A stretch of 45,622 bases of DNA. Source: Deltaproteobacteria bacterium. GTDB lineage: Bacteria > Desulfobacterota > Desulfobacteria > Desulfobacterales > JAUWMJ01. The DNA lies in assembly GCA_030638575.1 (NCBI GenBank), contig DAOWEJ010000048.1, positions 1-45,622 on the forward strand, given 5' to 3'. Positions 1 to 45,622 of this stretch are shown piece by piece. A model generated the notes under the pieces. The model was not told the origin of the DNA and did no database searches. It worked only from the letters and a program-made list of their open reading frames with translations. Numbering within the stretch: position 1 is the stretch's first letter; every line of letters begins with the position of its first letter. The translations under genes were made by a program, and so were the position numbers.

Positions 1-747
1 ACACATTCCATTGAAAATGCACTTGAACTTAAAAAGCGAAACCCGGACATGAGCATTTTTATCCTTTACAGGGATATAAGAACATACGGTGAGCGTGAAT
101 ACCTGTATAAAGAGGCAAGAGAAAAAGGGATTGTATTTATCAGATACTCCCTTGAGAGCAAACCACAGGTAAAAGTGGCAAAAGATTCTATTAAAGTTGT
201 GGTTTTAGATCATATTTTAGGTCGGCCAATAGAAATTGACGCAGATCTGGTAACGCTTGCTTCAGCTATTATTCCTAACCGGGACGAAAAACTTGCTAAT
301 TTTTTCAAAGTGCCGCTTAACAACGACGGATTCTTTATTGAACGGCATGCCAAGCTGGGTCCTTCTGATTTTGCAACAGACGGTGTCTTCCTTTGCGGCA
401 TGGCACATTATCCGAAACCAATAGATGAAGCCATTGCCCAGGGCAGAGCAGCTGCATCACGCGCCGTGACACTTTTGGCCCGGGAAACAGTATATACCAG
501 CGGCACAGTGGCTAAAACACAGCAGCCCATTTGCAGTTCGTGCGGAGTCTGTATTTCCATATGTCCGTATTCAGCGCCTTCTTTTACCGAAGAAGGCCCC
601 TTTGCAGGCAGGGCCGAGATCAACCCGATTTTATGCAAAGGGTGCGGCCTGTGTGTGGCATCCTGCAGGTCAGGAGCCATTCACCTTAAAGGCTTTGATA
701 ATGATCAGATTTTTGCACAGATATATGCAATGAATGAAGCGATGTGA
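1..747 (+). CDS. hdrA: HdrA-like heterodisulfide reductase subunit A, 3' part (5' end outside window)
   Basis: The reading frame is open from base 1 and ends in TGA at 745-747, so about 248 C-terminal residues are visible. The first in-frame ATG (49) is internal. Visible parts are the FAD-domain segment ILYRDIRTYG, the late FAD-binding stretch TDGVFLCGMAHYPKPIDEA, and two [4Fe-4S] motifs, CSSCGVCISICP (about nt 532-567) and CKGCGLCVASC (about nt 634-666). This arrangement is typical of HdrA, the flavin-bifurcating subunit of soluble HdrABC complexes. The genes downstream (MvhD/FlxD, two Fe-S proteins, an FAD/NAD protein) match Flox-type partners, so NAD(P)H rather than H2 is the likely electron source. 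HdrB and HdrC would be expected upstream but lie outside the window. The QmoA/QmoB relatives are less likely because no Qmo neighbours are present. Confidence 0.9.
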   Translation, partial: THSIENALELKKRNPDMSIFILYRDIRTYGEREYLYKEAREKGIVFIRYSLESKPQVKVAKDSIKVVVLDHILGRPIEIDADLVTLASAIIPNRDEKLANFFKVPLNNDGFFIERHAKLGPSDFATDGVFLCGMAHYPKPIDEAIAQGRAAASRAVTLLARETVYTSGTVAKTQQPICSSCGVCISICPYSAPSFTEEGPFAGRAEINPILCKGCGLCVASCRSGAIHLKGFDNDQIFAQIYAMNEAM

Positions 748-753
748 TGAGGT

Positions 754-833
754 ACGGGTTTCGGGATACGAATTATAGAAAGGATTATTTCCGATTAAAA
801 ACTCGCAACACGCAACTCGTAACCCGAAACCCT
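754..833. repeat. Imperfect inverted repeat in the hdrA-mvhD spacer
   Basis: The arms GGGTTTCGGGATACGA (about 756-771) and TCGTAACCCGAAACCC (817-832) are near-perfect reverse complements around a central A/T-rich segment. The spacer 748-921 holds no convincing gene. The sequence resembles the low-complexity spacer repeats near 3640-3780 and 36910-36950. It could be a transcript hairpin between two operon genes. Confidence 0.5.
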
Positions 834-921
834 TACGTGATAGGCAAACAAACAAGTAAAAAAAACGCATTATGGTTAGCGATCAATGTCGTTGTAGGGT
901 TAAAGTATAAAGGAGAAATAA

Positions 922-1353
922 ATGTCTGATTGGGAACCAAAAATTGTCGCATTTTTATGCAACTGGTGCAGCTACGGTGCTGCAGATCTTGCAGGTGTAG
1001 GCAGAATGCAATATCCGCCGAACATCCGGGTCATCCGTATCCCCTGCACGGGAAGTATGAGTCCCAAGTTTGCTCTGGCCGCCCTGCGGGAAGGTGCGGA
1101 CGGAGTCTGGGTGTCCGGGTGACATCCCGGAGAATGCCATTACCTGGAAGGTAATTATTATGCTCGGCGAAAGTTTGCACTTTTTCAAAACCTTATGGAA
1201 CATATGGGAATTGAACCGGGCCGCATTCATTTTTCATGGGTTTCTTCTGCTGAATCGACTAAATTCGTACAAGTGGTAAATGAAGTCACTGAAGCGGTAA
1301 AGGCCCTTGGACCGAATAATCATTTTATAACGAAAGAGGCTAAGGTAGCTTAA
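922..1353 (+). CDS. MvhD/FlxD-type electron-transfer subunit, selenoprotein (UGA = Sec67)
   Basis: The gene starts with ATG after the RBS AAAGGAG. It reads in frame to TGA at 1120-1122, then stays open in the same frame to TAA at 1351-1353 (143 codons plus stop). The text either side of the [24 protein letters not shown], is the conserved MvhD core in which this position is normally Cys, so the UGA most likely encodes selenocysteine and the gene is not broken. The other cysteines (CNWC near residue 14, PCTG near 41, GEC just after Sec) fit the [2Fe-2S] subunit that passes electrons to HdrA. A hairpin placed like a bacterial SECIS follows the UGA. The next gene starts 1 nt after the stop. Selenocysteine forms of this subunit are known in methanogens and some deltaproteobacteria. 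An ORF finder would split or truncate this gene at 1122. Confidence 0.88.
1123..1156 (+). promoter_or_regulatory. Candidate bacterial SECIS element in the mvhD/flxD coding sequence
   Basis: The perfect 6-bp stem ATTACC (1139-1144) / GGTAAT (1150-1155) encloses the 5-nt loop TGGAA. The loop begins 22 nt after the UGA at 1120-1122 and has G at its second position. This fits the described spacing and loop G preference of bacterial SECIS hairpins. It was found by eye and was not scored with a SECIS model. Confidence 0.6.
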
Positions 1354-1354
1354 C

Positions 1355-2299
1355 ATGTTAGGATATATTGATAAAATAAGGCAAATATCTAAAGGGCTCA
1401 TAGAAGATAAAAAAGTCGATATGATCATCGGTTTTAAAAAAGGAACAATGCCGATGATGAATGAACCCTGTCTTGTAAAAAGCCCGAAAGATGTCGAAAA
1501 ACTCGTGTGGGATAGCAACTGCGGAATCAACCTGGCAAACTACCTGACCGACAGAAAGGAAAGAATAGGTATTATTGCCAAGGGGTGCGACAGTCGAAAC
1601 ATTGTCACCCATATCATTGAAAACAAGATAAAAAGAGAGCAGCTTGTTATCATAGGGGTGCCGTGCACGGGAATGATCGATAAGCACAGGCTAACCTCCA
1701 TGTTTGAAGGCGAAATCGAACAGGTCACAGAGCAAAACGGTAATATCACCATAAAGGGTGAGGACTTTGAAGAAATTTTGAAAAAGAATGATGTTCTTCA
1801 GCAAAACTGCTCTGTCTGTATTCACAGAAACCCTGTTGTTTATGATGAACTTGTTTCAGACCTGGTTGAAGAACAAGATGTGGATCGATATGAGGATGTA
1901 CGTAAAATCGAAGCCATGCCCTCTGAAAAGAAGTGGAATTATTTTGACGATCTTCTTTCAACCTGCATCCGGTGTTACGCTTGCAGAAATGCGTGTCCGC
2001 TATGTTACTGCCCCACATGCTTCGTGGACGAGTCGAGGCCCCAGTGGGTGGGCAAAAGCGACGATTCAATAGACATAAGAACATTTCATTTCTTAAGAGC
2101 ATACCATTGTGCCGGCAGGTGTACGGACTGCGGCGCCTGCGAGCGTGCATGTCCTGTGGGAATAAACATGCGGATGTTCACCAGAAAACTTGAAAAGGAT
2201 TGTTTTGAGCAGTATGGGTGGGAAGCGGGCCTGTCCCTTGATGAACGCCCGCCACTGGATACCTACAAGCCTGAAGATCCGGATGACTTTATAAAATAG
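1355..2299 (+). CDS. Flox Fe-S subunit with FrhB/FdhB-like domain (FlxC-like)
   Basis: This 314-aa protein has an N-terminal half like the F420-hydrogenase/formate dehydrogenase beta family (GIIAKGCDSRNI and VIIGVPCTGMID), followed by CSVCIHRNP. Its C-terminal half carries two [4Fe-4S] motifs, CIRCYACRNACP and CTDCGACERACPVG, plus extra cysteines (LCYCPTC). It starts with ATG 1 nt after the mvhD stop, so the two are translationally coupled. Proteins of this type sit between MvhD/FlxD and the FlxAB-like subunits in Hdr-Flox loci and probably relay electrons from the flavin subunit towards MvhD and HdrA. The FlxC label is by position and domain type. Confidence 0.78.
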   Translation: MLGYIDKIRQISKGLIEDKKVDMIIGFKKGTMPMMNEPCLVKSPKDVEKLVWDSNCGINLANYLTDRKERIGIIAKGCDSRNIVTHIIENKIKREQLVIIGVPCTGMIDKHRLTSMFEGEIEQVTEQNGNITIKGEDFEEILKKNDVLQQNCSVCIHRNPVVYDELVSDLVEEQDVDRYEDVRKIEAMPSEKKWNYFDDLLSTCIRCYACRNACPLCYCPTCFVDESRPQWVGKSDDSIDIRTFHFLRAYHCAGRCTDCGACERACPVGINMRMFTRKLEKDCFEQYGWEAGLSLDERPPLDTYKPEDPDDFIK

Positions 2300-2322
2300 T
2301 AAATTTCAAGACAAATCAGCGC

Positions 2323-2470
2323 AATAGTTCGGCCACTAAGACACAAAGGCTCGAAGGAAGGATATGAATTATAAATCTTTATCAAAAAAAGAGGAATCTA
2401 TAGTTAAAAACGGCATCAAGAGAATTATATTATAATTTTAGTGTCTTTGGGCCTTAGTGGTTGAACTATT
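2323..2470. repeat. Inverted-repeat element (family D, copy 1)
   Basis: The left end AATAGTTCGGCCACTAAG and right end CTTAGTGGTTGAACTATT are reverse complements with two mismatches. They enclose about 110 bp of A/T-rich, gene-free DNA. The motif CCACTAAGACACAAAGG near the left end recurs inverted and diverged at the right end, and resembles the ends of the element at 3591-3823. It occupies nearly the whole gap between the two Fe-S subunit genes. Confidence 0.65.
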
Positions 2471-2515
2471 ATAAAAAATTTATTTCTTAACGGACTATCA
2501 GATAAAGGCAAAAGT

Positions 2516-3559
2516 ATGAAAGTCATAAAAATTGACAAAAAAGACTGGGTCGGCGGACTTGAAAAATCGAGAAGTGCTTATCGGCTGGTCGGTCCCTTTA
2601 AGGAAAACGGCAAACAATTTCCTGTTTTTAAGGAGCTCGATAAAGGTCAGGAGCCTGATTTAACAACATTAAATACTGTTATTTCACCTAAGTCGATTGT
2701 TTTCCCCCAATCTGAAGTTATGTTTGAATATACTACGGACGAAAAGAGCGAAGATTGTAACCTTTTGAAAAGACCGGAAAAAAACTATTCTCCATGCGCT
2801 GTCATCGGTATTCGTCCTTATGATGCAGCAGCCTTTCTCCTTGTTCAAAAGAATTTTGACACGCCCGATTACAGAGACCCATACTGGTGTGACGCTTATG
2901 AAGCCTGTACATTTATAGGCATGGCAATAAACAATCCTGACAATACGGACTTCAGTACTAGTACAAAATCGGGCCCTTTTGACGAAAGCGGTCTGGATGT
3001 GCTTTTAGTTGACATGAAAGACCACTTTCTTGCAAAAGTGATTACGGACAAGGGAGATGCTTATTTAAAAGCCGCCGGCTGGACGGCAAAAGTAGATACA
3101 GATGCTGCAATCAAGCAAATAGATGAAATGAAAAATAAAGCGGAAGTCAAAATTGCATCTAAAATTTCCTTTGATAATATCGAGAAAAAATCGATCATGG
3201 AGCTTTATGAAGCCGATTTTTGGGAAGATGTGGCTTTTGCCTGTATAAACTGCGGAACGTGCACATATCTTTGCCCAACCTGCTGGTGCTTTGACATTCA
3301 AGATGAAAATCATGGCAAATCAGGAAAACGATTTAAAAACTGGGATGGTTGCATGTTTCCTTTATTTACGCATCATAGCTCCGGACATAACCCTAGAGGA
3401 ATCAAGGTTATGCGGGTCCGCCAGCGATTCATGCATAAACTGAAATATTTTTTGGACAAGTATGAAGACGGAATTATGTGTGTCGGCTGCGGCCGGTGCA
3501 CCCGTTTTTGCCCTGTAAATATTGATATTCGCAATGTTTGTAAATTGATGAACAGTTAG
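2516..3559 (+). CDS. 4Fe-4S dicluster electron-transfer subunit (FlxB / sulfhydrogenase HydB / AsrA-like)
   Basis: This 347-aa protein has the HydB/AsrA family layout. The N-terminal region includes CAVIGIRPYDAAAF and DPYWCDAYEACTFIG. The C-terminal region carries two [4Fe-4S] motifs, CINCGTCTYLCPTCWCF and CVGCGRCTRFCPVNIDIRN. The start is ATG with AAAGG a short distance upstream. In the family this subunit passes electrons between the FAD/NAD(P) subunit (next gene) and further Fe-S partners. It could be annotated as anaerobic sulfite reductase subunit A, but no AsrC (siroheme) subunit follows and the MvhD/HdrA context favours the Flox role. Confidence 0.8.
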   Translation: MKVIKIDKKDWVGGLEKSRSAYRLVGPFKENGKQFPVFKELDKGQEPDLTTLNTVISPKSIVFPQSEVMFEYTTDEKSEDCNLLKRPEKNYSPCAVIGIRPYDAAAFLLVQKNFDTPDYRDPYWCDAYEACTFIGMAINNPDNTDFSTSTKSGPFDESGLDVLLVDMKDHFLAKVITDKGDAYLKAAGWTAKVDTDAAIKQIDEMKNKAEVKIASKISFDNIEKKSIMELYEADFWEDVAFACINCGTCTYLCPTCWCFDIQDENHGKSGKRFKNWDGCMFPLFTHHSSGHNPRGIKVMRVRQRFMHKLKYFLDKYEDGIMCVGCGRCTRFCPVNIDIRNVCKLMNS

Positions 3560-3590
3560 GATGCCCAACCCGGGTAAACCGGGAAAAACT

Positions 3591-3823
3591 GCCACAAAGG
3601 CTCAAAGACACAAAGAATATATATAACTCAGGTTGCGAGGTTCAAGGTTCACAGTTCACGGTTGAATGTATCCTGAGTGACATGATGAGCTCAGATAACT
3701 CATAGTTTATCAGTTTAACAGCTATCAACTCATCTGTTTAACCTTGAACCATGAACCCCGGAACTTTGAACTTGAGTAAAATTTATTTTTTACTCTTTTT
3801 TCGAGCCTTGGTGTCTTCGTGGC
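3591..3823. repeat. Inverted-repeat element (family D, copy 2) filling the 3560-3875 gap
   Basis: Ends GCCACAAAGGCTCAAAGACA and (inverted) GTGTCTTCGTGGC match imperfectly. Internally, GGTTCAAGGTTCACAGTTCA (about 3640-3660) is mirrored by CCTTGAACCATGAACC near 3740, giving a second nested inverted repeat. No ORF of note lies in the 316-bp gap. Only the last 15 bases before the next gene, with GGAGGA, look like ordinary expression signals. Confidence 0.6.
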
Positions 3824-3875
3824 AAAAAAAGACATGTTGAAAGCCCGACAGAATGATTTATAACGGAGGAAAGCC

Positions 3876-4721
3876 GTGCAAAATCCATATTTGCCTTATC
3901 CTGTTCGAATTGATGATATAGAAATTGCAACTGAGGATAAAAGCCTTAAAACCTTTAAGTTTGTTTTTTTAAACCCTGAAGACGAAATAAAATTTACCTA
4001 TAATGCCGGTCAGTTTGCTGAGCTTTCCGTTACCGGAATGGGTGAAATACCAATAGGAATTGCATCCTCACCCACGGAAAAGGGGTTTGTAATGTTTACT
4101 GTCTTCAAGACCGGAAAGGTGACATCATATCTCCATTCCATGAAAATCGGTGATATAATGGGTATACGCGGCTCTCTGGGAAACTGTTATCCATGGGATA
4201 CTCTGGAAGGAAAAAACGTTGTTATTATAGGCGGCGGTTTTGCATTTACAACGCTCCGTTCATCAATTGTTTACATGCTTCACCCTGATAACCGTAAAAA
4301 ATTCAACGATATTCATGTTATATATGGAGCGCGTACTCCGGGCATGCTTCTTTACAAGGACGAACTTGCCCAATGGGAAGCACGTGATGACATCAACATG
4401 CATATTACCGTGGACGGCACCGATGATCCTGACTGGAAATACAATATCGGTTTCGTACCTACTATTACAGAGCAAAAAGCGCCCCCCGGTGATGTAAATA
4501 CATACGCTATTGTCTGCGGACCACCTATTATGATCAAATTTACTCTCCCTGTTCTTGAAAAACTTGGTTACGAACATGACCATATTATAATGTCTCTTGA
4601 AAACCGCATGAAGTGCGGTATCGGCATGTGTGGCCGGTGTAACATCGGAAAAGAACTGGTGTGCAAAGATGGTCCTGTTTTTACTTTAGACGAGCTAAAT
4701 AAAACACCAAGGGAATATTAG
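3876..4721 (+). CDS. FAD/NAD(P)-binding oxidoreductase subunit with [2Fe-2S] (FlxA / HydG / AsrB-like)
   Basis: The gene starts with GTG preceded by a strong GGAGGA and encodes 281 aa of the ferredoxin-NADP reductase superfamily. The FAD domain is N-terminal (GQFAELSV, IPIGIASSP). The NAD(P) domain begins at VVIIGGGFAFTTLRS and ends near YAIVCGPPIMIKF. The C-terminus has a PyrK-like [2Fe-2S] site, MKCGIGMCGRCNIG followed by VCKDGP. This is the entry subunit that would oxidise NAD(P)H (or reduce NAD(P)+ in reverse) and feed the Fe-S subunits encoded upstream. FlxA from Desulfovibrio is the functional parallel; the present assignment is by domains and neighbours. Confidence 0.82.
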   Translation: MQNPYLPYPVRIDDIEIATEDKSLKTFKFVFLNPEDEIKFTYNAGQFAELSVTGMGEIPIGIASSPTEKGFVMFTVFKTGKVTSYLHSMKIGDIMGIRGSLGNCYPWDTLEGKNVVIIGGGFAFTTLRSSIVYMLHPDNRKKFNDIHVIYGARTPGMLLYKDELAQWEARDDINMHITVDGTDDPDWKYNIGFVPTITEQKAPPGDVNTYAIVCGPPIMIKFTLPVLEKLGYEHDHIIMSLENRMKCGIGMCGRCNIGKELVCKDGPVFTLDELNKTPREY

Positions 4722-4873
4722 GGTGCTAATGTTTCACAGAGATTCTATGTTTTTTCTTTTTTTCATATTGACATTGCGAAACCAATAATATAAAGAGTCA
4801 ATTTCAAACTGTAATACAGGATTAAAGGCAGTAAGCCGAAAGAATAATGAAAATAATAAAGGAGGGTTTTTAA

Positions 4874-5191
4874 ATGCCAGAAGTTGAATTTGAAGGAAAA
4901 ACATTTACTGTAGATGAAGACGGATTTATCGATTCTTATACCAATTGGTGTCAGGAATGGGTCCATTGGGTAAAAAAGGAAGAAGGTATTGAAGAGCTCA
5001 ATGAAGAGCATACAAAGGTTATTGCAGTTCTTCGTGAGTATTATGAAAAAAACGGTATCGCCCCTATGGTTCGGATTCTTTCAAAGGTTACAGGTTTCAA
5101 ATTAAAACACATTTATGAACTTTTCCCGTCAGGCCCGGGTAAAGGAGCATGTAAAATGGCCGGTCTTCCGAAACCAACAGGTTGCGTCTAA
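4874..5191 (+). CDS. dsrC: DsrC, sulfite-reductase-associated sulfur carrier with both C-terminal cysteines
   Basis: This 105-aa TusE/DsrC-family protein carries the typical GFIDSYTNWCQEW segment and C-terminal arm. It has both redox cysteines of true DsrC, Cys93 and the penultimate Cys104 (CKMAGLPKPTGC), so it can form the intramolecular disulfide or the trisulfide made by dissimilatory sulfite reductase. The RBS AAAGGAGGG is excellent. The gene closes the Hdr-Flox cluster and is followed by a strong terminator. Co-location with Hdr-Flox suits the proposal that HdrB-type subunits reduce DsrC disulfide/trisulfide. That partnership is inferred here from gene order. Confidence 0.92.
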   Translation: MPEVEFEGKTFTVDEDGFIDSYTNWCQEWVHWVKKEEGIEELNEEHTKVIAVLREYYEKNGIAPMVRILSKVTGFKLKHIYELFPSGPGKGACKMAGLPKPTGCV

Positions 5192-5224
5192 TTAGAAAAA
5201 AGAGTGACGCATTTAAATTTTAAT

Positions 5225-5260
5225 TAAAAAAGGCCCTGTTTTCAAACAGGGCCTTTTTTA
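5225..5260 (+). terminator. Rho-independent terminator after dsrC
   Basis: AGGCCCTGTT pairs perfectly with AACAGGGCCT (about 5231-5254), with a short TTCA loop, followed by a run of Ts to 5260. A-rich sequence upstream would also allow reading as a terminator from the other strand. It ends the Hdr-Flox-dsrC transcript before yjbQ. Confidence 0.92.
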
Positions 5261-5272
5261 TTCGGAGATAAA

Positions 5273-5674
5273 ATGATTCTCACTGTTAAATCCAAATCGC
5301 GGACACAGTTTATTGATATTACTTCCGATATACAGAAAATGGTTCGAACTTCCGGTATTTCCGAAGGCCTTTGCATGCTTTATGTCCCCCATACAACTGC
5401 TGCAATTACCATCAATGAAAGTGCGGACCCCAGCGTTGCATCTGATATCCTTATGGTTTTAAACGAGGTTATTCCATGGAAAGCCGAATATCACCACCTT
5501 GAAGGAAATTCACCTGCCCATATAAAATCGACACTTGTCGGAGCTTCAGAGTTGATTGCAGTTGAAAACGGCAACCTTGTACTTGGTACGTGGCAGGGTA
5601 TATTTTTCTGCGAATTTGACGGACCACGGACCAGGAAGGTCAATGTGCGCCTGATAAAGGAGCAGTTTGATTAA
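5273..5674 (+). CDS. yjbQ: YjbQ / UPF0047 family protein
   Basis: This 133-aa protein matches the YjbQ family throughout. It has the conserved PHTTAAITINE segment, HHLEGNSPAHIKS (His/Glu/Asn residues of the family's putative active site), and the C-terminal GTWQGIFFCEFDGPR. Members are often labelled secondary thiamine-phosphate synthase from complementation data, but the native role is uncertain. The start has GGAG 6 nt upstream. Its TAA overlaps the next gene's ATG (TAATG), so the two are coupled. Confidence 0.88.
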   Translation: MILTVKSKSRTQFIDITSDIQKMVRTSGISEGLCMLYVPHTTAAITINESADPSVASDILMVLNEVIPWKAEYHHLEGNSPAHIKSTLVGASELIAVENGNLVLGTWQGIFFCEFDGPRTRKVNVRLIKEQFD

Positions 5675-6129
5675 TGCCCCCCATGGACGATACAGACAGG
5701 GCAATACTAAATAGGATACAGTCTGAATTCCCACTGACCCCGCGTCCTTATCTTGCCATTGCCGATAATCTCGGTTTGTCTGAAGATGATGTATTAAATC
5801 GCCTGGTACGCTTAAAAAGAAGTGGTATAATCCGAAGAATCGGTGGTAATTTTGTCCCGGAAAAATTGGGGTTTGTGAGCACTCTCTGTGCAGCCAGCGT
5901 TCCTGAAGACAAAATCGATGCATTTTCAAAAGTCGTTAACATCTATCCTGGTGTAACCCACAATTACCAGCGTGACAATGAATTTAATGTCTGGTTTACT
6001 TTTATTGCCCCTTCAATGGAAGAAATAACGGAAAATCTCGATAAAATCTCTCTTGAAACCGGTGTAGATGATATTATCAATCTGCCTGCAACAAAGGTTT
6101 TTAAAATTAAAGCCCAGTTTGACCTTTAG
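5674..6129 (+). CDS. Lrp/AsnC-like siroheme decarboxylase subunit (AhbA/AhbB type)
   Basis: This 151-aa protein consists of an AsnC-type winged helix (LNRIQSEFPLTPRPYLAIAD, then RLKRSGIIRRIGG) and a C-terminal ligand-binding-like domain. The signature VNIYPGVTHNYQRDNEFNVW belongs to the AhbA/AhbB siroheme decarboxylases, which start the alternative heme pathway (siroheme to 12,18-didecarboxysiroheme) in sulfate reducers, rather than to amino-acid-responsive Lrp regulators. Its start overlaps the yjbQ stop. Only one Ahb-type subunit is visible here; the partner subunit and the radical-SAM AhbC/AhbD would be elsewhere. I cannot decide between AhbA and AhbB by eye. Confidence 0.8.
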   Translation: MPPMDDTDRAILNRIQSEFPLTPRPYLAIADNLGLSEDDVLNRLVRLKRSGIIRRIGGNFVPEKLGFVSTLCAASVPEDKIDAFSKVVNIYPGVTHNYQRDNEFNVWFTFIAPSMEEITENLDKISLETGVDDIINLPATKVFKIKAQFDL

Positions 6130-6144
6130 TTTCTATTCATAAAA

Positions 6145-6960
6145 ATGAAAGACATCCGTATTGCAATAGTTATTTTCAACTCGCCTGTGGGAAAAGTAAG
6201 ACAGAATCTTGACATGATGGTCAGGCGGATAAAGGAGGCTAAAAATAAAGGGGCTTCTATCATTTGTTTCCCTGAAATGAATATTACAGGATACAGCACA
6301 CGCAAAACTATTATAGATTCAGCAAAGCCTGTACCGGGTCCTGTAACCAGGGAACTTGTGCATATTGCCAGGCGCGAAAATATTATTATTCTCTCAGGTT
6401 TGGCTGAAAAGGATAAAAAGGGCCTCATTTTCGCTACCCACCTTGTAGTAACACCTGACGGGCTATCAGGCGTATACCGAAAACTGCATATTGCACCACC
6501 GGAACAAAGAATTTTTTCACGGGGTAGCAAAGTTCCGCTCTTTAAAGCCCATGGTGTGAAATTCGGCATACAGCTTTGCTATGACGCCCATTTCCCTGAA
6601 CTTACAACCCGCATGGCCATGGAAGGCGCAGACCTCATTTTCATCCCCCATGCATCCCCCCGAGGAACCCCGCATGAAAAATTCAATTCCTGGATGCGAC
6701 ATCTTTCTGCAAGGGCTTTTGATAACAGCGTATTTATCGTTGCGTGCAACCAGACCGGTGAGAATAAAAAGGGGTTGGACTTTCCAGGAATTGCGCTGGT
6801 AATCGATCCATCAGGTGATATTATCGCCAGGGATTTAAGCGGAAAAGATAATATGATTATCGCTGATCTAAAAGCCGGTGATTTAGCAAGGGTGCGAAAC
6901 CACAAAATGCGATTTTTTCTTCCAAACAGAAGATCCGATCTGTTTAATCTTCCAACATGA
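6145..6960 (+). CDS. Carbon-nitrogen hydrolase (nitrilase superfamily amidase)
   Basis: This 271-aa protein has the complete nitrilase Glu-Lys-Cys triad: Glu44 in CFPEMNITGY, Lys113 in YRKLHIAPPE, and Cys145 in QLCYDAHFPE. It belongs with the N-carbamoyl-putrescine/beta-ureidopropionase-like amidases, which cleave C-N bonds of amides or ureido compounds in the cytosol. The substrate cannot be read from the sequence. It starts 15 bp after the Ahb-type gene and shows no clear Shine-Dalgarno, so it may be translated from the upstream message. Confidence 0.83.
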   Translation: MKDIRIAIVIFNSPVGKVRQNLDMMVRRIKEAKNKGASIICFPEMNITGYSTRKTIIDSAKPVPGPVTRELVHIARRENIIILSGLAEKDKKGLIFATHLVVTPDGLSGVYRKLHIAPPEQRIFSRGSKVPLFKAHGVKFGIQLCYDAHFPELTTRMAMEGADLIFIPHASPRGTPHEKFNSWMRHLSARAFDNSVFIVACNQTGENKKGLDFPGIALVIDPSGDIIARDLSGKDNMIIADLKAGDLARVRNHKMRFFLPNRRSDLFNLPT

Positions 6961-6999
6961 GTCGGATAAATAAATATTTCTAACTTAAGAGGAAATACA

Positions 7000-7965
7000 A
7001 TGTTTAAAACAAAAATCACAAAAATGCTCGGAATTAAATATCCCATTATTGGCGGGACTATGATGTGGATCAGCAACGCCGACTTTGTTGCAGCAATCTC
7101 AAATGCAGGCGGACTTGGGATACTTGCTTCTGCCATTTACGAATCAAAAAAGTCATTTGCCGATGCCATCGATCGGATACATGAGCTAACCGATAATCCG
7201 TTTGCAGTCAACATAAACCTGTTCCCATCCATGCGGCCCATTGATAACAATGATTATATGGATGTCATGGAAGACAAAAGGATCAAGATTGTTGAGACTT
7301 CCGGCCACTTTGCTCCTGAAGAGCTGTCTAAAAGATTTAAAGATGCCGAGATGATCTGGATTCACAAGTGCGTCGGAGTTAGATACTCTCTTAAAGCCCA
7401 GGAACTTGGTGCTGATATTGTAACCGTTGTCGGTTACGAAAACGGTGGGGCCACGGGCAAACTTGATATCGGAACCCTTGTACTGGTGCCTGTCGTCAAA
7501 GATAATTTGCGTGTCCCCGTCATCGGCGGCGGCGGCGTATCCGACGGCCGGGGATTACTGGCAGTTCTGTCTCTTGGTGCTGACGCCGTGATCATGGGTA
7601 CCCGTCTTCTCACCACGCAGGAATGCCCTATCCATGACAATCTCAAACAGGCCCTTGTTAATGCTACTGAACTCGACACAATGCTTATCATGCGATCCAT
7701 TAATGCTACACACAGAGTATGGTCTAATGTCGCTGCTGACAATTGCGCCCAACTTGAGGCACAAGGCGCTGATATTGATGAACTTTTTAAAGTTATTTCA
7801 GGTGTAAATACCAAACGGATGTTTAATGAAGGAGATTTGGATACAGGTATCATCGCCTGCGGCCAGGGAGTCGGGATGGCTAGTGACATACCGACTGTAA
7901 AAGAGCTCTTTGACCGAATTATCGATCAGGCCAAAGAAGTCACCAGTGGGCTCGCAGAAGGATAG
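7000..7965 (+). CDS. Nitronate monooxygenase-like FMN oxidoreductase (NPD/FabK family)
   Basis: This 321-aa TIM-barrel flavoprotein includes PIIGGTMMWISNADFVAAIS, NAGGLGILA, the phosphate-binding PVIGGGGVSDGRG and ADAVIMGTRLL. These are the FMN-binding motifs shared by 2-nitropropane dioxygenase/nitronate monooxygenase and enoyl-ACP reductase FabK. In strict anaerobes such genes often accompany acyl-CoA metabolism, which agrees with the CoA-transferase-family gene downstream. A true nitronate substrate is not shown. The RBS is AGAGG before ATG. The 117-bp spacer that follows contains degenerate G-rich repeats of about 8-10 bp (GCTGGAAAGCTATGAAG-type). Confidence 0.78.
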   Translation: MFKTKITKMLGIKYPIIGGTMMWISNADFVAAISNAGGLGILASAIYESKKSFADAIDRIHELTDNPFAVNINLFPSMRPIDNNDYMDVMEDKRIKIVETSGHFAPEELSKRFKDAEMIWIHKCVGVRYSLKAQELGADIVTVVGYENGGATGKLDIGTLVLVPVVKDNLRVPVIGGGGVSDGRGLLAVLSLGADAVIMGTRLLTTQECPIHDNLKQALVNATELDTMLIMRSINATHRVWSNVAADNCAQLEAQGADIDELFKVISGVNTKRMFNEGDLDTGIIACGQGVGMASDIPTVKELFDRIIDQAKEVTSGLAEG

Positions 7966-8082
7966 AAAACTGTAAAGCTGGTTGGAGAAAAGCGGAAATC
8001 CCGATTTATCCGGAGAGGCTGGAAAGCTATGAAGTTGGGAGGCTGCGAGGCTTAAAGGCTTGAAGGTGTAGAGGAGAAAAGG

Positions 8083-9231
8083 ATGCCAAAAAGTGGTGCA
8101 TTATCGGGAATAAAGGTAGTTGACCTGTCACGCCTTTTGCCGGGGCCGTACTGTTCCATGATTCTTGCTGATCATGGGGCAAGGGTGATTGCCGTGGAAG
8201 ACAGACAGTTTATAAGTGATGATCCTTTCTTTGACACAGTTTATAGAAACAAAGAACATATGTCCTTAAATTTAAAGACTAAAGAAGGAAAAAAGATATT
8301 CTTTCGCCTTGCCGGTGATGCCGACGTTCTTCTGGAGGGGTTCAGGCCCGGCGTTGTTGGCAGACTCGGTGTTGACTATGACTCTGTTCGTAAAGTTAAC
8401 CCGAAAATCATTTACTGCTCAATAACAGGATTCGGTCAAACAGGCCCCTGCCGTGACAGAGCCGGCCACGATGTTAGTTTTATGAGCTATTCAGGTGCTC
8501 TTGACCTGATCGGCGGAAAAAATCGTCCCCCTTGTATCCCCGGTGTTCAGATAGCGGATATCGCAGGAGGAGGAATGAACGCGGCAATCGGAATACTTCT
8601 GGCCCTCTTTTCTAGAGAAATGACCGGAAAAGGGCAGTATATCGATATCTCCATAACCGACGGAATGTTGAGTCTAATGCCGTTTCCTTTTTTTATAAAA
8701 CATCTAACCGGGAAAAGTCCTCAACGCTCTGATTTTATTTTATCCCATCGTTTTGCCTGTTATAATACTTATGAGACGAAAGACGGAAGATACATTTCCA
8801 TCGGTGCTGTTGAAAACCGTTTCTGGAAAAAGCTTTGTGAGTTACTGGAAGTTCCGGAATACACACCGCTTCAATATGATGAAAATAGACGCCGGGAAAT
8901 CATCGATATTATGAGAACTGCCTTTTTGAAAAAGACCCTAGCCCAATGGGAAATAAAACTGGCCGACCTGGATGCCTGCTGTGAACCGATACGGAATCTT
9001 TCAGAAGTTCTTAAAGATCCTCTTTTCCGCGAAAGGGAAATGGTTGTTGAAGTTGCCGGAAAAGACGGGAAAAAGACTGCTGCGCTGGGGGTGCCTGTCA
9101 AGCTGAGTGAAACTCCGGGCACAGTGCGCACCCCACCGGCCGCCTTTGGAGAAAACACAGAAACAATACTTGATGAACTCGGATACTCAAAAGAACAAAT
9201 TCAAGGATTTGCGGATAGAGAAATCATCTAA
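8083..9231 (+). CDS. CaiB/BaiF family III CoA-transferase, alpha-methylacyl-CoA racemase-like
   Basis: The 382-aa length is typical for the family. The N-terminal GIKVVDLSRLLPGPYCSMIL, then LEGFRPGVVGRLGVDY and SITGFGQTGP, are hallmark family III motifs. His129 in AGHDVSF and Asp159 in QIADIAGGGMNAA fall where alpha-methylacyl-CoA racemases carry their catalytic His/Asp pair, so racemisation of a 2-methyl-branched acyl-CoA is a fair alternative to CoA transfer. Such an activity would fit branched fatty-acid or alkane-derived acyl-CoA oxidation, but no other pathway genes are next to it. The RBS GAGGAGAAAAGG is strong. It forms a likely two-gene unit with the flavoprotein upstream. Confidence 0.82.
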   Translation: MPKSGALSGIKVVDLSRLLPGPYCSMILADHGARVIAVEDRQFISDDPFFDTVYRNKEHMSLNLKTKEGKKIFFRLAGDADVLLEGFRPGVVGRLGVDYDSVRKVNPKIIYCSITGFGQTGPCRDRAGHDVSFMSYSGALDLIGGKNRPPCIPGVQIADIAGGGMNAAIGILLALFSREMTGKGQYIDISITDGMLSLMPFPFFIKHLTGKSPQRSDFILSHRFACYNTYETKDGRYISIGAVENRFWKKLCELLEVPEYTPLQYDENRRREIIDIMRTAFLKKTLAQWEIKLADLDACCEPIRNLSEVLKDPLFREREMVVEVAGKDGKKTAALGVPVKLSETPGTVRTPPAAFGENTETILDELGYSKEQIQGFADREII

Positions 9232-9307
9232 GGCAGACAAACGGTTCTTAAACCCCTTTGATTTATTAAAGTGTGCAATATCCCAATATTACAAAACCAT
9301 CAATTTT

Positions 9308-9373
9308 GATGTCGTCGTAAAAAGTCCCATCTACTGCGTTGTAGCGGTTTTTCAGGCACTCAGCTTACTAACG
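9308..9373. repeat. Partial copy of repeat family B (B1) in the 9232-9488 gap
   Basis: GATGTCGTCGTAAAAAGTCC and the following TACTGCGTTGTAGCGGTTT are nearly identical to the start of the repeat at 20639. The similarity stops near 9373 and no matching right end was found, so this is a truncated copy. Nothing else recognisable lies in this 257-bp gap between convergent genes. Confidence 0.75.
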
Positions 9374-9488
9374 TAAAGCTATCCACAACGATGAATGCAA
9401 TAGAACTATTGATTTCCTTTTTCCTCCATGATTTCAAAAGCCTTGTCAGATTTAATTGCAATATCAGATATCATTCATCATAAATAAA

Positions 9489-10163
9489 TCATTTTTGTTT
9501 TATGTCATACCCGGCTTTTTGCAGCTGATCGACGACTTCATTTACATGACTGCTGCTTCGTGTCTCCATTTCAAGCTCCACATGCGTGACATAAAGAGGA
9601 ATGTCTCTCACGCTACGGTAATGATAAATATGGAGAACGTTTGCCTTTAAGCCGGCCACCATGTTCAGAAGCTTTGCAAGACTGCCGGGTACATCTTCCA
9701 TCTTGACCCTGATTCGCAAAATACGTCCATTCTTTATAAGCCCTTTTCTTATAATCCGGCCCAAAAGCGGGCTGTCCACATTCCAGCCGCTGATGATAAG
9801 AACTGCCCTGCTTCCGCCTGGAACATTTACAAGGCCGCTTAAAAGTGCAGCTACTGGTTATGCACCTGCGCCTTCGACCAGAATCTTTTTCCGCTCGAGG
9901 AGCAGCAACATTGCTGCTGCTATCTGTTCTTCTTCCACTACAACCATCTCGTCCACGCACTTCTTGATAATATCAAAATTCAGTTTACCGACTTTTTTAA
10001 CACTAATTCCGTCGGCAATCGAATGTTTAGCCTCGACATGCGTAACAGTTCCCCTTCTGAATGATTCATAAACAGAAGGGCAGACCGCAGCCTGAACCCC
10101 TATAACTCTTGTCTTAGATCTTATCGCTTTTGCAACCGATGCTACCTCGGAAATAAATCCGCC
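9489..10163 (-). pseudogene. Decayed threonine ammonia-lyase: C-terminal half only, with internal stop
   Basis: On the minus strand, the frame directly following the arcC stop reads GGFISEVASAVAKAIRS, RVIGVQAAVCPSVYESF, VEEEQIAAAMLLLLERKK, ILVEGAGA-stop-PVAALLSGLVNVPGGS, and then a C-terminal ACT domain (ILRIRVKMEDVPGSLAKLL) ending at TGA 9489-9491. These are the middle and end of catabolic threonine ammonia-lyase. The TAA at 9858-9860 replaces an Ala codon after EGAGA. About 175 N-terminal residues, including the PLP lysine, are missing. The break lies at the tip of arcC: its last codons GTRIG run directly into the lyase's glycine-rich loop, so a deletion joined the two genes. The orphan ACT segment (GTG at 9779) could still be translated as 96 aa, but there is no sign of function. 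Confidence 0.85.
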
Positions 10164-11096
10164 TCAACCGATTCTGGTACCGGCTTTTCCCTCAACTGCC
10201 TTATCAATATCCTCAATAGAACAAATCATGGCTCTTTTCCCTCTGTTTTGTATAAACTGCATGGCTGCTTCAATCTTCGGCCCCATTGAACCAGCCGGGA
10301 AGTGGCCCTCTTTCTGGTATTTAGCAGCTTCCTTAAGTGTCATGGAAGAAACGAATTTTTCGTTTGATCTGCCATGGTTAAGCGCTACGCCGTAAACATC
10401 TGTTGCCATAAGAAAAATATCCACACCGACTTCTTCCGCCAGTTTCGCACTGGCCAGGTCTTTATCGATAACAGCATCTACACCGCAAAATTTCCGTCCT
10501 TCCCTGATTACCGGTATGCCGCCTCCCCCACAGCAAATGACAATAAAATCCATATTGATGAGTTTTTTAATTTCCCGTTTTTCCACTATGGTAACGGGCC
10601 TGGGAGAAACCACGACATGGCGGTATCCCTTTGCGGTCTTGCTAACCGGGAAGGTTAAATCAGCGGCCTTTTCTTTTGTATAAACAGGTCCAATCGGTTT
10701 GGTAGGTGTTTTAAATGCAGGATCCTTTTCGTCAACAACAATATAACTTATAAGACTTACAAGTGGTTTGGCATGAATGCCTAGATCCATGAGTTCGCTG
10801 TCTAAAGTCGATTCGATCATGTAGCCGATCTGCCCCTGGGTTTGTGCCACCAGTATTTCCAGGGGCAGTTTCGGTGTCGTATCACAGCTTTCCTGCTGCA
10901 ATAGAAGGCTCCCTACCTGGGGACCGTTCCCGTGGGTAATAATTATTTTAAATTTTTGTGAAAGTTTGGCGATTTGCCTGATGGGCACTTTCAGATTTTC
11001 AAACTGCTGTTCAATGGTGCCTTCCTGGCCTTTCCTTATAAGTGCATTCCCCCCAAGGGCCACTAAAAGTGTTTCCTTTTTGTTTTTACTTTTCAT
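10164..11096 (-). CDS. arcC: Carbamate kinase
   Basis: This 310-aa amino-acid-kinase-fold protein opens with LVALGGNALIRKGQEGT and includes TQGQIGYMIESTLDSEL, PVVSPRPVTIVE-type segments, CCGGGGIPVIREG and the closing FPAGSMGPKIEAAMQFI. All are standard carbamate kinase motifs, and the length is normal. It interconverts carbamoyl phosphate plus ADP with carbamate plus ATP. It follows the COG2403 GTPase by 5 bp in the same operon. Its last residues (AGTRIG) look like a normal ArcC tail (AGTRI...) whose final codons and stop come from the fused threonine ammonia-lyase remnant, so the enzyme itself should be intact. Confidence 0.9.
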   Translation of the reverse strand: MKSKNKKETLLVALGGNALIRKGQEGTIEQQFENLKVPIRQIAKLSQKFKIIITHGNGPQVGSLLLQQESCDTTPKLPLEILVAQTQGQIGYMIESTLDSELMDLGIHAKPLVSLISYIVVDEKDPAFKTPTKPIGPVYTKEKAADLTFPVSKTAKGYRHVVVSPRPVTIVEKREIKKLINMDFIVICCGGGGIPVIREGRKFCGVDAVIDKDLASAKLAEEVGVDIFLMATDVYGVALNHGRSNEKFVSSMTLKEAAKYQKEGHFPAGSMGPKIEAAMQFIQNRGKRAMICSIEDIDKAVEGKAGTRIG

Positions 11097-11101
11097 GATC
11101 G

Positions 11102-12424
11102 CTAAACCCTATCCCCAAGACGTTTTAAAAGCACTCCCTCCAGAGTGGGGGAACTGTGGTCCTTGTATTCATATCGCACCCGAAGGTTTGGCTTTTTAAT
11201 ATCAAGAATTCGAGGAAGATGAATCGGTGTGGCAAAAAGAACAAGGTCACACTCAGCATTTTCAATAGTATGTTCAAGATCGTGTATCTGCTCTTTGCTG
11301 TACCCCATGGCCGGCAGCACTGAATCAATATGAGGATATCGGCGATAAGTATCCTTTAGAGCGCCTACAGCATAAGGACGGGGATCAACAATTTCAGCCG
11401 CTTTATGCAATTTCGCTGCAATGACTCCTGCTCCAAAGGACATATCTCCGTGTGTGAGTGTAGGCCCGTCTTCCACAACCAGAACCCGCTTTCCCCTGAT
11501 CAAATCAGGCTCGCTGACAAGAACAGATGACTCGGCCAGCACGATTTCAGCATTTCTCCCGCATTTCTCAATGTTTTTTTTGACCTGTTTTATTTTTTCC
11601 GGCGGAGCGGTGTCGACCTTGTTGATAATGGCAATGTCCGCCATTAGCATGTTGGTTTCACCTGGGTAATATAAAAGCTCGTGTCCGGCCCTATGGGGAT
11701 CGAACAGTACAATATGCACATCCGGACAATAAAAAGGCGTGTCGTTGTTGCCGCCGTCCCAGACAATAACATCGGCTTCCTTCTCCGCCGCCTTTAGGAT
11801 CTTTCCGTAATCTATCCCTGCATATACGATGATTCCCTGCTCCACAAGCGGCTCATATTCTTCTCTCTCTTCGATGGTACATCGTTGCTTTTTAAAATCT
11901 TCATAAGCTGAAAATCGCTGCACAACTTGCAACCCCAAATCCCCGTACGGCATGGGATGCCGTACCGCCACGACCTTTTTCCCCTTATCTTTTATGATTT
12001 CGCATACTTTTCTTGTTGTCTGGGATTTTCCGCATCCTGTTCTCACTGCGCAAACCGCCACAACAGGTTTTTCAGATTTGAGCATCGTATAGGTAGCACC
12101 TATCAGCGTAAAATCCGAACCTTCAGCCATAGCGATGGATGCCTTGTGCATAACCTCCGCATGGGGAACATCACTGTAAGAAAAAGCCACCACATCGACC
12201 TTGTGCTCACGGATGAGATTGACCAGCTCGTCTTCATGGTAGATGGAAATGCCTTCCGGGTACATTTTTCCCGCCAGCTCCGGCGGATATCGGCGACCTT
12301 CAATATCCGGTATTTGGGCAGCGGTAAAGGCTACGACATTATAGCGACTATTGTCTTTAAAGTATACGTTGAAGTTGTGGAAATCCCTTCCCGCAGCTCC
12401 CATTATTATGACTTTTTCAACCAT
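11102..12424 (-). CDS. COG2403 GTPase / cyclic 2,3-diphosphoglycerate synthetase-like protein
   Basis: This 440-aa protein has an N-terminal Rossmann-like domain (VIIMGAAGRDFHNFNVYF), then a P-loop variant (AVRTGCGKSQTTRKV), the acidic segment ADVIVWDGGNNDTPF and the guanine-type motif IINKVDTAPPEKI. This is the architecture of the archaeal cyclic 2,3-diphosphoglycerate synthetase family. The bacterial homologues are uncharacterised, and cDPG synthesis here is only suggested by homology. The gene heads a minus-strand operon with arcC (5-bp gap) and formerly a threonine ammonia-lyase, which points to an ATP/phosphoryl link with amino-acid or nitrogen catabolism. The start is ATG with an AGGAGAGG-type RBS just upstream. 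Confidence 0.8.
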   Translation of the reverse strand: MVEKVIIMGAAGRDFHNFNVYFKDNSRYNVVAFTAAQIPDIEGRRYPPELAGKMYPEGISIYHEDELVNLIREHKVDVVAFSYSDVPHAEVMHKASIAMAEGSDFTLIGATYTMLKSEKPVVAVCAVRTGCGKSQTTRKVCEIIKDKGKKVVAVRHPMPYGDLGLQVVQRFSAYEDFKKQRCTIEEREEYEPLVEQGIIVYAGIDYGKILKAAEKEADVIVWDGGNNDTPFYCPDVHIVLFDPHRAGHELLYYPGETNMLMADIAIINKVDTAPPEKIKQVKKNIEKCGRNAEIVLAESSVLVSEPDLIRGKRVLVVEDGPTLTHGDMSFGAGVIAAKLHKAAEIVDPRPYAVGALKDTYRRYPHIDSVLPAMGYSKEQIHDLEHTIENAECDLVLFATPIHLPRILDIKKPNLRVRYEYKDHSSPTLEGVLLKRLGDRV

Positions 12425-12603
12425 TACCTCTCCTTTTCCATAGAACGTCTTTTTTTAAGAAAACTAAGATAAAATTTCGCTTTTTTCTTTTTGATTTCTC
12501 CGGCAAACGTGATATTAGCATAACAAATCCTGAAAGCAAGATAACTCTTCAAACAGATAAACCGCAACGGATTCCTAAAAATGAACCGTATGGGAGATTA
12601 ACC

Positions 12604-14535
12604 ATGACTGCTTTTGTCAATCTGTTCAGTCCTGTTCGAATCGGTTCCATGAAGGCAAAAAATCGCCTGCTCATGTCTGCCATGAGTATCAATTTCGGCG
12701 TTGATGATAAAGGATGGGTCAACGAACAATTGACCGAATATTTTGTGGCCCGTGCTCGTGGCGGTGTCGGGATGATGCTGGTAGGCGGAGGTGCCGTTCA
12801 CCCAACAGGACTGGAACTTCCGCAACTGCCGGCCCTTTGGGATGACGGTTGCATTCCAGCTTTGGAAAAGATGGTTGCGGCTGTGAAGCCCTTTGATTGC
12901 TGCTTTGGCGTCCAATTAATGCACGGAGGCCGTCAATCGTACCACGATAAAACAGTAGCCCCTTCGCCGATTCCGGCGCTGGCGGTTGTTAAAAGCATAC
13001 CCAAAGAATTGACCATCGATGGAATCCATGAAATGGTCAACGCTTTTGGTGATGCCGCCCGGCGTTGTTACCAGGCAGGATTTGATTTTATCGAAATCCA
13101 CGGGGGCCACGGTTATCTGATCAATCAATTCATGGCGCCCAACTCCAACAAGCGCACTGATGTTTATGGCGGGTCTTTTAAGAATCGCATTAGGTTTTTG
13201 CTGGAACTTTTTAGGGATATCAAATCTAAATGCGGCGCCGACTTTCCAGTCGGGGTTCGGATTAATGGCAAAGATTACATAGAAAACGGCTGGACACTGG
13301 AAGAAGCTTTGAAGCTATCGGTGATTCTGGAAAAAGAAGGTGCCGATTATCTGCACATATCCGCAGGTATCTACGGCAGCAAGCAGCTTTCTATTCCTTC
13401 CATGTATGTGGAACATGGATGCTTTACCCATCTTGCCGCCGCAATCAAGAACGAAGTATCTATCCCTGTAGTAGCTGTGGGGCGGATAAAAACGCCTGAA
13501 CTGGCCGATCTCATTATAAAAACAGGAAAAGCGGACATTATAGCTATGGGCCGGGCTCTGCTTGCCGATCCTGAGCTTCCTCAAAAAGCCCGGACAGGTA
13601 ATGTTACCGCTATTCGCCCATGTATTGGCTGCTGTTTGGGTTGTATTCATGCCGTGCTGGCGCAGGAACCGGGCGGTTGTGTAGTAAACCCGGATGTCGG
13701 CCGGGAATACTTGCTCAAAACAGACGAGCCGGCTGCGGCCGTTTACAATGTTCTGGTGACAGGAGCAGGACCGGCCGGCATGGCGGCAGCCCGCATGGCC
13801 GCTTTGCGGGGACACAGGGTCACTGTTTGTGAGCAAAACGGGCAATTGGGCGGAGCATTGAGACTGGCAGCCGCTGTCCCTGGGCGTTCCGAGATCAATG
13901 ATGTCATCAAATTCCTTGCTCGTGAGCTGCAACGGCTCAATGTCGAAATCAGACTCAACACTCCATTAAGTGACACCTTGATCCGTACTATAGACCCGGA
14001 TACGGTAATATTGGCAACCGGCAGCTTACCGGATATGCCTATGCTCAAAGGGTTATTTAAGACAAAGATGGATTTATGTACGGTAACAGATGTTTTAGAC
14101 CAACAATCCACCGTAGGAGACACAGTTATTGTTTTAGGAGGCAATCAGACAGGGCTGGTGCTTGCCGATTACTTGTCCACCCGTAATAAAACCGTAGCCG
14201 TGTTGCACCGCAAGGCTCATTTTGCTGAAGAGATGTCCAGCAACGACCGTTATTACCTTCGGGAGCGTTTAAAACAAGACAACATCACTTTATACAAACC
14301 TGTTGTCATCGATACATTTTTGGCTGACGGTGTGCAGTTCCACATTGGAGAAGAAAGCGTTACCCTGAAAAACTTTGACACCGTGGTTATCGCCGACAAT
14401 ATGACGCCGGTACGTGAAGCTGCCAACCTGCTTAGAAACAAGGATATTAACATCCATATTATCGGCGATGCCAAATCTCCCCGTCATCTGATGTATGCCA
14501 TGAACGAAGCCGAGGAGATCGGCCGGACGCTATAA
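12604..14535 (+). CDS. Old-yellow-enzyme/FAD oxidoreductase (2,4-dienoyl-CoA reductase / BaiCD type)
   Basis: The 643-aa protein has the three-part FadH layout. Residues 1 to about 335 form the FMN TIM barrel (IHGGHGYLINQFMAPNSNKR, DVYGGSFKNR). A [4Fe-4S] site follows with Cys340, Cys343/344, Cys347 and Cys359 (CIGCCLGC ... GGC). The C-terminal FAD/NAD(P) domain begins at VLVTGAGPAGMAAARMAA and contains a second nucleotide motif, TVIVLGGNQTGLVLADYL. Such enzymes reduce 2,4-dienoyl-CoAs or other activated C=C bonds. The start has GGGAG upstream. It is monocistronic and faces the minus-strand arcC operon, with about 180 bp of divergent promoter region at 12425-12603. The substrate cannot be fixed from the sequence. 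Confidence 0.86.
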   Translation: MTAFVNLFSPVRIGSMKAKNRLLMSAMSINFGVDDKGWVNEQLTEYFVARARGGVGMMLVGGGAVHPTGLELPQLPALWDDGCIPALEKMVAAVKPFDCCFGVQLMHGGRQSYHDKTVAPSPIPALAVVKSIPKELTIDGIHEMVNAFGDAARRCYQAGFDFIEIHGGHGYLINQFMAPNSNKRTDVYGGSFKNRIRFLLELFRDIKSKCGADFPVGVRINGKDYIENGWTLEEALKLSVILEKEGADYLHISAGIYGSKQLSIPSMYVEHGCFTHLAAAIKNEVSIPVVAVGRIKTPELADLIIKTGKADIIAMGRALLADPELPQKARTGNVTAIRPCIGCCLGCIHAVLAQEPGGCVVNPDVGREYLLKTDEPAAAVYNVLVTGAGPAGMAAARMAALRGHRVTVCEQNGQLGGALRLAAAVPGRSEINDVIKFLARELQRLNVEIRLNTPLSDTLIRTIDPDTVILATGSLPDMPMLKGLFKTKMDLCTVTDVLDQQSTVGDTVIVLGGNQTGLVLADYLSTRNKTVAVLHRKAHFAEEMSSNDRYYLRERLKQDNITLYKPVVIDTFLADGVQFHIGEESVTLKNFDTVVIADNMTPVREAANLLRNKDINIHIIGDAKSPRHLMYAMNEAEEIGRTL

Positions 14536-14604
14536 TAGCTATAGTCTGAATTGTTCTCGTTTTGATAAAAGCCCTAAACTCACAAAAACCAATATATCAA
14601 ATTT

Positions 14605-14776
14605 GATACTATAGTAAAAAGTCCGATTTAGACGGTTTCGTAAAAAGTTCAAATTCAAGGCGTGTCCCGCTAAAGCGGGATAATCACAAGAAGTACTGAT
14701 CGTACGTTGAATGATTACGAAATACAGCACAACGTCCCGCTGCACTGAAGCGGGAGACTTTTTACGAAACCGTCTA
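14605..14776. repeat. Repeat family A, copy A1 (inverted-repeat element)
   Basis: GACGGTTTCGTAAAAAGT (14631 on) is mirrored by ACTTTTTACGAAACCGTC (ending 14774). An outer, weaker repeat (GATACTATAGTAAAAAGTCC) precedes it. Inside are the short palindromes TCCCGCTAAAGCGGGA (14665-14680) and the longer TCCCGCT...AGCGGGA at 14735-14755. Copies occur at 23196-23393 and 27451-27613. No coding capacity. Confidence 0.85.
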
Positions 14777-14779
14777 ATT

Positions 14780-15853
14780 TCATTTCAGGATAATCGTCTC
14801 ACCGTGCTTAAGAACACGAAATGCTTCTTTCGCAAGCCCCTTTTCTTCAAGCGCCTTTTCAAGCCGCTCGGGCGGTTCTTCAAGGGGTTCGTCCGTTAGT
14901 ACGAAGGTGCCCCAGTGTATTGCAACAGATTTTTTAGACCGTACATCCAGATGAATCTGCAAAGCCTCTTCAGGTGAGACATGATGGCCACGCATAAACC
15001 ATCTAGGCTCATAGGCACCTATTGGTATTGCTGACAAATCGAATGGGCCTAGTTTGTGTCCAATTTCCTTAAAACAAGGTGCATATCCGGTATCTCCTGC
15101 AAAAAAGAAGCGAAAACTATTTGATTTTATGACCCAGCCAGACCACAGAGTTTTGTTCCTGGTAAATATACTTCTTTTGCTCCAGTGCTGAGCAGGAACA
15201 GCTATAATTTCCAGATCATTCTCTTTATACAGGTCCCACCAGTCCAGCTCAAAAACCTGATTGATACCTATGCTCTTGAACCAGCTTTTAAGCCCAAGGG
15301 GAACGAAATATTTTGTCTTTTTTACCCCATTGCGTTTATACAATCTTAGAATAGTTCTTTTATCGAGGGAATCATAATGATTATGGGATATAACCACGAT
15401 ATGAATGGGTGGCAGGTTATCCAGGGATAGCCCCGGCGATATTACTCTTTTGGGCCCGGACCATTGCACTGGTGAGGCACGATTTGAAAAATGGGGATCG
15501 GTGAGGATATTTTTTCCTTCTATCTGCAACAAAACAGTAGCATGTCCGATCCATGTTAGTGTGTTTTTGCTGCTGTTTGTTTTTAAAAACTCCAAATCGT
15601 TTTCGGCAAGAGTAAAATTATAATCTTCTGGAGATGGGGTTTCTTTCCAGAGCCTGGCCCATCGCCATTTTAAAAAATCGAAAAAACCTTTCTGTTTGAA
15701 AGGATAAACGTTTCTAAACCCGTTTTTCGTGTGATGCGGTTTATCCGATCGAACTGGTTGTGCAGCACAGTTTGTCGAAAAGAAAAAAGCAACACATAAA
15801 ATAGCAGCTTTACATATCTTGAAACTCAAAGTTTTGCTCCGCAGTATTTGCAA
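14780..15853 (-). CDS. Exported metallo-beta-lactamase-fold hydrolase (UlaG/NAPE-PLD-like)
   Basis: The 357-aa protein begins with a basic/hydrophobic leader (ICKAAILCVAFFFSTNCAA) that looks like a signal peptide. A lipid-attached cysteine at STNC is possible but not a standard lipobox. The mature part has the MBL core: WIGHATVLLQIEGKNILTDP, the metal motif SHNHYDSLD (HxHxDxxD), FFAGDTGYAP and AIHWGTF. The pattern matches the L-ascorbate-6-P lactonase/NAPE-PLD-like branch, often found as cell-envelope proteins. The gene overlaps the 3' end of the K+ channel gene by 28 nt on the same strand, so they are probably co-transcribed. Substrate unknown. Confidence 0.82.
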   Translation of the reverse strand: MQILRSKTLSFKICKAAILCVAFFFSTNCAAQPVRSDKPHHTKNGFRNVYPFKQKGFFDFLKWRWARLWKETPSPEDYNFTLAENDLEFLKTNSSKNTLTWIGHATVLLQIEGKNILTDPHFSNRASPVQWSGPKRVISPGLSLDNLPPIHIVVISHNHYDSLDKRTILRLYKRNGVKKTKYFVPLGLKSWFKSIGINQVFELDWWDLYKENDLEIIAVPAQHWSKRSIFTRNKTLWSGWVIKSNSFRFFFAGDTGYAPCFKEIGHKLGPFDLSAIPIGAYEPRWFMRGHHVSPEEALQIHLDVRSKKSVAIHWGTFVLTDEPLEEPPERLEKALEEKGLAKEAFRVLKHGETIILK

Positions 15854-16644
15854 TTCTTTGCATCACTGTCATGGCCTTCTGCGCTGCATACACGGCACGC
15901 CTGAGTCGAAACCTTCCTTCCGGTAACTTGAGTAAGTTCTGCAGTGACAATACCTGTAGGCACAGCGATGATTGCAAAGCCTATAACCATGATAACGGCT
16001 GCTAGTGCCTGCCCGAAACCGGTTTTAGGCGATATATCACCATAGCCTACTGTAGTAAGTGTTACAATAGCCCAGTAAATACTTCGAGGGATAGATGTAA
16101 AACCATTTTCTTCTCCTTCAATAATATACATCATTGACCCGAAAATTATTACTAAAGTAAAAACAGTAAACAGAAATATAACGATCTTTATGCGGCTTGC
16201 GCGCAGAGCCTGCATGAGCAACCTTGCCTCGACAAGATACTGAACCAACTTGAAAACCCTAAAAATACGAAGAACACGAAGAATCCTGATAACAAGCAGG
16301 TATTGGCTCCCTGGAAGAAAAATACTAATATAGGTTGGTAGTATTGCAAGAAGATCAATTATTCCAAAAAAGCTGATTGCATACTTAAAAGGTCGGCCCA
16401 CGCTGTATAAGCGAAGAAAATACTCTATCGTGAAAAGAAAAGTAAAAAACCATTCGCTGAGATATAAAAAGTAACCACATGAATTTCTAATCGTGCTCAC
16501 GCTGTCAAGCATTACTATAATCACGCTCAGCACAATACATGCGATTAAAAATACGTCAAAAAACTTACCCGCTGGAGTGTCGGCCTCAAAAATAAACTCA
16601 TTAAGCCTTTCACGATATTTGCCTAAAGATCTATTTTCAATCAT
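15826..16644 (-). CDS. Voltage-gated potassium channel with C-terminal zinc ribbon
   Basis: This 272-aa protein shows six hydrophobic segments. S4 (about residues 119-133, VIRILRVLRIFRVFK) has Arg at every third position, as in a voltage sensor. The pore helix/filter reads TLTTVGYGDISP (TVGYGD, residues 198-203), a canonical K+ selectivity filter. After S6 there is a short cytoplasmic tail with Cys250, Cys253, Cys265 and Cys268 (CRVC ... CKYC), a small rubredoxin-like zinc ribbon and an unusual addition for a bacterial Kv channel. The next gene upstream also encodes a zinc-ribbon membrane protein. The tail overlaps the start of the MBL-fold gene. Confidence 0.9.
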   Translation of the reverse strand: MIENRSLGKYRERLNEFIFEADTPAGKFFDVFLIACIVLSVIIVMLDSVSTIRNSCGYFLYLSEWFFTFLFTIEYFLRLYSVGRPFKYAISFFGIIDLLAILPTYISIFLPGSQYLLVIRILRVLRIFRVFKLVQYLVEARLLMQALRASRIKIVIFLFTVFTLVIIFGSMMYIIEGEENGFTSIPRSIYWAIVTLTTVGYGDISPKTGFGQALAAVIMVIGFAIIAVPTGIVTAELTQVTGRKVSTQACRVCSAEGHDSDAKNCKYCGAKL

Positions 16645-16708
16645 ATAAAAAATAAAAGTGATCGGTTGTTTTTATTCTTTTTAAGCCTGGTTTAAGCGAT
16701 CTAAATTT

Positions 16709-17320
16709 TCACAACTTTTCAAAATGCTCCTGTATTATATAGCCCACATCTCCTTCGCATACTCCTTGCAATACTTTTATTTTATAATAATTTTCCACCT
16801 TTTTTATAACTTTAACCCTTGTACCATTTTTCATAACACAAATTATTTCTTCTTCCTGGGAATCGGTTGATTCTCCTTCAACTGCATGGACCGGACTTTT
16901 AATTAAATCAATAGTGTCAAAAAGCAAATCGGTTTCCGCCTTCTCGCCCAAAATATTATACCAGGAAACAATTCCTGTTTTTCCGACAGTTCTACTTTTG
17001 ACACAAAAAATAATACAGGAAAGAACAAATAATAAAAAAACCACGGCTATTATGAATACATAATTTTTTCTAACAAAATCATCCAAATATTCATATGGAG
17101 TTTTTTGCTCAACATATTGCTCTTCTTCTATGGGCAATTCTCCTAAGGGCACTTCTATCTGTCGCTGCTCCTCTTCCTTTTCCTCTTCTTCGTGGGCCGG
17201 CTCCTCCTCAGCTTCTTTTTTTGCCATCAAATTATAGTATTTTTCATAAATTATTCCGCATTGGGGACACTCTATTCCCCCTTCATAATCTTCGAATCCA
17301 CACTTCGGACATTCTTTCAT
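16709..17320 (-). CDS. Membrane protein with N-terminal zinc ribbon and SH3-like C-terminus, function unknown
   Basis: I do not recognise a named family for this 203-aa protein. Visible parts are a zinc ribbon with Cys4, Cys7, Cys18 and Cys21, a highly acidic low-complexity stretch (about 35-70, rich in Glu), one transmembrane helix (about 86-107), and a C-terminal region resembling a bacterial SH3 domain (GTRVKVIKKVENYYKIKV ... GDVGYI). The ribbon would be cytoplasmic and the SH3-like part exported. It is followed 64 bp downstream by the K+ channel gene, which also has a zinc ribbon; co-function is a guess. Confidence 0.7.
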   Translation of the reverse strand: MKECPKCGFEDYEGGIECPQCGIIYEKYYNLMAKKEAEEEPAHEEEEKEEEQRQIEVPLGELPIEEEQYVEQKTPYEYLDDFVRKNYVFIIAVVFLLFVLSCIIFCVKSRTVGKTGIVSWYNILGEKAETDLLFDTIDLIKSPVHAVEGESTDSQEEEIICVMKNGTRVKVIKKVENYYKIKVLQGVCEGDVGYIIQEHFEKL

Positions 17321-17357
17321 AATTATAAATCCTTTCCGGGCCGGCCAAAAAATAAAG

Positions 17358-17786
17358 TCAGCAGCCTCTCACCCAATTCGATCCGTCCCATTGTTTCCCA
17401 TGTTTTTTTTGCATTACAAAGGCAAGCCAGACCTGTTCCATTGACGGAAACAGTTCCCCAGGCTGTCCGGAAAGCCTTTCGTATGGTCTTTTCGTCCAGT
17501 CAAAAAAATCTTGGGTAACACTTTCATAACGACGCCCTATTTCCTGAGCCATTTCAATAAGCTGGTTTAGACGGGGAAGCCATATGTATTTTGATAAACG
17601 TATAATCCCTTTTTTGATGTTTATGGCAAAGCCTCTTTTTATTTTTTGCCCTTTTTGATTATCTGATATCCAGCATTCTATCCTGCCGTTTTCAAAAACG
17701 AAAAAATCTCCGTATTCTTGCTTCCATTGATTCTGTATCTCTCTTGCAGCTTTGCACATTTCTATATATTTAGAGCTTTTGTCCAT
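17358..17786 (-). CDS. Conserved-looking hypothetical protein, 142 aa
   Basis: No family is recognised. It is a soluble, basic protein with no signal or membrane segment. It is rich in aromatic residues (IWLPRLNQLIEMAQEIGRR, FFDWTKRPYERL) and ends HGKQWDGSNWVRGC. It sits upstream of the zinc-ribbon membrane protein on the same strand with a 37-bp gap, so it may share a transcript. Codon use looks like that of its neighbours. An ATG start is present; the RBS is weak. Confidence 0.6.
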   Translation of the reverse strand: MDKSSKYIEMCKAAREIQNQWKQEYGDFFVFENGRIECWISDNQKGQKIKRGFAINIKKGIIRLSKYIWLPRLNQLIEMAQEIGRRYESVTQDFFDWTKRPYERLSGQPGELFPSMEQVWLAFVMQKKHGKQWDGSNWVRGC

Positions 17787-17860
17787 ATTCTTTTTTCTAA
17801 AGCAAAAATGGACTTTTCACTAAACCGACAATTTATTGAGTCCTATTTTCCTTGTTTTAA

Positions 17861-17964
17861 TTTAGCCCTTTGAAAAATAGACTCAAAGGAGCATTCAGGT
17901 GTTCAGGCACTCAGACGTCTGAGTGACTGATTATCGGAATGCGTCTTTTTAAAACGTTAAAATG
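17861..17964. repeat. Repeat family E, copy E1, with an 18-bp perfect palindrome
   Basis: The left part (TTTAGCCCTTTGAAAAA ... GAGCATTCAGGTG) and right part (GGAATGCGTCTTTTTAAAAC) resemble the two ends of the larger repeat at 32272-32703. CACTCAGACGTCTGAGTG at 17908-17925 is a perfect palindrome in the centre. Non-coding; it sits between two minus-strand genes and could also be read as a transcript hairpin. Confidence 0.55.
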
Positions 17965-17982
17965 ATATAACGATGCCAAATT

Positions 17983-18558
17983 TCACGGAAGAGAGATTCC
18001 TTCTTTTTTTAATCTCACCTTTATCCAGTTATATAAAGACGGGCTAATATTGCGTATCCACTCCTGATAGGCCAAACTGCTCTCTTTCATCAAAGAAGTT
18101 TGGGTAGAATTTATCTTTTTCCCCAATGGACTTTCATAAAACAAAAGCCAGTCTTTAATCTCCTGGTGAGTAAAGTGATTGTCGTAAACAGAAATGATAT
18201 AATCGAGTAGGCCGCCTGGTTCCTGGATGTTCTTTTCTATTTCAGTAAACAATTCCTGCCTGAGTTTTTCAACAGTCTGTTTCGATAAGTCCGTACCCAA
18301 CCTTCGTATAAGTAGAGTCATTTGATTATCAAATTGAGCCGCTGGAAGCCGTAAGAGACTTTCAATATTGCCTGAAATTTTAATAAGTTTTTTAATATCG
18401 GATTTCTTTTGTGCGGCGGTAGTATTCGATATTACAATATTGCTGCCGGGAAGATCGGTTCCGGTCTTTTTTTTATGCGCAGCAGAACACCCAATCCAAC
18501 AACTTGCGGTAAATATCACAATAAAAAAAAGAATAACCGGTGAACAGTGTTTTTCCAT
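17983..18558 (-). CDS. DUF2059-family lipoprotein
   Basis: The start is placed at ATG 18558 (MEKHCSPVILFFIVIFTASC). The longer frame to 18591 only adds residues encoded by the mobile repeat upstream. A signal peptide is followed by a cysteine-containing region (ASCWIGCSAAHKK) suitable for lipid attachment. The C-terminal 100 residues match DUF2059 (GGLLDYIISVYDNHFTHQEI, DWLLFYESPLGKKI, YQEWIRNISPSLYNWI). Function of the domain is unknown; members are usually periplasmic. The promoter region has been replaced or separated by repeat C1 starting 13 bp upstream. Confidence 0.78.
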   Translation of the reverse strand: MEKHCSPVILFFIVIFTASCWIGCSAAHKKKTGTDLPGSNIVISNTTAAQKKSDIKKLIKISGNIESLLRLPAAQFDNQMTLLIRRLGTDLSKQTVEKLRQELFTEIEKNIQEPGGLLDYIISVYDNHFTHQEIKDWLLFYESPLGKKINSTQTSLMKESSLAYQEWIRNISPSLYNWIKVRLKKEGISLP

Positions 18559-18570
18559 ACATTTCCCTTT

Positions 18571-18712
18571 GAGACCTTTGCAAAACGCCACTTTTTGCCC
18601 AATTTCTGCGTCAGTCTCAAATTTTAATCCTCGAAATACTCAATGTATTCCTGTGGTTAAAATTTTCGCCTTCCTTGAACTTGAACAAAAATTAACGTTT
18701 TTCAAAGGTCTC
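18571..18712. mobile_element. MITE family C, copy C1 (142 bp, TSD CCTTT)
   Basis: Ends are GAGACCTTTGCAAAA and, inverted, TTTTTCAAAGGTCTC. Perfect 5-bp direct repeats CCTTT flank it (18566-18570 and 18713-18717), which shows it moved as a discrete unit. It has no transposase. Internal marks shared by the family are TTTCTGCGTCAG and CGCCTTCCTTGAACT. Confidence 0.92.
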
Positions 18713-18780
18713 CCTTTATTTTATGTTTTAACTTTGAGTTTTCTTTGCACCGGCCTTTTTCCTTTACTATAACTAATTTT

Positions 18781-19118
18781 GATGCTTTCGTAAAAAGTCT
18801 TTGAATAAGCGCCGGATGGCTAAGTAAAAAGGCTCATATACAAGGCGTAGTGGTTTTCAGGGACGAGATAGAATGAGACCTTTGAAAAACGTCCCCTTTC
18901 GAAGTCTGCGCTTATCTGGCAAATTTATGCATTGGACTCAATTTTTGGCACTTTAGTGAAGCTTTAGCGCTATCCTCAATCCGCCTCAGGCGGACCACCA
19001 GTTAAAAATTTCGTCCGCCTTGAACTATGCCAAAATTGAACATTTTTCAAAGGTCTCAGAATATCGATGTCCTGAAAACCGCTACAACGCAGTAGATGAT
19101 ACTTTTTACGACGCCATC
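18781..19118. mobile_element. Repeat family B, copy B3, interrupted by a family C element
   Basis: The left end GATGCTTTCGTAAAAAGTCT and right end ACTTTTTACGACGCCATC are terminal inverted repeats. The sequence matches B5 (39516-39677) on both sides of the insertion at 18875-19057, for example GAATAAGCGCCGGATGGC and CGCTACAACGCAGTAGATGA. Without the insert it is about 150 bp. Together with C1 it fills most of the 18592-19275 gap, which holds no gene; an apparent 77-aa ORF at 19020-19253 crosses repeat sequence. Confidence 0.88.
18875..19057. mobile_element. MITE family C, copy C2 (183 bp, nested in B3, TSD AGAAT)
   Basis: Ends GAGACCTTTGAAAAA and TTTTTCAAAGGTCTC. The 5-bp repeats AGAAT at 18870-18874 and 19058-19062 mark the insertion into repeat B3. 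It belongs to the longer subtype shared with C7 (segment TCGAAGTCTGCGCTTATCTG, and GGCACTTTAGTGAAGCTTTA) and contains the palindrome TCCGCCTCAGGCGGA at 18980-18994. Confidence 0.92.
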
Positions 19119-19275
19119 AATTATAGTAACAAACAAATGTGTTATCAAGAAAAAATATATTATAAGAATATTGGCGACTTTCCCATACTACAAAAGCTGA
19201 AACCTCTTGAAGTCAGATCTACTTTTGGATATTATACTATTTTAAGTCGTTAACAGTAGAAATTAAGGAGAATAA

Positions 19276-20577
19276 ATGTCCCACATGAAAGAGCTGGTGA
19301 AGCTAATGAAAGAACTTAACGACCAGCTCGCTTATTGCATGAGATGCGGCACATGCCAGTCTGTTTGCCCGCTTTTTGCCCAAACCGGCCATGAAGCTGA
19401 TGTAGCCCGCGGCAAACTGGCCCTTTTAGACGGGCTCGTGCAAGAAATGTTTAAAAATCCTAAAGGTGTTTACGAACGTCTTAACAGGTGCCTGCTTTGC
19501 GGATCCTGCGCAGCCAACTGCCCGAGTGGCGTAAAAGTGCTGGACATTTTTATAAAAGCTCGTGCGATATTAACTGGTTACATGGGATTGCCTTGGGCAA
19601 AAAGATTTATTTTAAGAGGAATGCTGTCCCACCCCGAAGCATTTGACCGTTTTGCTCAATGGGCTTTGATTTTTCAAAAGCTTTTTGCCAGGCCGGTTAA
19701 TGATAAATTGGGCACTTCATGTGCTCGTTTTGGTTCTTCCCTCCTGTCAGGGCGGCATTTTATCCCACTTGCACCTGAGCCGTTTCATCGTCGCATTCCG
19801 TCTTTAAATACTAAAGCCGGTTCTTCCGAAATTAAGGTCGCCTTTTTCGTAGGGTGCCTGATCGATAAAATTTTTCCAAATATAGCCCAGGCAACTTTAG
19901 ATGTTTTGAGCTATCACGGAGTAGGGGTTTTCCTTCCTGAAAACCAAGGATGTTGTGGCATTCCAGCCATATCCTCAGGGGATACGATGACATTCAACCG
20001 GCTCGTTCGTTACAATCTGGACCAATTTGATTCTTCAGACTTTGATTACCTCATAACATCCTGTGCTACATGTACATCGACTATCAAAAAAATCTGGCCT
20101 ATGATGGTTCAGCATGACTATGGAGATATTAAAACTCGAGTTGAAAATATTGCTCAAAAGACTTTGGATATTAATCACTTTCTGGTATCAAAAATCGGTT
20201 TGAAAACAGATACTATAAAAAAACCTGAAAATATCAAACTTGTAACTTATCATGATCCCTGCCATCTTAAAAAATCCCTGGGAGTGTCATCAGAACCAAG
20301 AGCTCTCATCAAAGCAAACGGTCACTATCGTTTGCAGGAAATGCCTGATGCCGATGCATGCTGCGGAATGGGGGGAAGCTTTAATCTGCAATACTATAAA
20401 ATTTCGTCTGACATAGGAAAACTAAAACTGGAAAGCATTAAAACTTCAGGATGTTCTATTGTTGCAACAGGATGCCCTGCCTGTATGATTCAGATAGCTG
20501 ATATGATTTCACAGTCAGGGGATAGTATTACTGTTAAACATCCTGTTGAAATCTATGCTGACTCTTTAAAAGATTAA
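19276..20577 (+). CDS. GlcF/LutA-type (Fe-S)-binding oxidoreductase subunit
   Basis: This 433-aa protein has two N-terminal [4Fe-4S] motifs, CMRCGTCQSVCP (Cys21/24/27/31) and CLLCGSCAANCPSG. Two CCG domains follow: the first around FFVGCLIDKIFPNIA and GCCGIPA, the second around YHDPCHLKKSLG, ACCGMGGSF and GCPACMIQI. This layout is that of the glycolate oxidase iron-sulfur subunit and related lactate/2-hydroxyacid dehydrogenase partners. No FAD (GlcD-type) gene is adjacent, so the partner must be elsewhere. The RBS AAGGAG precedes ATG. Upstream DNA is repeat-filled (B3, C2), so its promoter would have to lie in 19119-19270. Confidence 0.85.
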   Translation: MSHMKELVKLMKELNDQLAYCMRCGTCQSVCPLFAQTGHEADVARGKLALLDGLVQEMFKNPKGVYERLNRCLLCGSCAANCPSGVKVLDIFIKARAILTGYMGLPWAKRFILRGMLSHPEAFDRFAQWALIFQKLFARPVNDKLGTSCARFGSSLLSGRHFIPLAPEPFHRRIPSLNTKAGSSEIKVAFFVGCLIDKIFPNIAQATLDVLSYHGVGVFLPENQGCCGIPAISSGDTMTFNRLVRYNLDQFDSSDFDYLITSCATCTSTIKKIWPMMVQHDYGDIKTRVENIAQKTLDINHFLVSKIGLKTDTIKKPENIKLVTYHDPCHLKKSLGVSSEPRALIKANGHYRLQEMPDADACCGMGGSFNLQYYKISSDIGKLKLESIKTSGCSIVATGCPACMIQIADMISQSGDSITVKHPVEIYADSLKD

Positions 20578-20638
20578 TATAATTTTTGATTTGAAACGCC
20601 AAATCAGTTATATTGAAAATATCAGCAAATTCAATATT

Positions 20639-20787
20639 GATGGCGTCGTAAAAAGTCCCATCTACTGCGTTGTAGCGGTTTTTCAGGCACTCGGCATACT
20701 ACATGTATTGCCTCGTCCCTGAAAAACCACTATGCCTTGTATATAGAACTTTTTACTTAGCTATCGGCGTTACTTTTTACAAAACGT
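20639..20787. mobile_element. Repeat family B, copy B2
   Basis: It starts GATGGCGTCGTAAAAAGTCC and ends near ACTTTTTACAAAACG, with the shared interior TACTGCGTTGTAGCGGTTTT and its mirrored counterpart CCTGAAAAACCACTATGCC. It takes up half of the 20578-20900 gap. The remainder (20788-20900) has a weak inverted repeat of TTTAGGTTTTAAGTA and CCTAAAACCTGAT and no gene. Confidence 0.85.
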
Positions 20788-20900
20788 TTTAAATTTTAGG
20801 ATTTAGGTTTTAAGTATCTGATAAGACAGATATATTTTTAACCTACCACTTAATACCTAAAACCTGATGAATTCGCAAAAACTGTTTGGAAAAATCTTCA

Positions 20901-23123
20901 ATGAAATTTTTTATAAAAGTTTTTCTCCTTGTGTTGATAATTATTGTAATATCAACATTGAAAATTGATGAACTTAAATCGATCATTTATCGTCTATCTG
21001 TAACCTACAATATAGATTTCAATTTGATACTGGCTGCCCTTGCTCTGGCAGGAGGCAGCGGAATCATCTTTGCCTTGATACGTGCCCTTAAATCATTAAA
21101 AAGAGCGGATAAAGGTATTATCGACGACGACCTTTTTCATGATGACGATGAGCTTCAAGTTGACAGAGAAAGCATAGCTGAATTTTTTTTAACAATTTAT
21201 AGAGCCCAGTTAGGAAAAGGCAGGGAAGTACCAGCAAAAATTATACCTTTAGATTCCCATGCTACTGTGCCGAATGTTACTTACGAATTGCGTATCGCAC
21301 ATAACGAGGACTGGGAATCAAGGCGCATGACAGTCGGCCCGGCCGGTGAAGAAAGCAGCAGAAGTAAGTGCTTTCATGTGATTTATAATGATCATCTGGT
21401 TGTAAAAATTCCGCCCTCCCCCATTAAAGATTTTAGATCCTATATTGAAAGTATTATATCCTATCAGCGAATTGTAAAGAAACTGTCGCCAAGAGAATGT
21501 ATCGTGCCCGGTGTTTCAGTTATATTGAAAATGCTGTATCCTTTTCCTGATGAAAGCTCATTGTCTTCAACCAAAATAGAAGATAAATATATCAGATGGC
21601 TGCACAAATGGCCATCGTTTCATGAATATCTCAAGATAGGTCCGACCTTTGTCTTCGTAATGGATCTATCTAAATATTTCTTTTTAAGTAATATAATAAA
21701 AGATGTTCATGATATAAAAAAGAGGCTGTATAAAGAAATAGTCGGAAACCCTGATGTTATATTCGACAGCCACGGCTTTGAAGGAAGGTATGGATTTGAA
21801 AATGATGTTTTTTGTGACAAGATTAGAGACGTTTATTTAAAATACGAAAAGGCGCTTAAACGCCTGGTGAAAAATTCACGCATATCAAGCCCCATTCCGA
21901 TCATTACCATTCAAAGGTGGTTTTTAATTCATATCGCACAAAGAGGAGTGGAAAAGAAAGAAAAAAACTTACCTCCCGAATTTATTGATGCATTGAACAG
22001 ACTGATAAAAAAAACATTAGGGGAGAACCAGGAAGCTATCAGGGCATACCGCGATACTATTAAAAGATGCATTCAGAAAGTTACCGTTAAACAAAATAAG
22101 ACTCAAATGGGTGGGATTATAACAAACATTATAGATTTACTTGCATGGCTCAGGGAAAAAAGGATAGCCATGCGTGACCTTAAACCTGAAAACCTGCTTG
22201 TTGCCGGAGATCTGGCAAAATATCCCGCTTTTTTAAATTCTCCGTCAAGCTATACAATAGGCCTTATAGATGTAGAAACAGCCATTGATTATGAAACCTC
22301 AAAGGGTAAAAGTGTTCCTCAACCCATGCTGGGTGGAACACCTTCTTATGCAACACCATCCCATTTATTTTTAAATGATTTGCTTAGTAATGTATATCCG
22401 GATTTATCCCGTATTTTATACCTCCAGGACTGGTATTCAACCATAGAAATCATTTACGAAATAATTCTAGGGCAACGCCTGTTTGAAGAAACCGGAAAAT
22501 TAATGCTCGTAATAAAGAATATAATGCTAAAACCCGACAAGGAAGAAAACCATGAATATGAGATATATAAAAAAGCCAGCCAGATGTACTGGCACAGTGC
22601 CAAGACTGAATTTACATCAAAAACAAATAGTAAAGGAGAAATGCTCAAGTCAGTAAATGTTACTATCCCAAAAAATGCTGCAGAAATGTTCAAAAATGAT
22701 CTTCTCAAGGAAAAGCAATATATCACGCAGAAGATAAAAGACTTTGTAAAGGCACAGGCAGTTTTTTTAGATGATAAAACCTGTCAAGGCTTGATAAGCG
22801 CTTCATACAAAGATATCAGCCGGCTTAAAACAAGGTGGGAAAATGGTAAAAATATTCCTGGGGAACATCGCAAGGAGAAAACAAAACTCATAGGGCTGCT
22901 GCATGAACTGGGGCGGCTTAAATCAAGAGCGGAAAAACAAGCCTTGGCCTTCAGCCGTTTAAATCGACCAAAGCCGGTAATGTCCGCTTATGAATTGATG
23001 GAACTTCTCTTTGGTATTGTTTTTAACTCTATGTACCTTGAAAAATGGGGGGATCTTTCAGGTGTTTATATATTAAATTCCGGTACGTTATCGAATGAAA
23101 GCCTGTTTGAAGCTACGGTTTAG
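20901..23123 (+). CDS. Large membrane-anchored protein-kinase-like protein
   Basis: ATG 20901 is chosen because GGAAA precedes it; the frame extends to TTG 20886. The 740-aa protein has two N-terminal hydrophobic segments (FFIKVFLLVLIIIVIST and LILAALALAGGSGIIFALI), then a divergent protein kinase domain. Landmarks are VVKIPPSP (candidate ATP lysine), MRDLKPENLL with Asp426 as catalytic base, IDVETAIDY in place of the DFG loop (Asp about 457), and GGTPSYATPSHL as activation segment. About 250 residues lie between lysine and catalytic loop, far more than in ordinary kinases, so there is a large insert. The C-terminal 200 residues are helical and lysine-rich. Upstream DNA is repeat B2; it appears monocistronic. 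Kinase activity is plausible but unproven. Confidence 0.75.
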   Translation: MKFFIKVFLLVLIIIVISTLKIDELKSIIYRLSVTYNIDFNLILAALALAGGSGIIFALIRALKSLKRADKGIIDDDLFHDDDELQVDRESIAEFFLTIYRAQLGKGREVPAKIIPLDSHATVPNVTYELRIAHNEDWESRRMTVGPAGEESSRSKCFHVIYNDHLVVKIPPSPIKDFRSYIESIISYQRIVKKLSPRECIVPGVSVILKMLYPFPDESSLSSTKIEDKYIRWLHKWPSFHEYLKIGPTFVFVMDLSKYFFLSNIIKDVHDIKKRLYKEIVGNPDVIFDSHGFEGRYGFENDVFCDKIRDVYLKYEKALKRLVKNSRISSPIPIITIQRWFLIHIAQRGVEKKEKNLPPEFIDALNRLIKKTLGENQEAIRAYRDTIKRCIQKVTVKQNKTQMGGIITNIIDLLAWLREKRIAMRDLKPENLLVAGDLAKYPAFLNSPSSYTIGLIDVETAIDYETSKGKSVPQPMLGGTPSYATPSHLFLNDLLSNVYPDLSRILYLQDWYSTIEIIYEIILGQRLFEETGKLMLVIKNIMLKPDKEENHEYEIYKKASQMYWHSAKTEFTSKTNSKGEMLKSVNVTIPKNAAEMFKNDLLKEKQYITQKIKDFVKAQAVFLDDKTCQGLISASYKDISRLKTRWENGKNIPGEHRKEKTKLIGLLHELGRLKSRAEKQALAFSRLNRPKPVMSAYELMELLFGIVFNSMYLEKWGDLSGVYILNSGTLSNESLFEATV

Positions 23124-23195
23124 GACTCTGAAAACATTCTCAGAGCTTTGTTATAATTTAGGCGCTTGATTATGATATCTGTGCTTTTTATAGTT

Positions 23196-23393
23196 GGTGA
23201 ACTCGTAAAAAGTCCGGTTCAGACGGTTTCGTAAAAAGTTCAAATTCCCCCGCTAAAAAACAACGGGACAAAAAAGGCGTGTCCCGCTAAAGCGGGATAA
23301 TTATGAGGCGTACTTATCGTACGTTGAATGATTACGAAATGCAGCACAACGTCCCGCTGAACTGAAGCGGGAGACTTTTTACGAGACCGTCAT
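23196..23393. mobile_element. Repeat family A, copy A2
   Basis: It starts GGTGAACTCGTAAAAAGTCC and contains GACGGTTTCGTAAAAAGTTC. It ends ACTTTTTACGAGACCGTC-like just before the nitroreductase stop codon. Compared with A1 and A3 it has an extra G/C-palindrome-like insert (CCCCGCTAAAAAACAACGGG, about 23248) as well as TCCCGCTAAAGCGGGA at 23282-23297. It fills the 23124-23395 gap between convergent genes. Confidence 0.85.
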
Positions 23394-23395
23394 AG

Positions 23396-23935
23396 TTAGC
23401 TTCGATATAAGTTCCCATATGAATTCAAATAGATTTTATCATATTGCAGATCTTCTTTTGAATGCGACGCTTTTCTTTTTTCAGGATATCCGACGGCAAC
23501 GATAGATTCTACTTTCAGATTTGGCGGGATTTTTAATAAACCAGAGATATATGCCTGTGCTGTTTTTTCCTTGTCATGCATTCTTTCTCGAATCTGAATC
23601 CAGCAACTACCAAGCCCCACCGATTCCACAGCCAGTTGGATAAATATCGAAGCAATGGAAGCATCCTCAACCCACACATCAGATTTTGCAGGATCGGCAC
23701 AGACAACGATTCCTAAAGGTGCATATCTTAAAAAGGAAGAACCATGTTGTTTTGCTTTTGAAAGTTTTTCCAGTAAATTTATTTCCGTAACAAAGATAAA
23801 TTCCCACGGGTTAAATCCCCTTGATGATGGAGCCCGAAGGGCTGCTTCAATCAAAATATCTATTTTTTCAGTTTCTACAGGCATAGATAAATATCTTCTA
23901 ATACTTCTTCGATTCTGAATAAGGGATAAAAACAT
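23396..23935 (-). CDS. Nitroreductase-family flavoprotein
   Basis: This 179-aa protein has the family's N-terminal FMN loop (IQNRRSIRRYLSMPVE), RAPSSRGFNPWEFIFVT, DASIASIFIQLAVESVGLGS and the C-terminal VAVGYPEKRK. These place it with small NAD(P)H:FMN-dependent nitro/quinone-type reductases. The physiological substrate is unknown. Its TAA lies 2 bp from the end of repeat A2. The lipoprotein gene ends 14 bp upstream on the same strand, so the pair probably forms an operon. Confidence 0.85.
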   Translation of the reverse strand: MFLSLIQNRRSIRRYLSMPVETEKIDILIEAALRAPSSRGFNPWEFIFVTEINLLEKLSKAKQHGSSFLRYAPLGIVVCADPAKSDVWVEDASIASIFIQLAVESVGLGSCWIQIRERMHDKEKTAQAYISGLLKIPPNLKVESIVAVGYPEKRKASHSKEDLQYDKIYLNSYGNLYRS

Positions 23936-23949
23936 TAAAGTGCCTCCTT

Positions 23950-24576
23950 TTATTGTAAAGCTATAAGTACTTTTATCTTTACTTCAATATTGCCTTTACC
24001 TTTATCAACAATATTCATATCAGACAGATAAATCTTTCCGGTTACTTCTGTCTTACCCGGATATTTCTTTGAAACAATCTGCTTCACTGCATTTCTATAT
24101 TCACGCGTCATAGACTTTTGCAGGTTGTCTGCCGTAAGTGAAGTTTCGAAAAATACTGCATTATCAATGCCGGAAACAGGTATTTTTGTTATAATAGTTT
24201 GTCTGGCGAGAATCACGTTATTACCAATATAATAGTACTCAGTATTTGAGCCTTTTATGACGCCGTCAGAAGATGTCTCAAATATTTTTAACGTAGCAGA
24301 TTCTCCCTTTTTCTTTTCAAAAGAAAATTCGATACCTGAAATTTGAGCAACAAGGTTAGCTGCAGCCATCATGGAGGCTCTCCGGCGTGCGAGAATTTTA
24401 CCGTTAGCGCCGGCATTTTCAGGGATTTTTACACAACCATAACCAACCACCTGAATTTCCTTAAAACCTTTTACTTCAACATCTGTTTTCTCAGATTTTT
24501 CTTTAGCGCAGCCCGAAAGCACCAGTGAAGTTAATATTGTTGCAAAAACAAATGCCGCGTTGATTTTATTGAACAT
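23950..24576 (-). CDS. LPP20-like lipoprotein
   Basis: The 208-aa protein starts with a clean lipoprotein signal (MFNKINAAFVFATILTSLVLSGC; lipobox LSGC). The mature region contains EIQVVGYGCVKIPENAGA, LARRRASMMAAANLVAQISG and IYLSDMNIVDKGKGNIEVK, a pattern seen in LPP20/FlgP-type outer-membrane lipoproteins. Function unknown. It is divergent from the YkgJ-type gene at 24737, so 24577-24736 should carry two promoters; no clear -35/-10 pair was picked out by eye. Confidence 0.72.
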   Translation of the reverse strand: MFNKINAAFVFATILTSLVLSGCAKEKSEKTDVEVKGFKEIQVVGYGCVKIPENAGANGKILARRRASMMAAANLVAQISGIEFSFEKKKGESATLKIFETSSDGVIKGSNTEYYYIGNNVILARQTIITKIPVSGIDNAVFFETSLTADNLQKSMTREYRNAVKQIVSKKYPGKTEVTGKIYLSDMNIVDKGKGNIEVKIKVLIALQ

Positions 24577-24736
24577 ATGATGTACCTATCGGTATTGATC
24601 GTTTCGTAAAAGAATTAATATCTATGAGTATCAAATTACAACATTTTTTGCAAATGTACAACTATCTGCACAGCAAAGGTCTCGTTAAAACAAACGCTGA
24701 AAACATGGGGTAAACCTTGCTTATTGAAATAGTAAT

Positions 24737-25426
24737 ATGACTGACTTAAAATCGTCAAATATCAAACCCAATGCCCCGATTACCGAATGCATCCGATGCG
24801 GAATCTGCTGTGAAAAAGGAGGACCGTCTTTTCATCTCGAAGATAAGCATTTAATCGATAAGGGCATAATTTTATCTAAATACCTTTTTACCATCCGAAA
24901 GGGCGAACTGGCCCATGACAACATCAAGGATGAATTACTGCCTGTATCCTCTGACCTTATTAAGATAATAGGTAAAAAAAATTCCTTCATATGTATATTT
25001 TTTAATGAGAGCAAAAAAAAGTGCAGGATTTATGAAAATCGGCCTGTTGAATGCAGGGTACTTAAATGCTGGGATACACTTGAAATAGAGAAAATATATT
25101 CAAAAAACAGGCTAACCAGAAAAGATCTTCTGTCTGGAATAGGAGGGTTATGGGAGCTTATCGAGGATCATCAGGCCCGCTGCTCATATGAAAAAATTAA
25201 AAGCATGTTACAAAAATACGATAGCGCAAAAAAAAATAACCTGAAAAACGATATTCTTGAAATTATAAGATATGATATACAAATTCGCCGGCTGGTTGTA
25301 AAAAAAGGGGGCGTGGATCCCGAAATTCTCGATTTCCTTTTCGGGCGACCTCTGACCTTAACTATAAAAATGTTCGGCATGCAGGTAAAGCGGGAAGGTG
25401 ATAGTTATATGCTTTCTTCAAAATAA
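24737..25426 (+). CDS. YkgJ-family cysteine-cluster protein
   Basis: This 229-aa protein opens with CIRCGICCEKGGPSF (Cys18/21/24/25) and continues with CIFFNESKKKCRIYENRPVE and CRVLKC, the full cysteine set of the YkgJ / zinc-or-iron-chelating UPF0153 family. The cysteines are thought to bind an Fe-S cluster or zinc; the biochemical role is not known. The C-terminal half is helical and lysine-rich. No good RBS is seen upstream of the ATG. Convergent with the ParM-like gene. Confidence 0.82.
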   Translation: MTDLKSSNIKPNAPITECIRCGICCEKGGPSFHLEDKHLIDKGIILSKYLFTIRKGELAHDNIKDELLPVSSDLIKIIGKKNSFICIFFNESKKKCRIYENRPVECRVLKCWDTLEIEKIYSKNRLTRKDLLSGIGGLWELIEDHQARCSYEKIKSMLQKYDSAKKNNLKNDILEIIRYDIQIRRLVVKKGGVDPEILDFLFGRPLTLTIKMFGMQVKREGDSYMLSSK

Positions 25427-25490
25427 CTTCAAGATGCTCAACACAAATCACAAATTGCCGGTCTTTCTCAGCTCTAAAACGCCCATTTCC

Positions 25491-26663
25491 TTAATCCTCG
25501 GATAATCCGTTTTCAAAAAGATCATCTATCTCCTCTATGGTTTCATCTGTGGGTTCTCCTATCTCCTCCAATGCTTCTGTTATAGATTCCTCCAGTGGTT
25601 CCTCTATAGGCTTCAATTCCGATGGCGTTGGTTCTCGAACCGATTCTCCCCATATATATCTGCCGTATTTAAGATATCCTTGTACATTATTCAACCGGGC
25701 ATCAATATTATTTTCAACCGGACTGATAGTTCCGGAAATAAGCGGCTGAAGATACTTTGCCAGCTCCCTGCATCCTCCGCCTGTTAAAATGATAGTATCG
25801 ATATCCCAATCACCGGCCCATACTCTATCAATTTCGTTTGCTATTGTTCCAGCCAGTTGAGCGTATACCTGATCCCTGATCTTTGTAAAATTGAGCCCAT
25901 GCCCTTTCATTTTTATAGATCCCGCTTCTGCAGCTTTGTATAAACGGTACAACTCAACGCTTACTCCGCACTTTTCACGCAATTTGTTTGAAATTACACC
26001 AAACGCCTTTGAAATTCCGGTGTCCATCGTCCTGCTGCCTCTGTCTATATACCGCAAATGATCCATGATGGTAAAATCTGTTGTCCGGAAACCAATATCG
26101 ACTATACCTACTTTCTGTTTGGCCAGTTCCGTATTTACAATTTTACCTTTGTCATCCATTATAAGGTTTAAAATTGTTCCCAGAGGCTGCGGAAGCATAC
26201 GAACTTTATTAATGTATATCTCTTTGTCAACCTTTCTTCCATTAGGATTGTAATATGTTATCTTGTGGTGTCCGGTAAGGATTTCATTGAACCGCTGATG
26301 ATTGTGCTTAAAATATCCGATTGGGAGCCCGGATACAATATTGATCGGAACATTAATTGAAGCATCCTTTTGTAAAAAAACGCCGGCAACAGTAAGTGAC
26401 AGAACTTTAACAAATTCGGATATCAGCTTTTCCTGGTCCAGGGTGAAACTCAGCACATTCGATTGCTGCTCAGCAAGATCACCAATAAAATACGTCCGGC
26501 CGTCTATAGTAACGTGGAAATAATCGGGAAGAGACGTTTCCCCGAAATCAACCCAGAATTGCAAATCGGTTGCATCCCCGAAAAGGGATTTAAAAATCAG
26601 GGTCTCCTTACCGTCGGTTGCTTTCGTAAACCCAAATCCGATATCAATACCAAGTACCTCCAT
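25491..26663 (-). CDS. ParM/StbA-like actin-family ATPase
   Basis: The 390-aa protein has the actin-fold nucleotide motifs: phosphate 1 (VLGIDIGFGFTKATDGKE), phosphate 2 (VGIVDIGFRTTDFTIMD) and adenosine (IDTIILTGGGCRELAKYL). This is the archaeal/plasmid actin-like (ParM/Alp) group rather than MreB or FtsA. The last 50 residues are an acidic, Glu/Pro-rich tail. The RBS GAGGAGG before ATG is excellent. No parR-like small DNA-binding gene or centromere-like iteron array is visible beside it, so a DNA-segregation role is uncertain; chromosomal ParM-like proteins of unknown role are common in deltaproteobacteria. Confidence 0.83.
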   Translation of the reverse strand: MEVLGIDIGFGFTKATDGKETLIFKSLFGDATDLQFWVDFGETSLPDYFHVTIDGRTYFIGDLAEQQSNVLSFTLDQEKLISEFVKVLSLTVAGVFLQKDASINVPINIVSGLPIGYFKHNHQRFNEILTGHHKITYYNPNGRKVDKEIYINKVRMLPQPLGTILNLIMDDKGKIVNTELAKQKVGIVDIGFRTTDFTIMDHLRYIDRGSRTMDTGISKAFGVISNKLREKCGVSVELYRLYKAAEAGSIKMKGHGLNFTKIRDQVYAQLAGTIANEIDRVWAGDWDIDTIILTGGGCRELAKYLQPLISGTISPVENNIDARLNNVQGYLKYGRYIWGESVREPTPSELKPIEEPLEESITEALEEIGEPTDETIEEIDDLFENGLSED

Positions 26664-26741
26664 ATTTATCCTCCTCGATCAACTATCTATTTTTATTTAT
26701 CAGTATACCTCATCAGAATCAAAAAGTCAAAAGAATCAATT

Positions 26742-27359
26742 TTATATAAGTATCCATTCGGTGCGAAAAATACCTTTAGATACAGATGCAATGTGCCCGT
26801 TGAAAAAGAAATGTTCCACAAACCACTTTCTGCCTTTGTAGTTTATTAATAGATTGTTATCGTCAATAATCTGTACAATACGGCATTTTGAAAGATCTTT
26901 AAGCCCCGTCCCCCCTGCCTTTAATACAGCCTCTTTGGATGTCCAATATCGAAAAAAAAGTATCAACGGGTCGGAATTCGCAAGGGCCCATTCCTTTTCA
27001 TCGGCTGTTTTTTTAAAAAGGGATTGGGAACACTCCCTGATTTTCTCAATATCTATTCCGATACGCCTTGGGGCCACCACACCCCCCACATATGCCGGTT
27101 TATGTGTAACAGACCAGTAATTCCCGTCAAATGGCATGGGACAACCATTTTTTTCCTTTAAAAGTTCACCTAACTGAATGCTGCTTTTTTGTGCCGATAT
27201 TTCAAGGGCACGTCTGGCATGCCGGCTTAGGTATTTTACCCTGGCTCTGCGCGTAAGTTCCTTTGCTTCGGCAGGAACAGAGAGTATTACCGGATAAATG
27301 ACTCGACTGTGGCCTGTTGGTTTCATGCTCCCTTCTATGCCTAAATTGGATTGATCCAT
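26742..27359 (-). CDS. 4'-phosphopantetheinyl transferase, Sfp type
   Basis: This 205-aa protein has the Sfp-family signatures YWSVTHKPAYVGGVVAP, IGIDIEKIRECS (Mg2+-binding Asp/Glu) and YWTSKEAVLKAGGTGLKDL. It would transfer phosphopantetheine from CoA to an acyl or peptidyl carrier protein. No carrier-protein or synthase genes are adjacent, so it may serve cell-wide fatty-acid ACP or an unlinked pathway. ATG 27359 is the outermost start; an internal Met (MKPTGHSRV) is possible. It lies just upstream of the ParM-like gene on the same strand. Confidence 0.87.
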   Translation of the reverse strand: MDQSNLGIEGSMKPTGHSRVIYPVILSVPAEAKELTRRARVKYLSRHARRALEISAQKSSIQLGELLKEKNGCPMPFDGNYWSVTHKPAYVGGVVAPRRIGIDIEKIRECSQSLFKKTADEKEWALANSDPLILFFRYWTSKEAVLKAGGTGLKDLSKCRIVQIIDDNNLLINYKGRKWFVEHFFFNGHIASVSKGIFRTEWILI

Positions 27360-27450
27360 TTATCTTTAGAATTTATTTGCTCGTAATAATTTAGCGCTTT
27401 TAAGATTTGGCTAATTACCTTGAAAAGTAAAATATTGCTGATTGAAATTT

Positions 27451-27613
27451 GATGAACTCGTAAGAAGTCCGATTTAGACGGTTTCGTAAAAAGTTCAAAT
27501 TCAAGGCGTGCAAATTTTGTGATCATGAGGCGTACTGATCGTACGTTGAATGATTGCGAAATGCAGCACAACGTCCCGCTGAACTGAAGCGGGAGACTTT
27601 TTACGACGCCATC
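27451..27613. mobile_element. Repeat family A, copy A3, abutting rsmI
   Basis: Left end GATGAACTCGTAAGAAGTCC and right end ACTTTTTACGACGCCATC are 18-bp terminal inverted repeats with a few mismatches. The TGA stop of rsmI (minus strand, 27612-27614) lies in the last bases of the element's right end, so the repeat supplies most of the stop codon. It shares interior CGTACGTTGAATGATTGCGA with A1 and A2. Confidence 0.87.
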
Positions 27614-28493
27614 AAATTTCGCCCTTTATCTTCAATGCCTCATCATAAATGATATTTTTTGGCAGATTATGCTTTTTTGATAATATTCTTGCAAGGTCTG
27701 ACAGTCGCGTTTCTTCCCCCTTCAGGCATTTAACGATATCAGTTCTTACTGCATCCATGGATACCGTTGCACTTGAACCGTTTCCGGCTATCAGCAGTGT
27801 AAGCTCTCCTTTTATAGAAGAGCGTTTTTTCAAATTGTTTTTGATCTCAGATAAAAGGCCCCGGATAAACTCTTCGTAGCGCTTGGTCATTTCACGTGCC
27901 AAAACAGCATGTCGATCACCCATTGTTTCAATAATTTCATTCAGAAAAGTCAGGATTCGCCGGGGTGATTCATAAAAAATGATTGTTTTATTTTCATGGG
28001 CAAGCCCCTTTAGCTGTTTTTTCCGTTTTTCTTTTTTTTTGGCGGTAAAGCCTATGAAAACAAAAGAATCTGTAGCCAGCCCTGCAACACTGAGAGCAGT
28101 AATAGCAGCTGATACGCCCGGCACAGGGATTATCCGGATATTTTCTGCAATCGCTTCGTTTATCAGCCGATAACCCGGGTCAGACACAGACGGTGTTCCG
28201 GCATCTGATACCAAGGCAATGGATAAACCTTTTTTTAGTTTGCTAATCAGGCCGGGTGTGCGTTTAGTCTCATTATGCTCGTGGTAGGATATCAAGCGGT
28301 TTTTGATTTTATGGGCAGCTAAAAGTTTCCCTATGTTTCGGGTGTCTTCCGCTGCAATCAGGTCGACCTCTCCAAGAATCGTAAGGGCCCTTAAGGTAAT
28401 ATCATCCTTATTGCCGATGGGGGTGGCGACAACATAGAGTTTTCCTTTATTAGCTGTATTTTGATATTCATCCGTAGGCAAGTTCAAAGGCAT
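27612..28493 (-). CDS. rsmI: 16S rRNA (cytidine1402-2'-O)-methyltransferase
   Basis: The 293-aa protein has all main RsmI motifs: LYVVATPIGNKDDITLRAL, AAEDTRNIGKLLAAH, VSDAGTPSVSDPGYRLI and PGVSAAITALSVAGL. It methylates the ribose of C1402 in 16S rRNA using SAM. It overlaps the end of yraN by 26 bp, and rsmI-yraN adjacency is common. It is the last gene of the minus-strand ribosome-maturation operon, and its stop is formed with repeat A3. Confidence 0.93.
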   Translation of the reverse strand: MPLNLPTDEYQNTANKGKLYVVATPIGNKDDITLRALTILGEVDLIAAEDTRNIGKLLAAHKIKNRLISYHEHNETKRTPGLISKLKKGLSIALVSDAGTPSVSDPGYRLINEAIAENIRIIPVPGVSAAITALSVAGLATDSFVFIGFTAKKKEKRKKQLKGLAHENKTIIFYESPRRILTFLNEIIETMGDRHAVLAREMTKRYEEFIRGLLSEIKNNLKKRSSIKGELTLLIAGNGSSATVSMDAVRTDIVKCLKGEETRLSDLARILSKKHNLPKNIIYDEALKIKGEI

Positions 28494-28839
28494 TTTTAAT
28501 TATTTCAATACTCGGGTTATCTTGAGAAGATATGATAGATACCACATCGAATCTAGCCTTGGCGTTGCTCTGCCTATTTGCTTTAAGATACTGAAGCGCA
28601 ACCATGGATATCTTTCTTTGCTTTTTTGGGGTTACCGCCCATTTAGGGTTGCCGAAATGCTTCGATTTTCTCGCTTTAACCTCAACGAATACGATGGTAT
28701 TTTTTTCTATGGCTATAATATCAATTTCTCCGAGTTTGGTGCGGTAATTCTGCTCTATGATTTTATATCCATGCTTTTTGAGATAGCGGGCGGCAATCGA
28801 TTCACTCTTTTCTCCAAATTGTTGCTGACTGCTTAGCAT
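28468..28839 (-). CDS. yraN: YraN-family (UPF0102) nuclease-like protein
   Basis: The 123-aa length is normal for the family. It has the core of a PD-(D/E)xK-like fold: AARYLKKHGYKIIEQNYR, KLGEIDIIAIEKN and VFVEVKARKSKHFGNP. It is usually found beside rnhB and rplS, as here, and is thought to act on DNA. The start is 12 bp downstream of the sensor-kinase stop. Confidence 0.9.
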   Translation of the reverse strand: MLSSQQQFGEKSESIAARYLKKHGYKIIEQNYRTKLGEIDIIAIEKNTIVFVEVKARKSKHFGNPKWAVTPKKQRKISMVALQYLKANRQSNAKARFDVVSIISSQDNPSIEIIKNAFELAYG

Positions 28840-28851
28840 ATCTTTTAAACT

Positions 28852-30951
28852 TTATCTGTCCAGCTCCGATCGAACAGCCCTGCCGATTTTTTCTATAAAA
28901 TACGGCTTTTTTACATAAGATCCTGCGCCTAATCTTTGCACTTCTTTAACACGTTCTGTTTCAGAAAATCCGCTTGCGATAATGGCTTTCTGGCCCGGAT
29001 GAATTTTGATGATTTTTTTATATGTCTCCAGCCCGTCGATCCCGGGGTCCATAATCATATCTAAAACAAGCAGATCCGTTGAATTTTTTTTCAGGTATTC
29101 CACCGCTTCTTCACCACTTGAAACCGATGTAACCTTATATCCCAATTTTTTCAGCATACCGGATGCAATTTCTCTCTGAGTTTTTATATCATCAATAATT
29201 AAAATAGATTCTCCCTTTCCCATGTAATCTTTTATAGATAATATCGCTTTATCTTTGGCTAATTCCTGTCGTGTTACCGGAAAAAAGAGAGTAAATGTTG
29301 TTCCGCTTCCTTTAACACTATGAACGTCAATATATCCATTGTGATCTTTTACGGTTCCCCATACAACAGCCATACCAATCCCGGTTCCGCTTCTTCCCAT
29401 GACTTTTTTTGTATAAAAAGGCTCAAATATTCTTTCTATATCCTCAGAAGATATGCCTACACCGGTATCAGATACCATCAGTGTTGCGTAGTCACCCTCT
29501 TCCACTTTGTCATAACCGCTTATGGGGTTGTCAATATACCGATTTTCAGTTGATATAATGACCTTTCCATGCCCGAAAATAGCTTCAGTAGCATTAGAGA
29601 CTAAATTCATGACTGTTTTTGAAAGATGAACCGGCGAACCTGAAATATTTAACGAATTTTTTTCGAGGTTTGTTTCTACTCGAACATCGGAATGGTATGA
29701 TTTCAATTTTTCATATTCCGGGCTTGTTAAATAATCATTAACAATTTTATTTAAGTTGACTATTTCCGTGGTAGCAACCCCTCTTCTCGCCAGGGTCAAC
29801 AGGTCCTGAACGATCGTTGCAGCTTTTTCACCCGATTCTTGTATGGTTAAAATCGGCTTTCTTAACGGGCTGTCATGGGGCATGTCCAATAACAACAGCT
29901 CAGGGTAACTAACAATCCCGGATAGTATATTATTAAGATCATGGGCAACACCACCTGCCAGGGTTCCTATGGCTTCCATTTTTTGAGCCCGCTGAAGGCT
30001 GGTTTCAAGTCTGGCTCTTTCTACTTCCGCCCGCTTTCGCTGGTCGATCTCTGCCATCAATTCTTCATTTTTAAGATATAATTCTTTTGTTCTTGAATTA
30101 ACCTGTATCCTCAACACGATGCTTGTAATAAAAAACAGGAAAAAAAGGCTCACAATAGCGGCAATTGTCCACAGCAACCATTTGGCATATACCTTGCTGG
30201 AACCTACGCCTAACCATGAGTTCATCGATGTGTAATAAATTGATTTTCTGTCCTCTTTCAACTCGCGCAAATGCGTATCGATTGAACCGATCAGGTTTTG
30301 GTTTCTCCCTTCCGGTACGGCAAAATATAGTTTCTGCGGATTGAAGACAACCGGACTTCTTGAAATATCGTAAAGATTTTCATATTGCATTCCGTAAAAA
30401 AAGCCTACAACACCGGCATCACACTCTCCGCTCTCAATTATTTCAAAAATTGTTTGATATTCATAGACTACAATAATTCTACAACGGATACCAAACTGGT
30501 TAATTAAATTTAGTATCTTATCGTAATGGATACTATTGTAAAGCACAGCAATCTTTTTATCATTGAGATCAACAATAGACTCTATGGAAGAGTCCTTTTG
30601 GGTATAAATCTGTGCCCATTCAGACAATACACTCTCATATTCATAATCGAATCGCTTATCTTTCTCTTGTGAATATGTAATTCCAGCCAGCAGGTCTAAT
30701 CTCCCCTCTTCAAGCTGCTTAAGACATTCCTCCCGCGAACCGGGGAAATATCTAACTTTCCAATCTTCTTTAGAAGCGATATACTCAAGGATATCTATGA
30801 AAAAGCCTTTTGCAGCTGAGCCTTCTCCAATGAATGCCATCGGTATGTTCTGATATATGCCTACCTTTACCACGGTATATGCGCACAATGGAGAGGATAA
30901 AACAGACAGGACAACAAATAAAGATATAATAAAAATTAATAATTTTTTCAT
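28852..30951 (-). CDS. Hybrid sensor histidine kinase with periplasmic SBP-like sensor and receiver domain
   Basis: This 699-aa protein consists of a signal peptide (LLIFIISLFVVLSVLSSPL) and a bacterial extracellular solute-binding family 3 domain (about 27-255; VKVGIYQNIPMAFIGEG, GRLDLLAGITYSQEKDKRF). A transmembrane helix follows (about 262-285), then a coiled coil, a HisKA/HATPase core with GGVAHDLNNILSGIVSYPE (phosphoacceptor His) and ATP-lid SGTGIGMAVVWGTVKDH. The C-terminal receiver has its Asp in LLVLDMIMDPGIDG. The periplasmic domain suggests sensing an amino acid or other small solute. It lies in the gap where rnhB is normally followed by yraN, with spacings of only 10 and 12 bp, so it is part of the operon. 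No separate output protein is adjacent. Confidence 0.9.
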   Translation of the reverse strand: MKKLLIFIISLFVVLSVLSSPLCAYTVVKVGIYQNIPMAFIGEGSAAKGFFIDILEYIASKEDWKVRYFPGSREECLKQLEEGRLDLLAGITYSQEKDKRFDYEYESVLSEWAQIYTQKDSSIESIVDLNDKKIAVLYNSIHYDKILNLINQFGIRCRIIVVYEYQTIFEIIESGECDAGVVGFFYGMQYENLYDISRSPVVFNPQKLYFAVPEGRNQNLIGSIDTHLRELKEDRKSIYYTSMNSWLGVGSSKVYAKWLLWTIAAIVSLFFLFFITSIVLRIQVNSRTKELYLKNEELMAEIDQRKRAEVERARLETSLQRAQKMEAIGTLAGGVAHDLNNILSGIVSYPELLLLDMPHDSPLRKPILTIQESGEKAATIVQDLLTLARRGVATTEIVNLNKIVNDYLTSPEYEKLKSYHSDVRVETNLEKNSLNISGSPVHLSKTVMNLVSNATEAIFGHGKVIISTENRYIDNPISGYDKVEEGDYATLMVSDTGVGISSEDIERIFEPFYTKKVMGRSGTGIGMAVVWGTVKDHNGYIDVHSVKGSGTTFTLFFPVTRQELAKDKAILSIKDYMGKGESILIIDDIKTQREIASGMLKKLGYKVTSVSSGEEAVEYLKKNSTDLLVLDMIMDPGIDGLETYKKIIKIHPGQKAIIASGFSETERVKEVQRLGAGSYVKKPYFIEKIGRAVRSELDR

Positions 30952-30961
30952 TTTGTCTCTA

Positions 30962-31570
30962 CTACAGATATTCTTTAACTCCTCGGAAGCTGCGCCGGTG
31001 AATGGGACTGTATCCGTATTTTTTTATTGCTTCTTTGTGGATTTTTGTTGGATACCCCTTATGCTTTGAAAATCCAAACTGAGGATAATCTTCGTGATAT
31101 CTTATCATTAACCTGTCCCGGGTAACTTTGGCAACAATAGATGCGGCAGCAATCGAAATACTCAACCCATCCCCCTTAGGTATAGTTTCCTGCGGCAAGT
31201 CTAACGGTATCTGAAATGTGCCGTCTATAAGGAGGCAGTCAGGCTGAGGGTTAAGGTTTTTTACGGATATGGACATGGACAGTAGAGAGGCTTTGAGAAT
31301 ATTCATACGATCTATTTCCACAGGGTCAACGATCCCTATACCGATGGAAACAGCATGGTCGTAAATCTTCTCATAAAGCTCCTCACGTTTTTTAGGTGTT
31401 AATTTCTTGGAATCGGTTACACCTGAAACCGGAAAAGAAAAAGGGAGGATGACCGCCGCAGAGACTACCGGCCCGGCCAGGGGGCCACGGCCTGCTTCAT
31501 CAATACCCGCAATTTCCCTAAAGCCTTTTTCAAAGGCTTTTTTTTCAAAAGACCTTAAGTCTGATTCCAT
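30962..31570 (-). CDS. rnhB: Ribonuclease HII
   Basis: The 202-aa protein shows the full RNase HII set: IAGIDEAGRGPLAGPVVSAA (Asp-Glu), TDSKKLTPKKREELYEKI, LLIDGTF and SIVAKVTRDRLM. It ends in GYSPIHRRSF. It removes ribonucleotides from DNA and RNA primers. Its place after rplS matches the common rplS-rnhB-yraN order, although here about 290 bp of repeat DNA separate it from rplS. Confidence 0.95.
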   Translation of the reverse strand: MESDLRSFEKKAFEKGFREIAGIDEAGRGPLAGPVVSAAVILPFSFPVSGVTDSKKLTPKKREELYEKIYDHAVSIGIGIVDPVEIDRMNILKASLLSMSISVKNLNPQPDCLLIDGTFQIPLDLPQETIPKGDGLSISIAAASIVAKVTRDRLMIRYHEDYPQFGFSKHKGYPTKIHKEAIKKYGYSPIHRRSFRGVKEYL

Positions 31571-31700
31571 GAAATCTTTTCCGATTTCCTGCTATGAAAT
31601 GAACGAGGCCTTTGAAAAATGCTGATCTTTAGCTGTCCAGCTTTCCGGGTATTTTGCGCTTAGGATTTCGTCCCGTAGCGGTAGGATTGTCCGACAACAA

Positions 31701-31842
31701 GAGACCTTTGAAAAATGGTAATTTTTGTTCGAGTTCAAGGAAGGCGAAAATTTCAACCACAGGAATATATTGAATATTTCGAGGATTGAAATTTGAACCT
31801 GACGCAGAAATCGGGTAAAAAGTGCCGTTTTGCAAAGGTCTC
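31701..31842. mobile_element. MITE family C, copy C3 (142 bp, TSD AACAA)
   Basis: Flanked by perfect AACAA repeats (31696-31700 and 31843-31847). It is inserted in the opposite orientation to the other copies. It lies between rnhB and rplS, in a 294-bp gap that also contains a lone C-like left end at about 31608 (GAGGCCTTTGAAAAATG), possibly an older relic. An apparent 78-aa ORF at 31629-31865 is only repeat sequence. Confidence 0.92.
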
Positions 31843-31864
31843 AACAAGGATTGTCGGTAAATCA

Positions 31865-32212
31865 CTAACTAAGGCGTCGTTCCCTTATCCTTGCAGCTTT
31901 GCCTTTTAGTTTACGCAGATAATAGATTTTTGCACGACGTACACGGCCTCTGGTAACTACTTCAATTTTATCTATAATAGGAGAATGGAGAGGAAAAATA
32001 CGCTCAACCCCTACGCCGTATGAAACTTTCCGCACGGTGAATGTGGCGTTTGTTGTACCTTTCCGTTTACTGATAACAACCCCCTGAAATACCTGAATTC
32101 GCTCTTTTTCACCTTCTTTTATTTTCACGTAGACCTTAACCGTATCGCCTGCTGAAAAATCAGGCAGATCAAGACGCATCATTTCTCTTTCTAACTGTTT
32201 TATCTTTTCCAT
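31865..32212 (-). CDS. rplS: 50S ribosomal protein L19
   Basis: This 115-aa protein is unmistakable L19: [58 protein letters not shown] and [18 protein letters not shown]. It lies at the 30S-50S interface of the ribosome. AAGGAAA precedes the ATG. It is separated from the RNA methyltransferase upstream by 503 bp of nested repeats, unusual for this operon, so it may need its own promoter. Confidence 0.97.
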
Positions 32213-32271
32213 GTTTAAAAGTTTCCTTACTTTAATCCGCTGAAAGCGGAAAATTAAAATTTTTGTATTAA

Positions 32272-32703
32272 TTTAGCCTGTTGAAAAACATGCCCAGATG
32301 AGCATTCAGGTGATACGGTTTTAAGGCGTGTCGCTGTGAGACCTTTGCAAAACGGCACCTTTTGCCCGATTTCTGCGTCAGGTTCAAATTTCAATCCTCG
32401 AAATATTCAATATATTCCTGTGGTTGAAATTTTCGCCTTCCTTGAACTCGAACAAAAATTACCATTTTTCAAAGGTCTCACTGTTTGAAGGTATTAGTCC
32501 GCCGTAAGCGGATTAAGAAAGAACAACAAACAAGTACATTTTATATGCAAAGCAAAGAATATGTTCGTTTAAAAAGTTTTTATAAAAGGATTGCACCTGT
32601 TCTTTCTTTACGCTTACTTATCCTCGAGAGGCGGACAAGTGCCTGAGTTCGACACGTCTTAAAATCGCATTATCTGAATGCGGCTTTTTAAAAAGCTAAA
32701 ATG
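32272..32703. repeat. Repeat family E, copy E2, interrupted by MITE C4
   Basis: Outer left TTTAGCCTGTTGAAAAACAT ... GAGCATTCAGGTGA and outer right TCTGAATGCGGCTTTTTAAA are inverted relatives. An inner pair CGGTTTTAAGGCGTGTCG (32316-32333) and CGACACGTCTTAAAATCG (about 32650-32667) is almost perfectly complementary. C4 sits next to the left inner arm. The remaining core (32480-32645) is A/T-rich with the imperfect palindrome TCCGCCGTAAGCGGA at 32498 and no gene. It accounts for most of the 503-bp gap before rplS. Confidence 0.65.
32338..32479. mobile_element. MITE family C, copy C4 (142 bp, nested in E2)
   Basis: Ends GAGACCTTTGCAAAACGGC and TTTTTCAAAGGTCTC. Flanking pentamers GCTGT (32333-32337) and ACTGT (32480-32484) match at 4 of 5 positions, consistent with an older target duplication. 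It interrupts the stem of repeat E2. Confidence 0.88.
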
Positions 32704-32715
32704 TTATAAATCTCA

Positions 32716-33324
32716 TTATTTTTCATTTGCCATCAGTCTGTCCAGAATAATGGCTGTAGCGGACCTAACCGAAAGATGGTTGTAATCCGTAGATCCCCTA
32801 ACCGGTGCAAGCACATAATCCGCATGAATAATAAAGTCGTCCGAAAGCCCCCATGCTGTACCCAGTACTAAAAGATATGGCTTGCCATCTTTCAAAATTT
32901 CACGAAACTTTCCAAAGCTTATCTTTCTAAAACCGTTTTTGGCACTAGTAACAACAGTCTTTGGTGGAACACTGTAACTTTTACCGATATCGTCAACGAC
33001 TTTTTCTAAAGTCTCCTCTATACGGATCAGTTCCAGGGCTTCGCGCCTTTTTGGATTATATTTTGCCCCTAATCCATCTGTCCAGTGGGATACAATCTTT
33101 TCAACCAGTGCTTTCTGGTCTGTAAGGGGTGTAACCACATAAAATGATTTTATTCCGTATGTTTTTGCAACTCTTGCAATATCGTGTAAATCCAGATTTG
33201 TAACAGCAGACGTAATGACATCGCCGTTTTTATTAACTACCGGATAGTGGACAAGAGCCACATAAAGATTTGAAGAGACCTTTGAAAAACGTCCCCTTTT
33301 GTCCGATTTCTGTGCCAGGCTCAA
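32716..33324 (-). CDS. SPOUT-type RNA methyltransferase between trmD and rplS; start lies inside a MITE
   Basis: The recognisable protein begins NLYVALVHYPVVNKNGDVIT and continues SAVTNLDLHDIARVAKTYGI, PYLLVLGTAWGLSDDFI and HLSVRSATAIILDRLM. This is a SAM-dependent RNA methyltransferase family (Methyltrn_RNA_4 type) usually found between trmD and rplS in deltaproteobacteria and Thermotogae; the substrate RNA is unknown. MITE C5 cut in just before NLYVAL. The only in-frame start with a good RBS is TTG 33324 inside the MITE (GAGGA, 7-nt spacing), which adds about 17 residues (MSLAQKSDKRGRFSKVS). No ATG remains near the natural N-terminus, so the present start is inferred to be repeat-derived. 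Confidence 0.8.
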   Translation of the reverse strand: MSLAQKSDKRGRFSKVSSNLYVALVHYPVVNKNGDVITSAVTNLDLHDIARVAKTYGIKSFYVVTPLTDQKALVEKIVSHWTDGLGAKYNPKRREALELIRIEETLEKVVDDIGKSYSVPPKTVVTSAKNGFRKISFGKFREILKDGKPYLLVLGTAWGLSDDFIIHADYVLAPVRGSTDYNHLSVRSATAIILDRLMANEK

Positions 33325-33416
33325 ATTTTAATCCTCGAAATATTCCATATATTCCTGCGGTTAAAATTTTCGCCTTCCTTGAACTCAAACAAAATTGAAC
33401 ATTTTTCAAAGGTCTC
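33275..33416. mobile_element. MITE family C, copy C5 (142 bp), overlapping the 5' end of the RNA methyltransferase gene
   Basis: Ends GAGACCTTTGAAAAACGTC and TTTTTCAAAGGTCTC. The flanking pentamers TTGAA (33270-33274) and TTGGA (33417-33421) match 4 of 5. Read on the minus strand, the element contains GAGGA followed 7 nt later by TTG and an open frame that runs through its end into the gene. Confidence 0.9.
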
Positions 33417-33523
33417 TTGGAATATATGCTTCTTTAAAATCATCAGCTACGGTATTCAACAGTTAATTAAGATGAACTAATAAAAAGCCCGGTTTTCTCT
33501 CTCTGTAAGTAAATCTGTTTTTC

Positions 33524-34291
33524 TTATCCATGCCCTCCGTGGTTAAAATTGATTATTTCTTCAATATCTCGACACCATTTTTTCAAAAATTCTATTTCCT
33601 GATTATTCAAGGGCTTCTTTTTTAGCAAGTCCTTTCTTTTCAGGAATGTACGTATAAGTGATGTTTCAAGGCGCCATTTCTCAATCTCCTTGTGGTGGCC
33701 TGACAACAGGACCTCCGGAACCTCTTCCCCTTCAAAATTTGGTGGCCTTGTATATTGCGCATGCTCTAAAAGACCGCCTGAAAATGAATCCTTTTGGGCC
33801 GAATCAGTGCCACCCAGGATTCCAGGAATCAACCGGGTCACTGCATCAATGATGACCATTCCAGCAAGCTCGCCCCCGGTCAGAACATAATCTCCAAGAG
33901 AAATTTCGTAATCTATAAGATCGTGACAAATCCGCTCATCCACACCCTCATACCGACCACAAACCAGGATAAGGCCGCTGTATGATTTGAATTCATTAGC
34001 CAATTTATGGTCAAAAACACGTCCGGCAGGCGTAAGCAGGATTGTTTTCGCAGATGGCAATTCTTTTTTTGCAGCCCGGATGGCACCTGCCAACGGCTCC
34101 GGCTTCATGACCATTCCGCAACCGCCGCCGTATGGCCTGTCATCTGTCACACGGTGTTTATCCTGTGCAAAATCCCTGATATTTATGGTTGAAACAAAGA
34201 TTTTCTTTTCTTCTATCGCTTTTCTTATAATCCCATGACATGTAAACAGATTAAACATTTCAGGAAAGATAGTCAGAGCGATAAAATTCAT
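33524..34291 (-). CDS. trmD: tRNA (guanine37-N1)-methyltransferase
   Basis: The 255-aa protein has TrmD motifs throughout: [52 protein letters not shown] and the trefoil-knot segment [19 protein letters not shown], then [20 protein letters not shown]. It methylates G37 of tRNAs to prevent frameshifting. It follows rimM by 9 bp, the usual order. The C-terminal tail (INFNHGGHG) is slightly longer than usual. Confidence 0.96.
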
Positions 34292-34300
34292 TATCTTGAA

Positions 34301-34816
34301 TCATAGACCTTCAGGCAAATCGACCTGTATTATTTTTAAGTTAAAATCGATTTTTTTAACCACAGATTCGAGTGCGGGAATCAGTATCTCACTATTGTCG
34401 GCCTTATCCTTCACAACATAAACATCGTTGCTGCCCGTGGGAATTATCGATTCAATGCGGCCTAGATATTTGTCGTCTATGGTATAAACAGCCAGCCCGA
34501 TTATATCGAACCAGTAGTAAGCGCCCTCTTCAGGTTCCTTGAGCTTCTCCTTTTTGATAAAAAGCTCTGAACCGATGAGATTTTTGGCATCTTCACGACA
34601 AGTTATCCCTTTCAGGGACAATAAAATACCCCCTGCATGGGGTTTAACCCACTTTATCTCGTATGTCCCCTCCAGACCTCTTTGATCTTTCAAAAAAATC
34701 AAGCTGCCCGGCTCGAAAACAGATAATGATTCGCAGTAAGAATATACCTTGCTGGTTCCCTTTATGCCATGAGCACCAGTGATCTTTCCGATGAGGATAA
34801 GATAACCCTTCACCAT
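34301..34816 (-). CDS. rimM: 16S rRNA processing protein RimM
   Basis: The start is placed at ATG 34816 (MVKGYLILIGKITGAHGIKG), which gives the normal 171-aa RimM. The longer frame to TTG 34876 adds 20 residues encoded by MITE C6 and has a plausible GAGGA RBS, so an extended form is possible. The PRC-barrel half is visible at EGAYYWFDIIGLAVYTIDDK and LIPALESVVKKIDFNLK. RimM assists 30S maturation with S19. Before the insertion the khpA stop and this ATG would have been only about 4 nt apart. Confidence 0.92.
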   Translation of the reverse strand: MVKGYLILIGKITGAHGIKGTSKVYSYCESLSVFEPGSLIFLKDQRGLEGTYEIKWVKPHAGGILLSLKGITCREDAKNLIGSELFIKKEKLKEPEEGAYYWFDIIGLAVYTIDDKYLGRIESIIPTGSNDVYVVKDKADNSEILIPALESVVKKIDFNLKIIQVDLPEGL

Positions 34817-34826
34817 CCGATTATTC

Positions 34827-34952
34827 GAGACCTTTGCAAAACGGCACTTTTTGCCCGATTTCTGCGTCAGGTTCAAATTTCAATCCTCGATCTGCCTGAG
34901 GCGGATCGCCTTCCTTGAACTCGAACATAAATTACCGTTTTTCAAAGGTCTC
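34827..34952. mobile_element. MITE family C, copy C6 (126 bp, TSD TATTC), between khpA and rimM
   Basis: Perfect TATTC repeats flank it (34822-34826 and 34953-34957). It is 16 bp shorter than the standard copy: the A/T hairpin and following segment are replaced by TCTGCCTGAGGCGGA (34891-34905). Its last base (34952) is the third base of the khpA TAG. Removing the element and one target repeat restores GAA-TAA-TCGG-ATG, an intact khpA stop followed by the rimM start. Confidence 0.93.
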
Positions 34953-35182
34953 TATTCTATAATCTCAAGTACTGTGCGTTTTTTTATCTTGGCGGAAGCT
35001 GCGCTTAAAATAGTTCTCATTGCCCGCGCGGTCCGCCCCTGCTTACCGATAACCTTACCCAGATCCTCTTTGGCAACTTTAAGTTCAAGTACCGAGGTTT
35101 GATTGCCCTCAACCTCAGAAACCGTGACCTCTTCAGGACTATCGACCAGTGCTTTAGCAATGTAGCTAATCAGATCTTTCAT
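34952..35182 (-). CDS. khpA: KH-domain RNA-binding protein KhpA
   Basis: This 76-aa protein with a single KH domain has the RNA-binding [18 protein letters not shown] loop (GxxG). The size and position between rpsP and rimM are typical of KhpA (YlqC family), an RNA chaperone-like protein. The stop codon is now TAG, built from two bases of the target duplication and the first base of MITE C6. The inferred ancestral stop was TAA at the same codon, so the protein sequence is unchanged. Confidence 0.93.
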
Positions 35183-35226
35183 CGCTCCATCTCCTTTGTT
35201 GTCGGTTGAGTATTCAGGCTTCTATG

Positions 35227-35481
35227 CTAATTATTTATAGCAAAAAACCCTTCCTTTTTCAAAAGACTTTTTACAGTATCTGAAGGTCTGGCTCCTTTAT
35301 CAATCCAGTACCCTATACGTTCCCTTTTAAGGGAAACCTCCGCAGGGTCTTTAAGAGGATTATATGTGCCGACGTTCTCTAAATATCTGCCATCCCGCGG
35401 ACTTTTATTGTCAGCCACAACGATTCTATAAAAAGGTCTTTTGTTTGCTCCGTGCCTGGCTAATCTGATTTTTACTGACAT
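35227..35481 (-). CDS. rpsP: 30S ribosomal protein S16
   Basis: This 84-aa protein has the S16 pattern: [40 protein letters not shown] and [20 protein letters not shown]. It is an assembly protein of the 30S body. It follows ffh by 12 bp and is preceded by an AAAGGAG-type RBS. Confidence 0.97.
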
Positions 35482-35493
35482 TTTGTTTCTCCT

Positions 35494-36825
35494 TTAAAAG
35501 GGCAGCATTCCCCGGCCCATTGACCGCATACCACCTTTATTAAATTTTTTCATCATTTTCATAACATGGGTGTAATTCTTTAAAAGCTTGTTCACATCCT
35601 GTACTCTGGTTCCGCTGCCCATGGCAATCCTTTTCCTGCGACTTCCATTAATAATAGTATGTTTACTTCGTTCCTTGATCGTCATTGAATTGATAATAGC
35701 TTCAACCCTGATAAGCTCTCTATCATCAACTTTAAGATTTTTAAGCTGTTTGCTATTACCAATTCCGGGGATCATCTTTATCAGATCCGATATTGAGCCC
35801 ATTTTTCGGATCTGGACCATCTGGTCACGAAAATCATCCAGTGTAAACTGGCTTTTTCTTAGCTTCTTTTCAAGTTCGGCTGCCTGTTTTTCATCAACCA
35901 TCGACTGGGCCTTTTCAATAAAGGTGAGTACATCTCCCATCCCAAGGATGCTCGAAGACATCCTGTCAGGATGAAAAGGCTCCAGATCGTTTAGCTTTTC
36001 ACCGACGCCTATAAATTTTATAGGTTTATTCGTTATAGCCTTGATGGAGAGGGCTGCCCCGCCACGAGCATCACCATCCATCTTTGAAAGAACAACCCCA
36101 CCGATATCAAGAGCGCTGTCAAATGATTTTGCTATATTTACTGCATCCTGGCCTGTCATGGCATCGGCTACAAGGAGTATGTCCGATGGCTTTACCGCAT
36201 CTTTTATATTGACAAGCTCCTTCATCAGATCTTCATCTACGTGGAGACGACCTGCCGTATCAAGGAGAAGCGCATCACACCCTTCTTTTTGAGCCGCTGC
36301 TCTTGCATCCCGGCAAATCCTGACCGGATTCATTTGTGTTGTTGACGCAAAAACCGGAACAGACAGCTGCTCACCCAGTTTTTTAAGTTGATCGATGGCG
36401 GCAGGGCGATAAACATCAGCAGGGACCAGATACGGATTGTGTCCTTTTTTCCTTAAAAAGACAGCAATCTTTCCGCAGGTCGTTGTCTTACCGGACCCCT
36501 GCAAACCGACTAACATGATGGAAACCGGTTTCGGGCCTGAAAGGTTTAAAGCTTCATGGCTCGACCCCATAAGCATGGTCAATTCATCATTGACAATTTT
36601 TATTACCTGCTGGCCGGGGGTCAGACTCGACATTACCTCCCGGCCCAAAGCGCGCTCTTTTATTTCAGCAATAAGTTTTTTTACAACCCGATAATGGACA
36701 TCGGCTTCAAGAAGAGCCATGCGAACTTCTTTAAAGGCCTCATCAATATTTTCTTCGCTTAATTTGCCGTGTCCTTTAAGCTTTTTAAATATTAAGGTAA
36801 GTTTATCGCTTAAATTCTCAAACAT
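35494..36825 (-). CDS. ffh: Signal recognition particle GTPase Ffh
   Basis: The start is set at ATG 36825 (MFENLSDKLTLIFKKLKGHG), the usual Ffh N-terminus; the frame extends 26 codons further to 36903 but that part has no Ffh-like sequence. The 443-aa protein has NG-domain GTPase motifs (VGLQGSGKTTTCGK, LLLDTAGRLHVDE, VLSKMDGDARGGAALS) and an M domain ending KFNKGGMRSMGRGMLPF. It binds 4.5S RNA and signal sequences for membrane targeting. It heads the minus-strand operon leading into rpsP. Confidence 0.96.
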   Translation of the reverse strand: MFENLSDKLTLIFKKLKGHGKLSEENIDEAFKEVRMALLEADVHYRVVKKLIAEIKERALGREVMSSLTPGQQVIKIVNDELTMLMGSSHEALNLSGPKPVSIMLVGLQGSGKTTTCGKIAVFLRKKGHNPYLVPADVYRPAAIDQLKKLGEQLSVPVFASTTQMNPVRICRDARAAAQKEGCDALLLDTAGRLHVDEDLMKELVNIKDAVKPSDILLVADAMTGQDAVNIAKSFDSALDIGGVVLSKMDGDARGGAALSIKAITNKPIKFIGVGEKLNDLEPFHPDRMSSSILGMGDVLTFIEKAQSMVDEKQAAELEKKLRKSQFTLDDFRDQMVQIRKMGSISDLIKMIPGIGNSKQLKNLKVDDRELIRVEAIINSMTIKERSKHTIINGSRRKRIAMGSGTRVQDVNKLLKNYTHVMKMMKKFNKGGMRSMGRGMLPF

Positions 36826-36994
36826 TGAGATCTCGTTATCTACCTTATAAAAACGACCGTAGGCCTTGATATCCGAGGGGATTGCAAATAAGTTGCACAC
36901 CAAGGCGATCTGGGTTATAAGGTTCCGGGTTCACGGTTCAAGGTTAATGTCTATTGATTATTAAAAACTAATAATTTAATATTTCATAGATTTT

Positions 36995-38077
36995 ATGTCA
37001 AGAAAAATAAAATCATCAATCATGACAGATAAAAAAAACAAACCGGACATTAAAGAATTAACACCCGATCAGCTCGCCTCGTGGCTTAAAGATATGGACA
37101 ATAAGCCTTATCGCTCGGCTCAAATCTTTAAATGGATCTACCTCCGGAAAGCTGATTCATTCAATGTAATGACCGATCTGAGCAAAGAGACTCGAGGTCT
37201 TCTTGATCTTAATTTTACTATAAAATGCCTTGAAAAAGTAGACATTAAAAAATCACAGGACGGCTCCATAAAATATCTTTTCAAGTTGGAAGATGGAAAC
37301 CATATCGAAAGCGTGCTGATCCCGGAAAAAAACTATTATACGCTCTGCATATCGAGCCAGGTCGGCTGTGCCCAGGGGTGCAGCTTCTGCCTTACCGCAA
37401 AAGACGGATTTATGCGCAATCTTACCAAAGGTGAAATTGTAAGCCAGGTGCGTGATATCAAAAACGATCTTAAAAGCAACAAACATCTGAAAAATATTGT
37501 CTTCATGGGGATGGGTGAGCCCCTGGCAAATTACAAAAACGTTGTTAAAGCCGTTAACACGATTATAGATAGCGATTTAGGACTTGGATTCTCAAGCCGC
37601 CGGGTAACTATCTCTACAGCCGGTCTGGTTCCAAGACTTTCGGACCTGGGCCGGGAGACAACAATAAACCTTGCAATATCCTTAAACGCTACAGAAAACA
37701 AAATGCGTAGTATGCTCATGCCTATAAATAAAAAATACTCAATAGAAAAACTGCTTGATGCCTGCCGAAATTTTCATCTTAAACCCCGCCAAAGAATTAC
37801 ATTCGAGTACATTCTTTTAAAAGGGATAAACGATTCTGCTGAAGATGCAAACCGTCTTGTTAAACTCCTCAGGCCTATCAAGGCAAAAATAAATCTTATA
37901 CCCTTTAATGAATACGATGGGAGCAGTTTTAGACGGCCTGAAGAATCGGTTATTAATCATTTCCTTGAAATTTTACACAGAAACAATTATACGGCCATTA
38001 TTCGCCACAGCAAAGGGCAAGATATATGTGCTGCATGCGGCCAGCTCAGGGCGAAAGTTGGAGCGGATTCTTTTTGA
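36995..38077 (+). CDS. rlmN: Dual-specificity 23S rRNA A2503 / tRNA A37 methyltransferase RlmN
   Basis: The 360-aa radical-SAM enzyme has SSQVGCAQGCSFCLTAKDGF (CxxxCxxC cluster site), IVFMGMGEPLANYKNV, SSRRVTISTAGLVPRLSDLG and INLIPFNEYDGSSFRRP. The C-terminal GQDICAACGQL carries the methyl-carrying cysteine. The start may be ATG 36995 or ATG 37022 (MTDKKNK); neither has a clear RBS. It is divergent from ffh; the 90-bp region between them contains degenerate GGTTC-type repeats. The visible structure is complete. Confidence 0.94.
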   Translation: MSRKIKSSIMTDKKNKPDIKELTPDQLASWLKDMDNKPYRSAQIFKWIYLRKADSFNVMTDLSKETRGLLDLNFTIKCLEKVDIKKSQDGSIKYLFKLEDGNHIESVLIPEKNYYTLCISSQVGCAQGCSFCLTAKDGFMRNLTKGEIVSQVRDIKNDLKSNKHLKNIVFMGMGEPLANYKNVVKAVNTIIDSDLGLGFSSRRVTISTAGLVPRLSDLGRETTINLAISLNATENKMRSMLMPINKKYSIEKLLDACRNFHLKPRQRITFEYILLKGINDSAEDANRLVKLLRPIKAKINLIPFNEYDGSSFRRPEESVINHFLEILHRNNYTAIIRHSKGQDICAACGQLRAKVGADSF

Positions 38078-38093
38078 AGTGGCTCATATAGTT

Positions 38094-38434
38094 GAGGGAT
38101 CGGGGAGTTTCTCCCCTAAAGCCTTTTTGATGAACCGTTAGCGTTTTACTGATTGAGACCGGTCCGCCAGAGGAATAAACCCATAGCCCGTGCAAGCATT
38201 AACAATATCATATGAGGACTTTTGTACGGCAGCCATCTCGCTGAGGTTGGATTTGACTCAGCCCCAGTAGACAGATTCTCACGGCGGCGGTGATCGTCTC
38301 TGCCTGTATTGGCTTCACGCAAAGGATAGGGGGGGCGTGTACAGAGTACTATTCTTATTTGTTAAGGCTTGCACGGGCTATGGGCTTATTCCTCTGGCAG
38401 ACAGAACAGAGATTGAAAAACTCCCCGACCCCTC
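38094..38434. repeat. Long-arm palindromic element of unknown type (about 340 bp) filling the 38078-38443 gap
   Basis: Nested inverted repeats are present. The outer arms GAGGGATCGGGGAGTTTCT (38094-38112) and AAAAACTCCCCGACCCCTC (about 38416-38434) match at 17 of 19. The inner arms span 38166-38205 and 38359-38398, 40 bp each with two mismatches (GCCAGAGGAATAAACCCATA is the start of the left arm). The 153-bp core has further stems: GCTGAG/CTCAGC with an 11-nt loop (about 38240-38262), and ACAGA...TCACGGCGGCGGTGA...TCTCTGCCTGT (about 38271-38307). There is no ORF. It is unrelated by eye to families A-E. It may be a foldback mobile element, a structured RNA, or both. Confidence 0.75.
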
Positions 38435-38443
38435 ATATAGTTA

Positions 38444-39439
38444 TTAAATCATGAGGTGCCTGACTTCCGAAGGCGCTGTTCCTATCACTTTGATAACTTC
38501 TTGCCCACCTGGTGCTGCAATCAAAACATCTGAGGGTATTGTGCCTTTTGATTTACTGTACCCGACGCATATTGATGCGGCCTGAATGATTACTTCTCTG
38601 ACGCCCCCGCTGGGTACCAGCGTAGTAGGACCCGGAAAACTTTTTACTTTAATAACTGTGTCTGCAGCCCGGTTATGATATTTTAGAATATTTTCATTAT
38701 CCTTTTTGGTTCGCCCCACTACTATTTTGGTCTTCCCGCTTAAGCGAAAATGACGACCGTATTTTAAAAGATGAAGTTCTTTTTCTGTATAGTTCTCCTG
38801 GTGCTTAAAAAGATCTTTTAGGCGGACTGAGAACTCCTTGTCGGTAAGCAGACAGCCACCGGCAGGTGCGGGATAATCCTTAATACCGAATTTTTTTGCC
38901 AGATCTATCTGAGGTTTACGGGATCTTCCTGAAATATTGAGCAAAAGTTCTCTTTTGACCAGACCCTGTTTTTCCGGAATTGTTTCAGGTAGCCTTTTTG
39001 CACATAAAGGACGTATAATTAAGCCGTCAAATCCTGAGTTTTTTTCAACATAACGAAGGGATGATTTTGTCTGGGACATGGGGCGCTGGCCGATAACTTC
39101 TCCGCTGAAAAGGAAATTAAAGCCTTTTTCCGGCATTATTTCTCCTGCATGTTTGAACATTAAAGCATGACAATCCATACAGGGGTTCATGTGCCGCCCC
39201 CAGCCACACGGGGGATCTTTGAGCATATCGAGATAGGATGCCGTAATATTCTTTATAGATAGAGGAATACCTGTTATTTGTGCTGCCTGACGGGCTTTTT
39301 CTGCAGAAAAAAATGGGGTTTCAAACGTGACCCATTCAACCTCTATACCCTGTTTGCGCAAAACAAGAGCAGACAGAATGCTGTCAAGGCCACCGGAACA
39401 AAGTCCTAAAGCTCGCACTTTCTTTGGTTGTAACTTCAT
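38444..39439 (-). CDS. PP-loop tRNA-thiolation-like protein (ThiI/MnmA-type domain plus C-terminal extension)
   Basis: The 331-aa protein begins KVRALGLCSGGLDSILSALV, a PP-loop (SGGLDS) ATP pyrophosphatase motif. It has NPCMDCHALMFKHAGEIM and PAPAGGCLLTDKEFS, cysteine motifs found in 2-thiouridylase-like proteins. The C-terminal 100 residues (HLLKYGRHFRLSGKTKIVVG ... PGPTTLVPSGG) resemble the NFACT-R/DUF814-type RNA-binding region. It probably adenylates a tRNA base for sulfur insertion, but the exact nucleoside cannot be told. It is a monocistronic minus-strand gene facing rlmN across the palindromic element. Confidence 0.8.
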   Translation of the reverse strand: MKLQPKKVRALGLCSGGLDSILSALVLRKQGIEVEWVTFETPFFSAEKARQAAQITGIPLSIKNITASYLDMLKDPPCGWGRHMNPCMDCHALMFKHAGEIMPEKGFNFLFSGEVIGQRPMSQTKSSLRYVEKNSGFDGLIIRPLCAKRLPETIPEKQGLVKRELLLNISGRSRKPQIDLAKKFGIKDYPAPAGGCLLTDKEFSVRLKDLFKHQENYTEKELHLLKYGRHFRLSGKTKIVVGRTKKDNENILKYHNRAADTVIKVKSFPGPTTLVPSGGVREVIIQAASICVGYSKSKGTIPSDVLIAAPGGQEVIKVIGTAPSEVRHLMI

Positions 39440-39465
39440 AGAAAACTATGAGGTGTTTAAATAAT

Positions 39466-39511
39466 GATGAATTCGTAAAAAGTGTTTTCCTGACTTTTAC
39501 GAAACCGTCAA
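39466..39511. repeat. Small family A/B terminal-repeat remnant
   Basis: GATGAATTCGTAAAAAGTG and, 10 bp later, the inverted CTTTTACGAAACCGTC form a back-to-back pair of family ends with no interior. It looks like an internally deleted copy lying 4 bp from intact copy B5. Confidence 0.65.
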
Positions 39512-39515
39512 TCTT

Positions 39516-39677
39516 GATGAACTCGTAAAAAGTCTTTGAATAAGCGCCGGATGGCTAAGTAAAAAGGCTCATATACAAGGCGTAGTGGTTTTTCAGGGAC
39601 GAGACTATACGATATAGTATGTCGAGTTCCTGAAAAACCGCTACAACGCAGTAGATGAGTCTTTTTACGACGCCATC
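39516..39677. mobile_element. Repeat family B, copy B5 (uninterrupted reference copy)
   Basis: Starts GATGAACTCGTAAAAAGTC and ends ACTTTTTACGACGCCATC-like. The interior pair GTAGTGGTTTTTCAGG and CCTGAAAAACCGCTAC is an internal hairpin. Alignment with 18781-19118 shows exactly where C2 inserted in that copy. It lies 5 bp downstream of the DUF3617 gene's stop. Confidence 0.88.
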
Positions 39678-39682
39678 AATCT

Positions 39683-40111
39683 TTATTTGCTGCATTTTCC
39701 GATACGTCTACCGCTCATCAACATTTTCATTTGAGTAAGCCCTTGATCCGGCGTTTCCATGTTCGTCGTAACAACTCCATCAAACCGGTCACCTTTGTAA
39801 GTAATTTTGCCGCTGCTTATCACTTTTCCTTGATGGGAATCACAAACCGTATCCCATGTTACAGTGTTCCCTTTTGTTTTGACGTTTTTCATCCGGCACT
39901 CCTGGCCTGCCTGAGATTGATTGGGTACCAGTTCTTGATTCGTCAAACACTGAGTAAACGTAATAGGAGGCATCTGCATGGGCATTCCCTGCATTTCCAT
40001 CTTCGAGGTGATTTCCCACAACCCTTCCTTCATAATAGTACCGGAGCCGGCAAAAGAAACGGAAATGAAAATCAAGAGCATAGCAAAGACAAGACAAGCT
40101 TTTCTGTACAT
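39683..40111 (-). CDS. Exported DUF3617-family protein
   Basis: The start is taken at ATG 40111 because AGGAGAAA lies just upstream; the frame runs further to 40165 but that part overlaps the next gene. The 142-aa protein has a signal peptide (ACLVFAMLLIFISVSFAGSG), then IMKEGLWEITSKMEMQGMPM, four cysteines (FTQCLTNQE, QECRMKN, DTVCDSH, GKCSK) and YKGDRFDGVV. This matches DUF3617, small periplasmic proteins of unknown role. It follows the 742-aa gene by 34 bp and may be in its operon. Confidence 0.82.
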   Translation of the reverse strand: MYRKACLVFAMLLIFISVSFAGSGTIMKEGLWEITSKMEMQGMPMQMPPITFTQCLTNQELVPNQSQAGQECRMKNVKTKGNTVTWDTVCDSHQGKVISSGKITYKGDRFDGVVTTNMETPDQGLTQMKMLMSGRRIGKCSK

Positions 40112-40145
40112 TCTTTTTCTCCTTTCTCCTTTTAGTGCTTGCAAC

Positions 40146-42374
40146 CTAATAAAGCGTTTGAACATTTTTAAGTCTGTTAATCATGTCATAGAGTTCGTTT
40201 TCAGCCGTCTTTATAAACGATTTTAGTGTCGGAGCCCTGTCACGATTGTAAGCAGTAACCATACCAGCTAATTTTACTGCCATGGGTATGTCGTTTATTA
40301 TAAACGGTCCGGCTTGCAAAATCTTCATGATCCTTCGCATAGCCAATTTTGATTCCATTTTTTCCGTCATCGGAAGCAGGGCTACTATCTTTTTCTGATC
40401 CAGAAGGCCCACAACATCCGTATTACGTACAGCCCTTGCTATATTTTCAAGAACTGCATTAATGATATCATCTCGTTTCACCGATCCTTTGGGAATCGGC
40501 TTTTCGGGAGTAACTTTGATAATGGAAAGCAGTATAGCTGAAAAAGGTGTCCCGTAACGGGCAGATCGGGAGATTTCTTTTTCGATAAAATAAAGTGTAC
40601 TTTTTCGATTTAATACTCCCTTTGGAAGACCTGGTTTTTCTTTTTTCTTCTGTTCCTTCTGTTGATTTACTTTCTCCTGCTTCTCTTTTGCGTGATCAAG
40701 TTTACTTTTGGAAATTTCATTGAGGATCTGTTGAAAATCGTTCTCATCAATACTTTTTCTCTGAACAGATGTTCGGACTTTCTCAAGAATAGTTCTCAGC
40801 TCATCCCCTTCTTCTCCACCTTCCTCGAAAATACTGAGAATGGTTTTATCCTTCACTGAATCTGAAGATGAGTCATTACGCAGGACCCAGTCGGACTGGA
40901 GTTTGCTGAAGCACTCTTCCATACGTTCTTTGAGGCGCTTTTCAACAGTGCTTATTACATCGGTATCTATATCTTTTTGTTTTAAACTGTTGACAAGTTC
41001 CGATTCTACCTTGGAAATAACTTCCTTAAGATGCTTGCCTCCTTCTTCCCCTTTCTGCTCAGCAGTATCAAGAGCCATCTTGGATCCAATCCGCTCAACA
41101 TAATCAACCAGTAAATCCGACAGAACTTTCTCATCTCCTGCTTCTTGCCGAATCTCAGAAGCCAGATAAATCAGTTCTGCCGCCCCTGTGGGATTGATCA
41201 GGATTTCACGTATAAGATCTTCGCCATCTACGCCTATTTCTTCAGAGCTTTTCTGAAGTGCCTGGGCGAGTTCTTCGCTTTGCAACTCCTTTCCCAATTC
41301 CTGAGCCAGTTGAGCGAATTCAGGTAGTGACATCCCTTCTTCAATCAGCGCTTCCTTGAGTTTTGGAAGCAGTCGTCGAAGTTCTCCGGGCTCAGGAACA
41401 AGGCGCCTGATTATCTGACCTAAACGCTGAACCGATATTTTGCCCTTCTTGTATTCTTCTCTCACCAGCTGAATAAGAACTCTGTCTGTAATCGCATCGG
41501 TCTCGTTACGAATCATTCCTTCGTTTTCGTATATAACACCCATGGCCTTCTGCGCCTCGATTTGTTTGAGCAAATCTTTTTTCATATCAAATACAGCTTC
41601 GGCCAATTCCGGCAGGCTTTCTTTTCCCGTATCAGACACGGCCTTATCAACTTCTTCCCTGATCGTGCTTAGCTGCTCTACAATCATCGATCCGGATTTG
41701 CCTTTCCCCTCATCACTTCCTTTGGAAGCCGAAAGGTCCGTATCAATCAAGGTTTTTGAAAGACCGGTCGGATTGTCCATAAGGTTTTTCATTGAAAACG
41801 ATTTTCCGAGCTCCTCCATGACGATACTTCCAACCATCATATCCATAAGCTCTTTTTTCATCGCAATTTGAGACGCTTTGGGTGTGCCTTCCGGCATATC
41901 TTTTAATTTATCCTTTGAAACAACTGCATCATCAGCCGTCACCTTTTTGAAGAAAACATGGTTTATCTTGACTTTATTCACAGAATTTCCGGAAAGGGCT
42001 TTTTTCATTCGATCTGCTGTGGAATATTTATTGATATTAGTGAATACCTCTACAAAAACTTTAAGCTCGTTATTTTTCATTCCTTTTTCAAAAGAGATGG
42101 ATTTGAGACCGGTATTTTTAAAGTGAATAAGCATTTTAGAAACATTGATCCTTGGGTCTAATGGTTCCTCTTCTATGAAAAATTGATCCCGGTGCATTAT
42201 AAGGACGATGGGAGAAAAAGTATTGAGCCCTTTTGTAATCGTTTTATAAAAATCAGCAACAGATTGAGTTGTAAAGGGATGGTCTATGCCATACATAGCC
42301 TCACGATTAAATAAGAGCGCAAAGGTTCGGCCTATTTTATCGACTGTTTGTTTCTTTATTTTAGATTTGGTCAT
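40146..42374 (-). CDS. 742-aa protein with degenerate GGDEF-like C-terminus, partner of a Ser/Thr kinase
   Basis: The N-terminal about 110 residues (YGIDHPFTTQSVADFYKTIT, SPIVLIMHRDQFFIEEEPLD) resemble a module found at the start of multi-domain regulators in deltaproteobacteria. The middle about 450 residues are helical and charged with probable coiled coil. The C-terminal about 150 residues look like a diguanylate-cyclase fold (LYFIEKEISRSARYGTPFSA, NIARAVRNTDVVGLLDQKKI), but the GG(D/E)EF active loop is absent (LLDQKKIVALLP), so cyclase activity is unlikely. The kinase gene ends 12 bp upstream on the same strand. A role as kinase substrate or scaffold is inference. Confidence 0.7.
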   Translation of the reverse strand: MTKSKIKKQTVDKIGRTFALLFNREAMYGIDHPFTTQSVADFYKTITKGLNTFSPIVLIMHRDQFFIEEEPLDPRINVSKMLIHFKNTGLKSISFEKGMKNNELKVFVEVFTNINKYSTADRMKKALSGNSVNKVKINHVFFKKVTADDAVVSKDKLKDMPEGTPKASQIAMKKELMDMMVGSIVMEELGKSFSMKNLMDNPTGLSKTLIDTDLSASKGSDEGKGKSGSMIVEQLSTIREEVDKAVSDTGKESLPELAEAVFDMKKDLLKQIEAQKAMGVIYENEGMIRNETDAITDRVLIQLVREEYKKGKISVQRLGQIIRRLVPEPGELRRLLPKLKEALIEEGMSLPEFAQLAQELGKELQSEELAQALQKSSEEIGVDGEDLIREILINPTGAAELIYLASEIRQEAGDEKVLSDLLVDYVERIGSKMALDTAEQKGEEGGKHLKEVISKVESELVNSLKQKDIDTDVISTVEKRLKERMEECFSKLQSDWVLRNDSSSDSVKDKTILSIFEEGGEEGDELRTILEKVRTSVQRKSIDENDFQQILNEISKSKLDHAKEKQEKVNQQKEQKKKEKPGLPKGVLNRKSTLYFIEKEISRSARYGTPFSAILLSIIKVTPEKPIPKGSVKRDDIINAVLENIARAVRNTDVVGLLDQKKIVALLPMTEKMESKLAMRRIMKILQAGPFIINDIPMAVKLAGMVTAYNRDRAPTLKSFIKTAENELYDMINRLKNVQTLY

Positions 42375-42386
42375 TTTAAAGCCTTT

Positions 42387-43280
42387 TTATTGCAGGTATT
42401 TTCTCTGATACTCCTCAAGATCGTTAAAAATATCACGACAGGTTGCATATCTTTGATCAGGGTCAAAGGCAGTAGCCCTTTGCACAACCCGGTCCATATC
42501 TTGATTGAGTATTAAATTAAGCTCAGACGGTTTTTTTAGGAAAATTCCTTTTTTATTTACTGCTTTTTGTTTGAGTAGATGAGCTTTGGATTTATGCTCA
42601 GGTAAAGGCAATTTTGGTACAAGCATCTCAAAAAGCATTGTACCCACCGCGTAAATATCTGTTCTACCGTCTATCGCCGATCCTAATACCTGCTCAGGAG
42701 CTATATATGTCGGAGTCCCTCGAATCATAGGATGCTTTTCATCCTCACCACGTAAGACTTTAGCAACACCGAAATCAGAAACTATAGGCCTTTGGGTATG
42801 CTTTTCTATAAGGATGTTGGCCGGCTTAATGTCTCTATGAATGATTTCCTGGGTGTGAGCATAATCAAGAGCATCAAGAACCTGGGTGATAATCCTGATA
42901 GTGGTCTGGACCGGCAGTACACGTTTAGAAGGCAGGATATTCTTTTGCGCTCTTGTCAAAAAGTGTGAGAGCGCGCTCCCCTGAACCAGTTGCATGGTAA
43001 AAAAAAGGAACTCTTCTGTCTCGCCGACTTCATATACAGGAATAATATTCGGATGGGAGAGTATGGCCGCCGATTCGGCCTCCTGCCGGAAGAGATCTGC
43101 TGTCTTTTGGGTAAGGAGGCTCTTGGGAAGTATTTTTATTGCAATCTGGCGTTTCAGTGTCCTCTGGAATGCAATGAAAACAATAGCCATTCCGCCACGA
43201 GCCAATTCCTTGACAATTGTAGATGTTCCGATCTCTTGGCCGATAAGATGATCTACATTTAATTTCCCGATTGACGTCAT
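42387..43280 (-). CDS. Cytosolic Hanks-type Ser/Thr protein kinase
   Basis: ATG 43280 (MTSIGKLNVDHLIGQEIG) is preferred; upstream in-frame Mets (43319, 43313, 43301) partly derive from MITE C7. The 297-aa protein is a bare kinase domain with a glycine loop (VKELARGGMAIVFIAFQ), RQIAIKILPK (ATP Lys), IIHRDIKPANILIE (catalytic Asp), VSDFGVAKVLRG, RGTPTYIAPEQVLGS and GRTDIYAVGTMLFEML. It has no transmembrane or sensor domain, so it likely acts with the protein encoded 12 bp downstream. MITE C7 sits 26 bp upstream of the chosen start and has displaced the original promoter/RBS region. Confidence 0.88.
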   Translation of the reverse strand: MTSIGKLNVDHLIGQEIGTSTIVKELARGGMAIVFIAFQRTLKRQIAIKILPKSLLTQKTADLFRQEAESAAILSHPNIIPVYEVGETEEFLFFTMQLVQGSALSHFLTRAQKNILPSKRVLPVQTTIRIITQVLDALDYAHTQEIIHRDIKPANILIEKHTQRPIVSDFGVAKVLRGEDEKHPMIRGTPTYIAPEQVLGSAIDGRTDIYAVGTMLFEMLVPKLPLPEHKSKAHLLKQKAVNKKGIFLKKPSELNLILNQDMDRVVQRATAFDPDQRYATCRDIFNDLEEYQRKYLQ

Positions 43281-43306
43281 GAGCAGAAATATTCCAATCA
43301 TTAAAA

Positions 43307-43499
43307 GAGGCATTTGCAAAACGGCACTTTTCGAAGTCTGCGCTTATCTGTCCGATTTCTGCGTTAGGCTCAAATTTCGGCACTTTAGTGAAGCTTTAGC
43401 GCTATCCTCGATCCGCCTCAGGCGGACCTGTGGTTAATCCGCCAGAGGCGGATCGCCTTCCTTGAACTCGAACAAAAATTACCATTTTTCAAAGGTCTC
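43307..43499. mobile_element. MITE family C, copy C7 (193 bp, TSD TAAAA)
   Basis: Perfect TAAAA repeats flank it (43302-43306 and 43500-43504). The left end is degenerate (GAGGCATTTGCAAAACGGC), while the right end TTTTTCAAAGGTCTC is intact. It is the long subtype also seen in C2, and it contains two G/C palindromes. Confidence 0.9.
43412..43452. repeat. Pair of G/C micro-palindromes inside MITE C7
   Basis: TCCGCCTCAGGCGGA (43412-43426) and TCCGCCAGAGGCGGA (43438-43452) are separated by the family sequence CCTGTGGTTAA. In C1 and its relatives the first position holds a 15-bp A/T hairpin such as AATACTCAATGTATT, so one hairpin has been replaced by another of the same length. Confidence 0.8.
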
Positions 43500-43504
43500 T
43501 AAAA

Positions 43505-43850
43505 GTAACGATTATTGTTACATTAATATGTTAAAAAGATTTCTGAGAGGCAGCAATCGAAATTCTTTCAGGCCCCAAATCGAATCTCAACAGGTTTCCT
43601 AATCTTCAATAATATTAAAAAGTGCCATAAATTAAATATATTATATATTATTATAAAAAACATGGAAGGTCAAGAAAAGAATCTGGGGCCAAAGTAAATC
43701 GATTGAATTGGTAAGAACTATCTTTTAAAAGAAGATTCAGCGATATTGCTAAATTGCGATGTGCTTTCGACAGTACCGCAAAATACGGGATCATTGTCGG
43801 CATCTCATACCTAATATTTGCATGAACTGTCCGCTAACTGTTGCCACATA
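43505..43850. other. Gene-free A/T-rich stretch
   Basis: No ORF, RNA gene or family repeat was recognised in these 346 bases. There is an A/T-only run near 43630-43660 (TTAAATATATTATATATTAT). It lies upstream of the kinase gene and downstream of the aminotransferase remnant, so it may hold the kinase promoter, but no specific promoter can be supported. Confidence 0.5.
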
Positions 43851-44057
43851 TTACAATACGGCTTTGAGCGCTTCGATCAGCCGATCGACATTTTCCTGGC
43901 GTGCGGTATGACCCATCAGCCCGATGCGCCAGATTTTTCCGGCAAGGGGCCCTAAGCCGGCGCCGATTTCGATCTTGCGTTCGGCTAACAACTTTTTGCG
44001 AACATCCGCTTCATCCACCTCAAGGAAAGTAAATAAAAAATTGCTCAGGCAATTCAA
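43851..44057 (-). pseudogene. C-terminal remnant of a serine-pyruvate/alanine-glyoxylate-type aminotransferase
   Basis: The minus-strand frame encodes VDEADVRKKLLAERKIEIGA, GLGPLAGKIWRIGLMGHTAR and QENVDRLIEALKAVL. This is the extreme C-terminus of class V aminotransferases of the alanine-glyoxylate/serine-pyruvate family. The rest (about 300 residues, with the PLP lysine) is absent, and immediately upstream is the stop of the sensor-kinase gene. The first residues (NFLFTFLE) fall in an inverted repeat shared with the kinase gene end. It is a relic of a deletion or rearrangement; TTG 44057 is unlikely to be a real start. Confidence 0.85.
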
Positions 44058-44096
44058 TACATCATTCTGAGTCCAATATTTTATTTACTTTCCTTG
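44021..44096. repeat. 17-bp perfect inverted repeat at the kinase/aminotransferase junction
   Basis: CAAGGAAAGTAAATAAA (44021-44037) and its exact reverse complement TTTATTTACTTTCCTTG (44080-44096) bracket the end of the sensor-kinase gene and the start of the aminotransferase remnant. Imperfect pairing continues inward (TTGCTCAG against CTGAGTCCAA). The arms lie in coding sequence on both sides, so a rearrangement fold-back is likelier than a designed terminator. Confidence 0.75.
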
Positions 44097-45622
44097 AAAG
44101 CTCTCCCATATTAAAGGGCTTTTGAATAAAGCCGTTGCAGCCTCGCTTCAGTATTCCCGTGGCCTGACCATCGATACTGTAACCGCTGGAAAGAAGTACT
44201 TTCACTTGGGGATTGATTTCCTTCAATTTGTCATAGACTTCACCACCACTTATTTTCGGCATAATCAAATCCAGGATGACCAGGTCAATCTTAGCGCTGT
44301 TGGCTTGATATTCTGAAATCGCTTCCTTACCGCTGGTGGCTTTAAGCACTCTATAACCTAATTTTTCAAGCATCTCAATGCTGACATCAATTATAATTTC
44401 CTCATCGTCAACCAGCAAAATCGTACCCTTTCCCTGTTTAACCCGGATTGGGCCTTTGTGGGGGATGTGTGTATGAATATTCGGTTTATCCAATGCCGGA
44501 AAATAAATATAAAAGGTCGTTCCGACACCTTGCTCGGAATCGACATCGATATACCCGCCATGGGCTTTAATGATACCATATACTGATGCCAATCCTAAAC
44601 CCGTGCCTCTGCCCAATCCCTTTGTCGTAAAAAAAGGATCAAAAATGCGCTCCAGCGTTTTAGTATCCATGCCTTCACCAGTATCGGTAACTTGTAGCAT
44701 CACGTAATTGGCTGCTACAGGCTTGTATTGTTTGTCCGTCATATCTTGCGAATTGATGTTCGTGGTTTTAAGGGTGAGATCGCCTCCCCCCGGCATTGCA
44801 TCGGCAGCATTAATAAATAAGTTGAAAAGAATCTGTTCTATCTGGGTCCTGTCTGCCTCGATCTCCGACAGGTCTGGTTCAAACCGTCGGTTAATAGTAA
44901 TCTCCTTTCGGGTACGACCAAACGTTTCAGCACTCTCGTCAATGATCTGGTTCAAAACAAGGCGTCTTGCTTCATATTTTCCCTTTCTGGCATAACCTAG
45001 TAGCTGACTGGTCAGTCTGGCCCCGCTTTTAATACTTTCTTCTATATTTTTAAGTTTTTTGTAGTGTGGGAATGAGCTGTCAATATCAAAAAGCAGCAGC
45101 GAAATATTTCCCTGAATTCCCATCATTAGATTATTAAAATCATGAGCAATTCCGCCTGCAAGAGTTCCAATCGATTCCATCCTTTGGGCATGCTGCCATT
45201 GTGCTTCGAGTTTTTTCCTTTTGGTAACGTCAATCAGGCTTCCTTCATAGTAAAGTACACCACCGTCTGCGTCTCGGACAATTCGGGAATAATTTTCAAC
45301 CCAAATGATCGTTCCATTGTACTGGCGCATTTGACTTTCAAACGCATGCTTGTTCTTTATTGTTACAACCTGCTGATGGAACAGGTCCCGAGCTTTAGGG
45401 TTGACATATAAATCCTGTGCATTACGGCCTAAAAATGTTTCAAGATCAGGATACCCTAGTATTTCCACCAGGGTTGGATTTGAATCAAGAATTTTACCAT
45501 CCGGTGTTGTACGATAGAGCCCTACAGGAACGCCGTCGAATAGACTCCGGTAATGTTCTTCACTTTGTTTTAAAGCCCCTTGGGTTAGCTTGAGTTCGGC
45601 AAGGCGCTGTTCAAGACGAATG
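44062..45622 (-). CDS. PAS-containing hybrid sensor histidine kinase, C-terminal part (5' end outside window)
   Basis: The frame is open to the window edge, so the N-terminus is missing. Visible from the edge are a coiled coil (LEQRLAELKLTQGALKQSEE), a PAS domain (HYRSLFDGVPVGLYRTTPDG, NPTLVEILGYPDLETFLG) with PAC segment (GVLYYEGSLIDVTKRKKLE), and HisKA with GTLAGGIAHDFNNLMMGIQG (phosphoacceptor His). HATPase follows (LFNLFINAADAMPGGGDL, GRGTGLGLASVYGIIKAHGG), then a receiver with Asp in LVILDLIMPKISGGE. It is probably cytosolic in the part seen. The signal and output are unknown; the receiver may pass phosphate on to an unlinked protein. The internal GTG at 45468 is not the true start. Confidence 0.92.
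   Translation of the reverse strand, partial: IRLEQRLAELKLTQGALKQSEEHYRSLFDGVPVGLYRTTPDGKILDSNPTLVEILGYPDLETFLGRNAQDLYVNPKARDLFHQQVVTIKNKHAFESQMRQYNGTIIWVENYSRIVRDADGGVLYYEGSLIDVTKRKKLEAQWQHAQRMESIGTLAGGIAHDFNNLMMGIQGNISLLLFDIDSSFPHYKKLKNIEESIKSGARLTSQLLGYARKGKYEARRLVLNQIIDESAETFGRTRKEITINRRFEPDLSEIEADRTQIEQILFNLFINAADAMPGGGDLTLKTTNINSQDMTDKQYKPVAANYVMLQVTDTGEGMDTKTLERIFDPFFTTKGLGRGTGLGLASVYGIIKAHGGYIDVDSEQGVGTTFYIYFPALDKPNIHTHIPHKGPIRVKQGKGTILLVDDEEIIIDVSIEMLEKLGYRVLKATSGKEAISEYQANSAKIDLVILDLIMPKISGGEVYDKLKEINPQVKVLLSSGYSIDGQATGILKRGCNGFIQKPFNMGELSRKVNKILDSE

Follow-up and report, generated by a model that had tools for sequence, protein, structure and literature searches.

The window, i.e. 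the whole stretch of 45,622 nucleotides that was analysed, contains at 38093-38435 a 343-bp element built like a non-autonomous DNA transposon (MITE). It lies in the spacer between rlmN and the PP-loop gene, which converge, and is flanked on both sides by TATAGT, an exact 6-bp target duplication. The adjoining PP-loop protein (38447-39439, minus strand) combines a ThiI-like with an NFACT-R_2 domain; just past its gene, at 39470-39560, lies a repeated GTAAAAAGTC-type stretch, by eye unrelated to the element. A preliminary description of this DNA had reported nested inverted repeats around a core at 38206-38358, and these were found in that place: the inner arms of 44 nt are 93% complementary and separated by 153 nt, while the outer arms (38093-38113 and 38415-38435, 21 nt) are 90% complementary. 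The strong structure that it had claimed is equally apparent, RNA folding of 38078-38443 giving z-scores of -6.8 on the plus strand and -12.4 on the minus strand, with none of 100 shuffles as low on either strand. In line with the reported lack of a reading frame in the core, the list of ORFs of at least 100 aa holds none inside the element. The core strand of the element reads CAGCCCC...CTGCCTGT...GGGGGCG, and the single parts are arranged as follows.

38087-38092, no strand: left target-site duplication, TATAGT, same as 38436-38441
38093-38110, plus strand: left terminal inverted repeat, TGAGGGATCGGGGAGTTT, one mismatch to the consensus, same ends on the partner IS
38111-38161, no strand: left outer segment, asymmetric, which sets the orientation of the element (16-copy alignment)
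38162-38205, plus strand: left inner arm, 44 nt (inverted-repeat search)
38206-38358, plus strand: conserved core of 153 nt, which in this copy has the 'direct' orientation (copy alignment and covariance-model matches)
38228-38232, plus strand: 5' side of core helix H2, GGCAG
38261-38265, plus strand: 5' side of core helix H4, GCCCC, crossing H2
38300-38304, plus strand: 3' side of core helix H2, CTGCC
38332-38336, plus strand: 3' side of core helix H4, GGGGC
38359-38402, minus strand: right inner arm, 44 nt (inverted-repeat search)
38403-38417, no strand: right outer segment (16-copy alignment)
38418-38435, minus strand: right terminal inverted repeat, TGAGGGGTCGGGGAGTTT on the minus strand, no mismatches
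38436-38441, no strand: right target-site duplication, TATAGT (duplication analysis)

A BLAST search of the window's own genome (G000; 2.31 Mb, 76% complete) yielded 43 matches, which resolve into 16 full copies, that of the window included, and one truncated right end. Further copies, which the preliminary description had proposed to look for, are hence present, and since 16 full copies occur in the same genome the feature is not a product of chance. Alignment of the 16 copies gives the ends TGAGGGGTCGGGGAGTTT and asymmetric outer segments. With up to three mismatches, the end sequence matches the genome 32 times, compared to 9 times for a reversed control pattern. Exact 6-bp duplications are found at the nominal edges of 11 of the 16 copies, in L008 and L011 the duplication becomes exact once the edges are shifted by one base, and three copies have none; as a control, left and right flanks taken from different copies agree in at least five of six positions in 25 of 240 pairs. 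The duplicated 6-bp targets are A/T-rich. In G002, a genome of the same genus, rlmN and the PP-loop gene are also convergent with a different spacer, in which no such element is seen by eye; an element search of the G002 contig carrying both genes gave no match, and a true empty site was not found. With its terminal inverted repeats, target duplications, short length without transposase, dispersed copies and ends in common with an autonomous IS, the element is a MITE.

Those ends (TGAGGGGTCGGGGAGTTTT) are also borne by an IS class of about 1.14 kb with a two-frame transposase-like gene. A genome scan for the end sequence returned at least 116 stretches, in Desulfobacterales, Omnitrophota, Sumerlaeota, Phycisphaerae, Patescibacteria and others. 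At locus L203, two such ends lie 1,128 bp apart around two overlapping frames, the longer of which matches PF13751 (7e-5) and NF033551 (3.5e-5) weakly, in both cases below the curated cut-offs. Relatives of this longer frame occur in 22 of the 389 genomes searched from the order. Among five near-full-length transposase matches, L227-L229 are bounded by two ends at a distance of 1,142-1,154 bp; L230 and L231 show a single end. The 6-bp duplication is exact in L228, agrees in five of six positions in L229 and is lacking in L227 and L203. The two overlapping frames are seen in the IS copies at 6747-7874 of L203, where a stretch of about eight A lies at the overlap, and at 433-1574 of L229; the long frame B recurs with the same extent in L227-L231, with one stop within L231. 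The two overlapping frames together with the recurrent long frame B suggest that the transposase may be made by programmed frameshifting or transcriptional slippage. A fold predicted for frame B had a mean pLDDT of 36, a very low confidence, and was not used. Like the IS5/IS1182-type systems, the partner combines a DDE-type transposase with an IS of about 1.1 kb; it differs from them in scoring below the cut-offs, in its two overlapping frames and in its 6-bp duplications.

The transposase of this partner IS, a weak DDE-family match, would have moved the 343-bp MITE. No match to it was obtained in G000, at 76% completeness, or in the genus mates G001 and G002; plasmids gave none either, and in viral contigs two pattern matches to the partner protein included no relative. 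The proposal of a foldback transposable element was right in kind, the element being a MITE with nested inverted repeats and a transposase-bearing IS sharing its ends. As to the alternative that it is a remnant of a known insertion sequence, the terminal ends do match a transposase-bearing IS; identity between MITE and partner is limited to 17-33 terminal bases, other matches being at chance level. In another genome with such ends (G067, L058-L087), all 12 single-ended MITEs that were looked at contain N scaffold gaps, which indicates that these repeats break assemblies.

The interior of the element is a module consisting of two inverted arms of about 40 bp and a core of about 150 nt between them. 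With R1, a covariance model built on the core, 14 of 389 genomes from the order give a match; with a second model, R2, 17 of 340 from the class and 7 of 395 from the phylum do so. These samples partly coincide and contain the window's own genome, and copy numbers are minimum values, taken from the best-scored matches per genome. The core could be aligned for 95 sequences from 23 genomes, leaving out the partial or weak matches of G005, G076 and G142. It is enclosed by arms of unrelated sequence and lies in MITEs whose ends are unrelated and whose duplications differ (6 bp; TA; about 8 bp), and the module occurs in other families of the same phylum. Class B elements (G126) have the ends TTACTCCGGCAA, and 13 of 14, with or without the module, are flanked by TA at either side; the same genome also holds 89-bp class B forms without it, and several short forms retain, by eye, arm pieces only, as deletions within a hairpin would leave. 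In class E (G517), the arms directly abut the ends GTAACTTCTCA, and at the best-fitting length of 8 bp the flanks of six copies agree in 8, 7, 7, 6, 5 and 2 positions. A further end class, GAGAGCTTTGCATAA, is seen by eye on some copies only in G113, G198, G222 and G231, without resolved duplications, and another on two copies in G152. The TA duplication would presumably suit IS630/mariner-type transposition, and GTAA with an 8-bp duplication, as we assume, IS66-type transposition. R1 found no core in 100 examined loci with class A ends (of at least 116 with the end sequence), and MITEs of class A are thus often without the module.

This distribution bears on two other explanations. A single MITE lineage could have carried arms and core throughout, its end classes arising by divergence or end recombination, so that the module never moved between transposon types. 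MITEs can exchange ends through nested insertion, which counts for such a lineage; duplications of 6, 2 and about 8 bp, however, lead one to expect different transposases, and we regard this history as improbable. Alternatively, the core might be the remnant of a transposase or another gene that decayed within an ordinary deletion-derivative MITE, an idea that fits deletion as the usual origin of bacterial MITEs in the part of PMC10969869 available. However, the outer segments match the partner IS over 17-33 terminal bases only, the core accompanies several unrelated end classes, no open frame runs through it when the sequence is read by eye, and it is better conserved than the arms, which makes this origin very improbable indeed. 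The latter difference was found in six of six comparisons: between G000 and G026, identity amounts to 0.70 for the core vs 0.60 and 0.62 for the arms, and within G026 to only 0.86 vs 0.85.

The surroundings of the distant copies show no common gene. Ten proteins adjoining six distant loci are mutually unrelated (transporters, MetK, RpoD, FtsK, a phage-type integrase and others), and no neighbour gene is common to the copies among them. HNH or TnpB genes were not found among these ten proteins. As to the linked transposase or HNH protein that the preliminary description had proposed to look for, the ends match a transposase-bearing IS class, G000 gave no transposase match, and no HNH gene lies among the ten neighbours. 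A pattern search for the core in viral contigs gave two stretches, neither recognised by the core model, and a 35-base plasmid match in two Entomospira records was judged to be chance.

The arms combine a fairly constant length with a changing sequence. Among 77 elements, arm lengths are 37-46 bp in 61, 21-36 bp in 13, and 3, 6 and 14 bp in the remaining three; distant elements have arms of up to 49 and 66 bp. Between classes the arm sequences look unrelated, and in distant families (L376-L381, L314, L316) arms have, by eye, common words like GGGG(A/G)TCTCTTTT, perhaps an older conserved arm part. In 74 of the 77, the arms reach 20 bp or more; pooled, these elements give 2,785 Watson-Crick pairs vs 113 mismatches (43 A-C, 29 G-U, 41 other), i.e. 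the arms stay almost fully complementary although their sequence turns over.

In addition, the core is found either way round. Judged against the outer segments, direct vs inverted cores number 6/10 in G000, 11/6 in G001, 0/1 in G002 and 1/4 in G026 (assigned by reading). On a quick tree of the 39 elements from these four genomes, orientation changes at least 7 times, 6 changes being forced by starred branches, compared to a mean of 13.0 for shuffled labels; within this one class, the core has flipped against its flanks at least 6-7 times. Orientations assigned by reading are also mixed in class B (7 vs 6, one unclear, n = 14) and in class C (4 vs 4 among the 8 of 19 elements that could be classed). 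As in a site-specific invertible switch, both orientations are found in close relatives; as regards the arm sites and a recombinase for such a switch, arm sequence is not conserved between classes, and a single phage-type integrase was noted close to one of the distant copies.

Template switching between inverted repeats leads to arm homogenisation and spacer inversion, as described in the available part of PMC8604942. By the same route, polymerase template switching between the arms could keep them complementary during sequence turnover and flip the core, and the short derivatives would be deletions inside the hairpin. Plain homologous recombination is another possible route to arm homogenisation and core flips. 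The module resembles the template-switch systems in both of these effects and differs from those in the same part of PMC8604942 in that their inverted spacers are far shorter and differ by few bases, whereas here a conserved core of about 150 nt is turned.

Within the core, the conserved helices H2 (GGCAG:CTGCC) and H4 (GCCCC:GGGGC) cross, and both are paired in 97-99% of cells (61 rows). Among 8,809 pairs of five-base blocks, 6 reach 90% pairing, and of these H2 alone also has two double-change columns. In the 95-row alignment, which was made with a model lacking H2, 80 rows read GGCAG:CTGCC, 6 are double-changed and paired, 3 contain a wobble and 6 are broken. The double changes come from four genomes (G222, G073, G113 and G421) and comprise GGCGG:CCGCC (L263, L298, L311), GGCGC:GCGCC (L291) and GGCAC:GTGCC (L388, L389). 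Double-change cells number 7 vs a shuffled mean of 0.4, with none of 500 shuffles as high. Two of the five covariation measures are weak in the shuffle test, namely pairs with a double change (2 vs 0.4; 19 of 500 as high) and further pair types (7 vs 6.3; 145 of 500 as high). For H4 there is no double change, and its G-run could alternatively pair with UGCCU. Another candidate helix, formed by columns 37-40 and 158-161, was dropped with only 84% of its cells paired, and in mutual information over 77 cores shared ancestry dominates except at the arm tips. In L212 and L218, the AGC-N6-GCT hairpin beside H2 is swapped for a different hairpin (TCCG...CGGA).

The core is kept while arms, ends and flanks are exchanged, from which we infer that it has a function of its own. 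Taken together, we consider it probable that the separable hairpin module carried by the MITE at 38093-38435 has a core that acts in its own right, most likely as a folded nucleic acid, in which the long arm helix would close the pseudoknotted core. Judged from the sequences, the likeliest reading, which we hold tentatively, is that the core is a structured RNA cargo. The preliminary description had considered a non-coding RNA tied to a mobile element; conservation of the core across unrelated MITE classes and the covarying helix agree with this idea, the RNA itself being hypothetical.

A known RNA family was not found: neither the window nor 9 distant loci gave an Rfam match at gathering score, no family reached E<=1 at 6 more loci, and a permissive search of the window copy gave two matches (E 3.5 and 6.2), nothing credible. 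A bidirectional terminator that became mobile, also proposed earlier, found no backing, as there are no terminator-like sites in 38000-38520 in a scan that detects loops of 3-8 bases and is silent on the long hairpin. One promoter-like match lies across the right end of the window copy, where shuffles give 0.5. A promoter at a fixed position outside would transcribe either strand, given that the core flips between its flanks. As a structured RNA tied to mobile DNA, the module would resemble the HEARO and IscB-type omega RNA elements, which likewise have many copies without a protein gene. It differs from them in its terminal inverted repeats and target duplications, in giving no Rfam match and in having no HNH-type gene among the neighbours examined.

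The second-likeliest reading is that the core is a DNA or single-stranded-DNA site aiding spread or replication. Hereby, a protein of the host or of the element would recognise a cruciform or single-stranded hairpin, and the core would be kept as copies with it spread better, the arms serving to extrude or stabilise the hairpin. A selected RNA helix is expected to tolerate G-U pairs, yet the arms show no excess of G-U over A-C, and mismatch cells in H2 and H4 (hand count) are 7 G-U vs 6 A-C. The lack of an excess in arms and core helices therefore does not favour RNA and makes a DNA-level role conceivable. Also in line with a DNA site, arms keep to 37-46 bp in 61 of 77 elements despite unrelated sequence between classes, and several short derivatives resemble, by eye, deletions inside arms as single-stranded DNA hairpins would give. 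Against it, class A and class B MITEs without the module exist, so that the module is not needed for movement, and crossing helices are commoner in RNA. On balance we regard a DNA-level site as rather unlikely. The fullest version of our proposal, put forward with reserve, comprises an undescribed module, either a structured RNA or a folded single strand of DNA. Its arm helix (about 40 bp) would be made anew by template switching, its core (about 150 nt) would form a pseudoknot, and it would have spread through the phylum in MITEs mobilised by transposases of at least three unrelated kinds.

The way in which the MITE moves is already known in kind, while an invertible, conserved hairpin module is without description in the databases and papers searched. 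Titles and abstract openings of the papers searched contained no description of an arm-core-inverted arm module, and the word MITE is absent from the available part of the Desulfobacterium autotrophicum genome paper (PMC2702500). The closest comparison is Chunjie of Geobacter uraniireducens, a bacterial MITE of 178-235 bp, which according to the available part of PMC10969869 is likewise short, non-coding and mostly intergenic, with terminal inverted repeats, direct target repeats and many copies. The difference lies in the interior, which here is a conserved invertible hairpin module common to several unrelated MITE classes. MITEs are commonly regarded as empty deletion derivatives. That unrelated MITE classes contain the same conserved folded module suggests that selection acts on the cargo and not on the transposon. 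An RNA core would represent a new class with a built-in means of jumping and flipping; a core acting as a DNA site would show how small elements persist with the help of hairpins. In either case, the elements constitute a natural set for measuring template switching across a spacer of about 150 nt.
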